The notes under the pieces were generated by a model. That model did no database searches. It was given only the letters and a program-made list of their open reading frames with translations, and was not told the DNA's origin. Positions 1 to 52,537 of a stretch of DNA of 52,537 bases are shown here, piece by piece. This DNA comes from Candidatus Nitrosopumilus sp. (lineage in GTDB: Archaea; Thermoproteota; Nitrososphaeria; Nitrososphaerales; Nitrosopumilaceae): positions 1 to 52,537 of the forward strand of contig VMDM01000035.1 of assembly GCA_008080815.1 (NCBI GenBank). The letters are read 5' to 3'. Numbering within the stretch: position 1 is the first letter of the stretch; each line of letters begins with the position of its first letter. Both the position numbers and the translations under genes were made by a program.

Positions 1-326
1 AGACTTTCATGTCCAGGGCTATCAACAAAACTAACAACTCTAGATAATTCACTTTCTCCTCCACAGTTATTACATTTTGGAGTTGTCGAAAATCCTAAAG
101 GTTCTTCACATTTTTTACATTTGTAAAAAGCAGCATCAGAATATCCTACTCTAATTGTAATTCCTCGTTTTAATTCCTGACTATGAACACTAGTCCATGA
201 ACCTGTTAATGCTTGAATAAGAGTTGTTTTACCATGATCCACATGACCTGCAGTACCAATATTTACACATGGTTGATAACCATATTTTTTTACATACCAA
301 TCAGGAAGTGTTTCTCGCCAGTGCAT
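1..326 (-). CDS. eif2g: Translation initiation factor aIF2 subunit gamma, N-terminal part (runs off left edge)
   Basis: This is the GTPase subunit of archaeal initiation factor 2, which delivers initiator Met-tRNA to the small ribosomal subunit. Reading leftwards from ATG at 326, the protein begins [19 protein letters not shown]. It then shows the P-loop [13 protein letters not shown], a switch region with [13 protein letters not shown], and a zinc knuckle with two CxxC pairs (YKCKKC and KCNNCGG). That knuckle is typical of aIF2 gamma and distinguishes it from EF1A. The G3 box DSPGHES is followed by the window edge, so only about 108 of roughly 410 residues are present. Ribosomal protein S6e lies just upstream on the same strand, 31 bp away, as commonly seen in archaea, and the two are probably cotranscribed. 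Confidence 0.95.
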
Positions 327-357
327 TAATCAAAATTTTGAGTTGTTATATGTTAAG

Positions 358-759
358 TTATTCTTTTTTCTCTTCAGTTGTTTCTTCAGTGGGTTCTTCT
401 ACTGGTGCTTCAACTGGAAATTCACCATCAAATTTGCAATTAATTTGATAAATCTCTTCAGAAATAGTATTTCCTCGCATTAATTTTCTAACCCTTTGTC
501 CAGTTTGTGCGCGTTGTAAACCAACACCTTTTGTCAACAAAATGTATTTTCTAGCAGAACCATGAATATCATTTCTCATTGGAACTCCAGATTTATCACT
601 ACCACCAGTTAGTTTGAGTTTACCACCCAATCCAACAATCGCTCCATCTGCTTCATGTCCTAGCTCAAGACCCAATAATGGATTTGCATCACTATCTTTG
701 AGTTCTTTGGACATTGATTTTCCTTTGATGTCTGATATTGTTAGCTTAAAGTTTGCCAA
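358..759 (-). CDS. rps6e: Small ribosomal subunit protein S6e
   Basis: S6e is an archaeal/eukaryotic protein of the 30S subunit with no bacterial equivalent. The core reads ANFKLTISDIKGKS, GLELGHEADG, KLTGGSDKSGVPMR and RRGNTISEEI-like segments, covering the whole S6e domain. The C-terminus is an acidic Glu/Thr-rich tail (PVEEPTEETTEEKKE). I chose the TTG at 759, which gives M-A-N-F-K-L as in family members. An in-frame ATG at 768 would add three residues (MEY), so the start is not certain. The gene precedes aIF2 gamma on the same strand. No clear ribosome binding site is visible, and the AT-rich tract directly upstream would fit a nearly leaderless mRNA. Confidence 0.93.
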   Translation of the reverse strand: MANFKLTISDIKGKSMSKELKDSDANPLLGLELGHEADGAIVGLGGKLKLTGGSDKSGVPMRNDIHGSARKYILLTKGVGLQRAQTGQRVRKLMRGNTISEEIYQINCKFDGEFPVEAPVEEPTEETTEEKKE

Positions 760-833
760 GTATTCCAAGAAAAAAAAATATGACTAATTAACGTTTGGAC
801 ATTATTTTTAAGCCTGAATTGAGTTATTTTGTT

Positions 834-956
834 ATGCCTGATGAGATTAACTGTCCAAGATGTGAAAAAAAGATGGTAGATATGCAAGCATGCCATATGT
901 TCTGCCCAAATTGTGGTGCACATTTGGATTGTTCTGATAAAGGAAATTTTTGGTAA
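834..956 (+). CDS. 40-residue zinc-ribbon mini-protein
   Basis: A short ORF from ATG 834 to TAA 954-956 encodes 40 residues: MPDEINCPRCEKKMV at the start, then CHMFCPNCGAHLDC. It holds two CxxC knuckles (NCPRC and FCPNC) plus extra cysteines and a histidine, so a single zinc ribbon is very likely. The compact cysteine pattern, the clean start and stop, and the tail-to-tail fit with the next gene (stop codons one base apart) argue for real coding despite its size. The function is unknown; such domains bind nucleic acid or act as small adaptors. Confidence 0.7.
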   Translation: MPDEINCPRCEKKMVDMQACHMFCPNCGAHLDCSDKGNFW

Positions 957-957
957 A

Positions 958-1137
958 TTACAATCCAGGGCGATCAGGAATATAATCAGATGCCATATTG
1001 ATTGCTTCAGCCTTCATAATCTCAAGATAGGAATCATAATCTGCTTCAAAATTGCAATGAGGGCATTTTACATGAGTTACATCGTCATCTAATTTTGCAG
1101 GTTTATGACATTCAGGACATCTTGCATCCATAAACAT
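958..1137 (-). CDS. 59-residue zinc-ribbon mini-protein
   Basis: This small protein has a classic zinc ribbon: ARCPECHKPAKL followed by VKCPHCNFEADYDSY, that is CxxC-x16-CxxC, and then a helical tail. The function is not known. ATG 1137 (MFMDARC) and ATG 1131 (MDARC) are both plausible starts; a TTG at 1140 would add one residue. It converges on the zinc-ribbon gene at 834-956 with one base between the stop codons. It lies downstream of the photolyase gene on the same strand, 35 bp away, so it could be read through from that promoter. Confidence 0.8.
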   Translation of the reverse strand: MFMDARCPECHKPAKLDDDVTHVKCPHCNFEADYDSYLEIMKAEAINMASDYIPDRPGL

Positions 1138-1172
1138 CAATAAACTTCAAGTTATTTAATTATAATCAAAAA

Positions 1173-2696
1173 TTATTTGGGAATTGTTTTTGAGAGAAAT
1201 TTCTCTGAATCTGATTGAATTAGTTGCTTTTTGTCTTTGGACATTTTTTTAATATTGGAAAAAACAGTCCACAATCTTGGATTATCCTTTATTTTTGATT
1301 CATTTTTTAAAAAGAAATTCCAATAAAGATAATTAAATGGACATGCATTTTTTCCATTTTTTTCTTTAACATCATATTTACAATTTTTACAGTAATCAGA
1401 CATTTTATTGATATAATTTCCACTTGCAGCATATGGTTTTGAGCCAAGTATTCCACCATCAGCAAAAAGAATCATTCCATGAGTGTTTGGTAATTCAACC
1501 CACTCAAATGCATCAGCATAAACTGACAAGTACCATTCACATACCTTTTTTGGATCAAGTCCAGCAATTAGTGAAAAATTTCCAATTACCATTAATCTTT
1601 GAATATGATGTGCATAAGCTTCATCATTTGTTTGTTGTAAACAATTTTTCATACAGTTCATGTCAGTATCAGATGTCCAAAAAAAATCAGGTAGATTATT
1701 TTTTGCATCAAAAAAGTTTGATTCAGAATATTTGGGCATTAAATGCCAATAAATTCCTCGTACATATTCTCGCCATCCAATTATTTGTCTTACAAATCCC
1801 TCTAGCGATTCTATTGGAATATCTTTTTGTTCCAGTACCCTACTAATTACTTCTCGAGGTTCTAACAATCCAATATTTAGATAGACAGATAATGTTGAAT
1901 GGTAAAGAAACTTTTCTTCTGATGACATTGAATCCTCATATGGACCAAAATATTTCAGACGATTTGAGATAAAATCATCTAAACTCTTCAAGGCATCTTT
2001 TCTACTAGTTGCAAACCAAAATGAATCCAAACTACCATAATGATTTGAAAAATTTTTTTGAACTAGAGATATTACATTTTTTGTAATATCATCAGGCTCA
2101 TGTTTTATGGGTAATGGGATTTTGGGGTGGTTTTTTGGCAAACTCTTTCTATTTTTTACATCATAGTTCCATTTCCCACCCAGTGGTTTTCCCTCAGAAT
2201 CAACTAAAATTTTGAATTTTTTTCTCATTAATTGATAAAAGGACTCCATTAAGAGGTTGTTTTTGGATAAAGCCCAATTCTCAAATTCTTTAATTTCACA
2301 GAAAAATCTAGTATCTTCTAAAATAGTAACTGGAATTTTGAGTTTATCTTTCCAATTCTTTATCTCATTTAGTACTCTAAATTCTCCTGGATGTGTGATT
2401 TTAATCAAATCAGGTTTGTTTTTTTTGCATTGATTTTCTAATTCCTCTGTAAAGGTTTTCTTTGATTTATCAAATTCTACATAAATCACATTAATTTTTT
2501 TTTCCCTTAATTCATTTGCAAAATGTCGCATCGCAGAAAAAATCAGTACCAGTTTTTTTTTATGGTGATTTACATACTCTATTTCATTTGCAACCTCCAT
2601 CATCAAAACAGTATCATTTTTTATATCAAAATTATCCATTGAAGAAATATTTTGAGATAGTTGGTCTCCAAGAATCACAACTAGGTTTTTTGACAT
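1173..2696 (-). CDS. FeS-BCP-type photolyase/cryptochrome (PhrB/CryB family)
   Basis: The protein belongs to the photolyase-related family of iron-sulfur bacterial cryptochromes and (6-4) photolyases, which bind FAD and a [4Fe-4S] cluster and repair UV photoproducts. Its length of 507 residues is typical. The N-terminus (NLVVILGDQLSQNIS) is the Rossmann-like antenna domain. The C-terminal half has the family core HHIQRLMVIGNF and GLDPKKVCEWYL. Cysteines at about residues 348, 436, 439 and 452 have spacings of 88, 3 and 13, which match the cluster ligands of Agrobacterium PhrB as I recall them. It diverges from tRNA-Gly, which lies 58 bp away. Light-driven DNA repair suits a marine surface organism, but whether this one repairs DNA or senses light cannot be told from sequence. 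Confidence 0.93.
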   Translation of the reverse strand: MSKNLVVILGDQLSQNISSMDNFDIKNDTVLMMEVANEIEYVNHHKKKLVLIFSAMRHFANELREKKINVIYVEFDKSKKTFTEELENQCKKNKPDLIKITHPGEFRVLNEIKNWKDKLKIPVTILEDTRFFCEIKEFENWALSKNNLLMESFYQLMRKKFKILVDSEGKPLGGKWNYDVKNRKSLPKNHPKIPLPIKHEPDDITKNVISLVQKNFSNHYGSLDSFWFATSRKDALKSLDDFISNRLKYFGPYEDSMSSEEKFLYHSTLSVYLNIGLLEPREVISRVLEQKDIPIESLEGFVRQIIGWREYVRGIYWHLMPKYSESNFFDAKNNLPDFFWTSDTDMNCMKNCLQQTNDEAYAHHIQRLMVIGNFSLIAGLDPKKVCEWYLSVYADAFEWVELPNTHGMILFADGGILGSKPYAASGNYINKMSDYCKNCKYDVKEKNGKNACPFNYLYWNFFLKNESKIKDNPRLWTVFSNIKKMSKDKKQLIQSDSEKFLSKTIPK

Positions 2697-2721
2697 ATCT
2701 GTCTTGATTCACAAATATCTA

Positions 2722-2729
2722 TTAAATAT
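2722..2729 (+). promoter_or_regulatory. Putative TATA box of tRNA-Gly
   Basis: The sequence ttaaatat is centred about 29 bp upstream of the mature tRNA 5' end, the usual distance for an archaeal TATA element with transcription starting just before the tRNA. The intergenic stretch is AT-rich, so this is a positional call. It also lies in the region that must carry the promoter of the divergent photolyase gene. Confidence 0.4.
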
Positions 2730-2754
2730 CTAATATCTCTCGTATTTTGTGCGG

Positions 2755-2828
2755 GCGGAGTTAGTCTAGCTCGGTAGGACGTCAGCTTCCCAAGCTGAAG
2801 GTCACGGGTTCAAATCCCGTACTCCGCA
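2755..2828 (+). tRNA. tRNA-Gly (anticodon CCC)
   Basis: A full cloverleaf can be drawn. The acceptor stem GCGGAGT pairs with ACTCCGC, and the D stem GTC/GAC encloses TAGCTCGGTAG. The anticodon stem TCAGC/GCTGA encloses TTCCCAA, giving anticodon CCC at 34-36. The T stem ACGGG/CCCGT encloses TTCAAAT, and the discriminator is A. There is no intron, and CCA is not encoded. The 3' base is directly followed by the last base pair of the convergent gene's stop codon at 2829. Confidence 0.97.
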
Positions 2829-3794
2829 TTAAATTTCACGAATTGCCTGTTCTATGATTCCTCTATCAGAGGCTTTGGGATTGTATTTTAGATAATTTTT
2901 TAGATCATCTTTTATCAAATCTGCTCCTGCATTATTTTTTTCTCTTACATATGCTCTATTTTTGTAAATTTTTGCTGAACGTTTGGGATTAATTTCAATT
3001 GCCTTTGAGTAGTTTTTTTCTGCATTTTTAAAATCATTTGTTTTAAGATAGAAATTTCCTAAACCATTGTAACTAAGATAGAAATTATGATTTAATTCAA
3101 GACATTTTTGATAATATTTGACACAATCAGATTGTTTTTGTTCATTCATCATTGTTGCAATAAGATGATTTGCTGTTGGGTTTTGATTTGAAATTTGTAT
3201 AGCCTCATTAAGTGTAGAAAATGCTTCTGAAAAGTTTTTCAAAATATTTTGTCTTTCAGATTCAAAACATAAGCGATTAGATTTATTTGAAATTTCATTA
3301 TCCAATTTGATTTGTTCCAAAATATCTGGTGGAGATATCAAAATCATCAAAAAATTCTCTTGAGACCACTCATCATCAAAAGTTTTCTCGGGAATTGCAC
3401 CTTCTTGAATTTCTCCTTCTTGATTTCCTGTTTGAATATAATGTAAGATAGTTTTCTCTTGTGGATCATAACCTGTAATTACTGATGCATGTTGGGTTAC
3501 CTCTGGAATTCCTGGTAAAATTACAATTGGAGGAATTCCTATATCAATAATTTTTTTTAGTTCATTAAGCGATGAATTTACTATTTTACACACTAATCCA
3601 TGTCGTTCAGCTGATTCAATACCCTCAATAATTACACTACCAGTAAATCCAGAGTATTTTTTTGCAATTTCTTTTGCTTCAGATAATGGTAATTGAATAT
3701 TCCAATATTTTGCAACTGCATTAATAGGCAGTGGTAAGCAAATATTTTCTTCATTTACAAGCGGAAGTAATAATTCATGGGGATTTTCGTCCAT
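2829..3794 (-). CDS. C39-like papain-fold peptidase domain plus TPR repeats
   Basis: About the first 160 residues resemble the peptidase C39-like fold. There is a candidate nucleophile cysteine in NICLPLPINAVAKYW, a glycine-rich central part, and a candidate histidine in QHASVITGYD, followed by a Trp-containing segment (FDDEWSQENF). Residues from about 190 to the end form tetratricopeptide repeats (for example YYQKCLELNHNFYLSYNGLG and YSKAIEINPKR). No signal peptide is visible, so it is probably cytoplasmic. The combination suggests a processing or scaffold protein whose partner is unknown; the cysteine and histidine assignments are by pattern only. The stop codon abuts the convergent tRNA-Gly. 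Confidence 0.7.
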   Translation of the reverse strand: MDENPHELLLPLVNEENICLPLPINAVAKYWNIQLPLSEAKEIAKKYSGFTGSVIIEGIESAERHGLVCKIVNSSLNELKKIIDIGIPPIVILPGIPEVTQHASVITGYDPQEKTILHYIQTGNQEGEIQEGAIPEKTFDDEWSQENFLMILISPPDILEQIKLDNEISNKSNRLCFESERQNILKNFSEAFSTLNEAIQISNQNPTANHLIATMMNEQKQSDCVKYYQKCLELNHNFYLSYNGLGNFYLKTNDFKNAEKNYSKAIEINPKRSAKIYKNRAYVREKNNAGADLIKDDLKNYLKYNPKASDRGIIEQAIREI

Positions 3795-3825
3795 ATCAAC
3801 AGATAGTTTGTTTCTAATAAAAACG

Positions 3826-4368
3826 TCACAGAGTACAAAAAGAATTTATCAATTTTTGGCCATCATTACTCATTTCAGGATGAAATTGTGTTCCAAAAAT
3901 TAATTGATTCTCAACTTGAATTATTTCAAATTTGCAATTTGCTGAATTACCAATACAAATTATGTTTTTAGGAATTTTTGAAATCTCAAAACTATGACTT
4001 TCAAAAACATTGATTGATTCATTTACTAGTAAATTATCTTTAATAATGTGGATTGATTCCTGACCTTTTTGTAGCGAATCGCTTCTTTTAATCGTCCCAC
4101 CCAGTGTAATTGCCAAAATTTCAGCACCATAACAAATTCCTAATAATTTTGAATTATTTGCAACTGAAAATTTTATTATTTTAGAATTAATAGCATTAAC
4201 TTTTGGATCATTTTTTCTTCTCCCAGATAAAATAAAAGATGTAAATTTTGAAAGTAATGACAAATCAATTTCATATGGTTTCTTTATTTCATAAACAAGG
4301 TTTTTTGAATCTAAAAAATCAGTTAAATTTTTTGTATAGACAGAACCATTGTCTACAACTAAAAGCAA
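3826..4368 (-). CDS. Class I glutamine amidotransferase (GMP synthase glutaminase-like)
   Basis: A stand-alone class I glutaminase of 180 residues. It has the nucleophile elbow GICYGAE (Cys at about residue 80) and the His-Glu pair in QFHPEMS near the C-terminus. The N-terminal strand LLVVDNGSVYTKNL resembles archaeal GuaA subunit A, which supplies ammonia for GMP synthesis. The oxyanion region (ILSGRR) is divergent, so another amide-transfer partner is possible. The start is TTG 4366-4368, which directly follows the TAG stop (4369-4371) of the upstream membrane-protein gene. Translation is therefore probably coupled by termination-reinitiation. Confidence 0.78.
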   Translation of the reverse strand: MLLVVDNGSVYTKNLTDFLDSKNLVYEIKKPYEIDLSLLSKFTSFILSGRRKNDPKVNAINSKIIKFSVANNSKLLGICYGAEILAITLGGTIKRSDSLQKGQESIHIIKDNLLVNESINVFESHSFEISKIPKNIICIGNSANCKFEIIQVENQLIFGTQFHPEMSNDGQKLINSFCTL

Positions 4369-7230
4369 CTAGTTGCCTACCTCAATTGATACATAATGGA
4401 TTTCTGAAATTCCATCTTTAACATAGATAGTACCAATATTGAGATTGTTTTCTTCTTGCCACATGAATACTCTATCTGCACGAGGTTTAACAAACTCATC
4501 TACAAATTCTTCAAGGAATGAAATTGTTTCTTCACGATCATTTTCAGTAAAGAAGAATAATTCTCCCTCTTTGAATGACAATGGAATTTGTATTGATGTT
4601 GGTTCAGAAATTGAAATTCCATTCTCTGTAAATACATCTTTAATAATTTGAACTCTATCACTTTTGTCTAACTCGATATAGTCAGAGTCCTCAGATAATA
4701 CAGTTCCTGCTACTCCCGAAACTTTCTTCAAGTATGCTTCAAATGCCTCTTGTTGTGTATCTCCTAAACCAACAAAATATTCACCATTAAAGGCTGCACC
4801 TACTGCAGCAATTGTTCCTAATTGAGCAACAACTCCACCAGCACCTGCGGTATAAACTGGAATAAAGTAAACATCATGTGAACCAACACGATACAAGATA
4901 TTATCACCAATTCTAGGATTTCTCAATAATGTCTTTAATTGGGCAAATTCAGGATCTCTATCTAATGCTTCTCTAACAGCAGTTGGTCCAATTAACTTTG
5001 TTTCCGAATCAAGTGGAACTTCATAGAATTGTAAATTACCAAGATTAGATAATTCATTTTCAACTACCATGTATCCTGCAAGGTTTCTACCTTGAGATCC
5101 TCTTAATTCAAGAGATAAGAGTCCTAAAAATTCAGGATTTTCAAATCCTGGAGGTTTTGCTTGTACATAGTAAGTATCTAAGCCTCTTGGAATTTCATAA
5201 AATTCATTTGCTTGAATAAATGTCTCAACATTTGTCACATGGTAGACGTTATACATTTCAGTTTTCCAATTAAAGAGTTCAACAGGATATCTAATTTGAT
5301 CTTCTAACCAGGCAGGCATTGGTTCAAATTGTTCAGAATATTGATTTGCAAACATTTCTGTAAAGAAGTCATCGCCTGTTTTTAGTAATTGAATATCACC
5401 ATCGTAAGAATCTACAAGCGCATATCCAACAAGACGCAAGTATGGATTGCCTACAGACCATGGAACGTCTCTTGTATCAAAACCGATAATCAATGGAATC
5501 AACCAATAAGAGTTTTCACCATCAGTTACAGGAAGAGAATCTAATTCTTTTCCAAATAGATCATACAAGAAATATGGATAAAGTGTTTGCATTCTATCTT
5601 GTACATCTTTGTATCTCATAATGTGAACAGATTCACCAGGATATGATAACAAAAAGTTTGGCTCAAAGATCCAACTTAATGGAGGTGAAACATCAAGACC
5701 ACCTATACCAGAATAAGAAACGCCACCAAGTTCTGCACTAGTTGAACCTCGAGAATTTGGATATCCTGACCAATTAGTTTCAAAAAGACCTCCTTCACCA
5801 TAATAGATTTCCCTTTGCTGGAAAAATTGACTACTATCAACGATTTGACCATTTGTAGCTTCTAGTGTTAGAAATCCCTCAGGAACATGTGTGTATACCA
5901 AATGTTCGTTATACCATCTATTTTCAAGGCTAACTGATGTAGGTAAAATTGGTTTCATTGATGCAGTCCAATACAAAGTATTGTTAAATCTAAGAATGTC
6001 ATTATCTTCAAAGTCAACATATGGAATTAGACCAATCTCTGGTTTTAGTTTAGCAAAAGCTGCTTCCCAGTCCCAAACTCGAATTACATCTAAAACATCA
6101 CTGTTTTGCGATACATAATTTTTGATATTGTTTGGGGAAACTGAAGTTAGTTTTACATCATGAATGTTTTCTTGTACATTATTTAGCTCACCAAGATATC
6201 TATTCACTCCAATTTGTTGTGCAGTATATGGTCCAAGAAATTCAATCTTTTTTGCATCTGCAATACTGTTGTTTACAGAGACAACTGCTGCAACTGAAAT
6301 TCCAATAACAATAATTGCTAAAATTCTAACATAGACATCTCTTTTTAACATGTGTGTTAAAACGCGAGCTCTAATTCTATCAACAACTGAAAAACCAATT
6401 AAGGCAAATCCTATAGCTAATGTTCCACCAATCACATATCGTGTATTGTAATCAATTTGATCAGTAAAGAATAGATTGAATCCTCCCCAGATTACGGCAA
6501 TTCCAATAATACCTTCAATTGTAGAAACATAATTGAGATATCTTGGTTTTCCTTCACTGGAATCTTTAAGGTATGATGTAATGACTGAAATAATTCTATG
6601 AATTCCGACGTACATTACTAGACGTAAACCAATTGCTGCAAGAATTGGTGGAAGGAAAATTACTAGAGCAGGAATCATTGGAACTACTTTCTCGGCTGCA
6701 TAACTTGGATCATTAGCAGGAGTAACAAATGGTAATGAGAAGAGATTTGGAATATTTTCTATTCCCATATAGTTTCCATTGAAAAATTCCATTGCTGCAA
6801 ATCCAAACATAATGTTTGCAAAGAAAGCACCAAAAAGGAAGATCTTTGTAATTTGCCAAAGACCAAATTGTAATGGACTAAGTTTGTATTCTTTAAAGCT
6901 AGGAATCATTGTAGAAAGTCCTTGTTGACCTCCTCTTCCTACAAAGGAGATAGCCACACTAATCATGTACCAAAAGATTGATGATCTACCTGCTACATTT
7001 ACTCGAATTAAGGCAATGGCTGATAAAATTATTGTTGAGACAAGGGTATAGAAAAGCGGTTTAGAAAATTGTTCATCAAATTCACTAAAATTCATTGATA
7101 AAATTACTGCCTGATTGCCAACAACTGCAAAAATTGCAATTCCAATAATGGCAATTATAGCAATTTTGACATACTTTCCAGCATCTGGTGGTGGTCTTTG
7201 CTTATCAGTTGAGGCGCTATACAAAATCAA
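4369..7230 (-). CDS. UPF0182 (COG1615) large membrane protein
   Basis: This 953-residue protein has about seven hydrophobic helices in the first 320 residues, then a long soluble region probably facing outside. The soluble part shows UPF0182 hallmarks: NRYLGELNNVQENIHDVKL, VIRVWDWEAAFAKLKP, THVPEGFLTLEATNGQ and EIYYGEGG. The function of the family is unknown. The start is uncertain because the upstream end has only TTG candidates (7230 and 7224). The N-terminus before the first helix is short and proline-rich (DKQRPPPDAGKYVK), consistent with a cytoplasmic tail. The downstream amidotransferase starts at the very next base after the stop codon. Confidence 0.87.
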   Translation of the reverse strand: MILYSASTDKQRPPPDAGKYVKIAIIAIIGIAIFAVVGNQAVILSMNFSEFDEQFSKPLFYTLVSTIILSAIALIRVNVAGRSSIFWYMISVAISFVGRGGQQGLSTMIPSFKEYKLSPLQFGLWQITKIFLFGAFFANIMFGFAAMEFFNGNYMGIENIPNLFSLPFVTPANDPSYAAEKVVPMIPALVIFLPPILAAIGLRLVMYVGIHRIISVITSYLKDSSEGKPRYLNYVSTIEGIIGIAVIWGGFNLFFTDQIDYNTRYVIGGTLAIGFALIGFSVVDRIRARVLTHMLKRDVYVRILAIIVIGISVAAVVSVNNSIADAKKIEFLGPYTAQQIGVNRYLGELNNVQENIHDVKLTSVSPNNIKNYVSQNSDVLDVIRVWDWEAAFAKLKPEIGLIPYVDFEDNDILRFNNTLYWTASMKPILPTSVSLENRWYNEHLVYTHVPEGFLTLEATNGQIVDSSQFFQQREIYYGEGGLFETNWSGYPNSRGSTSAELGGVSYSGIGGLDVSPPLSWIFEPNFLLSYPGESVHIMRYKDVQDRMQTLYPYFLYDLFGKELDSLPVTDGENSYWLIPLIIGFDTRDVPWSVGNPYLRLVGYALVDSYDGDIQLLKTGDDFFTEMFANQYSEQFEPMPAWLEDQIRYPVELFNWKTEMYNVYHVTNVETFIQANEFYEIPRGLDTYYVQAKPPGFENPEFLGLLSLELRGSQGRNLAGYMVVENELSNLGNLQFYEVPLDSETKLIGPTAVREALDRDPEFAQLKTLLRNPRIGDNILYRVGSHDVYFIPVYTAGAGGVVAQLGTIAAVGAAFNGEYFVGLGDTQQEAFEAYLKKVSGVAGTVLSEDSDYIELDKSDRVQIIKDVFTENGISISEPTSIQIPLSFKEGELFFFTENDREETISFLEEFVDEFVKPRADRVFMWQEENNLNIGTIYVKDGISEIHYVSIEVGN

Positions 7231-7271
7231 ATAAAGTCGGGTTTCGGTAAATTAATGTCTTACCAGCATTT

Positions 7272-8393
7272 TCAGGCTACTGTAGCCAGATTTTTACAAA
7301 CTAGATATACAGCAGCAAAAGTAGGAATTGAAATTTTTTGATTGTTATATGGACCAAATTTTTTATTTTTTAGTTTGAATTCAACAGGACAATTTGCAAT
7401 AATTTCTACTAATTCATCAGAATGAAAACAAGAATCAGTGTAAGGTTGAAACTTGTCCAAGTTTTCACATTGATTTTTTACAAGACCACTTTTGCTGTTA
7501 ATGGAACCAGGAAGTCTAAAAATTCTATGAATGTCCATTGTAACATTAGGATCAATTTTGACACCAATTTGATTAGATGCTTCATCTAGAGTATTTTGAA
7601 AATTTGAATATCCTGATGATAAAAATCCGGATATAGTTTTTGATCTATTTGATTTTGAACCGTAAGCAAATTTAGAAAATCTTCCTCTCCAACCTCCTTC
7701 AGAAAAATCAGGAAAAGAATTCCTATCAGGTTTGAATTTTTTCATTCCGAATTTTTCTGGTAAAGCACCTTTAAACATGATATAATCTACCAACTCTGAG
7801 CGTTCTCTGGAACCCAGATTTTGAAATTGAGAATTAAAAACATAAACATGAAATCCTTCGTTTCCAGAAAAAAAGATTTGAATATTTTCACGACTAATTG
7901 CAAAATCACTTACAAGAATTTCAACTAGTTTACTTACTTCCTTTTTTGATGAATCAATACAGATTTGACAAGGTAGTGATTTCTTGTCTATCTTTGTAGA
8001 TGAACATTTTGAGCACTTTTGTTTATTTTGTGAAATTTCATTACATTGAGAGCATATTCCAACAACATGTTTTTCCCTACAAGGCAAATCTAGGTCCTTT
8101 GCATCAATATCAAAAATGAGATCAGCTTCTAACCATTCTTTTTCATTCATAGGTAAACTAGGAAAAGAATAGTATGCATTTGAGCAGTATACATCAGAGG
8201 GTACATTTTGTATTAACATTAAACGAAGTTCTTTTGAATCCTTTAATGAAATATGTCTAGACATTCCCGAATTGAATTTTTGATAACCAAATTCTCTTTG
8301 ATTAGTTCTTTCTTGCGATTGAAAGAGATCAAAATGTTCAAAGTAATATTTTTTGAAAATATTTTCTAAAAATTTTATGTCCTTTTCATTCAT
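7272..8393 (-). CDS. priS: DNA primase small (catalytic) subunit PriS
   Basis: PriS is the polymerising subunit of the archaeal/eukaryotic-type primase. The metal-binding aspartates are in ADLIFDIDAKDL, at about residues 90-100. They are followed by a zinc-binding insert (CREKH, CSQC and CSKC clusters), the SGNEGFHVYVFN motif at the nucleotide site, and HRIFRLPGSINSKSGL near the C-terminus. The length of 373 residues is normal. It overlaps the end of priL by four bases (ATGA), so the two subunits are translationally coupled and probably made in equal amounts. Confidence 0.96.
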   Translation of the reverse strand: MNEKDIKFLENIFKKYYFEHFDLFQSQERTNQREFGYQKFNSGMSRHISLKDSKELRLMLIQNVPSDVYCSNAYYSFPSLPMNEKEWLEADLIFDIDAKDLDLPCREKHVVGICSQCNEISQNKQKCSKCSSTKIDKKSLPCQICIDSSKKEVSKLVEILVSDFAISRENIQIFFSGNEGFHVYVFNSQFQNLGSRERSELVDYIMFKGALPEKFGMKKFKPDRNSFPDFSEGGWRGRFSKFAYGSKSNRSKTISGFLSSGYSNFQNTLDEASNQIGVKIDPNVTMDIHRIFRLPGSINSKSGLVKNQCENLDKFQPYTDSCFHSDELVEIIANCPVEFKLKNKKFGPYNNQKISIPTFAAVYLVCKNLATVA

Positions 8394-9418
8394 GAGATTC
8401 TTCTCTTTCCAAATTGTAGTGGTGAAATAATATTTTCACATTCTGAAGTTGCAAAACACAAGCTTTGTGTACGAAGTTTTTCACATGAAGGGCAAGAATA
8501 TTTTGTAGAACTACCTGAAGTTCCAGCAAGATGATTTAATTGATAAGTTGTTACTCGTTCATTATAATCAGGTGCATTTTTGAATAATGGTACAATTTGT
8601 TCAACTGTTTGTCCTTTTGATAAAAGATACGTAGCAAGCATGAATCTACCCGAGTGTGGAAGATTTTCACCCTTTTCAAGAACTTCGATTGCATGTTTTA
8701 TGCAGGGAGGATATTCTCCCGTAGTAACTATAACACTAGAGAATTTTTTTGATAATGAGACTAGTTTTTCAACATATTCTTCAAAACCAGGAATCATTGA
8801 AGGTGTTTTAGAATTATTTATTTTTAGATTGATGTAGCTTCCTAATTCTTTTCTAATCAATCTTACAGTTTCATGAGAAGACAAAAAAACCAAACCATTT
8901 TCAACATGTCTGTTAATTAATTTCCATTCTCTTTCATGAAAATTAATTGAATGTTTAATGTAATCAGAAATTGGAATTACAAAATTATCTTCAATTTTTT
9001 CAACTTGAATTGAGAAAAGATCATTGATTACTTTGACTGCAAGTTGTTTTTTTGATTCATCAGAAATATTACCCAAATCTCTTTCAAGATATTTTTCAGC
9101 CCTTCTAGCTTCTGCAAGAGCAAATCTCTTAATCAAAGTGTGTGCATTACTCAGTTTCAATAACACAATTGCTAATAGAAAAGAAAAAACCTCTCTTGGT
9201 AAGGCGGACTGTTTTAATACTTGGTCTTCAGATAGATCAGATTTGTAAATTTGACCATTTGCAGCAACCTCAATCCGCTCATATGCCTTTATGATCAGTT
9301 GTTTAAGATCTGGATCACTGCCAAATTGTTCTAAAGAAAATCCCTTGTCACGAAGATATTGACCAGCATCGGCTAAAAATGGATATTTTGCAATTTCATC
9401 TTGACCCAATGATAACAT
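8390..9418 (-). CDS. priL: DNA primase large subunit PriL
   Basis: PriL is the regulatory, iron-sulfur subunit of primase that helps initiate RNA primers. Conserved cysteines are visible at YPPCIKHAIE, YSCPSCEKLRTQSLCF and TSECENI in the C-terminal third, as expected for the [4Fe-4S] domain. The N-terminal half is helical (QDEIAKYPFLADAGQYLRD). The length of 342 residues is typical of archaeal PriL. The ATG at 9418 lies a little over 80 bp from the divergent endonuclease IV start, and the short region between must hold both promoters. Confidence 0.95.
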   Translation of the reverse strand: MLSLGQDEIAKYPFLADAGQYLRDKGFSLEQFGSDPDLKQLIIKAYERIEVAANGQIYKSDLSEDQVLKQSALPREVFSFLLAIVLLKLSNAHTLIKRFALAEARRAEKYLERDLGNISDESKKQLAVKVINDLFSIQVEKIEDNFVIPISDYIKHSINFHEREWKLINRHVENGLVFLSSHETVRLIRKELGSYINLKINNSKTPSMIPGFEEYVEKLVSLSKKFSSVIVTTGEYPPCIKHAIEVLEKGENLPHSGRFMLATYLLSKGQTVEQIVPLFKNAPDYNERVTTYQLNHLAGTSGSSTKYSCPSCEKLRTQSLCFATSECENIISPLQFGKRRIS

Positions 9419-9501
9419 GATAGTGATTAATCGAAATTACTTAAAAATCTGGTTTCATTAACTTATGCTGGTTTAAATTATGTTTTAGGAATTTTGAATT
9501 G

Positions 9502-10341
9502 ATGCAGATAGGGTGTCATGTCTCCATTTCTGGTTCTATAGATAAATCAGTTGATAATGCAGTTGAGCGAAAATGTACTGCATTTCAAATTTTTACCAGA
9601 AATCCCAGAGGATGGTTTGCAAAACCACTCACTGATGAAGACATCAGTAATTTCAAGTCAAAATTAAAAAAAAGTGGTATTGATAGAATGGCTACTTGTG
9701 CACATATGCCATATCTACCAAATTTAGCAACACCAAAGCAAGATGGTTTTGAAAAATCTGTAAAAACATTGATTTCTGAAGTTGAAAGATGTGCTGAATT
9801 AGGAATTCCATATTTAGTCACTCATCTTGGAAGTCATTTAGGTTCAGGTGAAGAAGCAGGAATCAAAAAATTAGTTGAAGGCTTAACAAAAGCTGGACAA
9901 ACAAAAAATGATGTAGTGATTTTATTAGAAAATACTGCAGGTCAAAAAAATTCTGTTGGTTCAGATTTCAAGCAATTAGCTGAGATTTTTAATCAATTAA
10001 AGCCCGCAAAAAAATTCGGAATTTGTTTAGATACATGTCATGCATTTGTTTCAGGTTATGACTTTAGAAAAAAGGCAGACGTAAAGAAAGTATTTGATGA
10101 GTTTGAGAAACACATTGGTATTAAAAATTTAAAAATTTTACATCTTAATGATGCAAAAGGAGAGATTGGTTGTAATTTAGATAGACACTATCATTTGGGA
10201 TTGGGTGGAATAGGTGAAGAAGGAATATCAGAAGTTGTAAAAATTGCAAACAAAAATAAAATTCCTATAATCCTTGAAACTCCAATTGATGATGAGAGAG
10301 ACGACTTTGGTAATATTCAAAAAGCTAAAGACCTTGCGTAG
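9502..10341 (+). CDS. nfo: Endonuclease IV (AP endonuclease)
   Basis: Endonuclease IV cuts 5' to abasic sites in base excision repair and uses three zinc ions in a TIM barrel. Family motifs are QIGCHVSISGSID at the start, FTRNPRGW, THLGSHLG, VILLENTAGQ, FGICLDTCHAFVSGYD, ILHLNDAKGEIGCNLDRH and HYHLGLGGIGEEG. These contain the zinc-binding His, Glu and Asp residues. I place the start at ATG 9502 (MQIGCHV); a TTG lies one codon earlier. The length is 279 residues, the family norm. glyS follows 30 bp downstream on the same strand. Confidence 0.97.
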   Translation: MQIGCHVSISGSIDKSVDNAVERKCTAFQIFTRNPRGWFAKPLTDEDISNFKSKLKKSGIDRMATCAHMPYLPNLATPKQDGFEKSVKTLISEVERCAELGIPYLVTHLGSHLGSGEEAGIKKLVEGLTKAGQTKNDVVILLENTAGQKNSVGSDFKQLAEIFNQLKPAKKFGICLDTCHAFVSGYDFRKKADVKKVFDEFEKHIGIKNLKILHLNDAKGEIGCNLDRHYHLGLGGIGEEGISEVVKIANKNKIPIILETPIDDERDDFGNIQKAKDLA

Positions 10342-10371
10342 AGATTTATTGTGTGGTAAAAGGTAATCAAT

Positions 10372-11829
10372 ATGGACTATGAGTCAGTAATGAAATTAGC
10401 ATTGGAAAGAGGTTTTTACTTTCCAAGTTGTGAAGTCTATGCTGATGCTCAAGCAGGATTTTGGGAATATGGACCAACCGGCGTTAGTTTGAAAAATAAA
10501 TTTCTTGAACTATGGAGAAGAGAATTAATTCGTCGTGATGGAATGCTTGAGATTGATGGGTCTCAAATTATGTCCAAGTCAGTTTTTGAAGCATCAGGTC
10601 ATCTTGGAAATTTTGCAGATCCAATAATCAAATGTAAAAAATGTAATTCGACATTTAGAGCAGATAAAACAATTGCTGAGATTTGTCAAATTGAGATTCC
10701 TGAAAGTGCAGAACTGGATGAATTTGATAATGCCATAAATGAAAATAACATAAAATGTCCTCGATGTAAAGGTGATTTTGATAAAACTAAAAATTTCAAC
10801 ATGATGTTTAAAGTCGGGATTGGTCCTGAAGAAGAAGAAGCCTATCTAAGACCCGAAACATGTCAATCTATCTTTGTTGATTTTCCAAGATTATTCAAAA
10901 CAATGAGAGGTAAACTTCCATTAGGTATTGCACAAGTTGGAAAAAGCTTTAGAAATGAAATTGCTCCTAGACAGAGTCTCTTAAGACTAAGAGAGTTTTA
11001 TCAAGCAGAGATTGAAGTTTTTTGTAATCCAAATAAGCTTGATGAGATGGACAATTTTTCAGAAATTGAAAATACGATTATTCGAATACAGACTGATGAA
11101 GAACCAGTTGCAATGACATGTAAAGAAGCCATAGAATCAAAAATAGTTCCAAACAAATTTGTTGCATATTACCTGGCAATATTAACAGAATTTTATGAAA
11201 AAACAGGAATTGATTTAACAAAAAGTCGTTTCAGAAAATTAGGTGATAAGGAAAAAGCATTCTATGCTGAAGTTGCATTTGATTTTGAAGTAGAAACTAC
11301 AATAGGCTGGCTAGAACTTGTGGCTTGTAATTATAGATCTGATTATGATTTGTCTAGTCATGCAAAAAAGAGTAAAGAAAAATTTGAAGTAATGGATAAT
11401 GATGAAAAAGTTCTTCCTCATGTGTTTGAGATATCTATGGGAATTGATAGAAGTCTATACACAATTCTAGAATATTCTCTTAAAGATGATAAAGAAAATG
11501 ACCGAGTTGTTTTATCACTAAAACCATATCTTGCTCCCACACATGTTGGAATTCTCTCTTTAGTAAAAAAAGATGGTCTGAAAGAAAAAACCGATGAGAT
11601 ATATCTAAAAATTAAAAGAAAATTTGATGCATTTTTGGATCATTCCGGAGCAATTGGAAGAAGATATAGAAGATTAGATGAGATAGGTGCGCCTTTTGCA
11701 ATTACTGTAGATCACCAAACTTTGGAAGATGAGACAGTAACTTTGAGAAGAAGAGATTCAATGGAGCAAGAAAGAATCAAGATTTCCGAGTTAGATTCAA
11801 TTTTGTCAGATTCTGTTGCTTTCCCATAG
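10372..11829 (+). CDS. glyS: Glycyl-tRNA synthetase, archaeal/eukaryotic alpha2 type
   Basis: This class II synthetase charges tRNA-Gly. The protein shows ERGFYFPSCEVYADAQAGFW and YGPTGVSLKN at the N-terminus, and a zinc-like insert with two CxxC pairs (IKCKKCNSTF and KCPRCKGD). Motif 2 appears around GKSFRNEIAPRQSLLRLREF and motif 3 around EISMGIDRSLYTILE. The C-terminal anticodon-binding domain includes RRYRRLDEIGAPFAITVD. The length of 485 residues is slightly short for the family. It starts at ATG 10372, downstream of endonuclease IV. A tRNA-Gly gene lies elsewhere in the window, with no obvious link. Confidence 0.96.
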   Translation: MDYESVMKLALERGFYFPSCEVYADAQAGFWEYGPTGVSLKNKFLELWRRELIRRDGMLEIDGSQIMSKSVFEASGHLGNFADPIIKCKKCNSTFRADKTIAEICQIEIPESAELDEFDNAINENNIKCPRCKGDFDKTKNFNMMFKVGIGPEEEEAYLRPETCQSIFVDFPRLFKTMRGKLPLGIAQVGKSFRNEIAPRQSLLRLREFYQAEIEVFCNPNKLDEMDNFSEIENTIIRIQTDEEPVAMTCKEAIESKIVPNKFVAYYLAILTEFYEKTGIDLTKSRFRKLGDKEKAFYAEVAFDFEVETTIGWLELVACNYRSDYDLSSHAKKSKEKFEVMDNDEKVLPHVFEISMGIDRSLYTILEYSLKDDKENDRVVLSLKPYLAPTHVGILSLVKKDGLKEKTDEIYLKIKRKFDAFLDHSGAIGRRYRRLDEIGAPFAITVDHQTLEDETVTLRRRDSMEQERIKISELDSILSDSVAFP

Positions 11830-11924
11830 AATAGTCAAGAAAATTCAGATTTTTGACAATAATGTTAATCAAAGAAGTTAATTGCAATAAAAAAATATTA
11901 ATCCATAGAAATGGCGGTCACAAT

Positions 11925-13085
11925 ATGAGTGAGATTTCAGGGAAAGGTCAGGTATCAATTATCATTCCCACATACAATGAATCACAAAATATTATCAATA
12001 TTTTAAAATCTATTAAAGAAAATATACCAAAAAATATCTCAGCTCAGGCAATTGTAGTTGATGATAACTCACCAGATGGGACTGGAAAAATTGTTGAAGA
12101 TTATTTGATGAGTTTGAAGAAAATGGCAAATTATACAATTGAAGTTATTCATAGAAAAGCAAAAGACGGGTTGGGTTCAGCTATCATGAATGGAATTCAA
12201 CATGCAAATGGTGAAACAATTGTTGTAATGGATTCTGATTTTTCACATCCACCACAAATAATTCCAAAATTAGTGGAATCAATTAAAAAACATCAGTGCG
12301 ATATTGCTGTTGCTTCAAGATATATCAAAGGTGGAAATATCAAAGGTTGGACATTCAAAAGAAAATTTATGAGTAAATTTGCAACATTAATTGCAAAAAA
12401 AGGATTAGGAATTGAAACAAAGGATCCAATGTCGGGATTTTTTGCATTCAAAAGTAATATTTTGAAAGGGAAGAATATTGATGCAATTGGATACAAAATT
12501 TTATTAGAAATTCTTGTTAAAACTAAGGGTGTAAGTATTAAAGAAATTCCATATACTTTTCAAGATAGAGAATTTGGTTCTAGTAAGTTAGGAGTCAAGA
12601 CAATTTTAGATTATTACAAATCAGTTTGGAAACTTTACAGATATGGAAAATCTATTGAAGGAAATGAAAAAAGATCGTCAGTAAAATTTCTTTCAAAAGC
12701 TGCCAGATTTTATACGGTAGGCGCTTCAGGATTTGCTGTAAATTATCTGTCATCGTTATTATTAACATCTGGAATTTCAGAAATGTGGTTTCTTCATGCA
12801 AATATGATCGGTATTGCAGCATCAATTTCAAGTAATTTTTTCCTAAATAAAGCATGGACGTTTGGAGATAGAGATTTCAGTCTAAAAAAGACACTAAAAC
12901 AATTTTCAAAATTCATCATATTTAGCTCAGCAGGGATTCTGGTTCAGTTAGGAATGGTCTATTTCTTGGTGGATAGTAACCAAATTGATTATCCATTTGC
13001 CTTAATTATTGCAGTAATTGCTGCTGCATTTGGAAACTTTGTTCTGAACAAAAAATTCACTTTTAATGAAAGATTACTAAAATAA
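11925..13085 (+). CDS. DPM1-like GT2 glycosyltransferase fused to a GtrA membrane domain
   Basis: The first 230 or so residues are a family 2 glycosyltransferase of the dolichol-phosphate mannose/glucose synthase type: SIIIPTYNESQNI, VVDDNSPDGTGKIVEDYL, the DxD-like VVMDSDFSHPP, and DREFGSSKLG. The C-terminal 150 residues form four membrane helices of the GtrA family (RFYTVGASGFAVNYLSSLLL and NFFLNKAWTFGD). Such fusions make polyprenyl-phosphate sugars for protein N-glycosylation or surface polysaccharide. I prefer ATG 11925 (MSEISGKGQ); ATG 11862 and TTG 11853 are in frame but give an unusual N-terminus. It ends about 60 bp before the convergent CdvB gene. Confidence 0.9.
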   Translation: MSEISGKGQVSIIIPTYNESQNIINILKSIKENIPKNISAQAIVVDDNSPDGTGKIVEDYLMSLKKMANYTIEVIHRKAKDGLGSAIMNGIQHANGETIVVMDSDFSHPPQIIPKLVESIKKHQCDIAVASRYIKGGNIKGWTFKRKFMSKFATLIAKKGLGIETKDPMSGFFAFKSNILKGKNIDAIGYKILLEILVKTKGVSIKEIPYTFQDREFGSSKLGVKTILDYYKSVWKLYRYGKSIEGNEKRSSVKFLSKAARFYTVGASGFAVNYLSSLLLTSGISEMWFLHANMIGIAASISSNFFLNKAWTFGDRDFSLKKTLKQFSKFIIFSSAGILVQLGMVYFLVDSNQIDYPFALIIAVIAAAFGNFVLNKKFTFNERLLK

Positions 13086-13146
13086 AGATAAAAATCCTCA
13101 AATTTTGAAAATTAAATAAAAAGAGTACTTGCGTCTTTTGTCCTAG

Positions 13147-13797
13147 CTACTCAAAGGTAGAAGTAGAGGATGAAGACGAAAGTCCGGTTGAGGATGGTAC
13201 AGATGGGAATTTATCTCCAATCTGTTGCTCAGCTACTGCAGATGCTTCTTGTAGGATTCTCTCAGTTTCTTCGTTTGAGATATCTGACTCCATGTTAAAT
13301 GAGTCGCCTGCAAGTGAATCCATCATTAGTCCGTTAAGTGTCTGTGTCATACTATTTAACTCAGAATCTGCTTCTGGCATGAATCTACCCAATGATGACT
13401 TCAATCCCTTCATTGTAGACATCGCTGGTCCAATTGCTACCATTGCATCGCCCAAGTCATGAATAGTTGTCAGTCTCAACTGAACTTGTTCTAATGACAT
13501 TCTTGCATTGCCGAGCATCTTAGTAACTTTACGAATTTCAGCTAATTCGTTGGACAAAACTCTACTTGTGCTAGTATCATGTTGTTGCATTGCTTTGACC
13601 ACTCTTTGAAAGATTTGCGCATCTCTTTCGTTCAACTTTGACAACATAGAGTCCATTTTTGAGATTTGGACTTGTAATTTGTTGACAGCAGTTTGAATAC
13701 GTGGTTTCAATGCACCTTGAGGCTTTACTGCTTCACGGAGTTTGCCAGTTACGCTTTGGGTCTCTTGTCGAGCCCAAGTTTTATCGAAGTTTGGCAT
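13147..13797 (-). CDS. ESCRT-III/CdvB-family protein, paralogue 1
   Basis: This is a Snf7/ESCRT-III-like protein of the archaeal Cdv cell-division system, which polymerises on membranes. The 216 residues are mostly helical and include RVLSNELAEIRKVTKMLG and RMSLEQVQLRLTTIHDLGD, the best conserved CdvB segment. A basic N-terminal helix (KLREAVKPQGALKPRIQ) probably binds membrane or partners. The Ser-rich tail contains FPSVP at residues 197-201, which resembles the proline core of MIM2 motifs that dock on the MIT domain of CdvC/Vps4. A second copy lies at 36405-37049 with FPSVP at the same residue numbers. Neither CdvA nor CdvC is in this window. Confidence 0.9.
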   Translation of the reverse strand: MPNFDKTWARQETQSVTGKLREAVKPQGALKPRIQTAVNKLQVQISKMDSMLSKLNERDAQIFQRVVKAMQQHDTSTSRVLSNELAEIRKVTKMLGNARMSLEQVQLRLTTIHDLGDAMVAIGPAMSTMKGLKSSLGRFMPEADSELNSMTQTLNGLMMDSLAGDSFNMESDISNEETERILQEASAVAEQQIGDKFPSVPSSTGLSSSSSTSTFE

Positions 13798-13901
13798 GAT
13801 GTTCGTTTAGAAGTTTAGTCTTAATGGACGGTGTAAATTTTGATCAGTTTTTGGGTAAAATTAGCTAACAAACTCTTATGTCTCAAGCGTAAAAACAAAA
13901 C

Positions 13902-14657
13902 ATGGTCAGAATAGCAGTTTTTGATTCAGGATTAGGCTCACTATCAATAATTAAGGAGATGCAAAAGAAATTCAAGGCTGAAATTATCTATTTTGCAGAC
14001 AATCAAAACTTTCCCTATGGAACAAAAACAGTAAACCAGATCAAAAACATTATGAAAAACTCTATCAATCTTTTAGGAAAATTTGAGCCAGACTATATTG
14101 TAGTTGCATCCAATACTCCTAGTCTTATGCTTAACTTAAAAAGTGATAAAATTTTTGATGTTAAACCACCTATTAAAGATGCTAAACTTATTTCTCAAAC
14201 AAAAAATATTGGAATATTGGCAACCAATTCAGCTTTAAAGAGTAAAGGAATGGATAATTTCTTAAAAAAGAATAAAGAAAGTCCATACAAATTTTATAAA
14301 ATTAATGCATCAAATTTAGTTGAAATAGTTGAATCTGGAAAATTTTTATCGGAGAAAAAATCGGTACAAAAAATAATTAGAGATGAACTAGAAATTTTAT
14401 CGGAGAAAAATATTGATGTTGTAACTTTATCAAGCACGCATTTACCTTTTTTAAAAAAATTTTTAAAAAAAGAATTTCCTGATGTAAAGTTTATAGATCC
14501 TGGAAAAATTGTTGCTAATGAAATTTATTTAAAAATAAAAAATAATCAATCAAATAGAAATACATTAAAAATTTTTACATCTGGAGATACAAAAAAGTTC
14601 CAAAAAAAATTACTAAAATTAGGAATTAAAAATAAGATTATTTTTTTATCGTTTTAG
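13902..14657 (+). CDS. Glutamate-racemase-like (MurI/Asp-Glu racemase fold) protein with both catalytic Cys replaced by Ser
   Basis: The fold is that of MurI: VFDSGLGSLSIIKEM at residues 6-20, FADNQNFPYGTK at 31-42, ASNTPS at 69-74, ILATNSALKS at 105-114 and LSSTHLPFL at 176-184. In true MurI the ASNT and SSTH positions are ACNT and GCTH, whose cysteines are the two acid/base catalysts. Here they are Ser70 (tcc, 14109-14111) and Ser178 (agc, 14433-14435). Archaea of this kind lack peptidoglycan, so D-glutamate supply is not the expected role. It may be an inactive or repurposed paralogue. The 3' end overlaps the convergent cbiF by 20 bp, and the promoter region is shared with the divergent cdvB gene. 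Confidence 0.85.
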   Translation: MVRIAVFDSGLGSLSIIKEMQKKFKAEIIYFADNQNFPYGTKTVNQIKNIMKNSINLLGKFEPDYIVVASNTPSLMLNLKSDKIFDVKPPIKDAKLISQTKNIGILATNSALKSKGMDNFLKKNKESPYKFYKINASNLVEIVESGKFLSEKKSVQKIIRDELEILSEKNIDVVTLSSTHLPFLKKFLKKEFPDVKFIDPGKIVANEIYLKIKNNQSNRNTLKIFTSGDTKKFQKKLLKLGIKNKIIFLSF

Positions 14658-15408
14658 CTTTTCTGTATCCGTGAGTAAATTCTTTATCGTATAATTTTGA
14701 ATACTCATAAGTCTCAGGATCTAATACATCACTAATTATTACAATTGCAGTACGAGTTATTTTTTCTGCTTTTAATTTTTCTGAAATATTTTCTAATGTA
14801 CCACGAATAATTTTTTGATCCTTCCAACTAGCTCTGTATACGACTCCGACAGGAGTAGTTTTTTTGTAACCACCAGCAATTGCTTCTTTTGTTAATTTAG
14901 AGACTAGATGTACACTAAGATAAAAAATCAATGTTGCTTTATGTTTTGCAAGTTCTGAAATTTTTTCTCTTTTAGGTACTTTAGTTCTGGATTCAGCTCG
15001 GGTTACAATAATGGTTTGAGTTACTCCAGGAAGTGTAAGTTGTGTACCAAGAGCAGCAGCTGAGGCTAAAAATGCTGTAATTCCAGGCACAACAGTAGAT
15101 TTAATCCCAATTTTTGTTAAATTATCAATTTGTTCTTTGATTGCACCATAAATTGAAGGATCACCATCATGTAGTCTAACTACTAATTTTCCTTTTTTTG
15201 CATTCTTGGATAATATTTCAAAAATCTCTTCTCTGACCAAACCAGCAGCATCAAATAATTTACCTTTTTTGCATAACTTCAAAATTGGTTCGGGAATTAG
15301 AGAACCTGAATATACTACAACGTCTGCTTTTTGAATTAGTTTTTTTGCTTTGATTGTTATTAATTCTGGATCTCCTGGTCCACAACCAACAAAAAATACT
15401 TCAGACAC
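14638..15408 (-). CDS. cbiF: Cobalt-precorrin-4/precorrin-4 C11-methyltransferase
   Basis: This SAM-dependent tetrapyrrole methylase methylates C11 in corrin-ring synthesis (CobM/CbiF). It shows the SAM-binding FFVGCGPGDPELITIKA at the N-terminus, VVYSGSLIPEP (diagnostic of CbiF/CobM), RLHDGDPSIYGAI, and VVPGITAFLASAAALGTQL. The length of 256 residues is normal. The start is GTG 15408, which overlaps the end of cbiL by eight bases, so the two are translationally coupled. The 3' end overlaps the convergent racemase-like gene by 20 bp. Confidence 0.94.
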   Translation of the reverse strand: MSEVFFVGCGPGDPELITIKAKKLIQKADVVVYSGSLIPEPILKLCKKGKLFDAAGLVREEIFEILSKNAKKGKLVVRLHDGDPSIYGAIKEQIDNLTKIGIKSTVVPGITAFLASAAALGTQLTLPGVTQTIIVTRAESRTKVPKREKISELAKHKATLIFYLSVHLVSKLTKEAIAGGYKKTTPVGVVYRASWKDQKIIRGTLENISEKLKAEKITRTAIVIISDVLDPETYEYSKLYDKEFTHGYRKAKTIKK

Positions 15409-16123
15409 GTTTTACCACCAAAATTGAAAAATATTTTGTAGTCAATGTATCATCATTAACCTCACCTAATGTTAATTTTCTAATAATCTCATTTTCAGTT
15501 CCAAGATCCTGACCAATTGCAAAAATAGAATTATCAGGAAATCCTGCTTCTTTTAGAACATCAATTACTTGATCAAAATATCTCCCATCTTTAAGAAAAA
15601 TCATTGATTCAGAATTTTTTGCTATTTCTTTAACACTCGAAAGATCATAACAGGATGGAATGATTGCAACTTTTTCTGCACCTTCAGCAATACTTACTCC
15701 AACTTTTGAAGCAAATGTAAACATTGAAACAATTCCAGGAATAACTTCAATTTGCATTTCAGGGTAATTTTCCCTCAAATCTTTATGCATGTAAATCCAA
15801 GTACTATACAAAAATGGATCACCTACTGTAAGATATACAACATTTTTGCCAGATAACACAGTTTGGGCCATGATCTTTGCATTTCTTTTCCATGTTTCTT
15901 CTAAGATGTCTTTATCTTTGGTCATTGGAAAGATTAACTTAACAATTTCTTGATTTTTGTTTTTATCAATTATAGGATCAACAATTGAGAGAGCAATACT
16001 GGGTCTATCTTCTTTTGATGCAGGACACATTATGATATCAGCATTTTGGATGGCTTTTACGGCCTTTACAGTTAAAAGATCAGGATCTCCAGGTCCTACA
16101 CCTATACCAATCAAACCAGGCAT
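15401..16123 (-). CDS. cbiL: Cobalt-factor II/precorrin-2 C20-methyltransferase
   Basis: CobI/CbiL adds the C20 methyl group early in cobalamin ring construction. It has LIGIGVGPGDPDLLTVKAVK at the N-terminus, IIMCPASKED, VVYLTVGDPFLYSTWIYM and VIPGIVSMFTFASKVG, the usual tetrapyrrole methylase motifs. The length is 240 residues with an ATG start at 16123. It sits between cbiT (35 bp upstream) and cbiF (8-bp overlap) on the same strand, so the three probably form one transcript. Whether the substrate is cobalt-factor II or precorrin-2 cannot be decided from sequence. Confidence 0.93.
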   Translation of the reverse strand: MPGLIGIGVGPGDPDLLTVKAVKAIQNADIIMCPASKEDRPSIALSIVDPIIDKNKNQEIVKLIFPMTKDKDILEETWKRNAKIMAQTVLSGKNVVYLTVGDPFLYSTWIYMHKDLRENYPEMQIEVIPGIVSMFTFASKVGVSIAEGAEKVAIIPSCYDLSSVKEIAKNSESMIFLKDGRYFDQVIDVLKEAGFPDNSIFAIGQDLGTENEIIRKLTLGEVNDDTLTTKYFSILVVKRV

Positions 16124-16158
16124 AAAAATTCCCTATCTTATCCCAATTAAAATCTAGT

Positions 16159-16758
16159 TTACGGTTTTGTAGCTGAAATAATGGTTACTGGATTTCTAGC
16201 TAGCATCATGGTTCCTGTACTGGTTTTTCTACTCTTGGAAATAGTTACTTGAGTAATATCTACATCTTTAAAATCAAGATTTTCCATGGTTTTAAGAACT
16301 GAATACAAAGTTTCAATTAAAATTATTCCAATAACAATTCGTCCTCCAGATTTTAGTTTCATAAATGATTTTTCTACAATCTCTTGAGTATCTCCTCCAG
16401 TTCCTCCTACAAAAATAGTATCTGCTAGTTCTAGTTCAGAAATTTTTTCGATTGCATTTCCAAAAACTAGTGTAACATTTGAGATATCAAATTTTTTTAG
16501 ATTTTTTTCAGTTAGGTTTATTGCATTTTGATCATAATCTATTGCATAGATTTTTCCGGTTGATTGAATTTGAAGTGAGGCTTCTACTGATATTGAACCG
16601 CTTCCACATCCAACATCATAAACAATATTTCCAGGTTTTAATCTTGCTTTACAAAGTTGTATTGTTCTAACTTCTTCTTTTGTAATTGGAACATTTTCAG
16701 TTCTTTCAAATTCATCATCAGGGATTCCAGGAGTTGTAAAATTCCACACTTGAATCAC
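16159..16758 (-). CDS. cbiT: Cobalt-precorrin-6B/7 C15-methyltransferase, decarboxylating subunit CbiT
   Basis: CbiT methylates C15 and decarboxylates the C12 acetate side chain during cobalamin synthesis. It is a class I Rossmann methyltransferase. The N-terminal GIPDDEFERTENVPITKEEV is the CbiT hallmark, motif I is VYDVGCGSGSISVEASLQI, and IFVGGTGGDTQEIVEKS is the family's glycine-rich segment. The length of 199 residues is typical of the stand-alone CbiT. The start is GTG 16758; a second GTG three codons later is equally possible. It leads the cbiT-cbiL-cbiF run, after a small membrane-protein gene six bases upstream. Confidence 0.93.
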   Translation of the reverse strand: MIQVWNFTTPGIPDDEFERTENVPITKEEVRTIQLCKARLKPGNIVYDVGCGSGSISVEASLQIQSTGKIYAIDYDQNAINLTEKNLKKFDISNVTLVFGNAIEKISELELADTIFVGGTGGDTQEIVEKSFMKLKSGGRIVIGIILIETLYSVLKTMENLDFKDVDITQVTISKSRKTSTGTMMLARNPVTIISATKP

Positions 16759-16764
16759 TTTTGA

Positions 16765-17241
16765 TTAAATATTGATACCGCTTGAAACTGTTGCTGTATG
16801 AACTAGTGTATAAGTTACAATCCATGTAAATAAGAACAGAAAGATAAAACTTCCAATTCCTTGGGTAACGATTTTCTTTCTATCAGATGATGGTAATTGC
16901 ATCTTCATTCCTTTTGCAACAATAATAGTACCAATAAATACAATTATCAGAAATCCAATTGAGGCCCATCTTCTTTCTTCTCCTTCAATGCTCTCAAAGA
17001 GAAAAGTGGATGCAGCTCCAGAAATCACACCTAATGCGACTCTAAGCCAGAATAATTTATTTAATTTTTTATCGTTATCATTTTTTTGTTCATCAGAGAT
17101 TTTGGATTCCTTTGAAGGCTCTGGTGTGGATTCAGATTTTTCAATTTCAGGAATATCAGAGGTATCATTATCAATTACTTCTTTATTTGTATCCTCAGGT
17201 TCAGGAGTGGGTTTAGATTTTTTCTTTTTGAATTTTGCCAA
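16765..17241 (-). CDS. Membrane protein with acidic, low-complexity cytoplasmic N-terminus
   Basis: I do not recognise a family. The first 60 residues are charged and proline-rich (KKKKSKPTPEPED, then many Glu, Asp, Ser and Lys). Three hydrophobic helices follow, around WLRVALGVISGAASTFLF, WASIGFLIIVFIGTIIVA and GIGSFIFLFLFTWIVTYTLV. It ends six bases before cbiT on the same strand and could be cotranscribed with the cobalamin genes, but nothing in it suggests cobalt or corrinoid transport. The start is ATG 17241. Confidence 0.7.
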   Translation of the reverse strand: MAKFKKKKSKPTPEPEDTNKEVIDNDTSDIPEIEKSESTPEPSKESKISDEQKNDNDKKLNKLFWLRVALGVISGAASTFLFESIEGEERRWASIGFLIIVFIGTIIVAKGMKMQLPSSDRKKIVTQGIGSFIFLFLFTWIVTYTLVHTATVSSGINI

Positions 17242-17310
17242 TTAATACCAGCGATTCTGAACTACACCATGTTTAATATCTTTGGTCAGAATTGTGCCCA
17301 AAGGCAAGGG

Positions 17311-17320
17311 TATAATTTTA
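17311..17320 (+). promoter_or_regulatory. Putative TATA box of the RqcH/NEMF gene
   Basis: The element tataatttta is centred about 25 bp upstream of ATG 17341. That spacing would put the transcription start at or next to the start codon, giving a leaderless mRNA. No ribosome binding site is visible between the element and the ATG, which agrees with this reading. Confidence 0.45.
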
Positions 17321-17340
17321 GATATAAAAAATAAAAAGTC

Positions 17341-19296
17341 ATGACTTTATCAGGAATAGAATTACGATATTTAGTAAATAAAATTTCAGATCAAGTACAA
17401 GATTACTATGTAAGCAATATCTATGGAATCTCTAAAGATAGTATTCTATTCAAATTACATCACACAGAAAAAGATGATCTATTCATGATGGTCTCTACAA
17501 GTGGTGTTTGGTTAACTAATGTCAAAATTCAACCTGTAGAGCCAAACAAGTTATTGAAAAGATTGAGAAGTGATCTACTTCGTTTAAAATTAAAAAAAAT
17601 AGAACAAATTGGAGCTGAGAGAATTGCATATTTCAAATTTGAAGGATTTGGTAAGGAGTATGTTCTAGTTGGGGAATTTTTTGCTGAAGGAAATCTATTA
17701 CTGTGTAATGATGAAATGAAGATTTTAGCTCTGCAACATTCAATTGATGTAAGACATAGAAAATTGAGTGTAGGGTTAGAGTACTTGACTCCTCCTGAGA
17801 GTGCAATGGACATTTTTAATTTAAAAGAGTCAAATTTTGACGATGTTAGTAAAACCGAAATTAGTGCAGCAAAATGGTTTGGAAGAACATTAGGATTACC
17901 AAAAAAATATGTCGAAGGAATTTTCCAAATGGCTCAAATTGATCCTAAAAAAATTGGAAATTTAGTAACTTCAGATGAAAAAAAGAAGTTATTTGAAAAA
18001 ACATCTAGTGTAATTAATGATATAATTTCAGAAAATCATAAACCCATCATCATTAGAGGTGAAAAAATTGAAGTGTTACCTATAGAAATAGGCAATTTGG
18101 ATGGAGAAAAAACTAGTGTTAATTCATTTATTGAAGGTTTAGACATAGTTTTTACTGAAAATATTATTGAAAAAGGAAAATCACTTCAGACAAGCGGTTC
18201 TGATAAAAAAATTAAAGATTTACAAACACAAATTTCTGAACAAGAAAAAGCAATTTTAATTGTTAAAGAGAGGTCTAAAAATATTGCAAGTATCGCAAAT
18301 TCACTTTATGGAATGATATCCATTGGAATTACATCAATTCAGGATGCTCGTGCAGAAAAAATTTTAGCCGATCTTAATTCTAAAATAATTTTTGAAAAAG
18401 GCATTTCTTTGATTGTTATAGGTGATGAAAAAATAGAGATTAACACTGAATCATCATTGCAATCAATTGCATCAATACTATTTGATGAATCAAAAAAACA
18501 ATCATCTGCAATAAAATCAATTGAGGAAATCAAAGAAAAGACTACAAAGAAATTACAAAAAATAGAAAATAAGAATGAAGTTGAAAGAGAATCAGTTAGT
18601 TTTTCAGAAATAAGAAAGAAAAGTTGGTTTGAGAGATATAGATGGTTCTATACTTCAGATGGATTTTTGGTAGTTGGTGGAAGAGATGCTGCATCGAATT
18701 CAGCAGTTGTAAGAAAACATTTGGGAAAAAATGACAAAATTTTTCATGGAGATATTTTTGGTTCTCCATTTTTTATAATCAAAGATGCTGAAAATGTTTC
18801 TAATCAGGGTATGAATGAAGTTGCTCATGCAACTGTTTGTTTTAGCAGAGCATGGAGAGAAGGAATGTACGGTGTAAATGCATTTTGGGTTTTACCTGAT
18901 CAAGTAAAAAAATCTGCTCCCAGTGGAGAATTTTTGCCAAAAGGTTCGTTTACCATTGAGGGACAAAGAAATTTCATAAAAAGTAGTAATCTAAAATTAT
19001 CAGTTGGTATAATTCCATTGGATGAGGGACATGCAATAACCTGTGGTCCACCAGATACTATCAAGAAACATTCGATTTTGTATGCCACAATTGAACCACA
19101 TGGCTCAGAGATGGTTGAAACTGCGAAAAAGATAAGAATTGAATTTTTAAAACTTGATGAAAATATAACTAAAGATATTACTATAGATGATTTTGTGCGC
19201 GTATTACCTGCTGGAAAAAGTCAAATCATTGAAGTTAAAAAAGGCGATAAAGAATTAGAAAATATCATTCATAGTGAATCAGATTTTGAGAATTAG
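17341..19296 (+). CDS. rqcH: RqcH/Rqc2/NEMF homologue (NFACT protein)
   Basis: NFACT proteins bind obstructed large ribosomal subunits and direct quality control of the nascent chain, with C-terminal tailing in bacteria and eukaryotes. The N-terminal NFACT-N domain (MTLSGIELRYLVNKISDQV, then GEFFAEGNLLLCNDEMKILA) is followed by a helical middle with coiled coil (about residues 290-420). The NFACT-R/DUF814 domain follows: WFERYRWFYTSDGFLVVGGR, ASNSAVVRKHL, HATVCFSRAWREGMYGVNAF and KGSFTIEGQRNFI. The length is 651 residues, normal for archaea. The 3' end overlaps the convergent phosphomevalonate dehydratase small-subunit gene by 32 bp. Confidence 0.93.
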   Translation: MTLSGIELRYLVNKISDQVQDYYVSNIYGISKDSILFKLHHTEKDDLFMMVSTSGVWLTNVKIQPVEPNKLLKRLRSDLLRLKLKKIEQIGAERIAYFKFEGFGKEYVLVGEFFAEGNLLLCNDEMKILALQHSIDVRHRKLSVGLEYLTPPESAMDIFNLKESNFDDVSKTEISAAKWFGRTLGLPKKYVEGIFQMAQIDPKKIGNLVTSDEKKKLFEKTSSVINDIISENHKPIIIRGEKIEVLPIEIGNLDGEKTSVNSFIEGLDIVFTENIIEKGKSLQTSGSDKKIKDLQTQISEQEKAILIVKERSKNIASIANSLYGMISIGITSIQDARAEKILADLNSKIIFEKGISLIVIGDEKIEINTESSLQSIASILFDESKKQSSAIKSIEEIKEKTTKKLQKIENKNEVERESVSFSEIRKKSWFERYRWFYTSDGFLVVGGRDAASNSAVVRKHLGKNDKIFHGDIFGSPFFIIKDAENVSNQGMNEVAHATVCFSRAWREGMYGVNAFWVLPDQVKKSAPSGEFLPKGSFTIEGQRNFIKSSNLKLSVGIIPLDEGHAITCGPPDTIKKHSILYATIEPHGSEMVETAKKIRIEFLKLDENITKDITIDDFVRVLPAGKSQIIEVKKGDKELENIIHSESDFEN

Positions 19297-19651
19297 TATC
19301 AACTGAACAGTTCATTCCATCATTAATTTTTTGAAATTCTTCGTTTGAGATAATAATTACTGGTATATTGGCTAGAGCACAACCAGTTGCCACAGTAAGA
19401 TCAGCTTTTGTACAGATCATTGCAAGCGGAGCTGTAAGATTAGATTTTAATGAATAAATTGTATAAGCCCCAACACTACTTCCTATTCCAGATGGAAAAA
19501 CAAGAATAGAATCTTTAATTGATTTATTATACAATTCATGGTTTTTGTCACTAATTATTCCAGATTTTTTATCAACTGTACCAAGAAAGTTGATTGGGTG
19601 ATTTGTTTTGATTACTGGACCTTTTGCTTGACCTGCAACTAGTACTTTCAA
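19265..19651 (-). CDS. Phosphomevalonate dehydratase small subunit (aconitase X swivel domain, DUF126)
   Basis: With the large subunit this forms the enzyme that dehydrates mevalonate 5-phosphate to trans-anhydromevalonate 5-phosphate in the archaeal mevalonate pathway. The swivel domain shows KVLVAGQAKGPVIKTNHPIN, FPSGIGSSVGAYTIYSL (with the conserved Ser-Ser-Val-Gly) and ATGCALANIPVIII. The length of 128 residues is typical. The start is TTG 19651, which overlaps the TGA stop of the large-subunit gene by two bases, so the subunits are translationally coupled. The function comes from the family and the pairing. Confidence 0.9.
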   Translation of the reverse strand: MKVLVAGQAKGPVIKTNHPINFLGTVDKKSGIISDKNHELYNKSIKDSILVFPSGIGSSVGAYTIYSLKSNLTAPLAMICTKADLTVATGCALANIPVIIISNEEFQKINDGMNCSVDTNSQNLIHYE

Positions 19652-20802
19652 TTTGTTTCGTCCTCAATTATGTCTAAGAGAGATTTTAGATTAACACCTA
19701 CACCATTAGAATTTTTTAAATAGAATGCACCTTTGATGCTATTAGTTGTAACAGAATCAACTGATTCCTTGTTAATTAATGGAGAAAGACATGTACAGCA
19801 ATCTGAAAGAATTTCACAACCTGCTCTTTCCAATTCATTAAGATAACCAATCTTTCTGGCTTGTTCTTTAACAGTTCTAGGAGTAAAAATCATGCATCTC
19901 TTTTTAAATGAACGACCTTTTAGTTTGGCAGTAAGATCAGATATTTCATCAAGACCCAATTGAGGACTTCCCAAAGTAATCAAATCACCTTTTTCAGAAG
20001 TATTTAGTTCATCAAAAATTGTCTGCATCTCTTTTTTATCAAAATCTATTTCTTCACATTCAGATGAACCATCTCCAAAAATAATTTTTGCACATGTACC
20101 TGAAGTTCCCATTCCTCCACACATTGCTTTTGATTGTCTCTTGTCTAGTGTACCTAATCCAGAAATATTTACTGATGTATTACCTACTTTGCCAGCAAAA
20201 AAACCAAGCATACCATATGATAGTTCATTTGGATTCTCAATTTTCATTTTAATAGTAACATTAGGTTCATCATTTTTTCTTAATGAAGAGAATGGGCTTT
20301 TACCTGTTAGTGCACTAGCGAGTGCACTAAAAGCACTCTCTTTGTTTGTTTTAAGACCATCATAAGAATTAGCGTGAATTGCAGCATTACTTTCTGCAAA
20401 AGAAACCTGTGTTCCAGATTTTGGAATATCAAAGATCTCATATGGAATACATGAAAAAGATGGAATTACACCCATTTTTTCATATGAATTTTTTATTGAA
20501 AGTTGTTTTGAAATGAAATTATCATCTAAATCATAATTTTGTACATTATCAAAATCAAAACCCATTGGATTGACAGTAGTACGAATCTTTACCTTAGCTT
20601 CACGACTAATTTGTGATAAAAATTCTTCACCAGCATCGCCAATTGTGTTATAATTTACTCCAGACAGATGACTCCATTCTACAGGTACAAGTTTTTCTGC
20701 ATCAGTAGCTTCACCAGTTGCTACAAGTATTCTGTATGCCATTTGAAGAATTTCTCCGTGTTCACCTTTCAAAGAAAGTTCTTCATCACGAGTTAATTCC
20801 AT
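19648..20802 (-). CDS. Phosphomevalonate dehydratase large subunit (aconitase X, DUF521)
   Basis: This is the catalytic, iron-sulfur subunit of phosphomevalonate dehydratase. It shows ELTRDEELSLKGEHGEILQM at the start, PVEWSHLSGVNYNTIGDAGE, the cysteine-containing AMCGGMGTSGTCAKIIFGDG, and SDCCTCLSPLI near the C-terminus, where cluster cysteines lie. I place the start at ATG 20802 (MELTRDEE). The longer reading to 20841 adds an atypical hydrophobic stretch that overlaps the promoter region. Paired head to tail with the small subunit, it points to isoprenoid synthesis for archaeal ether lipids through the anhydromevalonate route. nth diverges 51 bp away. Confidence 0.92.
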   Translation of the reverse strand: MELTRDEELSLKGEHGEILQMAYRILVATGEATDAEKLVPVEWSHLSGVNYNTIGDAGEEFLSQISREAKVKIRTTVNPMGFDFDNVQNYDLDDNFISKQLSIKNSYEKMGVIPSFSCIPYEIFDIPKSGTQVSFAESNAAIHANSYDGLKTNKESAFSALASALTGKSPFSSLRKNDEPNVTIKMKIENPNELSYGMLGFFAGKVGNTSVNISGLGTLDKRQSKAMCGGMGTSGTCAKIIFGDGSSECEEIDFDKKEMQTIFDELNTSEKGDLITLGSPQLGLDEISDLTAKLKGRSFKKRCMIFTPRTVKEQARKIGYLNELERAGCEILSDCCTCLSPLINKESVDSVTTNSIKGAFYLKNSNGVGVNLKSLLDIIEDETN

Positions 20803-20853
20803 ATTCAATCTGATTATTACAATTATAATACTTGTTCGCACATTCTAACAATA

Positions 20854-21504
20854 ATGGAAAAAATGCTTAAAGCAATGATGGACACAATGAATTCAGTTAA
20901 ACCACCAAGATTAACTGCGCTAAGAGATCTTCATAATGCAGAAACTGGACCATTCAGTATCTTAATTGGAACTATTTTATCAGCTAGAACAAAAGATGAA
21001 AGTACAACTAAAGTAGTTAAAATCCTATTTAAAAAATATAAAAATCCAAAACAGCTTGCAAATGCAAAACTTGTTGATGTAGAAAAAATAATTAGACCTA
21101 TTGGATTCTATCATGTCAAATCAAAAAGAATTATTGAAGTTGCTAAAATTATTGATTCAAAGTATCATGGAAAAGTACCTGAGGATTTAGATACTCTAGT
21201 TCAATTACCAGGAGTCGGAAGAAAAACTGCAAATTGTGTACTTGTCTATGCGTTTGAGAAACCAGCAATTCCTGTGGACATACATGTTCATAGAATTTCA
21301 AATAGATTAGGACTAGTAAAAACAAAGAATCCTGAAGAAACAGAGATTGAGTTAATGAAAAAAGTTCCTAAAAAATTTTGGATTGATATTAATGATACAT
21401 TTGTAATGTATGGACAAAATATCTGCAAACCTGTATCTCCAATGTGTGAAGTATGTAAAATTAGGAAGAAATGTGATTATTACAAATCTATTTTCTCTTC
21501 TTAG
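20854..21504 (+). CDS. nth: Endonuclease III (base-excision DNA glycosylase/AP lyase)
   Basis: Nth removes oxidised pyrimidines and nicks the resulting abasic site. The helix-hairpin-helix LPGVGRKTANCVL contains the catalytic Lys124, and PVDIHVHRISNRLG contains the catalytic Asp142. The [4Fe-4S] loop is complete: Cys191, 198, 201 and 207 with spacings C-x6-C-x2-C-x5-C. The length is 216 residues. The first ATG (20854) is used here; the nearby ATGs at MLKAM and MMDTM are alternatives. Its end overlaps the convergent secreted-protein gene by 17 bp. Confidence 0.96.
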   Translation: MEKMLKAMMDTMNSVKPPRLTALRDLHNAETGPFSILIGTILSARTKDESTTKVVKILFKKYKNPKQLANAKLVDVEKIIRPIGFYHVKSKRIIEVAKIIDSKYHGKVPEDLDTLVQLPGVGRKTANCVLVYAFEKPAIPVDIHVHRISNRLGLVKTKNPEETEIELMKKVPKKFWIDINDTFVMYGQNICKPVSPMCEVCKIRKKCDYYKSIFSS

Positions 21505-22156
21505 TTAGAAATAATACTCCAACTAGAACACCAATTGCCGCGGCAATGTAAAAAGGAAACATTGCAAAAACATTTTTTCCAGGATCACCAGAAAGAATCT
21601 CCATCACAAAAACCCCAGAATTTACTGCAGGAGGATCAGAAGAGCTTTCCATTCCATGAGTTGAATATGCATCAATGGAGAAGGAACCTATATCCAAATT
21701 GGTTACTACTATTCGGGCACCATTATTGACAGTTAATCCAGCTCGCTCAGTGAATGAAACAATTGTTTTTGCTGTAGGATACCATCCCCGATCAAGATCC
21801 CGATGTACAACTATGTATCCTTCATCAGGTGTTTGTACTGCTACCCAGAATTTATTATCGGGAATCGAACCCATACCAATTTCAATAAATTCATCATGAG
21901 TTTCATGATCATATAATCTCAAAACAGCATTTCCTTCAGGATTTGCATAAAGTAAATTATTATCAATTGTTACTTGCCAACTAATTGCATGTATTTTATC
22001 TAATTCAATAATTGGAGAATCTCTTAAAATTCTGTTGAATTGATCGGAGTCAATTTCAATTGTATCTAAAACTAATGAGGGATTAGCTGTAGTTTGTCCA
22101 TATACATTTGGAACAAGTATTAATGAAAATAAAATAGATAGAATGAGAAATTTCAT
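21488..22156 (-). CDS. Secreted, C-terminally membrane-anchored protein of unknown function
   Basis: I do not recognise a family. Residues 1-20 are a clear signal peptide (KFLILSILFSLILVPNVYGQ). A beta-rich domain of about 170 residues follows, and a C-terminal helix (FPFYIAAAIGVLVGVLFLT) is followed by KKRK as a stop-transfer signal. This architecture, an outward-facing domain on one C-terminal anchor, recurs at 44028-44966. It lies between nth (convergent, 17-bp overlap) and sat (same strand, 30 bp upstream), but nothing suggests a role in sulfate metabolism. Confidence 0.75.
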   Translation of the reverse strand: MKFLILSILFSLILVPNVYGQTTANPSLVLDTIEIDSDQFNRILRDSPIIELDKIHAISWQVTIDNNLLYANPEGNAVLRLYDHETHDEFIEIGMGSIPDNKFWVAVQTPDEGYIVVHRDLDRGWYPTAKTIVSFTERAGLTVNNGARIVVTNLDIGSFSIDAYSTHGMESSSDPPAVNSGVFVMEILSGDPGKNVFAMFPFYIAAAIGVLVGVLFLTKKRK

Positions 22157-22186
22157 GAATTAGTTAGCTCAGTTTTGAATAAAAAT

Positions 22187-23329
22187 CTAATCAACGAAAG
22201 GTTTAGGATGATCTAATATTACTTGAGCAACTTCAGGTCTAAGAATAAATTCAGATGGTGCTTGGCCATTTTGAATCATTTCTCTAAGCGCAGTTCCGCT
22301 GATTTGCTCTTTTACATCATCACCATGCGGACAAGCTTTAGGAGTAGTGTATGTTAAACATGATTTGCAGTAAAAGAATGCAGGGAAGAAGACAGGTGAA
22401 ATATCTAATTCTGGATAATCTGAAAAAATTTTTTGGGCCGCAAATGGATCATAGAATTTTCCAACTCCTGCGTGATCTCTACCAATAATAATATGTGTAC
22501 AACCATAATTTTGCCTCATAATTGCATGATGAATAGCCTCTTTTGGTCCTGCATATTTCATCTCAGTATGTAATGTTCCTAATTGACATCTATTTTCAGG
22601 GTAATAATGTTTGATCATTGTTTCATAACATTTTACAATAACTTCATCTACAAAATCACCTGATTTTTTCTTACCAATTATTGGGTTTACAAAAACTCCA
22701 TCTCTAGTAGTAATTGATGTCTTTTGTAGCATCTCATGTGCAACATGGGGTGGATTTCTTGTTTGAAAAGCACATATGGTTTTCCAACCTGCCTTTCCAA
22801 ATGATTCTCTTGTTTGTTTTGGAGTAAGTCTATATCTTCTAATTTCAGAGTCTTCAGGTCTTTTAACATAATCTATCTTTCCACCGACAAGAAAATCTTT
22901 TAGTGCCATAGTGTTTGCAACTCCCGGATGGGACGTATCAGTAGTACCAAAAACTCCCTGACATGTTTTTAATTTATCAAAGGTAAAAATTTCTTCTACA
23001 TTTAGAACTGCAATTCCAATGTCTTGTGGATTTTTTAATAATACTTTTCCAGCATCTTTCATTTTATTTGCAGTTGCTTCATCAACATCAAGAATTATTG
23101 GAATTGTCCATGCTAGTTCATTAGCTAGTCTACCTTTAGAAATAACACTTTCAAAATCTTTTTGACCCAAAAATCCCTCGAGAGGACTAAAAATTCCATC
23201 TGCAATATTTTCCACATCATTAGCTAAATCCTCTGAAATTGAAATTGAAAATAATCCTTCAGTATTTACGTTAGATACTCTATTAACTAAAATTCCCCCA
23301 TGCGGTTTGATTGCTTCAAATTCTGTCAT
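22187..23329 (-). CDS. sat: ATP sulfurylase (sulfate adenylyltransferase)
   Basis: Sat makes adenosine 5'-phosphosulfate (APS) from ATP and sulfate. Family motifs are [29 protein letters not shown] (the QxRNPxHxxH nucleotide-binding motif), [17 protein letters not shown], and [19 protein letters not shown] near the C-terminus. Cysteines in [19 protein letters not shown] form the zinc site found in archaeal and bacterial dimeric forms. The length of 380 residues is normal. It starts one base after the cysH stop on the same strand, so the two form an operon. Confidence 0.96.
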
Positions 23330-23330
23330 A

Positions 23331-24095
23331 TTAGATCACTCTTTTACGCTCTATATGAAGGCCACACTCTTTGTGTTCTCCTTGTTCCCACCACCATCGT
23401 CCAGCACGAATATCTTCTCCAGGTTGAATTGCTCTGGTGCAAGGTTCACATCCAATACTAGGATATCCTTTGTCTAAGAGACTATTATATGGTAAATTGA
23501 ATTTTTTGATATAATCTTGAATTTGTTCCCATGACCAATTAATGATTGGATTAATTTTCAATATTCCTCCATGGCCGTGATCAATTTGAAACATTTTCAA
23601 ATCTTCTCTAACTTTTGTTTGATCTCGTCTTAATCCCGTAATCCATCCATCAAGAGTTTGCAACATTCTATTCATTGGATGAACTTTTCTGATTTCACAG
23701 CATAGTTTTCTATTTTCAATACTATCATAAAATAAGTTGAGACCCTTTGACCTAACCATCTGTTCAACCTCTGCCGTATCTGGAAAGAGAACCTCAATTT
23801 GGATTTTGTATTTTTTTCTTACTATATCCATGATGTCATATGTTTCTTGAGGAAGTCTGCCAGTATCTAATGTAAAGAATCTAAAATCAGGATTAATCTT
23901 TAACATGATATCCATCACCACTGCATCTTCAGCTCCAAAGCTTGAGGCTTTAGCAACTTTAGGATGTAAATTATCAGAGACCCAACGTAATGCATCTTCA
24001 GTTGTTATAATATTGGAATTAAGCTCATCAACTTGATCTTGAGAAAATCTAGGCACAAATTTAATGGGAATATTTGTTTTATATTGATTACCCAT
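23331..24095 (-). CDS. cysH: APS (or PAPS) reductase, iron-sulfur type
   Basis: This PP-loop-type reductase converts APS to sulfite for cysteine synthesis. The motifs are [31 protein letters not shown] and [12 protein letters not shown]. The paired cysteines [10 protein letters not shown] together with GCEPCTRAI match the CC...CxxC cluster ligands of assimilatory APS reductases. That suggests APS as the substrate, not PAPS. The C-terminal ECGLH carries the reductase's catalytic cysteine. The length is 254 residues. It lies immediately upstream of sat, and an unlinked APS kinase gene (40354-40869) can supply PAPS separately. Confidence 0.93.
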
Positions 24096-24139
24096 CTAGT
24101 AGGCCTAAATTATTAACATAGTAATTTATCAAATGTAGT

Positions 24140-25243
24140 ATGAACGAGGTTTCATACATTGTAGTTTTTCCTACAGAATTTTCCAAGAAAAACATTCCTC
24201 AATTAATTAACAATATTAAAAAAATTCTTAAAATTCAGAAACAAGAATTTAAGAAAATTTCTAGAGATGGGGACATAATTTTGGTTGATGCAAATGATCC
24301 GGTTTTTGCATCTTCAGCAATTAATTTGCTATTTGGAATAAAAGAAGTTGCTATTGCCAGAAAAATTCAAAATAATTTTAATGAAATTGTGAATCAAATT
24401 ACTTCAATTGGAGGTAATCTATTGTTAAAAGGAGAAAAATTTTATGTTAAGGTTGAAGGAACTTCAAGAGGTTTCCTTGCTAAAGATGTAGAAATTGCAT
24501 CAACATCTAACATTATTGAAAAAAAATCTAATTTGGGTGCAGTTCCAGGAACTGAAAATAATTTTGATAAACTACTTTACACTTATCTTACTAAGAATAA
24601 TGCATATGTTTGTATTTTCTCAGATACTGGAAAAAGAGGAATTCCATTTATTCAAGATGAAAGTAAGAATGTAATTTGTGCTGTATTTGATGAGGTGTCA
24701 GCAATTTCATGTTATGAGACAATCAAACAGGGATTTAGAACTAAAATTATTGTTTGTTATGGAAACAAGAATGAATTAATGAATTTAGCAAAAATGATTA
24801 TTCATATAATTCCAAGATTACTAGAAGAAAGAATAGAGATTGAATTTTTTAATATTAAAATAAATTATTCAGTTAAAAATTACTTAAAAATAAATCAGAT
24901 TGCTATTCAAATATTATTGAATTTTAAAGAATCACATGTTTCTTTACCACTTTCTCCACTAATCTTTCCTCAGAGATTTATTGATGATAACATAAAGATT
25001 GTTTTTTCGCAAAATAAGATTCCCCTAATACCATTATCAGGAGTAGATTCAGAATTAATTTTAGATTCAAGGGAATTACTAATAGAAAATAGTTTTAAAA
25101 AAATAGAAAAATTAAATTTTTCAGAATATAATGTTCAATTAGCAAGTAAAACCGAAATTCAAGATATTTGTAAAGCGGGGAAAAAGATTATGCTTGAAAT
25201 TGGACCAAATAATTTACATGATATTTTAGACGCTATTGAATAA
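24140..25243 (+). CDS. ThiI-like protein: THUMP domain retained, PP-loop eroded
   Basis: Residues 60-130 align by eye with the N-terminal and THUMP domains of ThiI (NLLFGIKEVAIARKIQN, then KGEKFYVKVEG, KDVEIASTSNII and NAYVCIFSDTGKRGIPF). In ThiI the next element is the ATP-binding LSGGIDSPVAA. Here it is AVFDEVSAISC at residues 181-191, so the SGGxDS signature is absent. The remaining C-terminal 170 residues still look like an alpha/beta domain. A sulfur-transfer role in 4-thiouridine formation is therefore unlikely without a partner; RNA binding through THUMP may remain. No frameshift explains the loss, because the reading frame is open throughout. The identification is by pattern only. Confidence 0.65.
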   Translation: MNEVSYIVVFPTEFSKKNIPQLINNIKKILKIQKQEFKKISRDGDIILVDANDPVFASSAINLLFGIKEVAIARKIQNNFNEIVNQITSIGGNLLLKGEKFYVKVEGTSRGFLAKDVEIASTSNIIEKKSNLGAVPGTENNFDKLLYTYLTKNNAYVCIFSDTGKRGIPFIQDESKNVICAVFDEVSAISCYETIKQGFRTKIIVCYGNKNELMNLAKMIIHIIPRLLEERIEIEFFNIKINYSVKNYLKINQIAIQILLNFKESHVSLPLSPLIFPQRFIDDNIKIVFSQNKIPLIPLSGVDSELILDSRELLIENSFKKIEKLNFSEYNVQLASKTEIQDICKAGKKIMLEIGPNNLHDILDAIE

Positions 25244-25281
25244 ATCATTGAGAATTTAAACGGCTATTTTTTGATTATATT

Positions 25282-26517
25282 GTGCTCAAAATAGGAGAAT
25301 TCATCTACCCATGGGGAAGTGGACACTATTCAAGGATGATGAGGTTTACTGAATCACTAAAAGAGTTGATTCAAGATGAATTAGAGATTCATTTTTCAAG
25401 TAAAGATCATGTTTACGACAAATTAATTAAAAAGTTTCCTGAACATACTGATAAAATTCATCAAATTCTAATGCCTACACCAATTGATGGGAAATTTGGT
25501 CCAAGTGTTTCTAAATCATTATTGAATATTCTTTTTTCAGTTGAAGGCAATAAGCCACTAGTTAAACAAATTGCAAGTTATCTCTTAGAAGAAAGAAAGC
25601 TGTATGATCAACAACAATTTGATTTGGTGATTAATGATGGAGATATGGGTTCAAATATTTTAGCAAAAAATAGAGATATACCAAGTCTATTTGTTACCAA
25701 CCAGTTTAGACCAAAGTTGTATAATTCACGTTCATATTTGTATCCCTCTTTAATTTTTATTGCAAAACAAATTCAAAAAGCAACAAAAATTCTCGTTGCG
25801 GATTCTCCACCACCTTACACAATGTGTGAATATAATTTAAATTTCATTAAAGAAGCAGAAGAAAAAGTTGTTTATGTTGGTCATTTTACAAATACTAAAA
25901 AAAACACCATAAAAGAAAAAACTATTTTTGAAAAACTCATTGCTGAAAACGATTTTGGATATTGGATGAGAACAGGAAATAAATCAACAAATGATGGCAC
26001 TGGAGAAAAATATGAAGATGTTTTTAGAGAGGATGCAATGAAAAATGAAAAACGAATTATTTCTCATGCAAAAAATGATCCCAAAATTGATTCAGTTTTA
26101 GGAAAAGATGGAAAAAGATATTCTATTTCAGATGCGTTTGATAAGAAAATCGATTGGATTCAGATTGATGTTGGATTTCTTTCAGAGAATGAAAAAGATT
26201 CTGTACTAGATTATTGTAAATACGCGGTAGTCAATGGTTCCCATACGGTTATGGGAGAAATTATGGGTGGTAAATCTAAGCCAATTATTGGGATGCCAAT
26301 TTATGATGAACACACAAATAATATCAAATGGGCAGATGAAAAAAATATCGGGGTTCTAGCCTCTAATACAAAACAGGTTATTTCTGGAATTTCAGAGATC
26401 AAAGATAATTATCAAATGTTTATTGATAATTTGAAAGATTTTTCAGCACATTTTGAACCTAATGGAGCTCAAAATTCTGCAAAAATTGCATCTGAAATTC
26501 TAGAAGAAAAGAGATAA
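25282..26517 (+). CDS. GT-B-fold glycosyltransferase (COG1819/MurG-like)
   Basis: The N-terminus KIGEFIYPWGSGHYSRMMRF is the glycine-rich acceptor-domain start of GT-B enzymes. The C-terminal part has YAVVNGSHTVMGEIMGGKSK followed by GMPIYDEHTNNIKWADEK, which resembles the nucleotide-sugar binding loop (H-x7-E and the later D/E-H). The length is 411 residues and the start is GTG 25282. No membrane helix is evident, so it is probably a peripheral cytoplasmic enzyme acting on a lipid or small-molecule acceptor. The donor and acceptor are unknown. It follows the ThiI-like gene by 38 bp on the same strand. Confidence 0.75.
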   Translation: MLKIGEFIYPWGSGHYSRMMRFTESLKELIQDELEIHFSSKDHVYDKLIKKFPEHTDKIHQILMPTPIDGKFGPSVSKSLLNILFSVEGNKPLVKQIASYLLEERKLYDQQQFDLVINDGDMGSNILAKNRDIPSLFVTNQFRPKLYNSRSYLYPSLIFIAKQIQKATKILVADSPPPYTMCEYNLNFIKEAEEKVVYVGHFTNTKKNTIKEKTIFEKLIAENDFGYWMRTGNKSTNDGTGEKYEDVFREDAMKNEKRIISHAKNDPKIDSVLGKDGKRYSISDAFDKKIDWIQIDVGFLSENEKDSVLDYCKYAVVNGSHTVMGEIMGGKSKPIIGMPIYDEHTNNIKWADEKNIGVLASNTKQVISGISEIKDNYQMFIDNLKDFSAHFEPNGAQNSAKIASEILEEKR

Positions 26518-26540
26518 AACGAATTTTATTAGATTCTTCC

Positions 26541-26610
26541 TGTCTGGTACGCGGGATTTCGATGGGCGAACGGACCGAAAGGGATGATGAAAAAATCCGC
26601 GTACCAGATT
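26541..26610. other. GC-rich hairpin with 12-bp perfect stem, candidate structured RNA or leader element
   Basis: The arm TCTGGTACGCGG (26543-26554) pairs perfectly with CCGCGTACCAGA (26597-26608). After a one-base bulge (G26555) the stem continues with ATTT (26556-26559) against AAAT (26593-26596). The enclosed 33 bases are also GC-rich and contain a possible CC-GAAA-GG tetraloop. Well over half of these bases are G or C, against about one third in the surroundings. The right arm lies inside the first codons of the zinc-ribbon gene starting at 26584. It may be a 5' leader structure of that gene or an independent small RNA; no C/D-box set is present. Confidence 0.5.
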
Positions 26611-26979
26611 CAACGATCAAAAAAATTAGTGGGAACGCTTTTATGGAAAAAATTTTGTCATTCATCATTGCCTAATTGTCCAGAATGTACAATGAGAGAG
26701 AAAAAGAAGATTCAAGAGAGATATAATCTTGAAACACCTGAAGAAGAAAGAAGAAAAGAGGATTTGTTCAAGCAATATGACGAAATAGATATCCCAATGA
26801 AAATGGATGAAAAAAACAGAAGACATTTTGTTTGCAAGAGATGTGGTCTTTATGCAACCAGAGAAGAGGTTTCAGACATCAGATATAGATTGAATCAAAA
26901 AGAAAGAACAAGAGATGACAAACATGATGAATATCTTGAATGGTGGTCTAAGAGTAAGAAAGACAAACAAGAAGATTAG
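26584..26979 (+). CDS. Small charged protein with a split zinc-knuckle
   Basis: I do not recognise the family. Of 131 residues, most are charged. Two CxxC pairs, PNCPEC at about residues 31-36 and VCKRCG at about 79-83, could bind one zinc. The rest is helical (KKKIQERYNLETPEEERRKE). The start is uncertain. ATG 26584 lies inside the GC-rich hairpin, and a different-frame ORF (ATG 26562 to TAA 26675, 37 codons) competes over the first 90 bases. From about 26675 onward this frame is clearly the coding one. It is followed after 13 bp by another small gene on the same strand. Confidence 0.7.
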   Translation: MMKKSAYQIQRSKKLVGTLLWKKFCHSSLPNCPECTMREKKKIQERYNLETPEEERRKEDLFKQYDEIDIPMKMDEKNRRHFVCKRCGLYATREEVSDIRYRLNQKERTRDDKHDEYLEWWSKSKKDKQED

Positions 26980-26992
26980 GTGAGAAAGTTAT

Positions 26993-27397
26993 ATGGTCAA
27001 AAAGAAACAAGAAGATGAAATTCCTGAATGGGTAACAGATGAAATTCAAAATGCCAAATTTAAGAAACCAGAAGAATTGAAAAAATCAGGATATATTTTA
27101 GAATTTTACTATGAAGATAATAAAATAGATGTACAATTGTATGATCCAGTTGAAGATGGAAGACATATTGTAACAATGGATGTACCAAAAAAAGTCAAAA
27201 TTGACGATCTTCTAAAGGGCGAAGTCTATGAATTTGTGTTTGATCAATTAAAAGCTCCATTAAGTAAAAAAGTCACAGAATTTCTTTCTAAAGAAAAAGA
27301 AATTGAGATGGAAGCAATTTATCAATTTGAGTTAAAATCACTAGAACTACTTGATGTAGGCTCAAGTGATTCACAAGATGAAGATATGGATGAGTAA
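26993..27397 (+). CDS. Conserved-looking small acidic protein of unknown function
   Basis: No family is recognised. The 134-residue protein starts with a basic stretch (VKKKQEDEIPEWV), has a probable beta-rich middle (GYILEFYYEDNKIDVQLYD) and ends in an acidic tail (SSDSQDEDMDE). A good ribosome binding site GGTGA lies about 8 bases before ATG 26993, which supports the start. It lies 13 bp after the zinc-knuckle gene and probably shares its transcript. The SDR gene is convergent, with two bases between the stop codons. Confidence 0.75.
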   Translation: MVKKKQEDEIPEWVTDEIQNAKFKKPEELKKSGYILEFYYEDNKIDVQLYDPVEDGRHIVTMDVPKKVKIDDLLKGEVYEFVFDQLKAPLSKKVTEFLSKEKEIEMEAIYQFELKSLELLDVGSSDSQDEDMDE

Positions 27398-27399
27398 AT

Positions 27400-28188
27400 T
27401 CATTCAGAATTTATCTTATTTCTAAAAGATTTTCCAAGAATTGGATTTATTAGGTAAGGAATAGTATGTTTAATCCATATAGCGATTCTTACGAATGATG
27501 GAACAATAATCTCCAGACGTCTTGAAGTAGATGCTTTTACTATAGTTTTAGCAACAGTTTCAGGACTCAATGAAAAAGAAGATTTTTTGATTTTCCTAAA
27601 TGATGAATGATTGAAAAAATTAGTTCTGACCATTATTGGACTGACAACAGTAACATCCACATGCGTAGAACTTAACTCATGTTTCAGACCTTCAGAAAAT
27701 CCTAACATCGCATATTTGGAAGCACAGTATGGAGCAATACCAGGTAAACCAAAGCTGGCTGCTACTGAAGCAACATTAACAATATGTCCAGAATTTTTGT
27801 TGATCATCGATGGTAGAAAATTTTTGATACAATAAATCATTCCAAAATAATTTGTGTTCATTTGATCTTCGATTTGCTCAATTGTTAAATTTTTCACATA
27901 ATCAAATATTGCAAATCCTGCATTATTTACAAGAATATCAACGTGAGAAAATTTTTCTAGAACCAATTTAGCCATTTTTTCAACCTCAAGTTTATTTGAT
28001 ACATCACAAACACAAACCATAGTTTTTACATTAAATTTTTTTAAAGAATTTTCTAATTCATTTAATTTTTCTTCATTTCTAGAAACCAAAATTAAATTGG
28101 CACCTCTTTTTGCAAATTCAAATGATGTGGATTTTCCTATCCCTGATGATGCACCTGTAATAACAACTGTTTTGTTAGAAAACATCAT
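27400..28188 (-). CDS. Short-chain dehydrogenase/reductase (SDR), classical
   Basis: An NAD(P)-dependent oxidoreductase of 262 residues. It shows VVITGASSGIGKSTSFEFA for cofactor binding, DILVNNAG, the catalytic Ser in NVASVAASFG, and the YxxxK motif in APYCASKYAMLGFSEGLKHE. Arg residues after the second strand (LVSRNEEKL) favour NADP(H). The C-terminal hydrophobic stretch (RIAIWIKHTIPYLINPIL) suggests membrane association, as in lipid-modifying SDRs of the DltE/RDH type. The substrate is unknown. There are two ATG codons in a row at the start (28188 and 28185). Confidence 0.88.
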   Translation of the reverse strand: MMFSNKTVVITGASSGIGKSTSFEFAKRGANLILVSRNEEKLNELENSLKKFNVKTMVCVCDVSNKLEVEKMAKLVLEKFSHVDILVNNAGFAIFDYVKNLTIEQIEDQMNTNYFGMIYCIKNFLPSMINKNSGHIVNVASVAASFGLPGIAPYCASKYAMLGFSEGLKHELSSTHVDVTVVSPIMVRTNFFNHSSFRKIKKSSFSLSPETVAKTIVKASTSRRLEIIVPSFVRIAIWIKHTIPYLINPILGKSFRNKINSE

Positions 28189-28223
28189 TATTTGAAAAAG
28201 AAAAAATCTAGATAAAGTGGTTT

Positions 28224-29240
28224 CTATATTTTCTCATTTTTGGAAATTTTACTCAGAGCTAATTTTACTAAAAGTAACCATGTTACGACAATAGGCACAT
28301 AGTAGGTAGCAATTCTCCACCCAATTACTGCATTCCATTCAGAAACTCCCTCTAATACTGAAAAATCAAATGGATTCAAGTTATTCAGATACGCAACAAT
28401 ACCAAATTCAGCAAGACCAGAACCTCCAATGGTAATTGGAAGATTTCCTATTGCATTTGCACCCATAACTGCCATTATGGAATCAAAGATTCCAATCATA
28501 TGATTAGTTGCAATTGCAATAATGAAAAATGATATTCCATAAAAAATCCATGATGCTATAGAAAGTAGGAATGAGATTGTGAAAATCTTTTTAGATTCAG
28601 GAGTTTTAAGATTCTCTCTACTCATTGTACATATTTCATCCATCCAGGTATTAGTTTGAGTGATGTATTTACTTCCTTTTTCTTTGGCGAATCTGGTTGC
28701 AAGTTTTTCAATTGATTTTGGAATTTGAAATGTACGTTTTGAAGATAGAAAAAACAAAACCATCCAAAGTGTTGTAACCGTAATACTTGTTCCTAAAATT
28801 ATTACTCCAACAACAATTGAGCCGTTAATTAGTGCCAATACACCAGCGAGAATTGCAAGTAATCCCATTGCAAAAACTTCAGTTACAATATCCATTATTG
28901 CAACCCAAGTTGCTTGTGAAGGTTTTACCCCTTTTTTATGAAGATAATAAATTACAACAAATTCTGCCCCTACAAACATTGGTGTTGTAAACTTGATAAA
29001 TTCACTACCTACTCTAACTCCAGCTAGTTTTAGTGATGAATCAATATTTCCAAGAAATTTCTTTGTGATATATGCAAATTTGATTCCTTGTAATCCTAAT
29101 TTTATAAACATCACAAAAACAGTTGCAATAAAAGGTAAGAACCCTATGGCAAGGATGTCCTCTATGTCAATATCAAATTGAATCGCAATAATCAAAATAG
29201 GAATTAATGTTGCTGGAACTGCTGCCAATCTCCAATTCAT
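28224..29240 (-). CDS. Flippase-like membrane protein (LPG synthase TM / UPF0104 family)
   Basis: This integral membrane protein of 338 residues has about eight to nine helices. Segments GLQGIKFAYITKKFLGN, GSEFIKFTTPMFVGAE and the glycine-rich MGANAIGNLPITIGGSGLAE are characteristic of the lysylphosphatidylglycerol synthase TM-region family (PF03706). Stand-alone members are thought to act as lipid or glycolipid flippases. The start is ATG 29240. The SDR gene lies 35 bp downstream on the same strand, so a shared role in lipid modification is possible, but this is inference. Confidence 0.85.
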   Translation of the reverse strand: MNWRLAAVPATLIPILIIAIQFDIDIEDILAIGFLPFIATVFVMFIKLGLQGIKFAYITKKFLGNIDSSLKLAGVRVGSEFIKFTTPMFVGAEFVVIYYLHKKGVKPSQATWVAIMDIVTEVFAMGLLAILAGVLALINGSIVVGVIILGTSITVTTLWMVLFFLSSKRTFQIPKSIEKLATRFAKEKGSKYITQTNTWMDEICTMSRENLKTPESKKIFTISFLLSIASWIFYGISFFIIAIATNHMIGIFDSIMAVMGANAIGNLPITIGGSGLAEFGIVAYLNNLNPFDFSVLEGVSEWNAVIGWRIATYYVPIVVTWLLLVKLALSKISKNEKI

Positions 29241-29358
29241 TTGAATTTATCAATAGAAGTTCAAATATGAAAGTTGAGTAAGTGGTTGAGGCTAAAATAA
29301 TTCGAATTTAAGAATTTTTGATTCAAGCTAATTTGAAATATAGCAAGAATTCAGTTTG

Positions 29359-30123
29359 ATGAGATTGAAGACAATTTTTGTTTCTGGGACTGCTGGTTCA
29401 GGTAAATCATTACTAACATCAAAATTGTATGATTACTACACAAAAAATGGAGCTTTTGTTTCCGTATTGAATCTGGATCCTGCAGTAGAGAATATTCCAT
29501 ACTCTCCTGATATTGACGTGAGAGATTTTGTGGATACATTATCAATTATGCAGCAATATGATTTGGGGCCAAATGGGGCAATAGTAATGGCAACTGATCT
29601 AATTGCATCAAATGTAGATCAAATTAAGGACCAAGTAAATAATGTGAATCCAGATTATCTGATAGTTGATACTCCAGGACAGATTGAATTATTCGCATAC
29701 AGATCTAGTGGAAAATTCCTTATTGAAAATTTAACTTCAGAGGAAAAAACAAATATTTTTTTGTTTGATGGTGCTTTAATTACAACTCCAATAAATTTTG
29801 TATCCATATCACTTTTAGCAACATCAATTAGATTGCGTTTGAATTTGCCAACAATCAATGTTCTTACAAAAACAGATGTAATTGGACAAAATTTAAAAAA
29901 CATTTTACACTGGTCAACAAGTCTCAGTACTTTAGAAAATGCAATTGCAAACGAAACCGATGGGGAAACATATTCTCTTACAACCAATATTTTAAGAGGA
30001 TTAAATTTAAGTGGATTTGCACAGGGTCTAATTCCAATTTCAAATGTAACTGGAGATGGATTTGTAAATTTAGAGGGAGCGCTTAGCAGAATTCTTAATT
30101 TAGGTGAGGAGGTAGAAGATTAA
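29359..30123 (+). CDS. GPN-loop GTPase
   Basis: Archaeal GPN GTPases are homodimeric relatives of the eukaryotic Gpn1-3 proteins that assist RNA polymerase II assembly. The P-loop VSGTAGSGKSLLTSKL is followed by LNLDPAVENIPY, the diagnostic GPN motif DLGPNGA, the G3-like DTPGQIELFAYR, and the G4 motif LTKTDVIG. The length is 254 residues. The start is ATG 29359, with a TTG just one codon before. Its stop shares a base with the thrB start (TAATG), so the two are translationally coupled despite unrelated functions. Confidence 0.93.
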   Translation: MRLKTIFVSGTAGSGKSLLTSKLYDYYTKNGAFVSVLNLDPAVENIPYSPDIDVRDFVDTLSIMQQYDLGPNGAIVMATDLIASNVDQIKDQVNNVNPDYLIVDTPGQIELFAYRSSGKFLIENLTSEEKTNIFLFDGALITTPINFVSISLLATSIRLRLNLPTINVLTKTDVIGQNLKNILHWSTSLSTLENAIANETDGETYSLTTNILRGLNLSGFAQGLIPISNVTGDGFVNLEGALSRILNLGEEVED

Positions 30124-31040
30124 TGCTCAATCGAGTTACTGTTAAAGCTCCATCTTCAACTGCCAATTTAGGTCCCGGATTTGACGTATTTGGATTAGCA
30201 GTTGATGCATTTTTTGATAAGGTGACTTTATCAAAAATAGATAAAGGAATTGAAATAATTTCTGAACAAGATATTCCAACAAAAGTAGATGATAATACAG
30301 CAGGTCTTGTTGTAAAAAATATGAAAAATAAATTCAAAATCAAAGATGGTATTGAAATTAAAATACAAAAAGGAATTCCCCCAGGATTTGGAATGGGAAG
30401 CAGTGCAGGGTCTGCTGCTGCAGCTGCTGTAGCATTTAACAAATTATTTAATCTGAAATTAGATGATAATACTCTAGTTGAATTTGCAGGGTCTGGTGAA
30501 AAGGCTAGTGCTGGTTCAATTCATTACGATAATGTAGCAGCTTCAGTTCTTGGAGGATTTGTGATTGTAAAAACTGAACCACTAGATATTATCAAAATTT
30601 CTCCTCCAGCAGATTTGAGAATGTGTGTAGCGGTACCAAAATTAGTCGTTCCAAAAAAAAAGACAAAGGTTTCAAGAAGTGTTATTCCAAAGAAGATAGA
30701 ACTTAAAAAAAGTATTTTGAATTTATCAAATGCATCAACAATTGTAGCAGGATTTCTCAAAAAAGACTCGGACTTGATTGGTAATTCAATACAAGATGTT
30801 ATTGTAGAACCTGCAAGGCAACATATGATTCCAGGTTTTCAAAAAGTAAAAAATAATGCCTTAAAAGCTGGCGCTCTAGGAGCAACAATTAGCGGAGCAG
30901 GACCATCAGTAATTGCATTTTCAAAAAAATCAGAAGATTTGAAGAAAATTTGTTTAGAAATGAAAAAAGGTTTTGCAAGTGCAAAAATTGATTGTCAAAC
31001 AATAATTTGCAAGCCAAGTAAGGGTGCGATTGATCAGTGA
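30123..31040 (+). CDS. thrB: Homoserine kinase
   Basis: A GHMP-family kinase that phosphorylates homoserine for threonine synthesis. It has VKAPSSTANLGPGFDVFGLA at the start (typical of ThrB), the ATP-binding PPGFGMGSSAGSAAAAAVAF, and the C-terminal GAGATISGAGPSVIAFSK-like motif (LGATISGAGPSVIAF). The length of 305 residues is normal. ATG 30123 overlaps the stop of the GPN GTPase gene by one base, and queC follows 13 bp downstream, so all three may form one transcript. Confidence 0.95.
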   Translation: MLNRVTVKAPSSTANLGPGFDVFGLAVDAFFDKVTLSKIDKGIEIISEQDIPTKVDDNTAGLVVKNMKNKFKIKDGIEIKIQKGIPPGFGMGSSAGSAAAAAVAFNKLFNLKLDDNTLVEFAGSGEKASAGSIHYDNVAASVLGGFVIVKTEPLDIIKISPPADLRMCVAVPKLVVPKKKTKVSRSVIPKKIELKKSILNLSNASTIVAGFLKKDSDLIGNSIQDVIVEPARQHMIPGFQKVKNNALKAGALGATISGAGPSVIAFSKKSEDLKKICLEMKKGFASAKIDCQTIICKPSKGAIDQ

Positions 31041-31053
31041 GTGATATAAAATA

Positions 31054-31728
31054 ATGAAAAAAGCTGTAGTAGTTTTTAGTGGTGGGGTTGATTCGGTATG
31101 TTCAGTATCTTTTTTGAAGAAGAAATATGATTTGTATGGAATAACATTTGTTTATGGTCAAAAAGCTAGTATGGAGATTTCAGCTGCTAAATTTTTTGCA
31201 AAAAAATTAGGATTAAAACAGCACAAAATTGTAGATATTGGATTTATGAAAGAACTCTATGGGGACTCTAATGTGTTGACCAGTACAAAAAGAAAAATTC
31301 CAAAGAAATTCGAATATTCAATTGTCGTTCCAATCAGAAATGCAGTTTTCTTGTCAATTGCTACAGCATGGGCATTTACAATAAATGCATCAATGGTCGT
31401 ATATGGCGCTCACACAGGAGATAAAAATTATCCAGATTGTAGACCTAAATTTGCAAAAAAAATTGAATCAGCATTTAATTTAGGAGAAATTGACGGAATT
31501 GAATCTAAATTGAGAAATTCGGTGCAAGTTTGGTCTCCATTTATTGAAGGATATTCAAAAAGTGAATTATTAGAGAAGGGTCAAAAAATTCTTGGAGATA
31601 CAATTTTTAAAACTTGGAGTTGTTATGCAAATAAAAAATTGCATTGTGGTGAATGTGAATCATGTCAGAATAGAAAAAATGCATTTTTAAATGCAAAAAT
31701 TTTGGATAAAACAAAATATCTTAATTAG
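31054..31728 (+). CDS. queC: 7-cyano-7-deazaguanine (preQ0) synthase QueC
   Basis: QueC turns 7-carboxy-7-deazaguanine into preQ0 using ATP and ammonia. In archaea preQ0 is the precursor of archaeosine in tRNA. The PP-loop is VVVFSGGVDSVCSVSFL at residues 5-21. ITFVYGQKASMEISAAKFFA and VVYGAHTGDKNYPDCRP are family signatures. The zinc site near the end is WSCYANKKLHCGECESC, with four cysteines. The length of 224 residues is normal. Its 3' end overlaps the convergent small membrane-protein gene by four bases. queE and folE lie just beyond. Confidence 0.95.
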   Translation: MKKAVVVFSGGVDSVCSVSFLKKKYDLYGITFVYGQKASMEISAAKFFAKKLGLKQHKIVDIGFMKELYGDSNVLTSTKRKIPKKFEYSIVVPIRNAVFLSIATAWAFTINASMVVYGAHTGDKNYPDCRPKFAKKIESAFNLGEIDGIESKLRNSVQVWSPFIEGYSKSELLEKGQKILGDTIFKTWSCYANKKLHCGECESCQNRKNAFLNAKILDKTKYLN

Positions 31729-31976
31729 TAGCTATTTTGCAAAACTTTCTTTTTGAAAATTAATCCACGAATTCCCAAATACCATGCAATAAAGACGATT
31801 CCAACAATTGCAAACCAGATGTAATTTTGAATTTCTGGAGTGAGTTCAGAGAGATACACGTTGACTTCTCTTGCCAGTAGCATTGATACGGCTAGAACAA
31901 TAGCAAATTCAATTGCGTACCATGTAAAATTTGGCCATGCACCTTTTGGGATATGAACATTGTTGTGTACACCCAT
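31725..31976 (-). CDS. Small two-helix membrane protein
   Basis: Eighty-three residues starting MGVHNNVHIPKGAWPNFTWY. Two hydrophobic helices follow: AIEFAIVLAVSMLLA and IWFAIVGIVFIAWYLGI. The basic tail GLIFKKKVL suggests a cytoplasmic C-terminus. ATG 31976 is preferred over TTG 31988. An AT-rich TATA-like run lies about 25 bp upstream, so the mRNA may be leaderless. The family is not recognised. The well-formed aromatic and His-containing N-terminus suggests an accessory subunit of a membrane complex, but there is no direct evidence. Confidence 0.7.
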   Translation of the reverse strand: MGVHNNVHIPKGAWPNFTWYAIEFAIVLAVSMLLAREVNVYLSELTPEIQNYIWFAIVGIVFIAWYLGIRGLIFKKKVLQNSY

Positions 31977-32016
31977 AAAGAAATACAAAATTTTAGATTA
32001 TTTAATTATTAAGATC

Positions 32017-32574
32017 CTAAAATGAGGAATTTGAAGATCTTTTTCTAATTAGAGTCATTATACTCTCTTTATCTTCCTTATTTTCATAAATTCCCCTAAA
32101 GGCTGATGAAGATAAAGTAGCATTATTTCTTACACCACGCATTCTCATGCAAAGGTGTTCTGCATCAGCTAGTACAACTACTCCCTTTACTCCCTGGGAA
32201 TAAAGTTCATCAGCAATATTTTTTGTTAATCTTTCTTGAATTTGTAATCTCTTGGCATATTTTTCAACTAAACGCACCAATTTTGAAATACCAAAAACTC
32301 TACCATTTGGTGAATATGCGATGTGGATTTTTCCATAGAAAGGCAACATGTGGTGTTCACACATCGAGTAAAATTGAATATCTCTTGCAATAACAACATC
32401 AGAATCTTCAGAGAATTGCACTGCTAATTCAGAGTCAGAATCATAACCTGAAAAAATCTCCCTATACATATTAGCAATTCTTTGAGGTGTTTCTCTTAGT
32501 CCCTCACGTGTAGGATCTTCACCCACTTCAATAATTAATTCTCTAACTAGTTTTTTTACTCTCTCTTCATCCAT
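32017..32574 (-). CDS. folE: GTP cyclohydrolase I
   Basis: FolE opens GTP to 7,8-dihydroneopterin triphosphate, the first step toward preQ0/archaeosine and pterins. It shows EDPTREGLRETPQRIANMYR, the zinc and active-site segment FYSMCEHHMLPFYGK, ISKLVRLVEKYAKRLQIQER and HLCMRMRGV. Together these supply the Cys-His-Cys zinc ligands. The length of 185 residues is typical of the bacterial-type FolE1. The location between queC and queE supports use in deazaguanine synthesis. The 6-carboxytetrahydropterin synthase QueD that acts between them is not in this window. Confidence 0.96.
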   Translation of the reverse strand: MDEERVKKLVRELIIEVGEDPTREGLRETPQRIANMYREIFSGYDSDSELAVQFSEDSDVVIARDIQFYSMCEHHMLPFYGKIHIAYSPNGRVFGISKLVRLVEKYAKRLQIQERLTKNIADELYSQGVKGVVVLADAEHLCMRMRGVRNNATLSSSAFRGIYENKEDKESIMTLIRKRSSNSSF

Positions 32575-32635
32575 TTGTTTAAATCAAATTTTTCTTGTAT
32601 TTGAACCTAATCAGATTTTCTAGCCTAGTGGCAGT

Positions 32636-33349
32636 CTAAGGTGCTCCGATAAACTTGTGTAATTGTGGAACAATTTTTACATCTCTGAATTTTGGAAAAA
32701 CACAATCATACATTTCCATTAATTGTTCTAGTGAGGGTTCAGAGATGCCATAGGTTGGTTGTATTATAAATCCAGAAATTTTTTCAGAATTTCTAATTTT
32801 AAAAATATTTTCAACTAAATTATTAAAATCTGTAATTTTTGTTTTAGAGCTTACTACTATTTTGATATAGGTAATTTTTTGTAGATTAATTGAAGATTCA
32901 AGGCATTTCAGAGATTCTGAAATTAATTTTTCATAATGTTGGATATCTACAAATTCAGATTCTCTGGTTTTAAATTCAATTTTTACATAATCAATAAATG
33001 GTAAAACATGATTAAATCGATCCACATCAAAACATGAGGATTCTAAATAAGTAGGAATTTTTCTATCTTGGATATTTTTTGCTAAAAGAGCTACAGCCTG
33101 ATGTTGTAAGAGTGGGTCACCTCCAGTAAAATTTACTTTAAACGTATTTGATTGAATTTGAGAATCAATCTCCGTAATTGCATCTTCAATTGAAAATTCT
33201 TTACCTGAATCTAGAGGTAATGATTCCTTTGTGTCACAATAAAAACAAGTAAAAGGACATCCTGCTAATCTCACAAATAGTGTTTTAGTTCCATAAAAAA
33301 TTCCTTCACCTTCAATAGAAGTGAATATTTCAAAGATTCTTACGTTCAA
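32636..33349 (-). CDS. queE: 7-carboxy-7-deazaguanine synthase (radical SAM) QueE
   Basis: QueE rearranges 6-carboxytetrahydropterin to 7-carboxy-7-deazaguanine. The radical-SAM cluster motif is at residues 31-38 (CPFTCFYC, a C-x3-C-x2-C), preceded by IFTSIEGEGIFYGTKTLFVR, the family's substrate loop. The SAM-binding VNFTGGDPLLQ follows. The length of 237 residues is typical. The start is TTG 33349 (MNVRIFEIF), and no ATG is available nearby. It lies 61 bp upstream of folE on the same strand. Confidence 0.95.
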   Translation of the reverse strand: MNVRIFEIFTSIEGEGIFYGTKTLFVRLAGCPFTCFYCDTKESLPLDSGKEFSIEDAITEIDSQIQSNTFKVNFTGGDPLLQHQAVALLAKNIQDRKIPTYLESSCFDVDRFNHVLPFIDYVKIEFKTRESEFVDIQHYEKLISESLKCLESSINLQKITYIKIVVSSKTKITDFNNLVENIFKIRNSEKISGFIIQPTYGISEPSLEQLMEMYDCVFPKFRDVKIVPQLHKFIGAP

Positions 33350-33389
33350 TTATAAATTTGAGATTTTATCTTTATTTATTCAATTTGTT

Positions 33390-33584
33390 TTAATGTAAAA
33401 TTGGATCTTTTCTGTAAAATAAGCCAGCTATGAAAAAGATAATTCCCAAAATACCAATTGTTGCACCAATCAATTCTATTTGATTTTGATAAATTGATTC
33501 CATAGGTGTCCACAACCAAGCCATTAGTGCACCAACCACAATCATTGGAATTCCAACTCCTAAAGTAATTGCTTTTGATGCCAT
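33390..33584 (-). CDS. Small two-helix membrane protein
   Basis: Sixty-four residues with two hydrophobic helices (AITLGVGIPMIVVGALMAWLW and LIGATIGILGIIFFIAGLFY) joined by a short loop (TPMESIYQNQ) and ending in RKDPILH. No family is recognised. The ATG at 33584 is clear. It lies 40 bp upstream of queE on the same strand. Together with 31725-31976 and 39334-39540 it is one of three unrelated two-helix mini-proteins in the window. Confidence 0.65.
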   Translation of the reverse strand: MASKAITLGVGIPMIVVGALMAWLWTPMESIYQNQIELIGATIGILGIIFFIAGLFYRKDPILH

Positions 33585-33639
33585 GATGAAATTTTCAAGA
33601 AAATGTATATGAAGCTTATGATAGAGTTATGCTCAAAAA

Positions 33640-34416
33640 TTAGATATTTTTCATTACTTCTGTAATGTCATTAAAGATGATTTTTGCATCTTCAAAATTT
33701 TTTTCAGAAATTAAAGTTCTAGTTTGAGAAATTAATGACCGAATTTCTTCAATTCTGTCTGGAACTGATTCGTTATTAGAGAATTTTTGAAGCTTGATTT
33801 CAAATTGATCAAGTTGGTTTTGCATAAAATTGATGAATTTATCCTGATTTTTATGAGATGAAGTTTCGTGGATTTGTTGTTTGAGTGAATACGTAAGTGA
33901 TTTTAATTCATCAATTTGTTCACGAGTGTCATTTTCATTATTTGATATCTTTTGTTTGATTTCAGAAAGTAGACTATCTACATTAGTGAAATCAATTGGG
34001 GAGTTAAGCTTTTGAGAAGCAGATTTTAGTGAATTGATGAATTTTTCTAATCTTTGGATTTCATCTTTATATGATTTGTAGTTGTTTTCAAGATTATTTG
34101 CTGTATCAGATGATTTTTGAATAAATTTTGAAATTTGTTTGAATGACTTAAGTGCTGAAAGGAAATTTTCTTTGGATTCCTCAGAGTTATTCTCTATAGA
34201 ATTTTCTAATTCAATAACTGATTGATGTCCTTGTTCATAGAGTGATTTTATGTGTGAAGGTATAGTTGAACCATAGATAGAATTGATTTGGAGTAAAATT
34301 TGTTGATCTGCTTCTAATGCTATTCGAAGTAAATCATCATTATTGCTATCAGCATAGATTGTTGGAATCATTCCAAATGTAATTAGTGTTATAGCAAGAT
34401 AGACGGTTTTTTTCAT
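33640..34416 (-). CDS. Secreted, largely helical coiled-coil protein
   Basis: The N-terminus (KKTVYLAITLITFGMIPTIYA) is a signal peptide, cut after about residue 22. The remaining 235 residues are Lys/Glu/Ser-rich helices with heptad-like spacing (YKSYKDEIQRLEKFINSLK and RIEEIRSLISQTRTLISEK). No anchor follows, so it may be free in the pseudoperiplasm or bound to the S-layer. Its start overlaps the stop of the membrane-anchored winged-helix gene by four bases (ATGA), so the two are translationally coupled and probably act together. No enzyme motif is seen. Confidence 0.75.
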   Translation of the reverse strand: MKKTVYLAITLITFGMIPTIYADSNNDDLLRIALEADQQILLQINSIYGSTIPSHIKSLYEQGHQSVIELENSIENNSEESKENFLSALKSFKQISKFIQKSSDTANNLENNYKSYKDEIQRLEKFINSLKSASQKLNSPIDFTNVDSLLSEIKQKISNNENDTREQIDELKSLTYSLKQQIHETSSHKNQDKFINFMQNQLDQFEIKLQKFSNNESVPDRIEEIRSLISQTRTLISEKNFEDAKIIFNDITEVMKNI

Positions 34417-35360
34417 GATGTTTCATCCTCTGTTCTAAGTTTTACAAGATTTTGTGAATCTTTTTTCTTAATTTCAACTAATCCATTTCTCTCAAGTCGT
34501 TTGACTGCTCTCCACATTGTAGTTCTTGGAAGTAGAAACTTTTTTCGTAATTCACTTTCAAGAGCTTCTCCGCCATTATCTGAAATGAATTTTATAATTA
34601 ATTTATCATCCTCTCTTACATCCTCAGGAATTTTTAATTCAATAGAATTTTCTGAATCAGAGGTGGATTCATGTTTTTGAATTATTTCAGCAGAAATTGA
34701 TGATTTTTTGATTTTTGCAGAATTCTTTTTAATCAAAAATATGATAGGGATTATTACTAAAGAAATTAAAATTATGTAAATTAGAGAATAATCATTATTT
34801 TCTTTGTTAATTGCAGTATTTGTTGAACTAAATAGATAATCAATTTCAGTATATCCTTCAGAAAGTAGAAGTTGATTCTGATTATCAATTAGTTGTGTAT
34901 CAATTGGAATTGAATTCATTCCAACAATTACTGTATTTTTAGGAAAGGTAACAGTAAATTCATTATCAGAATTAATTGAAAATGTCCATATTCGTCCCTG
35001 TTTTGAGACTAGGTCATGTACATCATATTCAAGAAAAATCTTTGAATTTCCAAATGTTTCAATCATTGCATAGTTCTCAGTAACACTACTTTTCAAAATA
35101 TACTCATTTTCATCAAAAGAGAGTAAATTATCAATATCTTTTCCAAATAATTTAATCTCATGGTTTGAATTTAGAGGATTTACTTCAATTTCGGAAGTAA
35201 TGTGAGTTGAGCCATCCGAATAGATTATCATGTCTAAATTTTTGTTTGAACCAAAAGAATTAGGAAAAGGAAAAATCACAAGCATCAGAAAAGCTCCAGT
35301 TAACACGATGGATAATCTATTCAATGCATCGAAAATACATCGAGTCCTTACAAAAAGCAT
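34413..35360 (-). CDS. Membrane-anchored winged-helix regulator with an outward-facing domain
   Basis: The topology is an N-terminal signal anchor (IVLTGAFLMLVIFPFPNSF) and an extracytoplasmic beta-rich domain of about 150 residues. A second helix (YSLIYIILISLVIIPIIFLI) precedes a Lys-rich linker and a cytoplasmic winged helix (DDKLIIKFISDNGGEALESE, then LPRTTMWRAVKRLERNGLV). This suits a one-component sensor that reads the cell surface and binds DNA directly. The start is uncertain: ATG 35360 is used here, and an upstream TTG at 35414 would add 18 residues. It is coupled to the secreted coiled-coil gene and follows the soluble winged-helix gene. Confidence 0.78.
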   Translation of the reverse strand: MLFVRTRCIFDALNRLSIVLTGAFLMLVIFPFPNSFGSNKNLDMIIYSDGSTHITSEIEVNPLNSNHEIKLFGKDIDNLLSFDENEYILKSSVTENYAMIETFGNSKIFLEYDVHDLVSKQGRIWTFSINSDNEFTVTFPKNTVIVGMNSIPIDTQLIDNQNQLLLSEGYTEIDYLFSSTNTAINKENNDYSLIYIILISLVIIPIIFLIKKNSAKIKKSSISAEIIQKHESTSDSENSIELKIPEDVREDDKLIIKFISDNGGEALESELRKKFLLPRTTMWRAVKRLERNGLVEIKKKDSQNLVKLRTEDETS

Positions 35361-35416
35361 TCCATGGTCAAATGGTGAATGGGCTTCAATTGAATGGATA
35401 TGCGTAGGAATCAAGG

Positions 35417-35704
35417 CTAATATCTCAGATTCATACTCTCTACTAGGCCCTGAAATCGCTTAAATTCTTGGAAGAATTTCAAGCCTTTTTCGGTTATCAA
35501 ATAGACTCTGTTCCGGTCATTTTTGACTGATTCAATCAGTCCTGCTTCAACTAATTTTTCACATTTGTCCAAAACTGCATAATGAGAAAGATTTGCTTTT
35601 CTAGAGATGGCAGAAACAATAATTCCTTCTCTACCCCCATTAGCGGTGACGTCAAGAATATCTCCCATAATACCCATTTCTGAACGGTATTGTTGTTTTG
35701 TCAT
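35417..35704 (-). CDS. Winged-helix transcriptional regulator
   Basis: The sequence MTKQQYRSEMGIMGDILDV, then GIIVSAISRKANLSHYAVLD and GLIESVKNDRNRVYLITEKG, is a compact winged helix of about 95 residues. Such proteins are numerous in thaumarchaea. The recognition helix is probably KANLSHYAVLDKCEKLV, followed by the wing (KNDRNRVYLIT). ATG 35704 is preferred; ATG 35749 would add 15 residues and start exactly at the edge of a tandem 12-bp repeat. It heads a possible operon with the membrane-anchored regulator. The upstream repeat may be its own operator. Confidence 0.83.
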   Translation of the reverse strand: MTKQQYRSEMGIMGDILDVTANGGREGIIVSAISRKANLSHYAVLDKCEKLVEAGLIESVKNDRNRVYLITEKGLKFFQEFKRFQGLVESMNLRY

Positions 35705-35749
35705 GTATAGTATAGAATGGGTGAGTAAATGAGGGACATTCTGAAACAT

Positions 35750-35773
35750 CAAAGCGGAACACAAAGCGGAACA
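35750..35773. repeat. Tandem 12-bp direct repeat (CAAAGCGGAACA twice), possible operator
   Basis: Two perfect adjacent copies of CAAAGCGGAACA lie 46 bp upstream of the preferred start of the winged-helix gene. On that gene's strand they read TGTTCCGCTTTG twice. They stand out as GC-rich within AT-rich intergenic DNA. The rest of the 235-bp gap (35705-35939) holds no gene I can support. It must contain the divergent promoters of the winged-helix and coiled-coil genes. Several copies of an AAATCATTT-like word occur at 35817-35860. Confidence 0.6.
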
Positions 35774-35939
35774 GTAAATCTGAGTTCAAAATTGACAGAT
35801 TTTTGCAAAAAATTGTAAAATCATTTGAAAATCATTTTCATTTTTACGATCATTTGTATTAATTGACTAAAATGATTCTGTTAGTCAGCTTTGAGATTCA
35901 TAATAACTTTTTATTCCCAAATTCAAAAGAAATGTAAAA

Positions 35940-36401
35940 ATGTTTGAAAAATTCAAAAAAGATGAGGACGGAGTAGAGATGGTGGAAGAAAGAATTCAAG
36001 ATAATGAACCAGTTGAAACTCAGGTAGAATCTAGTTCCTCCAGCCAGATAGGTATTGGGGAATTGATGGATAAACGTGCCAAACTTGAGGAAGCAATAGA
36101 TTATGTTGGATTAATGATTAAAAATCTTAAAGATAAACGAACTCTACTTGAGAAGGATATTGAAGAGGAATCTGTGGATATTAAGAATTTAAAAGAAAAG
36201 CTACGAAAAGTTAGTGAGTATATTGATGAAGAAAATAAAGGAATTCAAGACCTTGTAAATAAAAGGAGTCAGGTAGAAAATGAGGCTGACGAGGTAGGAG
36301 TTATGATTAATTCATTAAGAGACAAATTGGTTGGAATTGACTCTGTAATAGATGATGAAGGTAGCAGAGTTAGAAAAATCAAAGAATCAAGAGAAAATTA
36401 A
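35940..36401 (+). CDS. Coiled-coil protein next to CdvB paralogue 2
   Basis: A 153-residue acidic protein whose residues 40-150 form a long coiled coil with internal repetition (KRAKLEEAIDYVGLMIKNLKDKR resembles KRSQVENEADEVGVMINSLRDK about 65 residues later). This suggests duplication of a heptad segment. The N-terminus (MFEKFKKDEDG) is followed by a disordered Glu/Ser-rich stretch. A TATA-like ctttttat about 30 bp before the ATG would give a leaderless mRNA. It converges on the CdvB gene with three bases between. A structural or division-related role is conceivable, but only from its location. Confidence 0.72.
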   Translation: MFEKFKKDEDGVEMVEERIQDNEPVETQVESSSSSQIGIGELMDKRAKLEEAIDYVGLMIKNLKDKRTLLEKDIEEESVDIKNLKEKLRKVSEYIDEENKGIQDLVNKRSQVENEADEVGVMINSLRDKLVGIDSVIDDEGSRVRKIKESREN

Positions 36402-36404
36402 GAT

Positions 36405-37049
36405 TTAATAAAATTTTGAGCTAGTTCCAGTTTTTGAGGATTCAGATGGAACTGATGGGAACATCTGACCAGTTGAACTTTCTGCAACTGCTGCTGCTTC
36501 TTTTAAAATTCTTTCAGATTCAGCATTCATTGTTTCATCAACAGAGAATGAAGAATCGCCTGAAAAACTCTCTGTCATAAATCCACCCAACATCTCAGCC
36601 ATTTGGTTAATTTCTACTTCAGCTCCAGGCATTACTTTTCCTAGAGAAGTTTTCAAGTTCTTCATTAAACCGATTGTTGGAACTATAGTAACGATTGTGT
36701 CTCCAAGATCACTAAATGTAGTTAATCTTAATTCAATTTGTTCTAGAGCAATTCTTGCACTACTCATAATTTTTGTAACTTTTCTTATTTCTGCTAATTC
36801 ATTTCCAAGTACTTTACTGGTTCTAGTATCATGATGTTGTGTTGCCTCTACAATTCTAGCAAATAATTTTGAATCTCTATCTTGTAAGCTAGAAATCATG
36901 GTATCTAATCGTTGGATTTGTAATCGTAATCGTTTAACACCTTCAGAAACTCTTGGTTTTAGTGCACCCTTTGGTTTTAGTGCATCATTGAGTTTCTCTC
37001 CAACAGAGGGTTTAGTAGGTTTAGTCCATGCGGCATTAAATTTAGCCAT
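36405..37049 (-). CDS. ESCRT-III/CdvB-family protein, paralogue 2
   Basis: A second Snf7/ESCRT-III-like protein, of 214 residues. It closely matches the copy at 13147-13797: KPKGALKPRVSEGVKRLRLQ, KVLGNELAEIRKVTKIMSSA and ALEQIELRLTTFSDLGD. The tail again has FPSVP at residues 197-201, the same numbers as in paralogue 1, followed by a Ser/Thr-rich end. In the Cdv system such proteins form division filaments that the AAA ATPase CdvC remodels. Paralogues usually have different timing or roles. A GGTTAAC repeat lies 35-52 bp upstream, and a tiny C2H2 gene precedes it on the same strand. Confidence 0.9.
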   Translation of the reverse strand: MAKFNAAWTKPTKPSVGEKLNDALKPKGALKPRVSEGVKRLRLQIQRLDTMISSLQDRDSKLFARIVEATQHHDTRTSKVLGNELAEIRKVTKIMSSARIALEQIELRLTTFSDLGDTIVTIVPTIGLMKNLKTSLGKVMPGAEVEINQMAEMLGGFMTESFSGDSSFSVDETMNAESERILKEAAAVAESSTGQMFPSVPSESSKTGTSSKFY

Positions 37050-37083
37050 GATTGAGATAAAATAATTTGTACTTAATGCCAGA

Positions 37084-37101
37084 GGTTAACTTTGGTTAAC
37101 C
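37084..37101. repeat. Two GGTTAAC boxes spaced 10 bp, possible operator of cdvB paralogue 2
   Basis: GGTTAAC (37084-37090) and GGTTAACC (37094-37101) start exactly 10 bp apart, so they lie on the same face of the helix. Each is close to a palindrome. They are 35-52 bp upstream of the CdvB start codon, roughly where a BRE/TATA or upstream operator would be. No such pair is seen before the other cdvB copy. A regulator-binding role is inference. Confidence 0.45.
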
Positions 37102-37124
37102 GGACATCTAATTTGACTTACACG

Positions 37125-37226
37125 CTAGGCGTGTATTTCAATACTTTGTGGATGCATTTTTCTAATGTGTAATCCAAGGGTGGATTCACGTTGAACTGCT
37201 TCTCCGCAATGTGGGCATTTTGTCAT
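37125..37226 (-). CDS. 33-residue C2H2 zinc-finger mini-protein
   Basis: The ORF runs from ATG 37226 to TAG 37125 and encodes MTKCPHCGEAVQRESTLGLH followed by IRKMHPQSIEIHA. The pattern C-x2-C-x12-H-x4-H is that of a classic C2H2 finger, with a leucine at the usual core position. It is a complete finger with hardly any other sequence. It lies 75 bp upstream of cdvB paralogue 2 on the same strand, and the gap holds the GGTTAAC repeat. A DNA- or RNA-binding role is likely from the fold; the target is unknown. Confidence 0.68.
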   Translation of the reverse strand: MTKCPHCGEAVQRESTLGLHIRKMHPQSIEIHA

Positions 37227-37282
37227 TATTGTAATTCAACCAAATAAAAAAATCTATTTAAGCTTTTTTCTAAGGGTTAGAA

Positions 37283-37834
37283 ATGAGCGATCCGTTTAGT
37301 TTCGAGTTACCTGATCCCTCTATAGAACTGAGTGACTCAGAATACGTCAATTTAGTTAATAGAATTAGGGGAAATTTTTTGAGTTATGTTTCTGTACTTG
37401 ATTCAACATTAACCCTAATTATTTCAGACTTATTTTTACGAGATAAGACGGATTTCGCACTTTGGTCAAAAACAGTCTTTGATGAAGACAGAACTGCCTC
37501 TTTTGGAACCAAAATTTTTTGGCTTGGAAGAATTTTAAAAAATCATAAGGATTTTTCAAATTTGATTAATGAAAGTACTAGAATTAAGATTCAACAGAAA
37601 TTAAATGAAATTAGAGAAATAAGAAATGATTTTGCACATAATTTTGCTCACAACAAGGATATAGACCAAAAAAATGTTAAGGAAAGAATTATCGAGTTAT
37701 ATGATTTTGAAGAAGGAATTACAACTACAAAATTTTTCAAGATGCAGGAGATAATGGATATAATTAGTGATTCCTGGATTATGGAGAATTTGAATAATTT
37801 ACTCAAATTAACAAGAGAAATTCGAGAGAGATAA
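37283..37834 (+). CDS. Solo HEPN-like helical protein
   Basis: An all-helical 183-residue protein. It contains IREIRNDFAHNFAHNKD, in which R114-N-D-F-A-H119 matches the RNxxxH (R-x4-H) active-site motif of HEPN ribonucleases. The pattern of two long helices before the motif (ILKNHKDFSNLINESTRIKI) also fits, as does resemblance to MtlR-like proteins, which share the fold. There is no nucleotidyltransferase or other toxin-antitoxin partner beside it. It may therefore be a stand-alone RNase or a non-catalytic HEPN protein. The following gene, 33 bp downstream, encodes a membrane-anchored protein. Confidence 0.6.
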   Translation: MSDPFSFELPDPSIELSDSEYVNLVNRIRGNFLSYVSVLDSTLTLIISDLFLRDKTDFALWSKTVFDEDRTASFGTKIFWLGRILKNHKDFSNLINESTRIKIQQKLNEIREIRNDFAHNFAHNKDIDQKNVKERIIELYDFEEGITTTKFFKMQEIMDIISDSWIMENLNNLLKLTREIRER

Positions 37835-37867
37835 TTTCTTTTATAATAGATTTTTAACAAAAATCTC

Positions 37868-38293
37868 ATGCGAAAAATTTTTTTTATAATTCCCGTAACT
37901 TTGATTGTAGTTTTTCTTGTTGTCCTTCTTTCAGAATCACCAAATCAGGATGAAAATTTTTTTCATGTTACTCTAGCAAATTCTAATTCATATGAAAATG
38001 GAATTTTTAGTAAGACGATTTTCTTTAGTCAGGGAAATTATTTTTTTAAATTTGTTCCAAATGGAAGTAGCCCAGAAAAGATTACAATTAGATTGATAGG
38101 AGAAAATCATGATAGAAATTATGAATTTTTTTTAAAAGGTAATCTACAAGAGACAGGAATATCAGAATACTACACATGGGAGTATTTAGGAGAAAATGAA
38201 ATTCAAATAGAGTCTGATCAAAATTTGAAAATTGAGATTGACCCTAATGGACAAACCAATGGTTCGGTATCAGTATACATTAAAGAGAATTAA
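37868..38293 (+). CDS. N-terminally anchored small extracytoplasmic protein
   Basis: The N-terminus KIFFIIPVTLIVVFLVVLL is a single hydrophobic anchor or signal peptide. The remaining 115 residues look beta-rich (NGIFSKTIFFSQGNYFFKF, KITIRLIGENHDRNYEFFL and GSVSVYIKEN) and may be a beta-sandwich. No family is recognised. The stop codon at 38291-38293 overlaps the first bases of the structured intergenic element, so the element could act in the 3' untranslated region of this gene. Confidence 0.68.
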   Translation: MRKIFFIIPVTLIVVFLVVLLSESPNQDENFFHVTLANSNSYENGIFSKTIFFSQGNYFFKFVPNGSSPEKITIRLIGENHDRNYEFFLKGNLQETGISEYYTWEYLGENEIQIESDQNLKIEIDPNGQTNGSVSVYIKEN

Positions 38294-38385
38294 AAGGCGT
38301 AATCCCCTATGTTGCAGAACAATTGAGAGATTCCCTCTCTTTATCAAGCCAAGCTTGACGCCTTTTACGTTCTGCGGGGTTACGC
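38292..38385. ncRNA. Candidate structured non-coding RNA, class unknown, strand undecided
   Basis: Within the 244-bp gap 38294-38537 a long-range stem can be drawn. GTTCTGCGGGGTTACGC (369-385 of 38,000) pairs over all 17 bases with GCGTAA (297-302), CCCC (304-307) and GCAGAAC (314-320). Only a one-base bulge and a six-base bulge interrupt it. Inside lie two hairpins, GAGAG-attcc-CTCTC (325-339) and CAAGC-caa-GCTTG (345-357), making a three-way junction. AAAAGGCGT (292-300) can alternatively pair with ACGCCTTTT (358-366), giving a pseudoknot or a switch. GC content is clearly above the surroundings. A TATA-like tatacattaaa at 38274-38284 supports plus-strand transcription. It does not fit tRNA, 5S, SRP or RNase P RNA as I know them. 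Confidence 0.6.
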
Positions 38386-38429
38386 AAATTTAGTCGATAG
38401 AAATTATGTCCATCAACATAATAATATGT

Positions 38430-38467
38430 AATAATTTTTACTATTTAAAATTTTTTTAAAAATTATT
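38430..38467. repeat. AT-rich inverted repeat in intergenic DNA
   Basis: AATAATTTTTA (38430-38440) and TAAAAATTATT (38457-38467) form a perfect 11-bp inverted repeat with a 16-base spacer that includes a run of seven T. It lies between the structured RNA candidate and the SDR gene at 38538. It may end transcription of the RNA or be chance in AT-rich DNA. Confidence 0.35.
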
Positions 38468-38537
38468 CATAGTAGTAATATTTTTTTGAAATTTTTACTG
38501 CCTATTTTCGTAATTCAGGTATAAATTAGTACTAACA

Positions 38538-39293
38538 ATGCTTCAATTATTGAATCTAGATGGAAAAATTGCAATTGTCACAGGTGGAAGTAAGGGAATT
38601 GGATTAGGAATTGCTGAACTTTTTGCCAAAAATGGAGCAACTGTTGTCATAACTGGTAGAAACAAAATTGATTTAGATAAAGTATCGAGTAATAATTCCA
38701 AGTTTTTAGGAATTGTTTCAGATGTTCGAGATAGTTGTCAGGTAAATGATATGATTAATCTAGTTATTGAGAAATTTGGTAGATTAGATATTTTGGTAAA
38801 TAATGCTGGCATTCTACCAAGAATCAAAAAGATGCATGAAATTGATGAAAAAGAATGGAATGATGTGATAGATACAAACTTGACTGGACAATTTAGAATT
38901 ACAAAAGCGGCAATACCTCATTTGCAAAAAAGTGGAGGTTCAATAATCAATATCTCTTCAGATGCAGGACTCAAAGCATATTCAGGATTTAACGCTGATG
39001 CGTATTCAGCTTCCAAAGCAGCATTAATTTTACTTACAAAATCTTGGGCATTACAATATGCAAAAGATAAGATTCGAGTGAATTGTATTTGTCCAGGTGT
39101 AGTTGATACAGATATGACAAAACCATTTTACAAAACTGAGAAAGACAAGGAATTCATTAATGCAGAGCATCCGATTGGTAGAATGGGTACTCCTGAAGAT
39201 GTTGCAAAAGCAGCACTCTATTTTGCAGCCGATGATTCATCATGGACTACTGGAGCAATTTTAGCAGTGGATGGGGGAGAATCACTCAAATGA
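38538..39293 (+). CDS. SDR oxidoreductase, FabG-like
   Basis: An NAD(P)-dependent short-chain dehydrogenase of 251 residues. It shows IAIVTGGSKGIGLGIAELFA, DILVNNAGIL, NISSDAGLKAYSG with the catalytic Ser, and DAYSASKAALILLTK with Tyr and Lys. The C-terminus VNCICPGVVDTDMTK, then IGRMGTPEDVAKAALYFA and GAILAVDGGESL, is typical of FabG or glucose/3-hydroxyacyl dehydrogenases. The arginine in ITGRNKIDL suggests NADP(H). The substrate is unknown; archaea of this kind lack bacterial fatty-acid synthesis. The long leader contains the structured element. Confidence 0.9.
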   Translation: MLQLLNLDGKIAIVTGGSKGIGLGIAELFAKNGATVVITGRNKIDLDKVSSNNSKFLGIVSDVRDSCQVNDMINLVIEKFGRLDILVNNAGILPRIKKMHEIDEKEWNDVIDTNLTGQFRITKAAIPHLQKSGGSIINISSDAGLKAYSGFNADAYSASKAALILLTKSWALQYAKDKIRVNCICPGVVDTDMTKPFYKTEKDKEFINAEHPIGRMGTPEDVAKAALYFAADDSSWTTGAILAVDGGESLK

Positions 39294-39333
39294 TTTCAAA
39301 TGAATTTATTAGTGCATAATGGTGATATAATTT

Positions 39334-39540
39334 ATGAAGAGTAGAAAAGCAAAAGCAAAATTAATTATTTTACTTAGTGTGATTTGGATTGTAATTTCAT
39401 TACCCCTCCCATGGATTATTAACAATCCAGATGTTTCAGAATCACAATTCTTTACAATCTTAGGAATTATTGGTATTATTTCTATACCATTTATTGCTCT
39501 TGGAATTGTGTGGACTCTTAAACCAGAGCTTACAACATAA
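39334..39540 (+). CDS. Small two-helix membrane protein
   Basis: Sixty-eight residues: a basic N-terminus (MKSRKAKAK), helix one (LIILLSVIWIVISLPLPWII), a short outside loop (NNPDVSESQF) and helix two (TILGIIGIISIPFIALGIVW). No family is recognised. It lies between the SDR and CysQ-like genes on the same strand, only six bases before the latter, which suggests cotranscription. Confidence 0.65.
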   Translation: MKSRKAKAKLIILLSVIWIVISLPLPWIINNPDVSESQFFTILGIIGIISIPFIALGIVWTLKPELTT

Positions 39541-39546
39541 CTCAGC

Positions 39547-40362
39547 ATGCAAGAAATTCCTATTTCAAAAAAAATTCCAGAGTTAGATTTTGCTTTGGAG
39601 GCAGCAATGTTGGCATCTGAGGCTATTCTTCAAATTTATGATGAAAAAATTGAAGAATTTACAAAAGACGATAATTCCCCCATTACAAAAGCAGATCTAA
39701 AGAGTAATGAATTAATTAAAAAAATTCTATCTAAAACCGAACATCATATCTTATCTGAAGAGGATAAAGATGATTTGAATAGGCTTCAAAAAGATACATT
39801 ATGGATTGTAGATCCTCTTGATGGAACTTCAGATTTTATTGATAAAACTGGAGAATTTACAGTAATGATTTCACTAGTAAAAAACAAAATACCAGTACTA
39901 GGTGTAATTGCATGGCCAACTGAAAAAATTATTTTTGCTGCTCAGAAAAATCAGGGAGCATTTCAGTTAAAGGATGGAAATTGGGAAAAAATTTCTGTTT
40001 CAAATGAATTAGATATCAAAAAATGTAGGGCCGTTGGTTCTAGACATCATTTATCAGATAAAGAAAAAAATTTCATTAAATTACTAGAAATTAAAGAATT
40101 TTCAAGTATTGGAAGTTCATTAAAAGTATGTATGATTGCATCAGGAAAAGCTGATGCTTACATTACAACTACAAATAAAATGAAAGAATGGGATTCTGCA
40201 GCGTCTAATTGTATAATTTTAGAAGCTGGTGGATTAATGACAGACATGTCTGGAAATCAAATTACTTACAACAATGAAGATGTTTTTCATCAGAATGGAA
40301 TAATTGTATCTAATGGAAAGATTCATGAAAAAATTGTTTGTGAATATAAAAAATTAGATTAG
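39547..40362 (+). CDS. 3'(2'),5'-bisphosphate nucleotidase/inositol monophosphatase family (CysQ-like)
   Basis: A lithium-sensitive-type phosphatase with the metal-binding set ILSEEDKDD, WIVDPLDGTSDFIDKTGEF and KEWDSAASNCIILEAGG. The best fit is CysQ, which hydrolyses 3'-phosphoadenosine 5'-phosphate (PAP), the by-product of PAPS use; inositol-1-phosphatase is the alternative. The convergent neighbour, overlapping by nine bases, is APS kinase, which makes PAPS. This supports the CysQ reading. The length is 271 residues. Confidence 0.82.
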   Translation: MQEIPISKKIPELDFALEAAMLASEAILQIYDEKIEEFTKDDNSPITKADLKSNELIKKILSKTEHHILSEEDKDDLNRLQKDTLWIVDPLDGTSDFIDKTGEFTVMISLVKNKIPVLGVIAWPTEKIIFAAQKNQGAFQLKDGNWEKISVSNELDIKKCRAVGSRHHLSDKEKNFIKLLEIKEFSSIGSSLKVCMIASGKADAYITTTNKMKEWDSAASNCIILEAGGLMTDMSGNQITYNNEDVFHQNGIIVSNGKIHEKIVCEYKKLD

Positions 40363-40869
40363 ATTTCTTGATTTAAGAAAATCTTTTACCTTTTGAGCAC
40401 TATCTGACAATGGTTCATTTTCAGTATCAACAATAAGATCAGCCTTTTCAGGAGCTTCATATGGATCGTCAATGCCTGTAAATCCCTTGATTTCGCCTTT
40501 TCTTGCTTTGGCATACATACCTTTGACGTCTCTCTCCTCACATTTTTGAAGTGAGCATTTGATATAGCATTCTGCAAATTGATCTCCTGCGTCAATGATG
40601 GTTCTTGCGTTTTCTCTATTTTCAAGATATGGAGAAACTAGAGAAACTGCACTAGGAACTCCATGTTTTAAAAGTAGTTTTGCTAGGTGAGCAACTTTTT
40701 TGTTATGCTCATCACGTCCTGCTTTTGAAAAATCTTTTGGAGAAAACCATTCTCTTAATTCATCGCCATCAAGCATTGCCAAATTGGGAATGTCTTTTTG
40801 CAAATCTTTTACAATTGTTGTTTTGCCCGAACATGGTAGACCAGTCATCCAAAGAACAAATGGTTTCAT
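40354..40869 (-). CDS. cysC: Adenylylsulfate (APS) kinase
   Basis: CysC phosphorylates APS to PAPS. The P-loop is LWMTGLPCSGKTTIVKDL at residues 6-23. It is followed by LDGDELREWFSPKDFSKAGR, SLVSPYLENRENAR, the lid-like DVKGMYAKARKGEIKGFTGI, and DDPYEAPEKADLIVDT, all CysC signatures. The length of 171 residues is slightly short but complete. With the APS reductase gene at 23331-24095 handling cysteine synthesis, PAPS here may serve sulfotransferases. The 3' end overlaps the CysQ-like gene. Confidence 0.94.
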   Translation of the reverse strand: MKPFVLWMTGLPCSGKTTIVKDLQKDIPNLAMLDGDELREWFSPKDFSKAGRDEHNKKVAHLAKLLLKHGVPSAVSLVSPYLENRENARTIIDAGDQFAECYIKCSLQKCEERDVKGMYAKARKGEIKGFTGIDDPYEAPEKADLIVDTENEPLSDSAQKVKDFLKSRNLI

Positions 40870-40905
40870 AGATTAAATCTGGAATTTACACATAAAGAGG
40901 TTACG

Positions 40906-41445
40906 TTACTTCATCCATGGAAGATTTTCTAAATTTTCAATTTCTTTAATCATATCATCTTTTTTCTTGGATATAGTCATCACAGAACGAAATTGCTCAA
41001 ACATATCAAGTTCTTCTTCTTTTGATAAAACTTCACTTTCAGCTTTATCAAAAAATGCTTCTTCTTTGTTCATATGGTCCATTAAATATACAGAGTATGT
41101 TTTGAGATATCTTGCAACTGGCTCTCTAGAATCAATACCGTCTTTCCACTGTTTCAGATATTTTTTAATTTGAATTGCAATTCTTCGAGAAAATTCATGT
41201 TCAATCATGAATCCTTTTATTTCCTGTTTCAAGTGGTCATAACTTGCAACACATGGAAAGTACGAATCTTCTTCTCGAGAGTAATGAATGGAATCCAAAA
41301 ATTCTTCAATAATTATAGTAATTTTATCTATATCTGTAAATGGAATATTTGTTCCATTGTAAAGTTCGGTATAGCATTTGATAATTATTTTTTCTAATCT
41401 TCTAATTTGTTTATGATCCTCACGAAGTGTATCTGTTGCACTCAT
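40906..41445 (-). CDS. Hemerythrin HHE-domain protein
   Basis: A four-helix-bundle protein of 179 residues. It carries the di-iron ligand pattern: REDHKQIRRLE, FLDSIHYSREEDSYFP, MIEHEFSRR and YLMDHMNKEEAFFDKA supply His, His-x3-Glu, His and His-x4-Glu. Such proteins bind oxygen or nitric oxide, or sense iron. In an ammonia oxidiser exposed to NO this could be protective, but that is inference. The start is ATG 41445; the divergent antiporter starts 97 bp away. Confidence 0.87.
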   Translation of the reverse strand: MSATDTLREDHKQIRRLEKIIIKCYTELYNGTNIPFTDIDKITIIIEEFLDSIHYSREEDSYFPCVASYDHLKQEIKGFMIEHEFSRRIAIQIKKYLKQWKDGIDSREPVARYLKTYSVYLMDHMNKEEAFFDKAESEVLSKEEELDMFEQFRSVMTISKKKDDMIKEIENLENLPWMK

Positions 41446-41541
41446 ATTATTTTTAGAATTGGGTGGATTTAATGTGTATCTGAATTAGATTAACTAGTTT
41501 AATTTTTCTACATAGTTTGGTTTAATTTTGACAATCATAGT

Positions 41542-43005
41542 ATGTATCTGAATAGTATGGAATTTGTAATTTTTTTGATTTTGAATATATTTGCAGGTCA
41601 GATTGGAGGAATGGATTTCTCTAGTGTGGATACTGAAGTAATTTCAGAGAAAATTTTGGAATTTCAAGCATTGCTTCCAACATTTTCATTTTCAATTTCA
41701 GATCAACCGATAGCTTCTGCTCCTATTATCTTACTTGCTGCAGGAGTTGTAATTTTTTTGGGTGTTGCTGGAGAAGCCTTTTTCAAGAAAACTGGAATTC
41801 CAGATGTCGCATTTTTGATGATTTTGGGTGTAATAATTGGTCCAGTTTTGGGTCTAATTCAACCTGATACAGTTATCCAAGTTGTTCCATATTTTGCTGC
41901 ATTAGCACTCATAATCATCATGTTTGATGGTGGACTAAATTTGCACATCAAACATGTAGTTCAGACTGCACATTTTTCAACAACTCTAGCTTTTTTGGGA
42001 TTCATTGTTTCAGTTCTAATCATTTCTTTGGCAGCTCATTATATTCTTGAATGGACGTTATTGGAGAGTGTTTTACTGGGTTCAATTGTTGGAGGAAGTA
42101 GTTCTGCTATTGTTTTTGGTCTAGTGAGAAATGTAAAAATTTCAGAAGAGACACGTTCAATGTTAAGTTTTGAATCGGCACTAACTGATATCTTAGCTAC
42201 CATTATTGCATTCATCTTATTTGAAGCTGTACTCGCAGGACAATTTGATATTTCCACATTAGAAGAGACTTTGGGCAAAGCAATTGTAGTTGGATTGGTT
42301 TTAGGGTTTGGAGTAGGAATTCCTTGGATGTATGTTTCTTCCAAATTAGGAAATGCTCAACATGCTTACATGCTTACGTTAGGAATTCTTTTTGTTTTGT
42401 TCTTTTTGGCAAATACCTATGGAGAATCAGGTGCACTTACTGCATTAATTTTTGGTTTAATGATTGGAAACAAAAAGTATCTTTCAAAGGTATTGAAATT
42501 CAAACTACCAAAAATCGAAACTGATGATCCAACTCATAATCAACTAACATTCTTGGTTCGTTCATTCTTTTTCGTTTTTGTAGGATTGATGGCAAGTTTT
42601 GGAAATATAGAATATGCAATATTTGGCATTGTGATAACGGTTGCTGTTTATCTTGGAAGAATCGGAGTTGGAAAAGTAACTCTAACAAAAAGATTCTCAA
42701 AGTTGGATAAATCAGTTACAAATTCATTAATTCCTAGAGGATTAGCTGCTGCAGTACTTGCAACATATCCAATTACCTTGGGATTACCTAATGCAGAGGC
42801 ATATCCTCAGATAATTTTCTTCATAATTTTGTCATCTGTAATTATTACCACAATTGGACTCGGTAAATCCAAAAAAATTCCTCCACCTGAAGCTGAAAAA
42901 GGTGGATTTGTATCTCCAGATGACTCTGATAAAAAGGATGAGGATGATGAGGTTAAAAATACCAAACGTAGTTTTACATCACTTTCATCAAATATTGATG
43001 ATTAG
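41542..43005 (+). CDS. Monovalent cation/proton antiporter (CPA1/NhaP-like)
   Basis: An integral membrane exchanger with about 12 or 13 helices. Segments GIPDVAFLMILGVIIGPVLG, LIIIMFDGGLNLHI, GGSSSAIVFGLVRN and LSFESALTDILATIIAF (with the ion-binding Asp of the ESxxxD motif) identify the family. So does the late IPRGLAAAVLATYPITLGLP. The first 50 residues include an extra hydrophobic segment and a soluble stretch before the transport core. The C-terminal tail is acidic (DDSDKKDEDDEVK) and cytoplasmic, with no TrkA domain. It probably exchanges Na+ or K+ for H+. TFB is convergent, nine bases away. Confidence 0.9.
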   Translation: MYLNSMEFVIFLILNIFAGQIGGMDFSSVDTEVISEKILEFQALLPTFSFSISDQPIASAPIILLAAGVVIFLGVAGEAFFKKTGIPDVAFLMILGVIIGPVLGLIQPDTVIQVVPYFAALALIIIMFDGGLNLHIKHVVQTAHFSTTLAFLGFIVSVLIISLAAHYILEWTLLESVLLGSIVGGSSSAIVFGLVRNVKISEETRSMLSFESALTDILATIIAFILFEAVLAGQFDISTLEETLGKAIVVGLVLGFGVGIPWMYVSSKLGNAQHAYMLTLGILFVLFFLANTYGESGALTALIFGLMIGNKKYLSKVLKFKLPKIETDDPTHNQLTFLVRSFFFVFVGLMASFGNIEYAIFGIVITVAVYLGRIGVGKVTLTKRFSKLDKSVTNSLIPRGLAAAVLATYPITLGLPNAEAYPQIIFFIILSSVIITTIGLGKSKKIPPPEAEKGGFVSPDDSDKKDEDDEVKNTKRSFTSLSSNIDD

Positions 43006-43014
43006 TTTTTGAAA

Positions 43015-43920
43015 TTAAAGATCTAGTGATTCTTTAAGACCTTTGTATCTATTCCTAATTGTAACTTCAGTAACATTTGCAGCTTCTGCAATATCTCTTT
43101 GAGTTTTGTCTTCCCCATTTTTTACACATGATAAATACAATGCAGCAGCTGCGAGTCCCATAGGATCTTTTCCTGCAGAGACTTCATTCTCTTGTGCTTT
43201 TTTGAGAACATTTACTGCATATCTTTTAGTTTTTTCTGCAATTCCAATTCTGCTTGCAATTCTTGCAACACACTGAATAGAGTCAGTTACTGGCATTTTC
43301 AAATCTAATTCTTTTACTAGTAATCTGTAACATCTTGCAATATCTTTTCTTTTGATGTTTGCAGCTTGTTCAACATCTTTGAGATTTCTTGGAGTTTCTG
43401 TATCTCTGCATGCTGCATAAAGTGCTGATGCCATTAATGCTGAAATTGAGCGACCTCTGACAAGACCCTTATCTAGTGCTTTTCTGTAAATGTAAGCTGC
43501 TTTTTCGATAACTGCATCTGAAATTGCTAATTTGTCTTTGAGTCTATTTAATTCGCTAAATGCTTGTCTAAAATTTCGATCAACTGGTTCATGTACCTGA
43601 CTACGACTATCCCAAGTTCTTAGTCTTTCAATAGTGCTTTTCATTGAAGCTGTTAATGGTCTACCAGATGCATCTTTGTTTACAGGATTGATAATTGTGG
43701 CTAATCCCATATCATGCATTGTTAATGATGTAGGAGCTCCTGCTCTTGCACGATCTCCGTGTTCGTCCTGGGTAAAGGATCTCCACTCTGGACCTGCTTC
43801 TTGTAATTTTTCAGTAATAACAAATCCACACTTTGAGCAAAACATCTCGCCAGATTCATTATCTGTTACAAGTTTTCCTTGAGCACATCTTGGACAAAGT
43901 TCTTTTGATTTAGTTGCCAT
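43015..43920 (-). CDS. tfb: Transcription initiation factor IIB (TFB)
   Basis: TFB recruits RNA polymerase to TBP-bound promoters. The N-terminal zinc ribbon is CPRCAQGKLVTDNESGEMFC plus SKCG. The B-reader/linker includes GPEWRSFTQDEHGDRARAGA, and two cyclin folds follow (FSELNRLKDKLAISDAVIEK through SALYAACRD, and CVARIASRIGIAEKTKRY through LYLSCV). The C-terminal helix-turn-helix TEVTIRNRYKGLKESL contacts the BRE. The length is 301 residues. Thaumarchaea carry several TFBs, so this may be one of a set. A GGAGG site lies about 20 bp before the ATG. Confidence 0.97.
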   Translation of the reverse strand: MATKSKELCPRCAQGKLVTDNESGEMFCSKCGFVITEKLQEAGPEWRSFTQDEHGDRARAGAPTSLTMHDMGLATIINPVNKDASGRPLTASMKSTIERLRTWDSRSQVHEPVDRNFRQAFSELNRLKDKLAISDAVIEKAAYIYRKALDKGLVRGRSISALMASALYAACRDTETPRNLKDVEQAANIKRKDIARCYRLLVKELDLKMPVTDSIQCVARIASRIGIAEKTKRYAVNVLKKAQENEVSAGKDPMGLAAAALYLSCVKNGEDKTQRDIAEAANVTEVTIRNRYKGLKESLDL

Positions 43921-44027
43921 GATTATTTCTAGAATCCTCCGTTTGTTGGTATTTATGAATCAACTAGTTTTTTTTTGATATTTTTAAGGCTAAATACAAC
44001 TTAGGATTGAAAAAAGGCGATCCTTTG

Positions 44028-44966
44028 ATGAATCTTGGAATATTTTTTGGTCTAATTGGATTAATGATGTTTATTCCGTCTGTTTACGCAGATACATTGA
44101 TCAAAAATTTTGAAGGAGGAATGGATCTTGAAATTACATATCCTGAAAAAATTATAGTTGGAAGAGAAGGAATAATTTCAGTTTTAATAAAAAATAATGG
44201 GTGGGAAGAAAAACAAGACATACATTTTCAGTTTGATGGAACTAGTATTCCAGGATTAATGTTTGAATCAAAAGATACTATAAAAATTGAGAAATTAACT
44301 GAGACAGGATCATATGGAGATAATATTAAAATAAAAATTCCAGAAGAGCTCAATCCAGGAACATATTTTATCAACATAGTATATTCACAGGTTCTTGTAG
44401 AAAATAACCAAAATCCTCAAGAACCGATTTTTCACAACATTGCAATTCCTATAGATGTTAAATCACAACCAAGTGTATCCATTACAACAAAAACCCCTGA
44501 ATCTATTTTTACTAACGCAGAATTTCCTTTTGAAATTGGAATTATTTCAAATGATATAGACATTAGTAATGTAAAATTGAAGGTGATTCCTCCAAATGAA
44601 ATTGATTTTAGAGGAGAAACACAACATTCCTTTTCTAAAATAGACAAGAATCAACTGATTGAGATTACTTCAAGAATGATTACTCCAATTAATGAAGTAA
44701 ATTCAGAATACAAACTTCCTTTCGAAATAATTTTAGAATATACAGACGATATTGGAAATGAAGAAAAAGAATCTCAAACAGTCTCAGTTATTCTTAGACC
44801 AAGAACATTCATGGAATTGACTACTGAAGGAGGACTTTGGATAGGAGATTTTTTTATTGCACCATACATTAGTATTGGAACAATAATTGGAATTCCAGCA
44901 GGCGCATTATTTTCTTTATTAATAAAGAGGAAAACAAGTTCAAAAAGAAAGAAGAAAAAGAATTAA
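44028..44966 (+). CDS. Surface protein with signal peptide, Ig-like domains and C-terminal anchor
   Basis: From ATG 44028 the signal peptide is LGIFFGLIGLMMFIPSVYA. About 250 beta-rich residues follow, with features of CARDB/NEW3-type domains (REGIISVLIKNNGWEEKQDI and LNPGTYFINIVYSQV). A C-terminal helix (APYISIGTIIGIPAGALFSLL) then leads into IKRKTSSKRKKKKN. The outward-facing, anchored design suggests a cell-surface scaffold. A TTG at 44007 would add seven residues; the GGCGAT before ATG 44028 favours the shorter form. It overlaps the convergent coiled-coil gene by four bases. Confidence 0.75.
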   Translation: MNLGIFFGLIGLMMFIPSVYADTLIKNFEGGMDLEITYPEKIIVGREGIISVLIKNNGWEEKQDIHFQFDGTSIPGLMFESKDTIKIEKLTETGSYGDNIKIKIPEELNPGTYFINIVYSQVLVENNQNPQEPIFHNIAIPIDVKSQPSVSITTKTPESIFTNAEFPFEIGIISNDIDISNVKLKVIPPNEIDFRGETQHSFSKIDKNQLIEITSRMITPINEVNSEYKLPFEIILEYTDDIGNEEKESQTVSVILRPRTFMELTTEGGLWIGDFFIAPYISIGTIIGIPAGALFSLLIKRKTSSKRKKKKN

Positions 44967-45259
44967 GATTCAAGTAATTTTTTTAGTTCTAAAGTATATT
45001 TTTGACTAAATTCATTGAATAGTTGAATTTTATTTTGTGCTAATGCCATAGCTCCTGGTCTACTATTGATATGATCCTCTGCTTTTTTTTGTTCATCTAA
45101 AAGATTTTTTAAATTTTCTTTGGAATTAGATTTTAATTCTAATAAAAGAAAATTCAGTTCATTTTGAAGAATTAATTTTGTCTTTTCTAAATTAGGATCT
45201 GCACCAATGATTTCCTTAGTAGTAATTTTTCCAAAAACTTTTTGATCTAAATTATGCAT
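44963..45259 (-). CDS. Small helical (coiled-coil) protein of unknown function
   Basis: Ninety-eight residues, predominantly helical (LEKTKLILQNELNFLLLELK and NLLDEQKKAEDHINS), with no recognised family and no membrane segment. ATG 45259 is clear. It lies 28 bp downstream of the fluoride-channel gene on the same strand and may be cotranscribed with it. Confidence 0.6.
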   Translation of the reverse strand: MHNLDQKVFGKITTKEIIGADPNLEKTKLILQNELNFLLLELKSNSKENLKNLLDEQKKAEDHINSRPGAMALAQNKIQLFNEFSQKYTLELKKLLES

Positions 45260-45287
45260 GATGAAGTTTTTGATTTCCTGTATAAAT

Positions 45288-45668
45288 TTAATTTGTTAAA
45301 ATTGAATTCATCATTGTTTTACCAGCAATTAATGCACCAATAGACAATCCAATATTAGCTAAAATATTAAGAAATAATGTATAGTAGTGTTTGTTTTCAA
45401 GAAGATTTGTTGAATCTAAAGCAAACATAGACATGGTAGTTAAAGAACCACAGAAGCCTACTGCTGCAAAAAGGGAATACCTTCCATCTAAATTCCAATG
45501 TTGTGAAAGAATTATGAATGCTCCAAGAATGAATGCTCCAAGAATATTTTCAATTAAAACATTGACAGGAAAAGTGTTGAATAGTAATGGAGATGAAGAA
45601 ATTTTGTATCTTAGAAATGCGCCGAGAATAGAACCCATTCCAAGAAAGAGAAATTCTATACCTTTCAT
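45288..45668 (-). CDS. crcB: Fluoride channel FluC (CrcB)
   Basis: Fluc proteins are small dimeric channels that let fluoride out of the cell. Four helices are visible in 126 residues. The signatures are GMGSILGAFLRYKIS (GAxxRY), FPVNVLIENILGAFILGAF (normally a GTLxVNxxG-like segment) and AAVGFCGSLTTMSMFALDS (the GxxGxxTTxSTF loop that lines the pore). No crcB-type riboswitch is visible in the 80-bp upstream gap. The usual asparagine and glycine positions are present but slightly divergent. Confidence 0.9.
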   Translation of the reverse strand: MKGIEFLFLGMGSILGAFLRYKISSSPLLFNTFPVNVLIENILGAFILGAFIILSQHWNLDGRYSLFAAVGFCGSLTTMSMFALDSTNLLENKHYYTLFLNILANIGLSIGALIAGKTMMNSILTN

Positions 45669-45746
45669 GACAATATGGAAAATTTCTAGTTAATTTACTT
45701 TAAATTTAACAGAATACTCATATACTGAATATATTTCCAAAATGAT

Positions 45747-45935
45747 ATGACACTTAACTTGAGATGTAGAGATTATGGTTTTGAGTGTGATTTCTCTATT
45801 AATGAAGAGATTACCAAAGAAATTGTTAAAAAACTAAGGGACCATTTTGATGAGGAACATGGAATCGATTACACAATTGAAGCAGTATTACAAATGATTA
45901 GTAACCGTGGTCATTCCCTAGAGTCAATCAAATAG
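45747..45935 (+). CDS. DUF1059 family small protein
   Basis: Sixty-two residues matching the DUF1059 pattern: LRCRDYGFECDFSINEEITK, then LRDHFDEEHGIDYT. The two cysteines in CRDYGFEC and the later histidines suggest a small metal-binding fold. The function is unknown in all members I know of. ATG 45747 is at a short distance from the divergent crcB, so the 78-bp gap must hold both promoters. Confidence 0.82.
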   Translation: MTLNLRCRDYGFECDFSINEEITKEIVKKLRDHFDEEHGIDYTIEAVLQMISNRGHSLESIK

Positions 45936-45952
45936 TCTTAAAATTTGAAAAT

Positions 45953-46171
45953 TTATTTGTAAAAATCAGGTTCTTGATCTCGTTTTTGTTTTGGTAAATC
46001 ATCTAGTACTGCCTGAACAACTTCGGTATGATTGTATGTAAGATGTCTTAGAAATTTTGCAGATTCATCTGCACGTGTTTTTTGATCAGCAAACAACATT
46101 TCAGGACTAGCTAATTCTGCCATCATCTCATTGCATTCTTTACAAGGATCAAAATCTAGGTACAGTTTCAT
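45953..46171 (-). CDS. Small protein with N-terminal CxxC, function unknown
   Basis: From ATG 46171 the protein is 72 residues: MKLYLDFDPCKECNEMMAEL, then FADQKTRADESAKFLRHLTY and NHTEVVQAVL. The single CKEC pair could be a metal or redox site. An alternative ATG at 46189 adds six residues. No family is recognised. It lies 11 bp downstream of cdc48 on the same strand and could be part of the same transcript. Confidence 0.68.
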   Translation of the reverse strand: MKLYLDFDPCKECNEMMAELASPEMLFADQKTRADESAKFLRHLTYNHTEVVQAVLDDLPKQKRDQEPDFYK

Positions 46172-46200
46172 ATTTGTTGATACCACCATCAGTATTTAGA

Positions 46201-48339
46201 CTATTTTGTTTGAGAAACAACTAGTGGTTCAGTTGTTTTTGGCTGAATTTTTTTAACTGCATCCAGTAAATCTTGTTCTGTGATTTTGATATCTTTGACA
46301 TTTTGGGATTTTCCATTTACATATCTCTTCATAGCCAAAATCGCAGCACTATTCGCAATTGCAGAAATTTCAGCACCACTAAATCCATCAGTTAACTCTA
46401 CAATATTTTTGAAATCGATTTTTTTGTCTAATGGTTTATTTTTTGTGTGAATCTTTAAGATATGTTCTCTACCTTGAGCGTCGGGTTTTGGAACTTGTAT
46501 GATTCTATCAAATCTTCCTGGTCGCAGTAATGCTTCATCAACAATATCTAATCTGTTAGTTGCACCAATGATTAGAACATCATGTAGTTCTTCTAAACCA
46601 TCAATTTCTGTGAGAATTTGTGAAACTACATTTTCTGAAACATGTGAAGATTCACTTCCACTTCTTCTAGGTACTAGAGAATCAATTTCATCAAAGAAGA
46701 TGATACATGGTGAAGCTTGTCTTGCTTTTCTGAAAATCTCTCTAACTCCTTTTTCAGATTCACCAACCCATTTTGAGAGTAATTCTGGTCCCTTTACGCT
46801 GATAAAATTGGAATCAGTCATTTTTGCAAGTGCTTTTGCAATCAATGTTTTTCCAGTTCCAGGTGGTCCGTAGAGAAGTACGCCTTTTGGAGATTTTACA
46901 TCAAGATAATCATATGCCTCTTTGTGTTTGATTGGCCACTCTATTGCCTCACGTAATTCCTCTTTTAATTCAGTTAATCCGCCAATATCTTCCCATGTAA
47001 CATTTGGAATTTGCACGTGTACTTCTCTTAATGCACTTGGTCGAACGTCTTTGAGAGCTTCTTTAAAATCATCGTTTGTGATTTGAATTTTTTGTAGAAT
47101 TTCTGATGAGATTTTTTCTTCTCCCAAATCAATATCTGGAATAATCTTTCTTAGTGATCTCATTGCCGCTTCTTTAGCTAGAACTTCAAGATCAGCTCCT
47201 ACAAATCCATGTGTTGTTTTTGCGATTTGTTTTAGATCAACATTTTCATTAATTGGCATTCCTTTGGTATGAATTGAAAGAATCTCATTCCGGCCATCTT
47301 GATCTGGAATTCCAATTTCTATTTCACGATCAAATCTTCCAGGTCTCCTTAAGGCAGGATCAATTGAATCAGGTCTATTTGTTGCAGCAATTACAACAAC
47401 TTTACCTCTACTTTTCATTCCGTCCATTAATGTCAAAAGTTGAGAAACAATTCTTTTTTCAACTTCTCCTGAAACTTCATCTCGCTTAGGGGCAATAGAA
47501 TCAACTTCATCAATGAAGATAATACTTGGAGAATTATCTTCAGCTTGTTTGAAAATTTCACGAATTCGTTCTTCACTTTCACCATAAAATTTTCCCATAA
47601 TTTCAGGTCCACTAAGAGAGATAAAATGAGCGTTAGTTTCGCCTGCAACTGCTTTTGCAAGCAAAGTCTTTCCAGTTCCAGGTGGTCCGTAGAGAAGTAC
47701 GCCTTTTGGTGCATCAACCCCTATTTTTTCAAATAATTCAGGATGACGCATTGGTAGCTCAACCATTTCACGAATCTTTTGAACTTCATTTTTGAGTCCA
47801 CCTAATTCATCATAAGTTATTCTAGGAATTGAAGAATCAATTGATTTTGTCATTTCACCCAATTTGAAAATTGTAGACTCGGTTACAATTACTGGTTTTG
47901 ATGGTTTTGTGGATGTGATTACAAATTGTATTTTTGTTCCCATTTGGGTATTGAGTGATATTGTATCTCCAGAAGTGAATACATGATTTTGGTAATTGTA
48001 TCTCATGTAATCTTCAAGACCATCAACATTAATTTTTTCAGTTGGTGAAATTGTAATTTCTTCTGCTTCAACAGCTTCTACTGATTTTATATTGATCTTA
48101 TCATCAATTCCAGCTCCGATATTTTGTCTTGTGACACCATCAATTCTTACTAATCCAGAACCATAATCTTCTGTACTTCCAGGCCATAATTTTACATGTG
48201 TTTTTTTGTTAAATGTTAATTCCAAAATTTGTCCTGTAGTCCAATTTGTATCCTCCAAGAACTTGGGGTCAACTAACGCTCGTCCACGTCCAACATGATG
48301 TTTTGGAATTTCTGCAATCTTTAATGTAATTTCATTCAT
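46201..48339 (-). CDS. cdc48: CDC48/VCP (VAT) AAA+ ATPase
   Basis: This double-ring AAA+ unfoldase feeds proteins to the proteasome. The order is CDC48 N-domain (about residues 1-180, double-psi barrel start [19 protein letters not shown]), then D1 and D2. D1 has Walker [18 protein letters not shown] and Walker [11 protein letters not shown]2 has Walker [17 protein letters not shown] and Walker [13 protein letters not shown] arginines are in [11 protein letters not shown] and [11 protein letters not shown]. The length is 712 residues. GGTGAT lies a few bases before ATG 48339. The C-terminus (EPLVVSQTK) has no HbYX motif. A 41-bp identical DNA tract marks the two Walker A regions. Hsp20 lies 28 bp upstream. 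Confidence 0.97.
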
Positions 48340-48367
48340 TTTTCATCACCAAAAAATAAAGGGAGAT

Positions 48368-48856
48368 TTATTCAACCTCCACAGTTTTTCCCTTTGGCTT
48401 TTCTTGGGAAATTTGTTTGAAGACTAGTTCCAAAATTCCATTTTTGTATGAAGCTTTGGCAGAATTTTCATCAACTGTTTGTTCCAATTGAACGTCAACA
48501 TGATATTTTTTGTCTCCATTTTCTGCTGAAATATTTACTGTTTTTTCATTAACAGTAATTTTCACATCAGATTTTTCAACCCCAGGAATTTCTGCAACAA
48601 GTTTTACAACCTTTTCCTTGTCGTCAACTATTGTATCTACAATTGGTTCCCTTGTTTCAGAAGATGGAAGTAATCCTGGTTTTACATTTCCATATTCTTT
48701 TACAATTGGTTTTCCATCTGGACCAACTGTCATTGTGTAACCATAGTATGGTCCATTGAGGTTTTGACCTCTAACTTGTTCAAAAATATCATCAATGTCG
48801 AAAAAAGATTGTGACATTCTTTTGAACATTTTATTGAATTCATCATCTAAGAACAT
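48368..48856 (-). CDS. hsp20: Small heat-shock protein Hsp20 (alpha-crystallin domain)
   Basis: A holdase chaperone. The alpha-crystallin domain spans about residues 75-155: TIVDDKEKVVKLVAEIPGVE, VNEKTVNISAENGDKKYHVD, and the conserved YKNGILELVFKQ (the A-x-x-x-n-G-v-L-like motif). The N-terminal 70 residues include a Phe-rich stretch (MSQSFFDIDDIFEQVRG). I choose ATG 48856, because the ribosome binding site AGGTGA (48865-48870) then has 8-base spacing; ATG 48862 and GTG 48868 are also in frame. cdc48 follows on the same strand, so a stress-responsive chaperone-unfoldase operon is plausible. Confidence 0.93.
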   Translation of the reverse strand: MFLDDEFNKMFKRMSQSFFDIDDIFEQVRGQNLNGPYYGYTMTVGPDGKPIVKEYGNVKPGLLPSSETREPIVDTIVDDKEKVVKLVAEIPGVEKSDVKITVNEKTVNISAENGDKKYHVDVQLEQTVDENSAKASYKNGILELVFKQISQEKPKGKTVEVE

Positions 48857-48864
48857 TGTCATAT

Positions 48865-48870
48865 TCACCT
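48865..48870 (-). promoter_or_regulatory. Ribosome binding site AGGTGA that decides the hsp20 start
   Basis: On the minus strand AGGTGA lies eight bases before ATG 48856, the ideal archaeal spacing. It lies only two bases before ATG 48862 and overlaps the GTG at 48868. A TATA-like ttatatta (48893-48900) lies about 25 bp further upstream. Confidence 0.6.
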
Positions 48871-48933
48871 AGTATATGTAATATATATGACATAATATAA
48901 AGATTATTGATAATTTATTGATTTATTACATAA

Positions 48934-48942
48934 CTTTATAAT
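48934..48942 (+). promoter_or_regulatory. Putative TATA box of the ACT-domain gene
   Basis: The element ctttataat is centred about 26 bp before ATG 48964, so transcription should start at or close to the start codon and the mRNA would be leaderless. The 107-bp divergent region (48857-48963) also carries the hsp20 promoter. Confidence 0.45.
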
Positions 48943-48963
48943 TACTTACAATACAGATTGTAT

Positions 48964-49626
48964 ATGCGAACAACAATGTCCATTCCTGAAATTGTTCGAG
49001 AGATGATTACAAGGAATAGATCAATCTATGATTGTATGAAGATGGATTTGATTAATTATACTGCATTGGCTGTCAAGCTTCAACCAGAAATTGAGAAAAT
49101 ATTGGGAAATACTGTTAATTTGAATACAATTGTTGTTGCTATCAAGAGATATGCTGATTCATTTGAGATTAAAGATGAGATTAAAGACGAATCAGTCCTA
49201 AAGAATGCCAGATTGGCTTTAACAGATGGAATAATGGATATCAAATTCTCTGCAAAAGATTCTGGAGAAATTGATCCAATGTCGATTTTGGAGAAATTTT
49301 CAAAAATTACAAACAATTACGAGTTTTTTAGGGTTTCAGATTCCTTTAGATTTTTGACAGAAGACATGGAAGATATCAGACAAATTTTTGATGATTTTGC
49401 AATTAGAGATAATTTATTCAGTACTGGATTGGCAAAGATAAAGATCACAATACCCATTACTCAGAACAAATCAGATGTGGTATCTTACATTGCAGAGGTT
49501 TTACATGCTAATGGAATAGAGATAGTAAATGCATTTTTCAGCCAAGAAAATGTCATAATAATACTAAATGAGAGAGATGGTTCAAGAGCTTATGAAATTC
49601 TAAGGACAGAAATAATTAGGCAGTAG
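48964..49626 (+). CDS. ACT-domain protein with N-terminal helical domain (DUF7523-like)
   Basis: The first 60 residues (MRTTMSIPEIVREMITRNRS, then CMKMDLINYTALAVKLQPEI) look like a small helical, possibly DNA-binding domain typical of an archaeal family of unknown function. The C-terminal 70 residues (LAKIKITIPITQNKSDVVSY, then AEVLHANGIEIVNAFFSQEN and VIIILNERDG) form an ACT-like ligand-binding fold. A regulatory role with an amino-acid ligand is plausible. ATG 48964 is chosen over TTG 48958 because of the leaderless TATA spacing. It diverges from hsp20. Confidence 0.75.
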   Translation: MRTTMSIPEIVREMITRNRSIYDCMKMDLINYTALAVKLQPEIEKILGNTVNLNTIVVAIKRYADSFEIKDEIKDESVLKNARLALTDGIMDIKFSAKDSGEIDPMSILEKFSKITNNYEFFRVSDSFRFLTEDMEDIRQIFDDFAIRDNLFSTGLAKIKITIPITQNKSDVVSYIAEVLHANGIEIVNAFFSQENVIIILNERDGSRAYEILRTEIIRQ

Positions 49627-49693
49627 GTCTTTTTTTACCACTAGAATATTTTAATGAGTGTTAGCATATATTCGACGAGTAGGGATTTTTCAT

Positions 49694-51034
49694 ATGGCCA
49701 GATACAAGAAAAAAATTGTTGTATTAGGGGGAGGTTTTGCTGGATTACAATGTGCATTAAAATTAGAAAATTATTTCAAATCAGATTCCGAATATGAGAT
49801 TGTTCTAGTTGCAGAAGACAATTTTCTCCTATTTACTCCAATGTTGCCTCAGGTTGCATCAGGTATGATTGAGACAAGACATGTTGTAATGCCATTAAGA
49901 GCAATCATTAAACATTCTACATTTTATGAAGGGAGAATCAAAAATATTGATCCTTATGGAAAGATTGTGAATTTATGGGGAAGTGGTGAGAAAAGAGGAA
50001 TTTCACTTCATTATGATTATCTTGTACTTGCATTAGGAAGTGAGACCAACTTTTTTGGAATGGGTGATTTGGAAAAAAATGCCTATCAAATGAAGACATT
50101 GAATGATGCAGTGATGGTAAGAAACAGAATAATCGATATGCTTGAACAAGCTGAAAATGAAAAAAATCCAATTTTGAAACAAAGTTTGTTAACATTTGTA
50201 ATAGTTGGTGGAGGTTTTGCAGGAATTGAAACCGCTGGAGAGATACACGATCTATTATTGGATGTAATAAAATATTATCCCAATATTTCTAAAGATGACA
50301 TTAAGGTAGTTGTGTTAGAAGCAGGCGGTGAAATTCTTCCAGGCTTTTCTAAAAATCTAATTGATTTTACATTTAAAAAAATGACACAACATGGAATTGA
50401 AATTAAATTAAAAACTGGAGTTACAAGCTTTGATGGAGATGAAGTTATGGCAAAAAGTTTTGATTCAGAAAACTCTGAACCAATTTCCATTCAATCAAAA
50501 ACAGTGATTTGGACTGCAGGTGTCACACCAGTTAATACAATCAAAAGATCACTATTCAAAACTGACAAAGGAAGAATTGCAGTAGATAGATACTTGGAAG
50601 TGAAAGAGTTTCCTGGAGTATTTGGAATAGGTGATTGCTCTGTATTTTTCGATAAAAAAACCAATAGACCATACGCACCAACTGCTCAATTAGCTGAAGC
50701 CATGGCAAAAACTGCTGCAAAAAATCTTCATGCAAAGATTTCAAATCAACCAATGACTGAATTTGAATATACGCCTAGAGGACAGATGGCAATCATAGGA
50801 AAACGAACTGGTATTGCATCATTTTTTGGAATGAATTTGCATGGTTTGTTTGCATGGTTTTTGTGGAGAAATGTCTATCTTTCCAAAGTTCCAACATGGG
50901 AGAAAAGATTTAGAGTATTCCTTGATTGGGTTGCTGATGCGATTTTTGATAGGGATATCTCCAGACTCAAATTCATGAGAAATGAAGCTGGCAAAGAATA
51001 CAAAGAATTAGACGAAGTAGACGATGTCTGGTAG
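49694..51034 (+). CDS. ndh: Type II NADH dehydrogenase (NDH-2-like FAD oxidoreductase)
   Basis: This FAD protein transfers electrons from NAD(P)H to quinone at the membrane without pumping protons. The FAD-binding motif is KIVVLGGGFAGLQCALKLE, with LLFTPMLPQVASG (typical of NDH-2). The second dinucleotide fold is FVIVGGGFAGIETAGEIHDL, and the C-terminal FAD site is VFGIGDCSVF, then RPYAPTAQLAEAMAK. The tail (GLFAWFLWRNVYLSKVPTWE) is the amphipathic membrane-binding part. I use ATG 49694 (MARYKKK); GTG 49658 would add 12 residues. It ends at 51034, with the convergent cyclophilin stop at the next base. Confidence 0.9.
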   Translation: MARYKKKIVVLGGGFAGLQCALKLENYFKSDSEYEIVLVAEDNFLLFTPMLPQVASGMIETRHVVMPLRAIIKHSTFYEGRIKNIDPYGKIVNLWGSGEKRGISLHYDYLVLALGSETNFFGMGDLEKNAYQMKTLNDAVMVRNRIIDMLEQAENEKNPILKQSLLTFVIVGGGFAGIETAGEIHDLLLDVIKYYPNISKDDIKVVVLEAGGEILPGFSKNLIDFTFKKMTQHGIEIKLKTGVTSFDGDEVMAKSFDSENSEPISIQSKTVIWTAGVTPVNTIKRSLFKTDKGRIAVDRYLEVKEFPGVFGIGDCSVFFDKKTNRPYAPTAQLAEAMAKTAAKNLHAKISNQPMTEFEYTPRGQMAIIGKRTGIASFFGMNLHGLFAWFLWRNVYLSKVPTWEKRFRVFLDWVADAIFDRDISRLKFMRNEAGKEYKELDEVDDVW

Positions 51035-52537
51035 TTAGAATAATTTTCTAATTCTATAGATGATTATTGCCGGAGCAACAAAATACATTCCCATATTCAT
51101 CAAAATCAATGAAATTCCATAACCTAAAACTTGTGATTCATCATCTGCATAATCCATTATAGATAATGTTGTAATCATTGGTGTGATTCCAATCTTTACA
51201 ATCTCTTTGAAAATTGGATTTTCTCTTTCATAATCAGCCACATATGGTGAGAATGAGTAATAGAATTGGTTGAATGATGAGATAAATTGAGAGCCTGATT
51301 CAGTTTGAAGTAATTTTGAATCTCTAATTTCTCTTAATTTCTGTACTTGAGGTGCAAGTTCTGAATCAAAAGTCGCAGTAGCAATCAAACATCCACCACC
51401 CATTTCATTACTAGTTTCAGTAGTAACTGAATCTTGTTTAAACTCAATTGAATTTATTGAGTCATTAAATCTCTCTAGTTGATTATCAAAGTCGTTGATA
51501 TCATTAGCATATGTAATTACATAAAATAAATTATTTTTGAGAATGGTAATTTCTGAAAATTTTACGTCAAAAGAATTATTTTCTGAGAAAAATATTGCCT
51601 CAGCATCAATTTGATAAGCTTGATTGTCATTAAGGTTTGTTTTTTGTTCTGAAATTATTTTCAATTTTCCAGTTTTAACAATTTCATCTAAAGTTAATTT
51701 TTTTTCATCTATGTATGAGTCAAAAGATTTTCCAATTCCATCAATAATTGTTAGTGAAATGTTAGGATTCATGATTCCAGTTTTTGGTCCAACAGCTACA
51801 ACATTAGGTGCACCTGGTTGAGTAGTTCCAGGTTCCTGTAAAAGCCATCCTTCTGGAAAACTAATTTGAATTTCTAATTCTTCACTATCAAAAATCTGAT
51901 TACCGGAAGAAACTGGAGAATCCATCATTGTTCTTTCAGGAGGTGATAAATCCATCAAATCTGGAATTTCAGACATTGGAACTACACTGACTTTAGTAAT
52001 TCTTACTTGTTCTGGATTTAATGGTCTATCTCGTTCATCAGTTTCAACTGAAGCAATTTTATCTAATGTTTGAAAACTTTCATCTGTGATTAATCTTCCA
52101 AAGACTGTATATTGTTCATCTAAAAAGTTTGAATCTTTATGAACAATAAAAAATTGTGAACCAGCACTATTGGGATCCTGTGAGCGTGCCATGGATACTA
52201 TTCCACGATTATGTTTAATTGAATTAAATTCTGCATTTAATTTCTCATCAGGGCCACCCATTCCCCAAGAATTTGGATCACCATCAATTGTGTTTGGGTC
52301 CCCACCCTGAATCATAAATCCAGGAATGATTCTATGAAATAAAGTATTTTCATAAAAACCAAGTTTTGCTAATTTGATAAAGTTAACAACATGATTAGGT
52401 GCATCTGCTGGAAAAAATCCAATAACCATTTTTCCCATATTAGTTTCAATAATTACGACTGGATCTGTAACATCTGAATATGTTTGAGCATAAATAGAAT
52501 TGACGGGAATGAATAAAACTAAAGCAGAGATAATTAC
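51035..52537 (-). CDS. Secreted cyclophilin-type peptidyl-prolyl isomerase with CFI-box C-terminus (5' end beyond right edge)
   Basis: The open frame continues past 52438 to the window edge. It reads a signal peptide (ALVLFIPVNSIYAQTYSD) before MGKMVIGFFPADAPNHVVNF, so the true start lies outside. Residues to about 190 are a cyclophilin with YENTLFHRIIPGFMIQGGDP, SMARSQDPNSAGSQFFIV and TVFGRLI. A beta-rich middle domain of about 180 residues follows. The C-terminal GGGCLIATATFDSELAP, then YYSFSPYVADYERENPIF and a last helix, matches the CFI-box-CTERM tail of archaeal surface proteins. A secreted, possibly sortase-like-processed foldase is inferred. Confidence 0.85.
   Translation of the reverse strand, partial: VIISALVLFIPVNSIYAQTYSDVTDPVVIIETNMGKMVIGFFPADAPNHVVNFIKLAKLGFYENTLFHRIIPGFMIQGGDPNTIDGDPNSWGMGGPDEKLNAEFNSIKHNRGIVSMARSQDPNSAGSQFFIVHKDSNFLDEQYTVFGRLITDESFQTLDKIASVETDERDRPLNPEQVRITKVSVVPMSEIPDLMDLSPPERTMMDSPVSSGNQIFDSEELEIQISFPEGWLLQEPGTTQPGAPNVVAVGPKTGIMNPNISLTIIDGIGKSFDSYIDEKKLTLDEIVKTGKLKIISEQKTNLNDNQAYQIDAEAIFFSENNSFDVKFSEITILKNNLFYVITYANDINDFDNQLERFNDSINSIEFKQDSVTTETSNEMGGGCLIATATFDSELAPQVQKLREIRDSKLLQTESGSQFISSFNQFYYSFSPYVADYERENPIFKEIVKIGITPMITTLSIMDYADDESQVLGYGISLILMNMGMYFVAPAIIIYRIRKLF

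Follow-up and report, generated by a model that had tools for sequence, protein, structure and literature searches.

A predicted stand-alone RNA gene of Nitrosopumilaceae with a conserved nine-codon reading frame

A contig of Candidatus Nitrosopumilus sp. (52,537 nucleotides, the whole of which is the window analysed here) carries a structured element between an SDR gene and a small convergent open reading frame (ORF). The locus raises the question of what kind of RNA is encoded there, on which strand, and what that RNA might do. A preliminary description, made from the sequence alone, had read the element on the plus strand at 38292–38385 as an RNA of no known class with a three-way junction.

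Structure, strand and identity of the RNA

All of the proposed pairings were found in the window: 38369–38385 (GTTCTGCGGGGTTACGC) pairs with 38297–38302, 38304–38307 and 38314–38320, and the junction holds two hairpins, at 38325–38339 and 38344–38358. The predicted fold far exceeds chance, with −45.7 kcal/mol on the minus strand (z = −6.2 versus shuffles) and −38.3 kcal/mol on the plus strand (z = −4.2). Across 67 distinct divergent sequences, 91% of cells were paired and 33 of the 37 pairs showed double-sided changes. The double-sided cells numbered 302, compared with 72 in shuffles and 35–59 in slid controls, in an alignment that was fitted to the covariance model, which favours pairing. A MAFFT alignment (A1) gave a similar result, with 92 double-changed cells versus 32 in shuffles. 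The pairs are kept family-wide by compensatory change, confirming that the described pairing and three-way junction are real.

The strand, by contrast with the plus-strand reading, is minus. Read on that strand, the helices of the same 67 sequences contain 165 G-U and 60 A-C cells, and the counts swap on the plus strand; because G-U pairs and A-C does not, helix sites drift via G-U only on the minus strand. Gene anatomy agrees, as the TATA box, the start and the U-rich tail all read that way. The RNA extends from about 38419 down to 38285, with a promoter reaching ~38449. The structure of the element described at 38292–38385 thus stood, and its extent did not: the RNA runs on to ~38419, adding one further hairpin, and the promoter, a second copy and a nine-codon frame had been missed. 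Comparison of the copies showed the layout, 5′ to 3′, as a TATA box, an AUG, a nine-codon frame with a hairpin, 3–4 nt, the three-way junction of P1/P2 that carries hairpins A and B, and finally a U-rich tail. On these comparative grounds the locus appears to be a small stand-alone RNA gene of Nitrosopumilaceae on the minus strand, with the following features.

38442–38449, minus strand: TATA box TTTAAATA, with TTAAATA occupying −29 to −23 relative to the first base of the AUG; spacing fixed, kept in nearly all of 179 copies
38390–38419, minus strand: putative leaderless nine-codon frame (MLMDIISID, stop UAA), AUG at the predicted transcript start; stops vary by A↔G only
38393–38417, minus strand: 5′ hairpin H0, predicted by folding inside the reading frame (38417–38409 with 38401–38393); double-sided changes in 8/8 H0 pairs of A3, with only 68–82% of cells paired
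38376–38385, minus strand: P1 5′ strand (GCGUAACCCC), 4 nt past the stop codon; P1 97.1% of cells paired, double-sided changes in 7/10 pairs
38369–38375, minus strand: P2 5′ strand (GCAGAAC); 97.6% paired, double-sided changes in 7/7 pairs
38359–38368, minus strand: junction strand carrying AAAAGGCGU, a possible pairing partner of the 3′ tail; covariation absent within the genus, own-versus-swapped signal weak
38344–38358, minus strand: hairpin B, differing between copies in both length and sequence; double-sided changes in 7/7 pairs
38325–38339, minus strand: hairpin A (GAGAG-GGAAU-CUCUC) with a GNRA-plus-U pentaloop; 97.1% paired, GNRA plus U in 178/187 copies
38314–38320, minus strand: P2 3′ strand (GUUCUGC), with the P2 covariation
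38308–38313, minus strand: six-base bulge (AACAUA) on the 3′ side between P2 and P1; in most copies, length somewhat variable
38297–38307, minus strand: P1 3′ strand (GGGGAUUACGC, one A bulged), with the P1 covariation
38283–38296, minus strand: U-rich 3′ tail, sharing bases with the stop codon of convergent ORF 37868–38293; U-rich in most copies

The U-rich tail is a probable terminator. A role of hairpin A as a Shine-Dalgarno mimic was considered and dropped, its loop being mostly a GNRA-like pentaloop.

A pseudoknot or two exclusive folds had also been proposed, AAAAGGCGT (38292–38300) being complementary to ACGCCTTTT (38359–38367). This pairing of the tail with the junction strand is present in the window but found no support within the genus, where it was 89.5% paired, with no double-sided change and no better than shuffles. 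Tails paired slightly better with their own junction strands than with swapped ones (5.32 versus 4.78, a comparison that ignores relatedness). Matching AAAUGGY/GCCAUUU is present in L239, L240 and L243; the L076 clade has mismatches, and g35 and g36 are mostly without the pairing.

Rfam 15 returned zero matches to the RNA at the gathering threshold, its only match in the window being a tRNA elsewhere; at E up to 10, only sR52 appeared (E 4.4, 11.8 bits versus a cut-off of 50). Archaeal SRP RNA (RF01857) and RNase P RNA (RF00373) are likewise stand-alone archaeal structured RNAs, but both were ruled out, as covariance models located them as separate genes on other contigs of the same genome (C25 and C19). 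ARAGORN detected no tmRNA in the window, and no paper on this RNA was found among open-licence papers. The RNA is thus undescribed in the sense that it is absent from Rfam 15 and from the open-licence papers searched, in line with the earlier assignment to no known class.

Distribution and genomic context

BLASTN identified the RNA in 34 of 61 related genomes, mostly with two copies each; the source genome has one copy in the window and a second at C5:28927–29068. A covariance-model search of other genomes, as the preliminary description had advised, not only recovered homologues but revealed the compensatory changes. Model R1, built from an alignment of 49 copies, matched 222 of 250 Nitrosopumilaceae genomes, including 126 of 131 near-complete ones, and 18 of 22 genera; the genomes searched include incomplete MAGs, and the covariance models usually gave two to three copies per Nitrosopumilaceae genome. 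Order-level searches yielded matches in 79 of 250 genomes and, with the broader model R2, in 209 of 400, every one Nitrosopumilaceae, a search that very distant relatives could escape. Named records carrying the RNA include Nitrosopumilus, Nitrosarchaeum, Nitrosomarinus and Thaumarchaeota archaeon CSP1-1. No viral copies were found with the one pattern searched. Two ancestral-locus copies are decaying, one with a broken frame (L267:2531–2668) and one with an intact frame and lost pairing (L269:2549–2687); both genomes have other copies.

The ancestral locus (locus A) has the order SDR, RNA, small convergent ORF, with the RNA and the SDR gene divergent. A second locus adjoins purP (named by eye from its sequence), and further copies sit elsewhere. 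Pfam confirmed SDR, inositol-monophosphatase and APS-kinase neighbours; of the flanking genes named previously, the SDR gene was therefore upheld, and the "envelope protein" was not, ORF 37868–38293 having no Pfam match. Window ORF 37283–37831 had a weak, below-cut-off match to HEPN_Cthe2314 (E 0.0005).

The preliminary description had offered two options, a cis-acting switch for the SDR gene or a free RNA. A plus-strand switch would suit the position of the element, upstream of the SDR gene, and that strand folds too. It is already contradicted, and in our view extremely improbable: C-A replaces G-U on the plus strand, the RNA has its own minus-strand promoter and diverges from the SDR gene, and it is kept where no SDR gene is adjacent (e.g., L070, L079, L235, L242 and L270) and beside purP and other genes. 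The free RNA, as a stand-alone gene, is the option that was supported. Alternatively, the RNA might be an antisense regulator of the convergent ORF 37868–38293, whose stop codon it overlaps. This overlap arrangement is kept family-wide at the ancestral locus, but other copies adjoin purP and unrelated genes and most of the conserved structure falls outside the overlap, so that we consider antisense regulation very unlikely.

The nine-codon frame

The AUG lies 26 nt below the TATA box centre. A start, exactly nine codons and a stop were present in 179 of 194 distinct copies (AUG in 178, GUG in 1), with UAA, UAG and UGA stops in 111, 48 and 20 of these frames, respectively. The second copy in the source genome encodes MSLVAISNE, compared with MLMDIISID in the window. 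Among non-RNA TATA sites with AUG at +29, 20 open frames of ≥40 codons were found, and ordinary genes here therefore use the same leaderless layout. We infer that the transcript is probably leaderless and the small frame translated.

Parsimony on a tree of 175 RNA bodies placed ~33 steps at positions 2 and 3 of the stop codon, all A↔G and always keeping a stop, and none at position 1. With an A↔G share of 47% elsewhere, the probability of 33 of 33 A↔G steps is ~2e-11, the step counts and this figure being rough. As the 179 frames are related and hence not independent, the 12 frames with <70% identity are a fairer sample; these still have nine codons, compared with 3.6% per frame upon shuffling. 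The spacer from the stop to P1 is 3–4 nt in 169 of 178 copies and 2–5 nt in all 178. Several exceptions keep a frame of 8 or 10 codons (L234, L271 and L262).

Steps in codons 2–9 numbered 142, 163 and 123 at positions 1, 2 and 3 (175 sequences), an even spread that leaves no visible selection on residues. By comparison of the copies, then, the frame and its length are conserved and the peptide is not; of the features that mark a dual-function small RNA, a conserved small frame was found, and a peptide sequence under selection was not. The gene could instead be a small mRNA with the nine-residue peptide as product and the structured part as a stabilising 3′ UTR. The frame is indeed conserved as a frame, and among close relatives residue 9 is commonly D or E, and residues 3–4 are commonly K/D. 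However, there is no third-position excess, residues diverge widely between lineages (MSKDIITID, MLVKPQKMA, MAEKSRQMT and MLVQCRMMD), and the RNA body is much better conserved than the peptide, making such an mRNA unlikely.

In L064, L067, L077, L095, L103, L127, L145, L180 and L190, the AUG is lost and the hairpin and body are kept; at least two of these genomes have a second copy with AUG. The copies in L064, L067, L077 and relatives are a paralogue without AUG, in which the 5′ hairpin is altered on both sides (UCG/CGA to UUG/CAA). Such preservation of the hairpin by compensatory change despite AUG loss would fit an untranslated structural RNA, the frame being a by-product of the 5′ hairpin beside a fixed transcription start. 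We regard this as quite unlikely, as the stop varies among all three stops and never becomes sense (175 sequences), and the hairpin position moves between lineages with the frame length staying at nine.

Translation as a candidate signal

Our preferred explanation, with a probability of about 0.6, is a stand-alone RNA whose leaderless nine-codon frame is translated, translation governing the trans-acting RNA. The comparisons suggest that what counts is the act of translation, with a ribosome that finishes against P1; the peptide may, with less certainty, be a by-product. Given the usual ribosome footprint, a ribosome with the stop codon in its A site would reach lower P1. For the stop codon to enter that site, the base of P1 would thus have to open. 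The 3′ strand of P1 and the tail could then be released, and translation of the frame could in this way control how the trans-acting RNA folds, how stable it is or how it binds partners. This ribosome–P1 coupling is speculative, being drawn from geometry, and the tail–junction pairing as its switch partner lacks covariation in the genus. A more specific version is tentative: possibly, RNA activity depends on translating an arbitrary nine-codon frame, and the RNA is switched or loaded by a ribosome that terminates at P1, where the fixed length of the frame and the spacer place it. The AUG-less copy group (L064 and others) and the possibility that H0 constrains some of the same bases are points against the preferred explanation.

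Several known systems resemble parts of this arrangement. In bacterial leader-peptide attenuators, a short frame lies just before an RNA structure that the ribosome can open. The short frame directly 5′ of the structure is similar here, but no same-strand gene lies downstream, the next gene at the ancestral locus being convergent. tmRNA likewise combines RNA structure with a short frame, of about ten codons, whereas that of the Nitrosopumilaceae RNA starts from its own AUG at the 5′ end. The closest published parallel is sRNA154 of Methanosarcina mazei, a regulatory small RNA with a leaderless 20-residue small ORF, proposed to be dual-function, whose small protein was reported to be highly conserved (PMC11456600). 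Both are archaeal small RNAs with a leaderless small ORF; here only frame and length are conserved, the lineage differs, and the likeness is one of description rather than of sequence or structure. In Haloferax volcanii, Ribo-seq identified ribosome-associated small RNAs, many without a detected peptide (PMC12482152). These too are archaeal small RNAs with ribosomes, an association that we predict for the RNA here; they are not known to share the fixed-length frame or the Nitrosopumilaceae structure.

The RNA is near-universal in Nitrosopumilaceae and often multicopy, yet no Rfam family or open-licence paper was found for it. Nitrosopumilaceae, marine ammonia oxidisers, rank with the most abundant archaea of the ocean. 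Selection that fixes the length of a frame and leaves the encoded peptide free to vary is unusual, and points towards translation itself as the signal. For these archaea, with their few genetic tools, the RNA offers a small system in which coupling to the ribosome can be tested. If a ribosome at P1 does switch or load the RNA, it would serve these archaea as a gauge of leaderless translation.

Two further groups of copies were observed. A third copy group (L239, L240, L241, L243 and L244) shares a motif like AACAAATGTTNAAAA 30–60 nt upstream of the RNA, perhaps a regulator site. In L249:2573–2712, L255:2523–2661 and L264:2501–2639, the TATA box, the nine-codon frame (e.g., MKKDANSND in L264) and P1 are kept, and the interior differs, without the usual hairpins A and B; the nine-codon frame and P1 may form a module.
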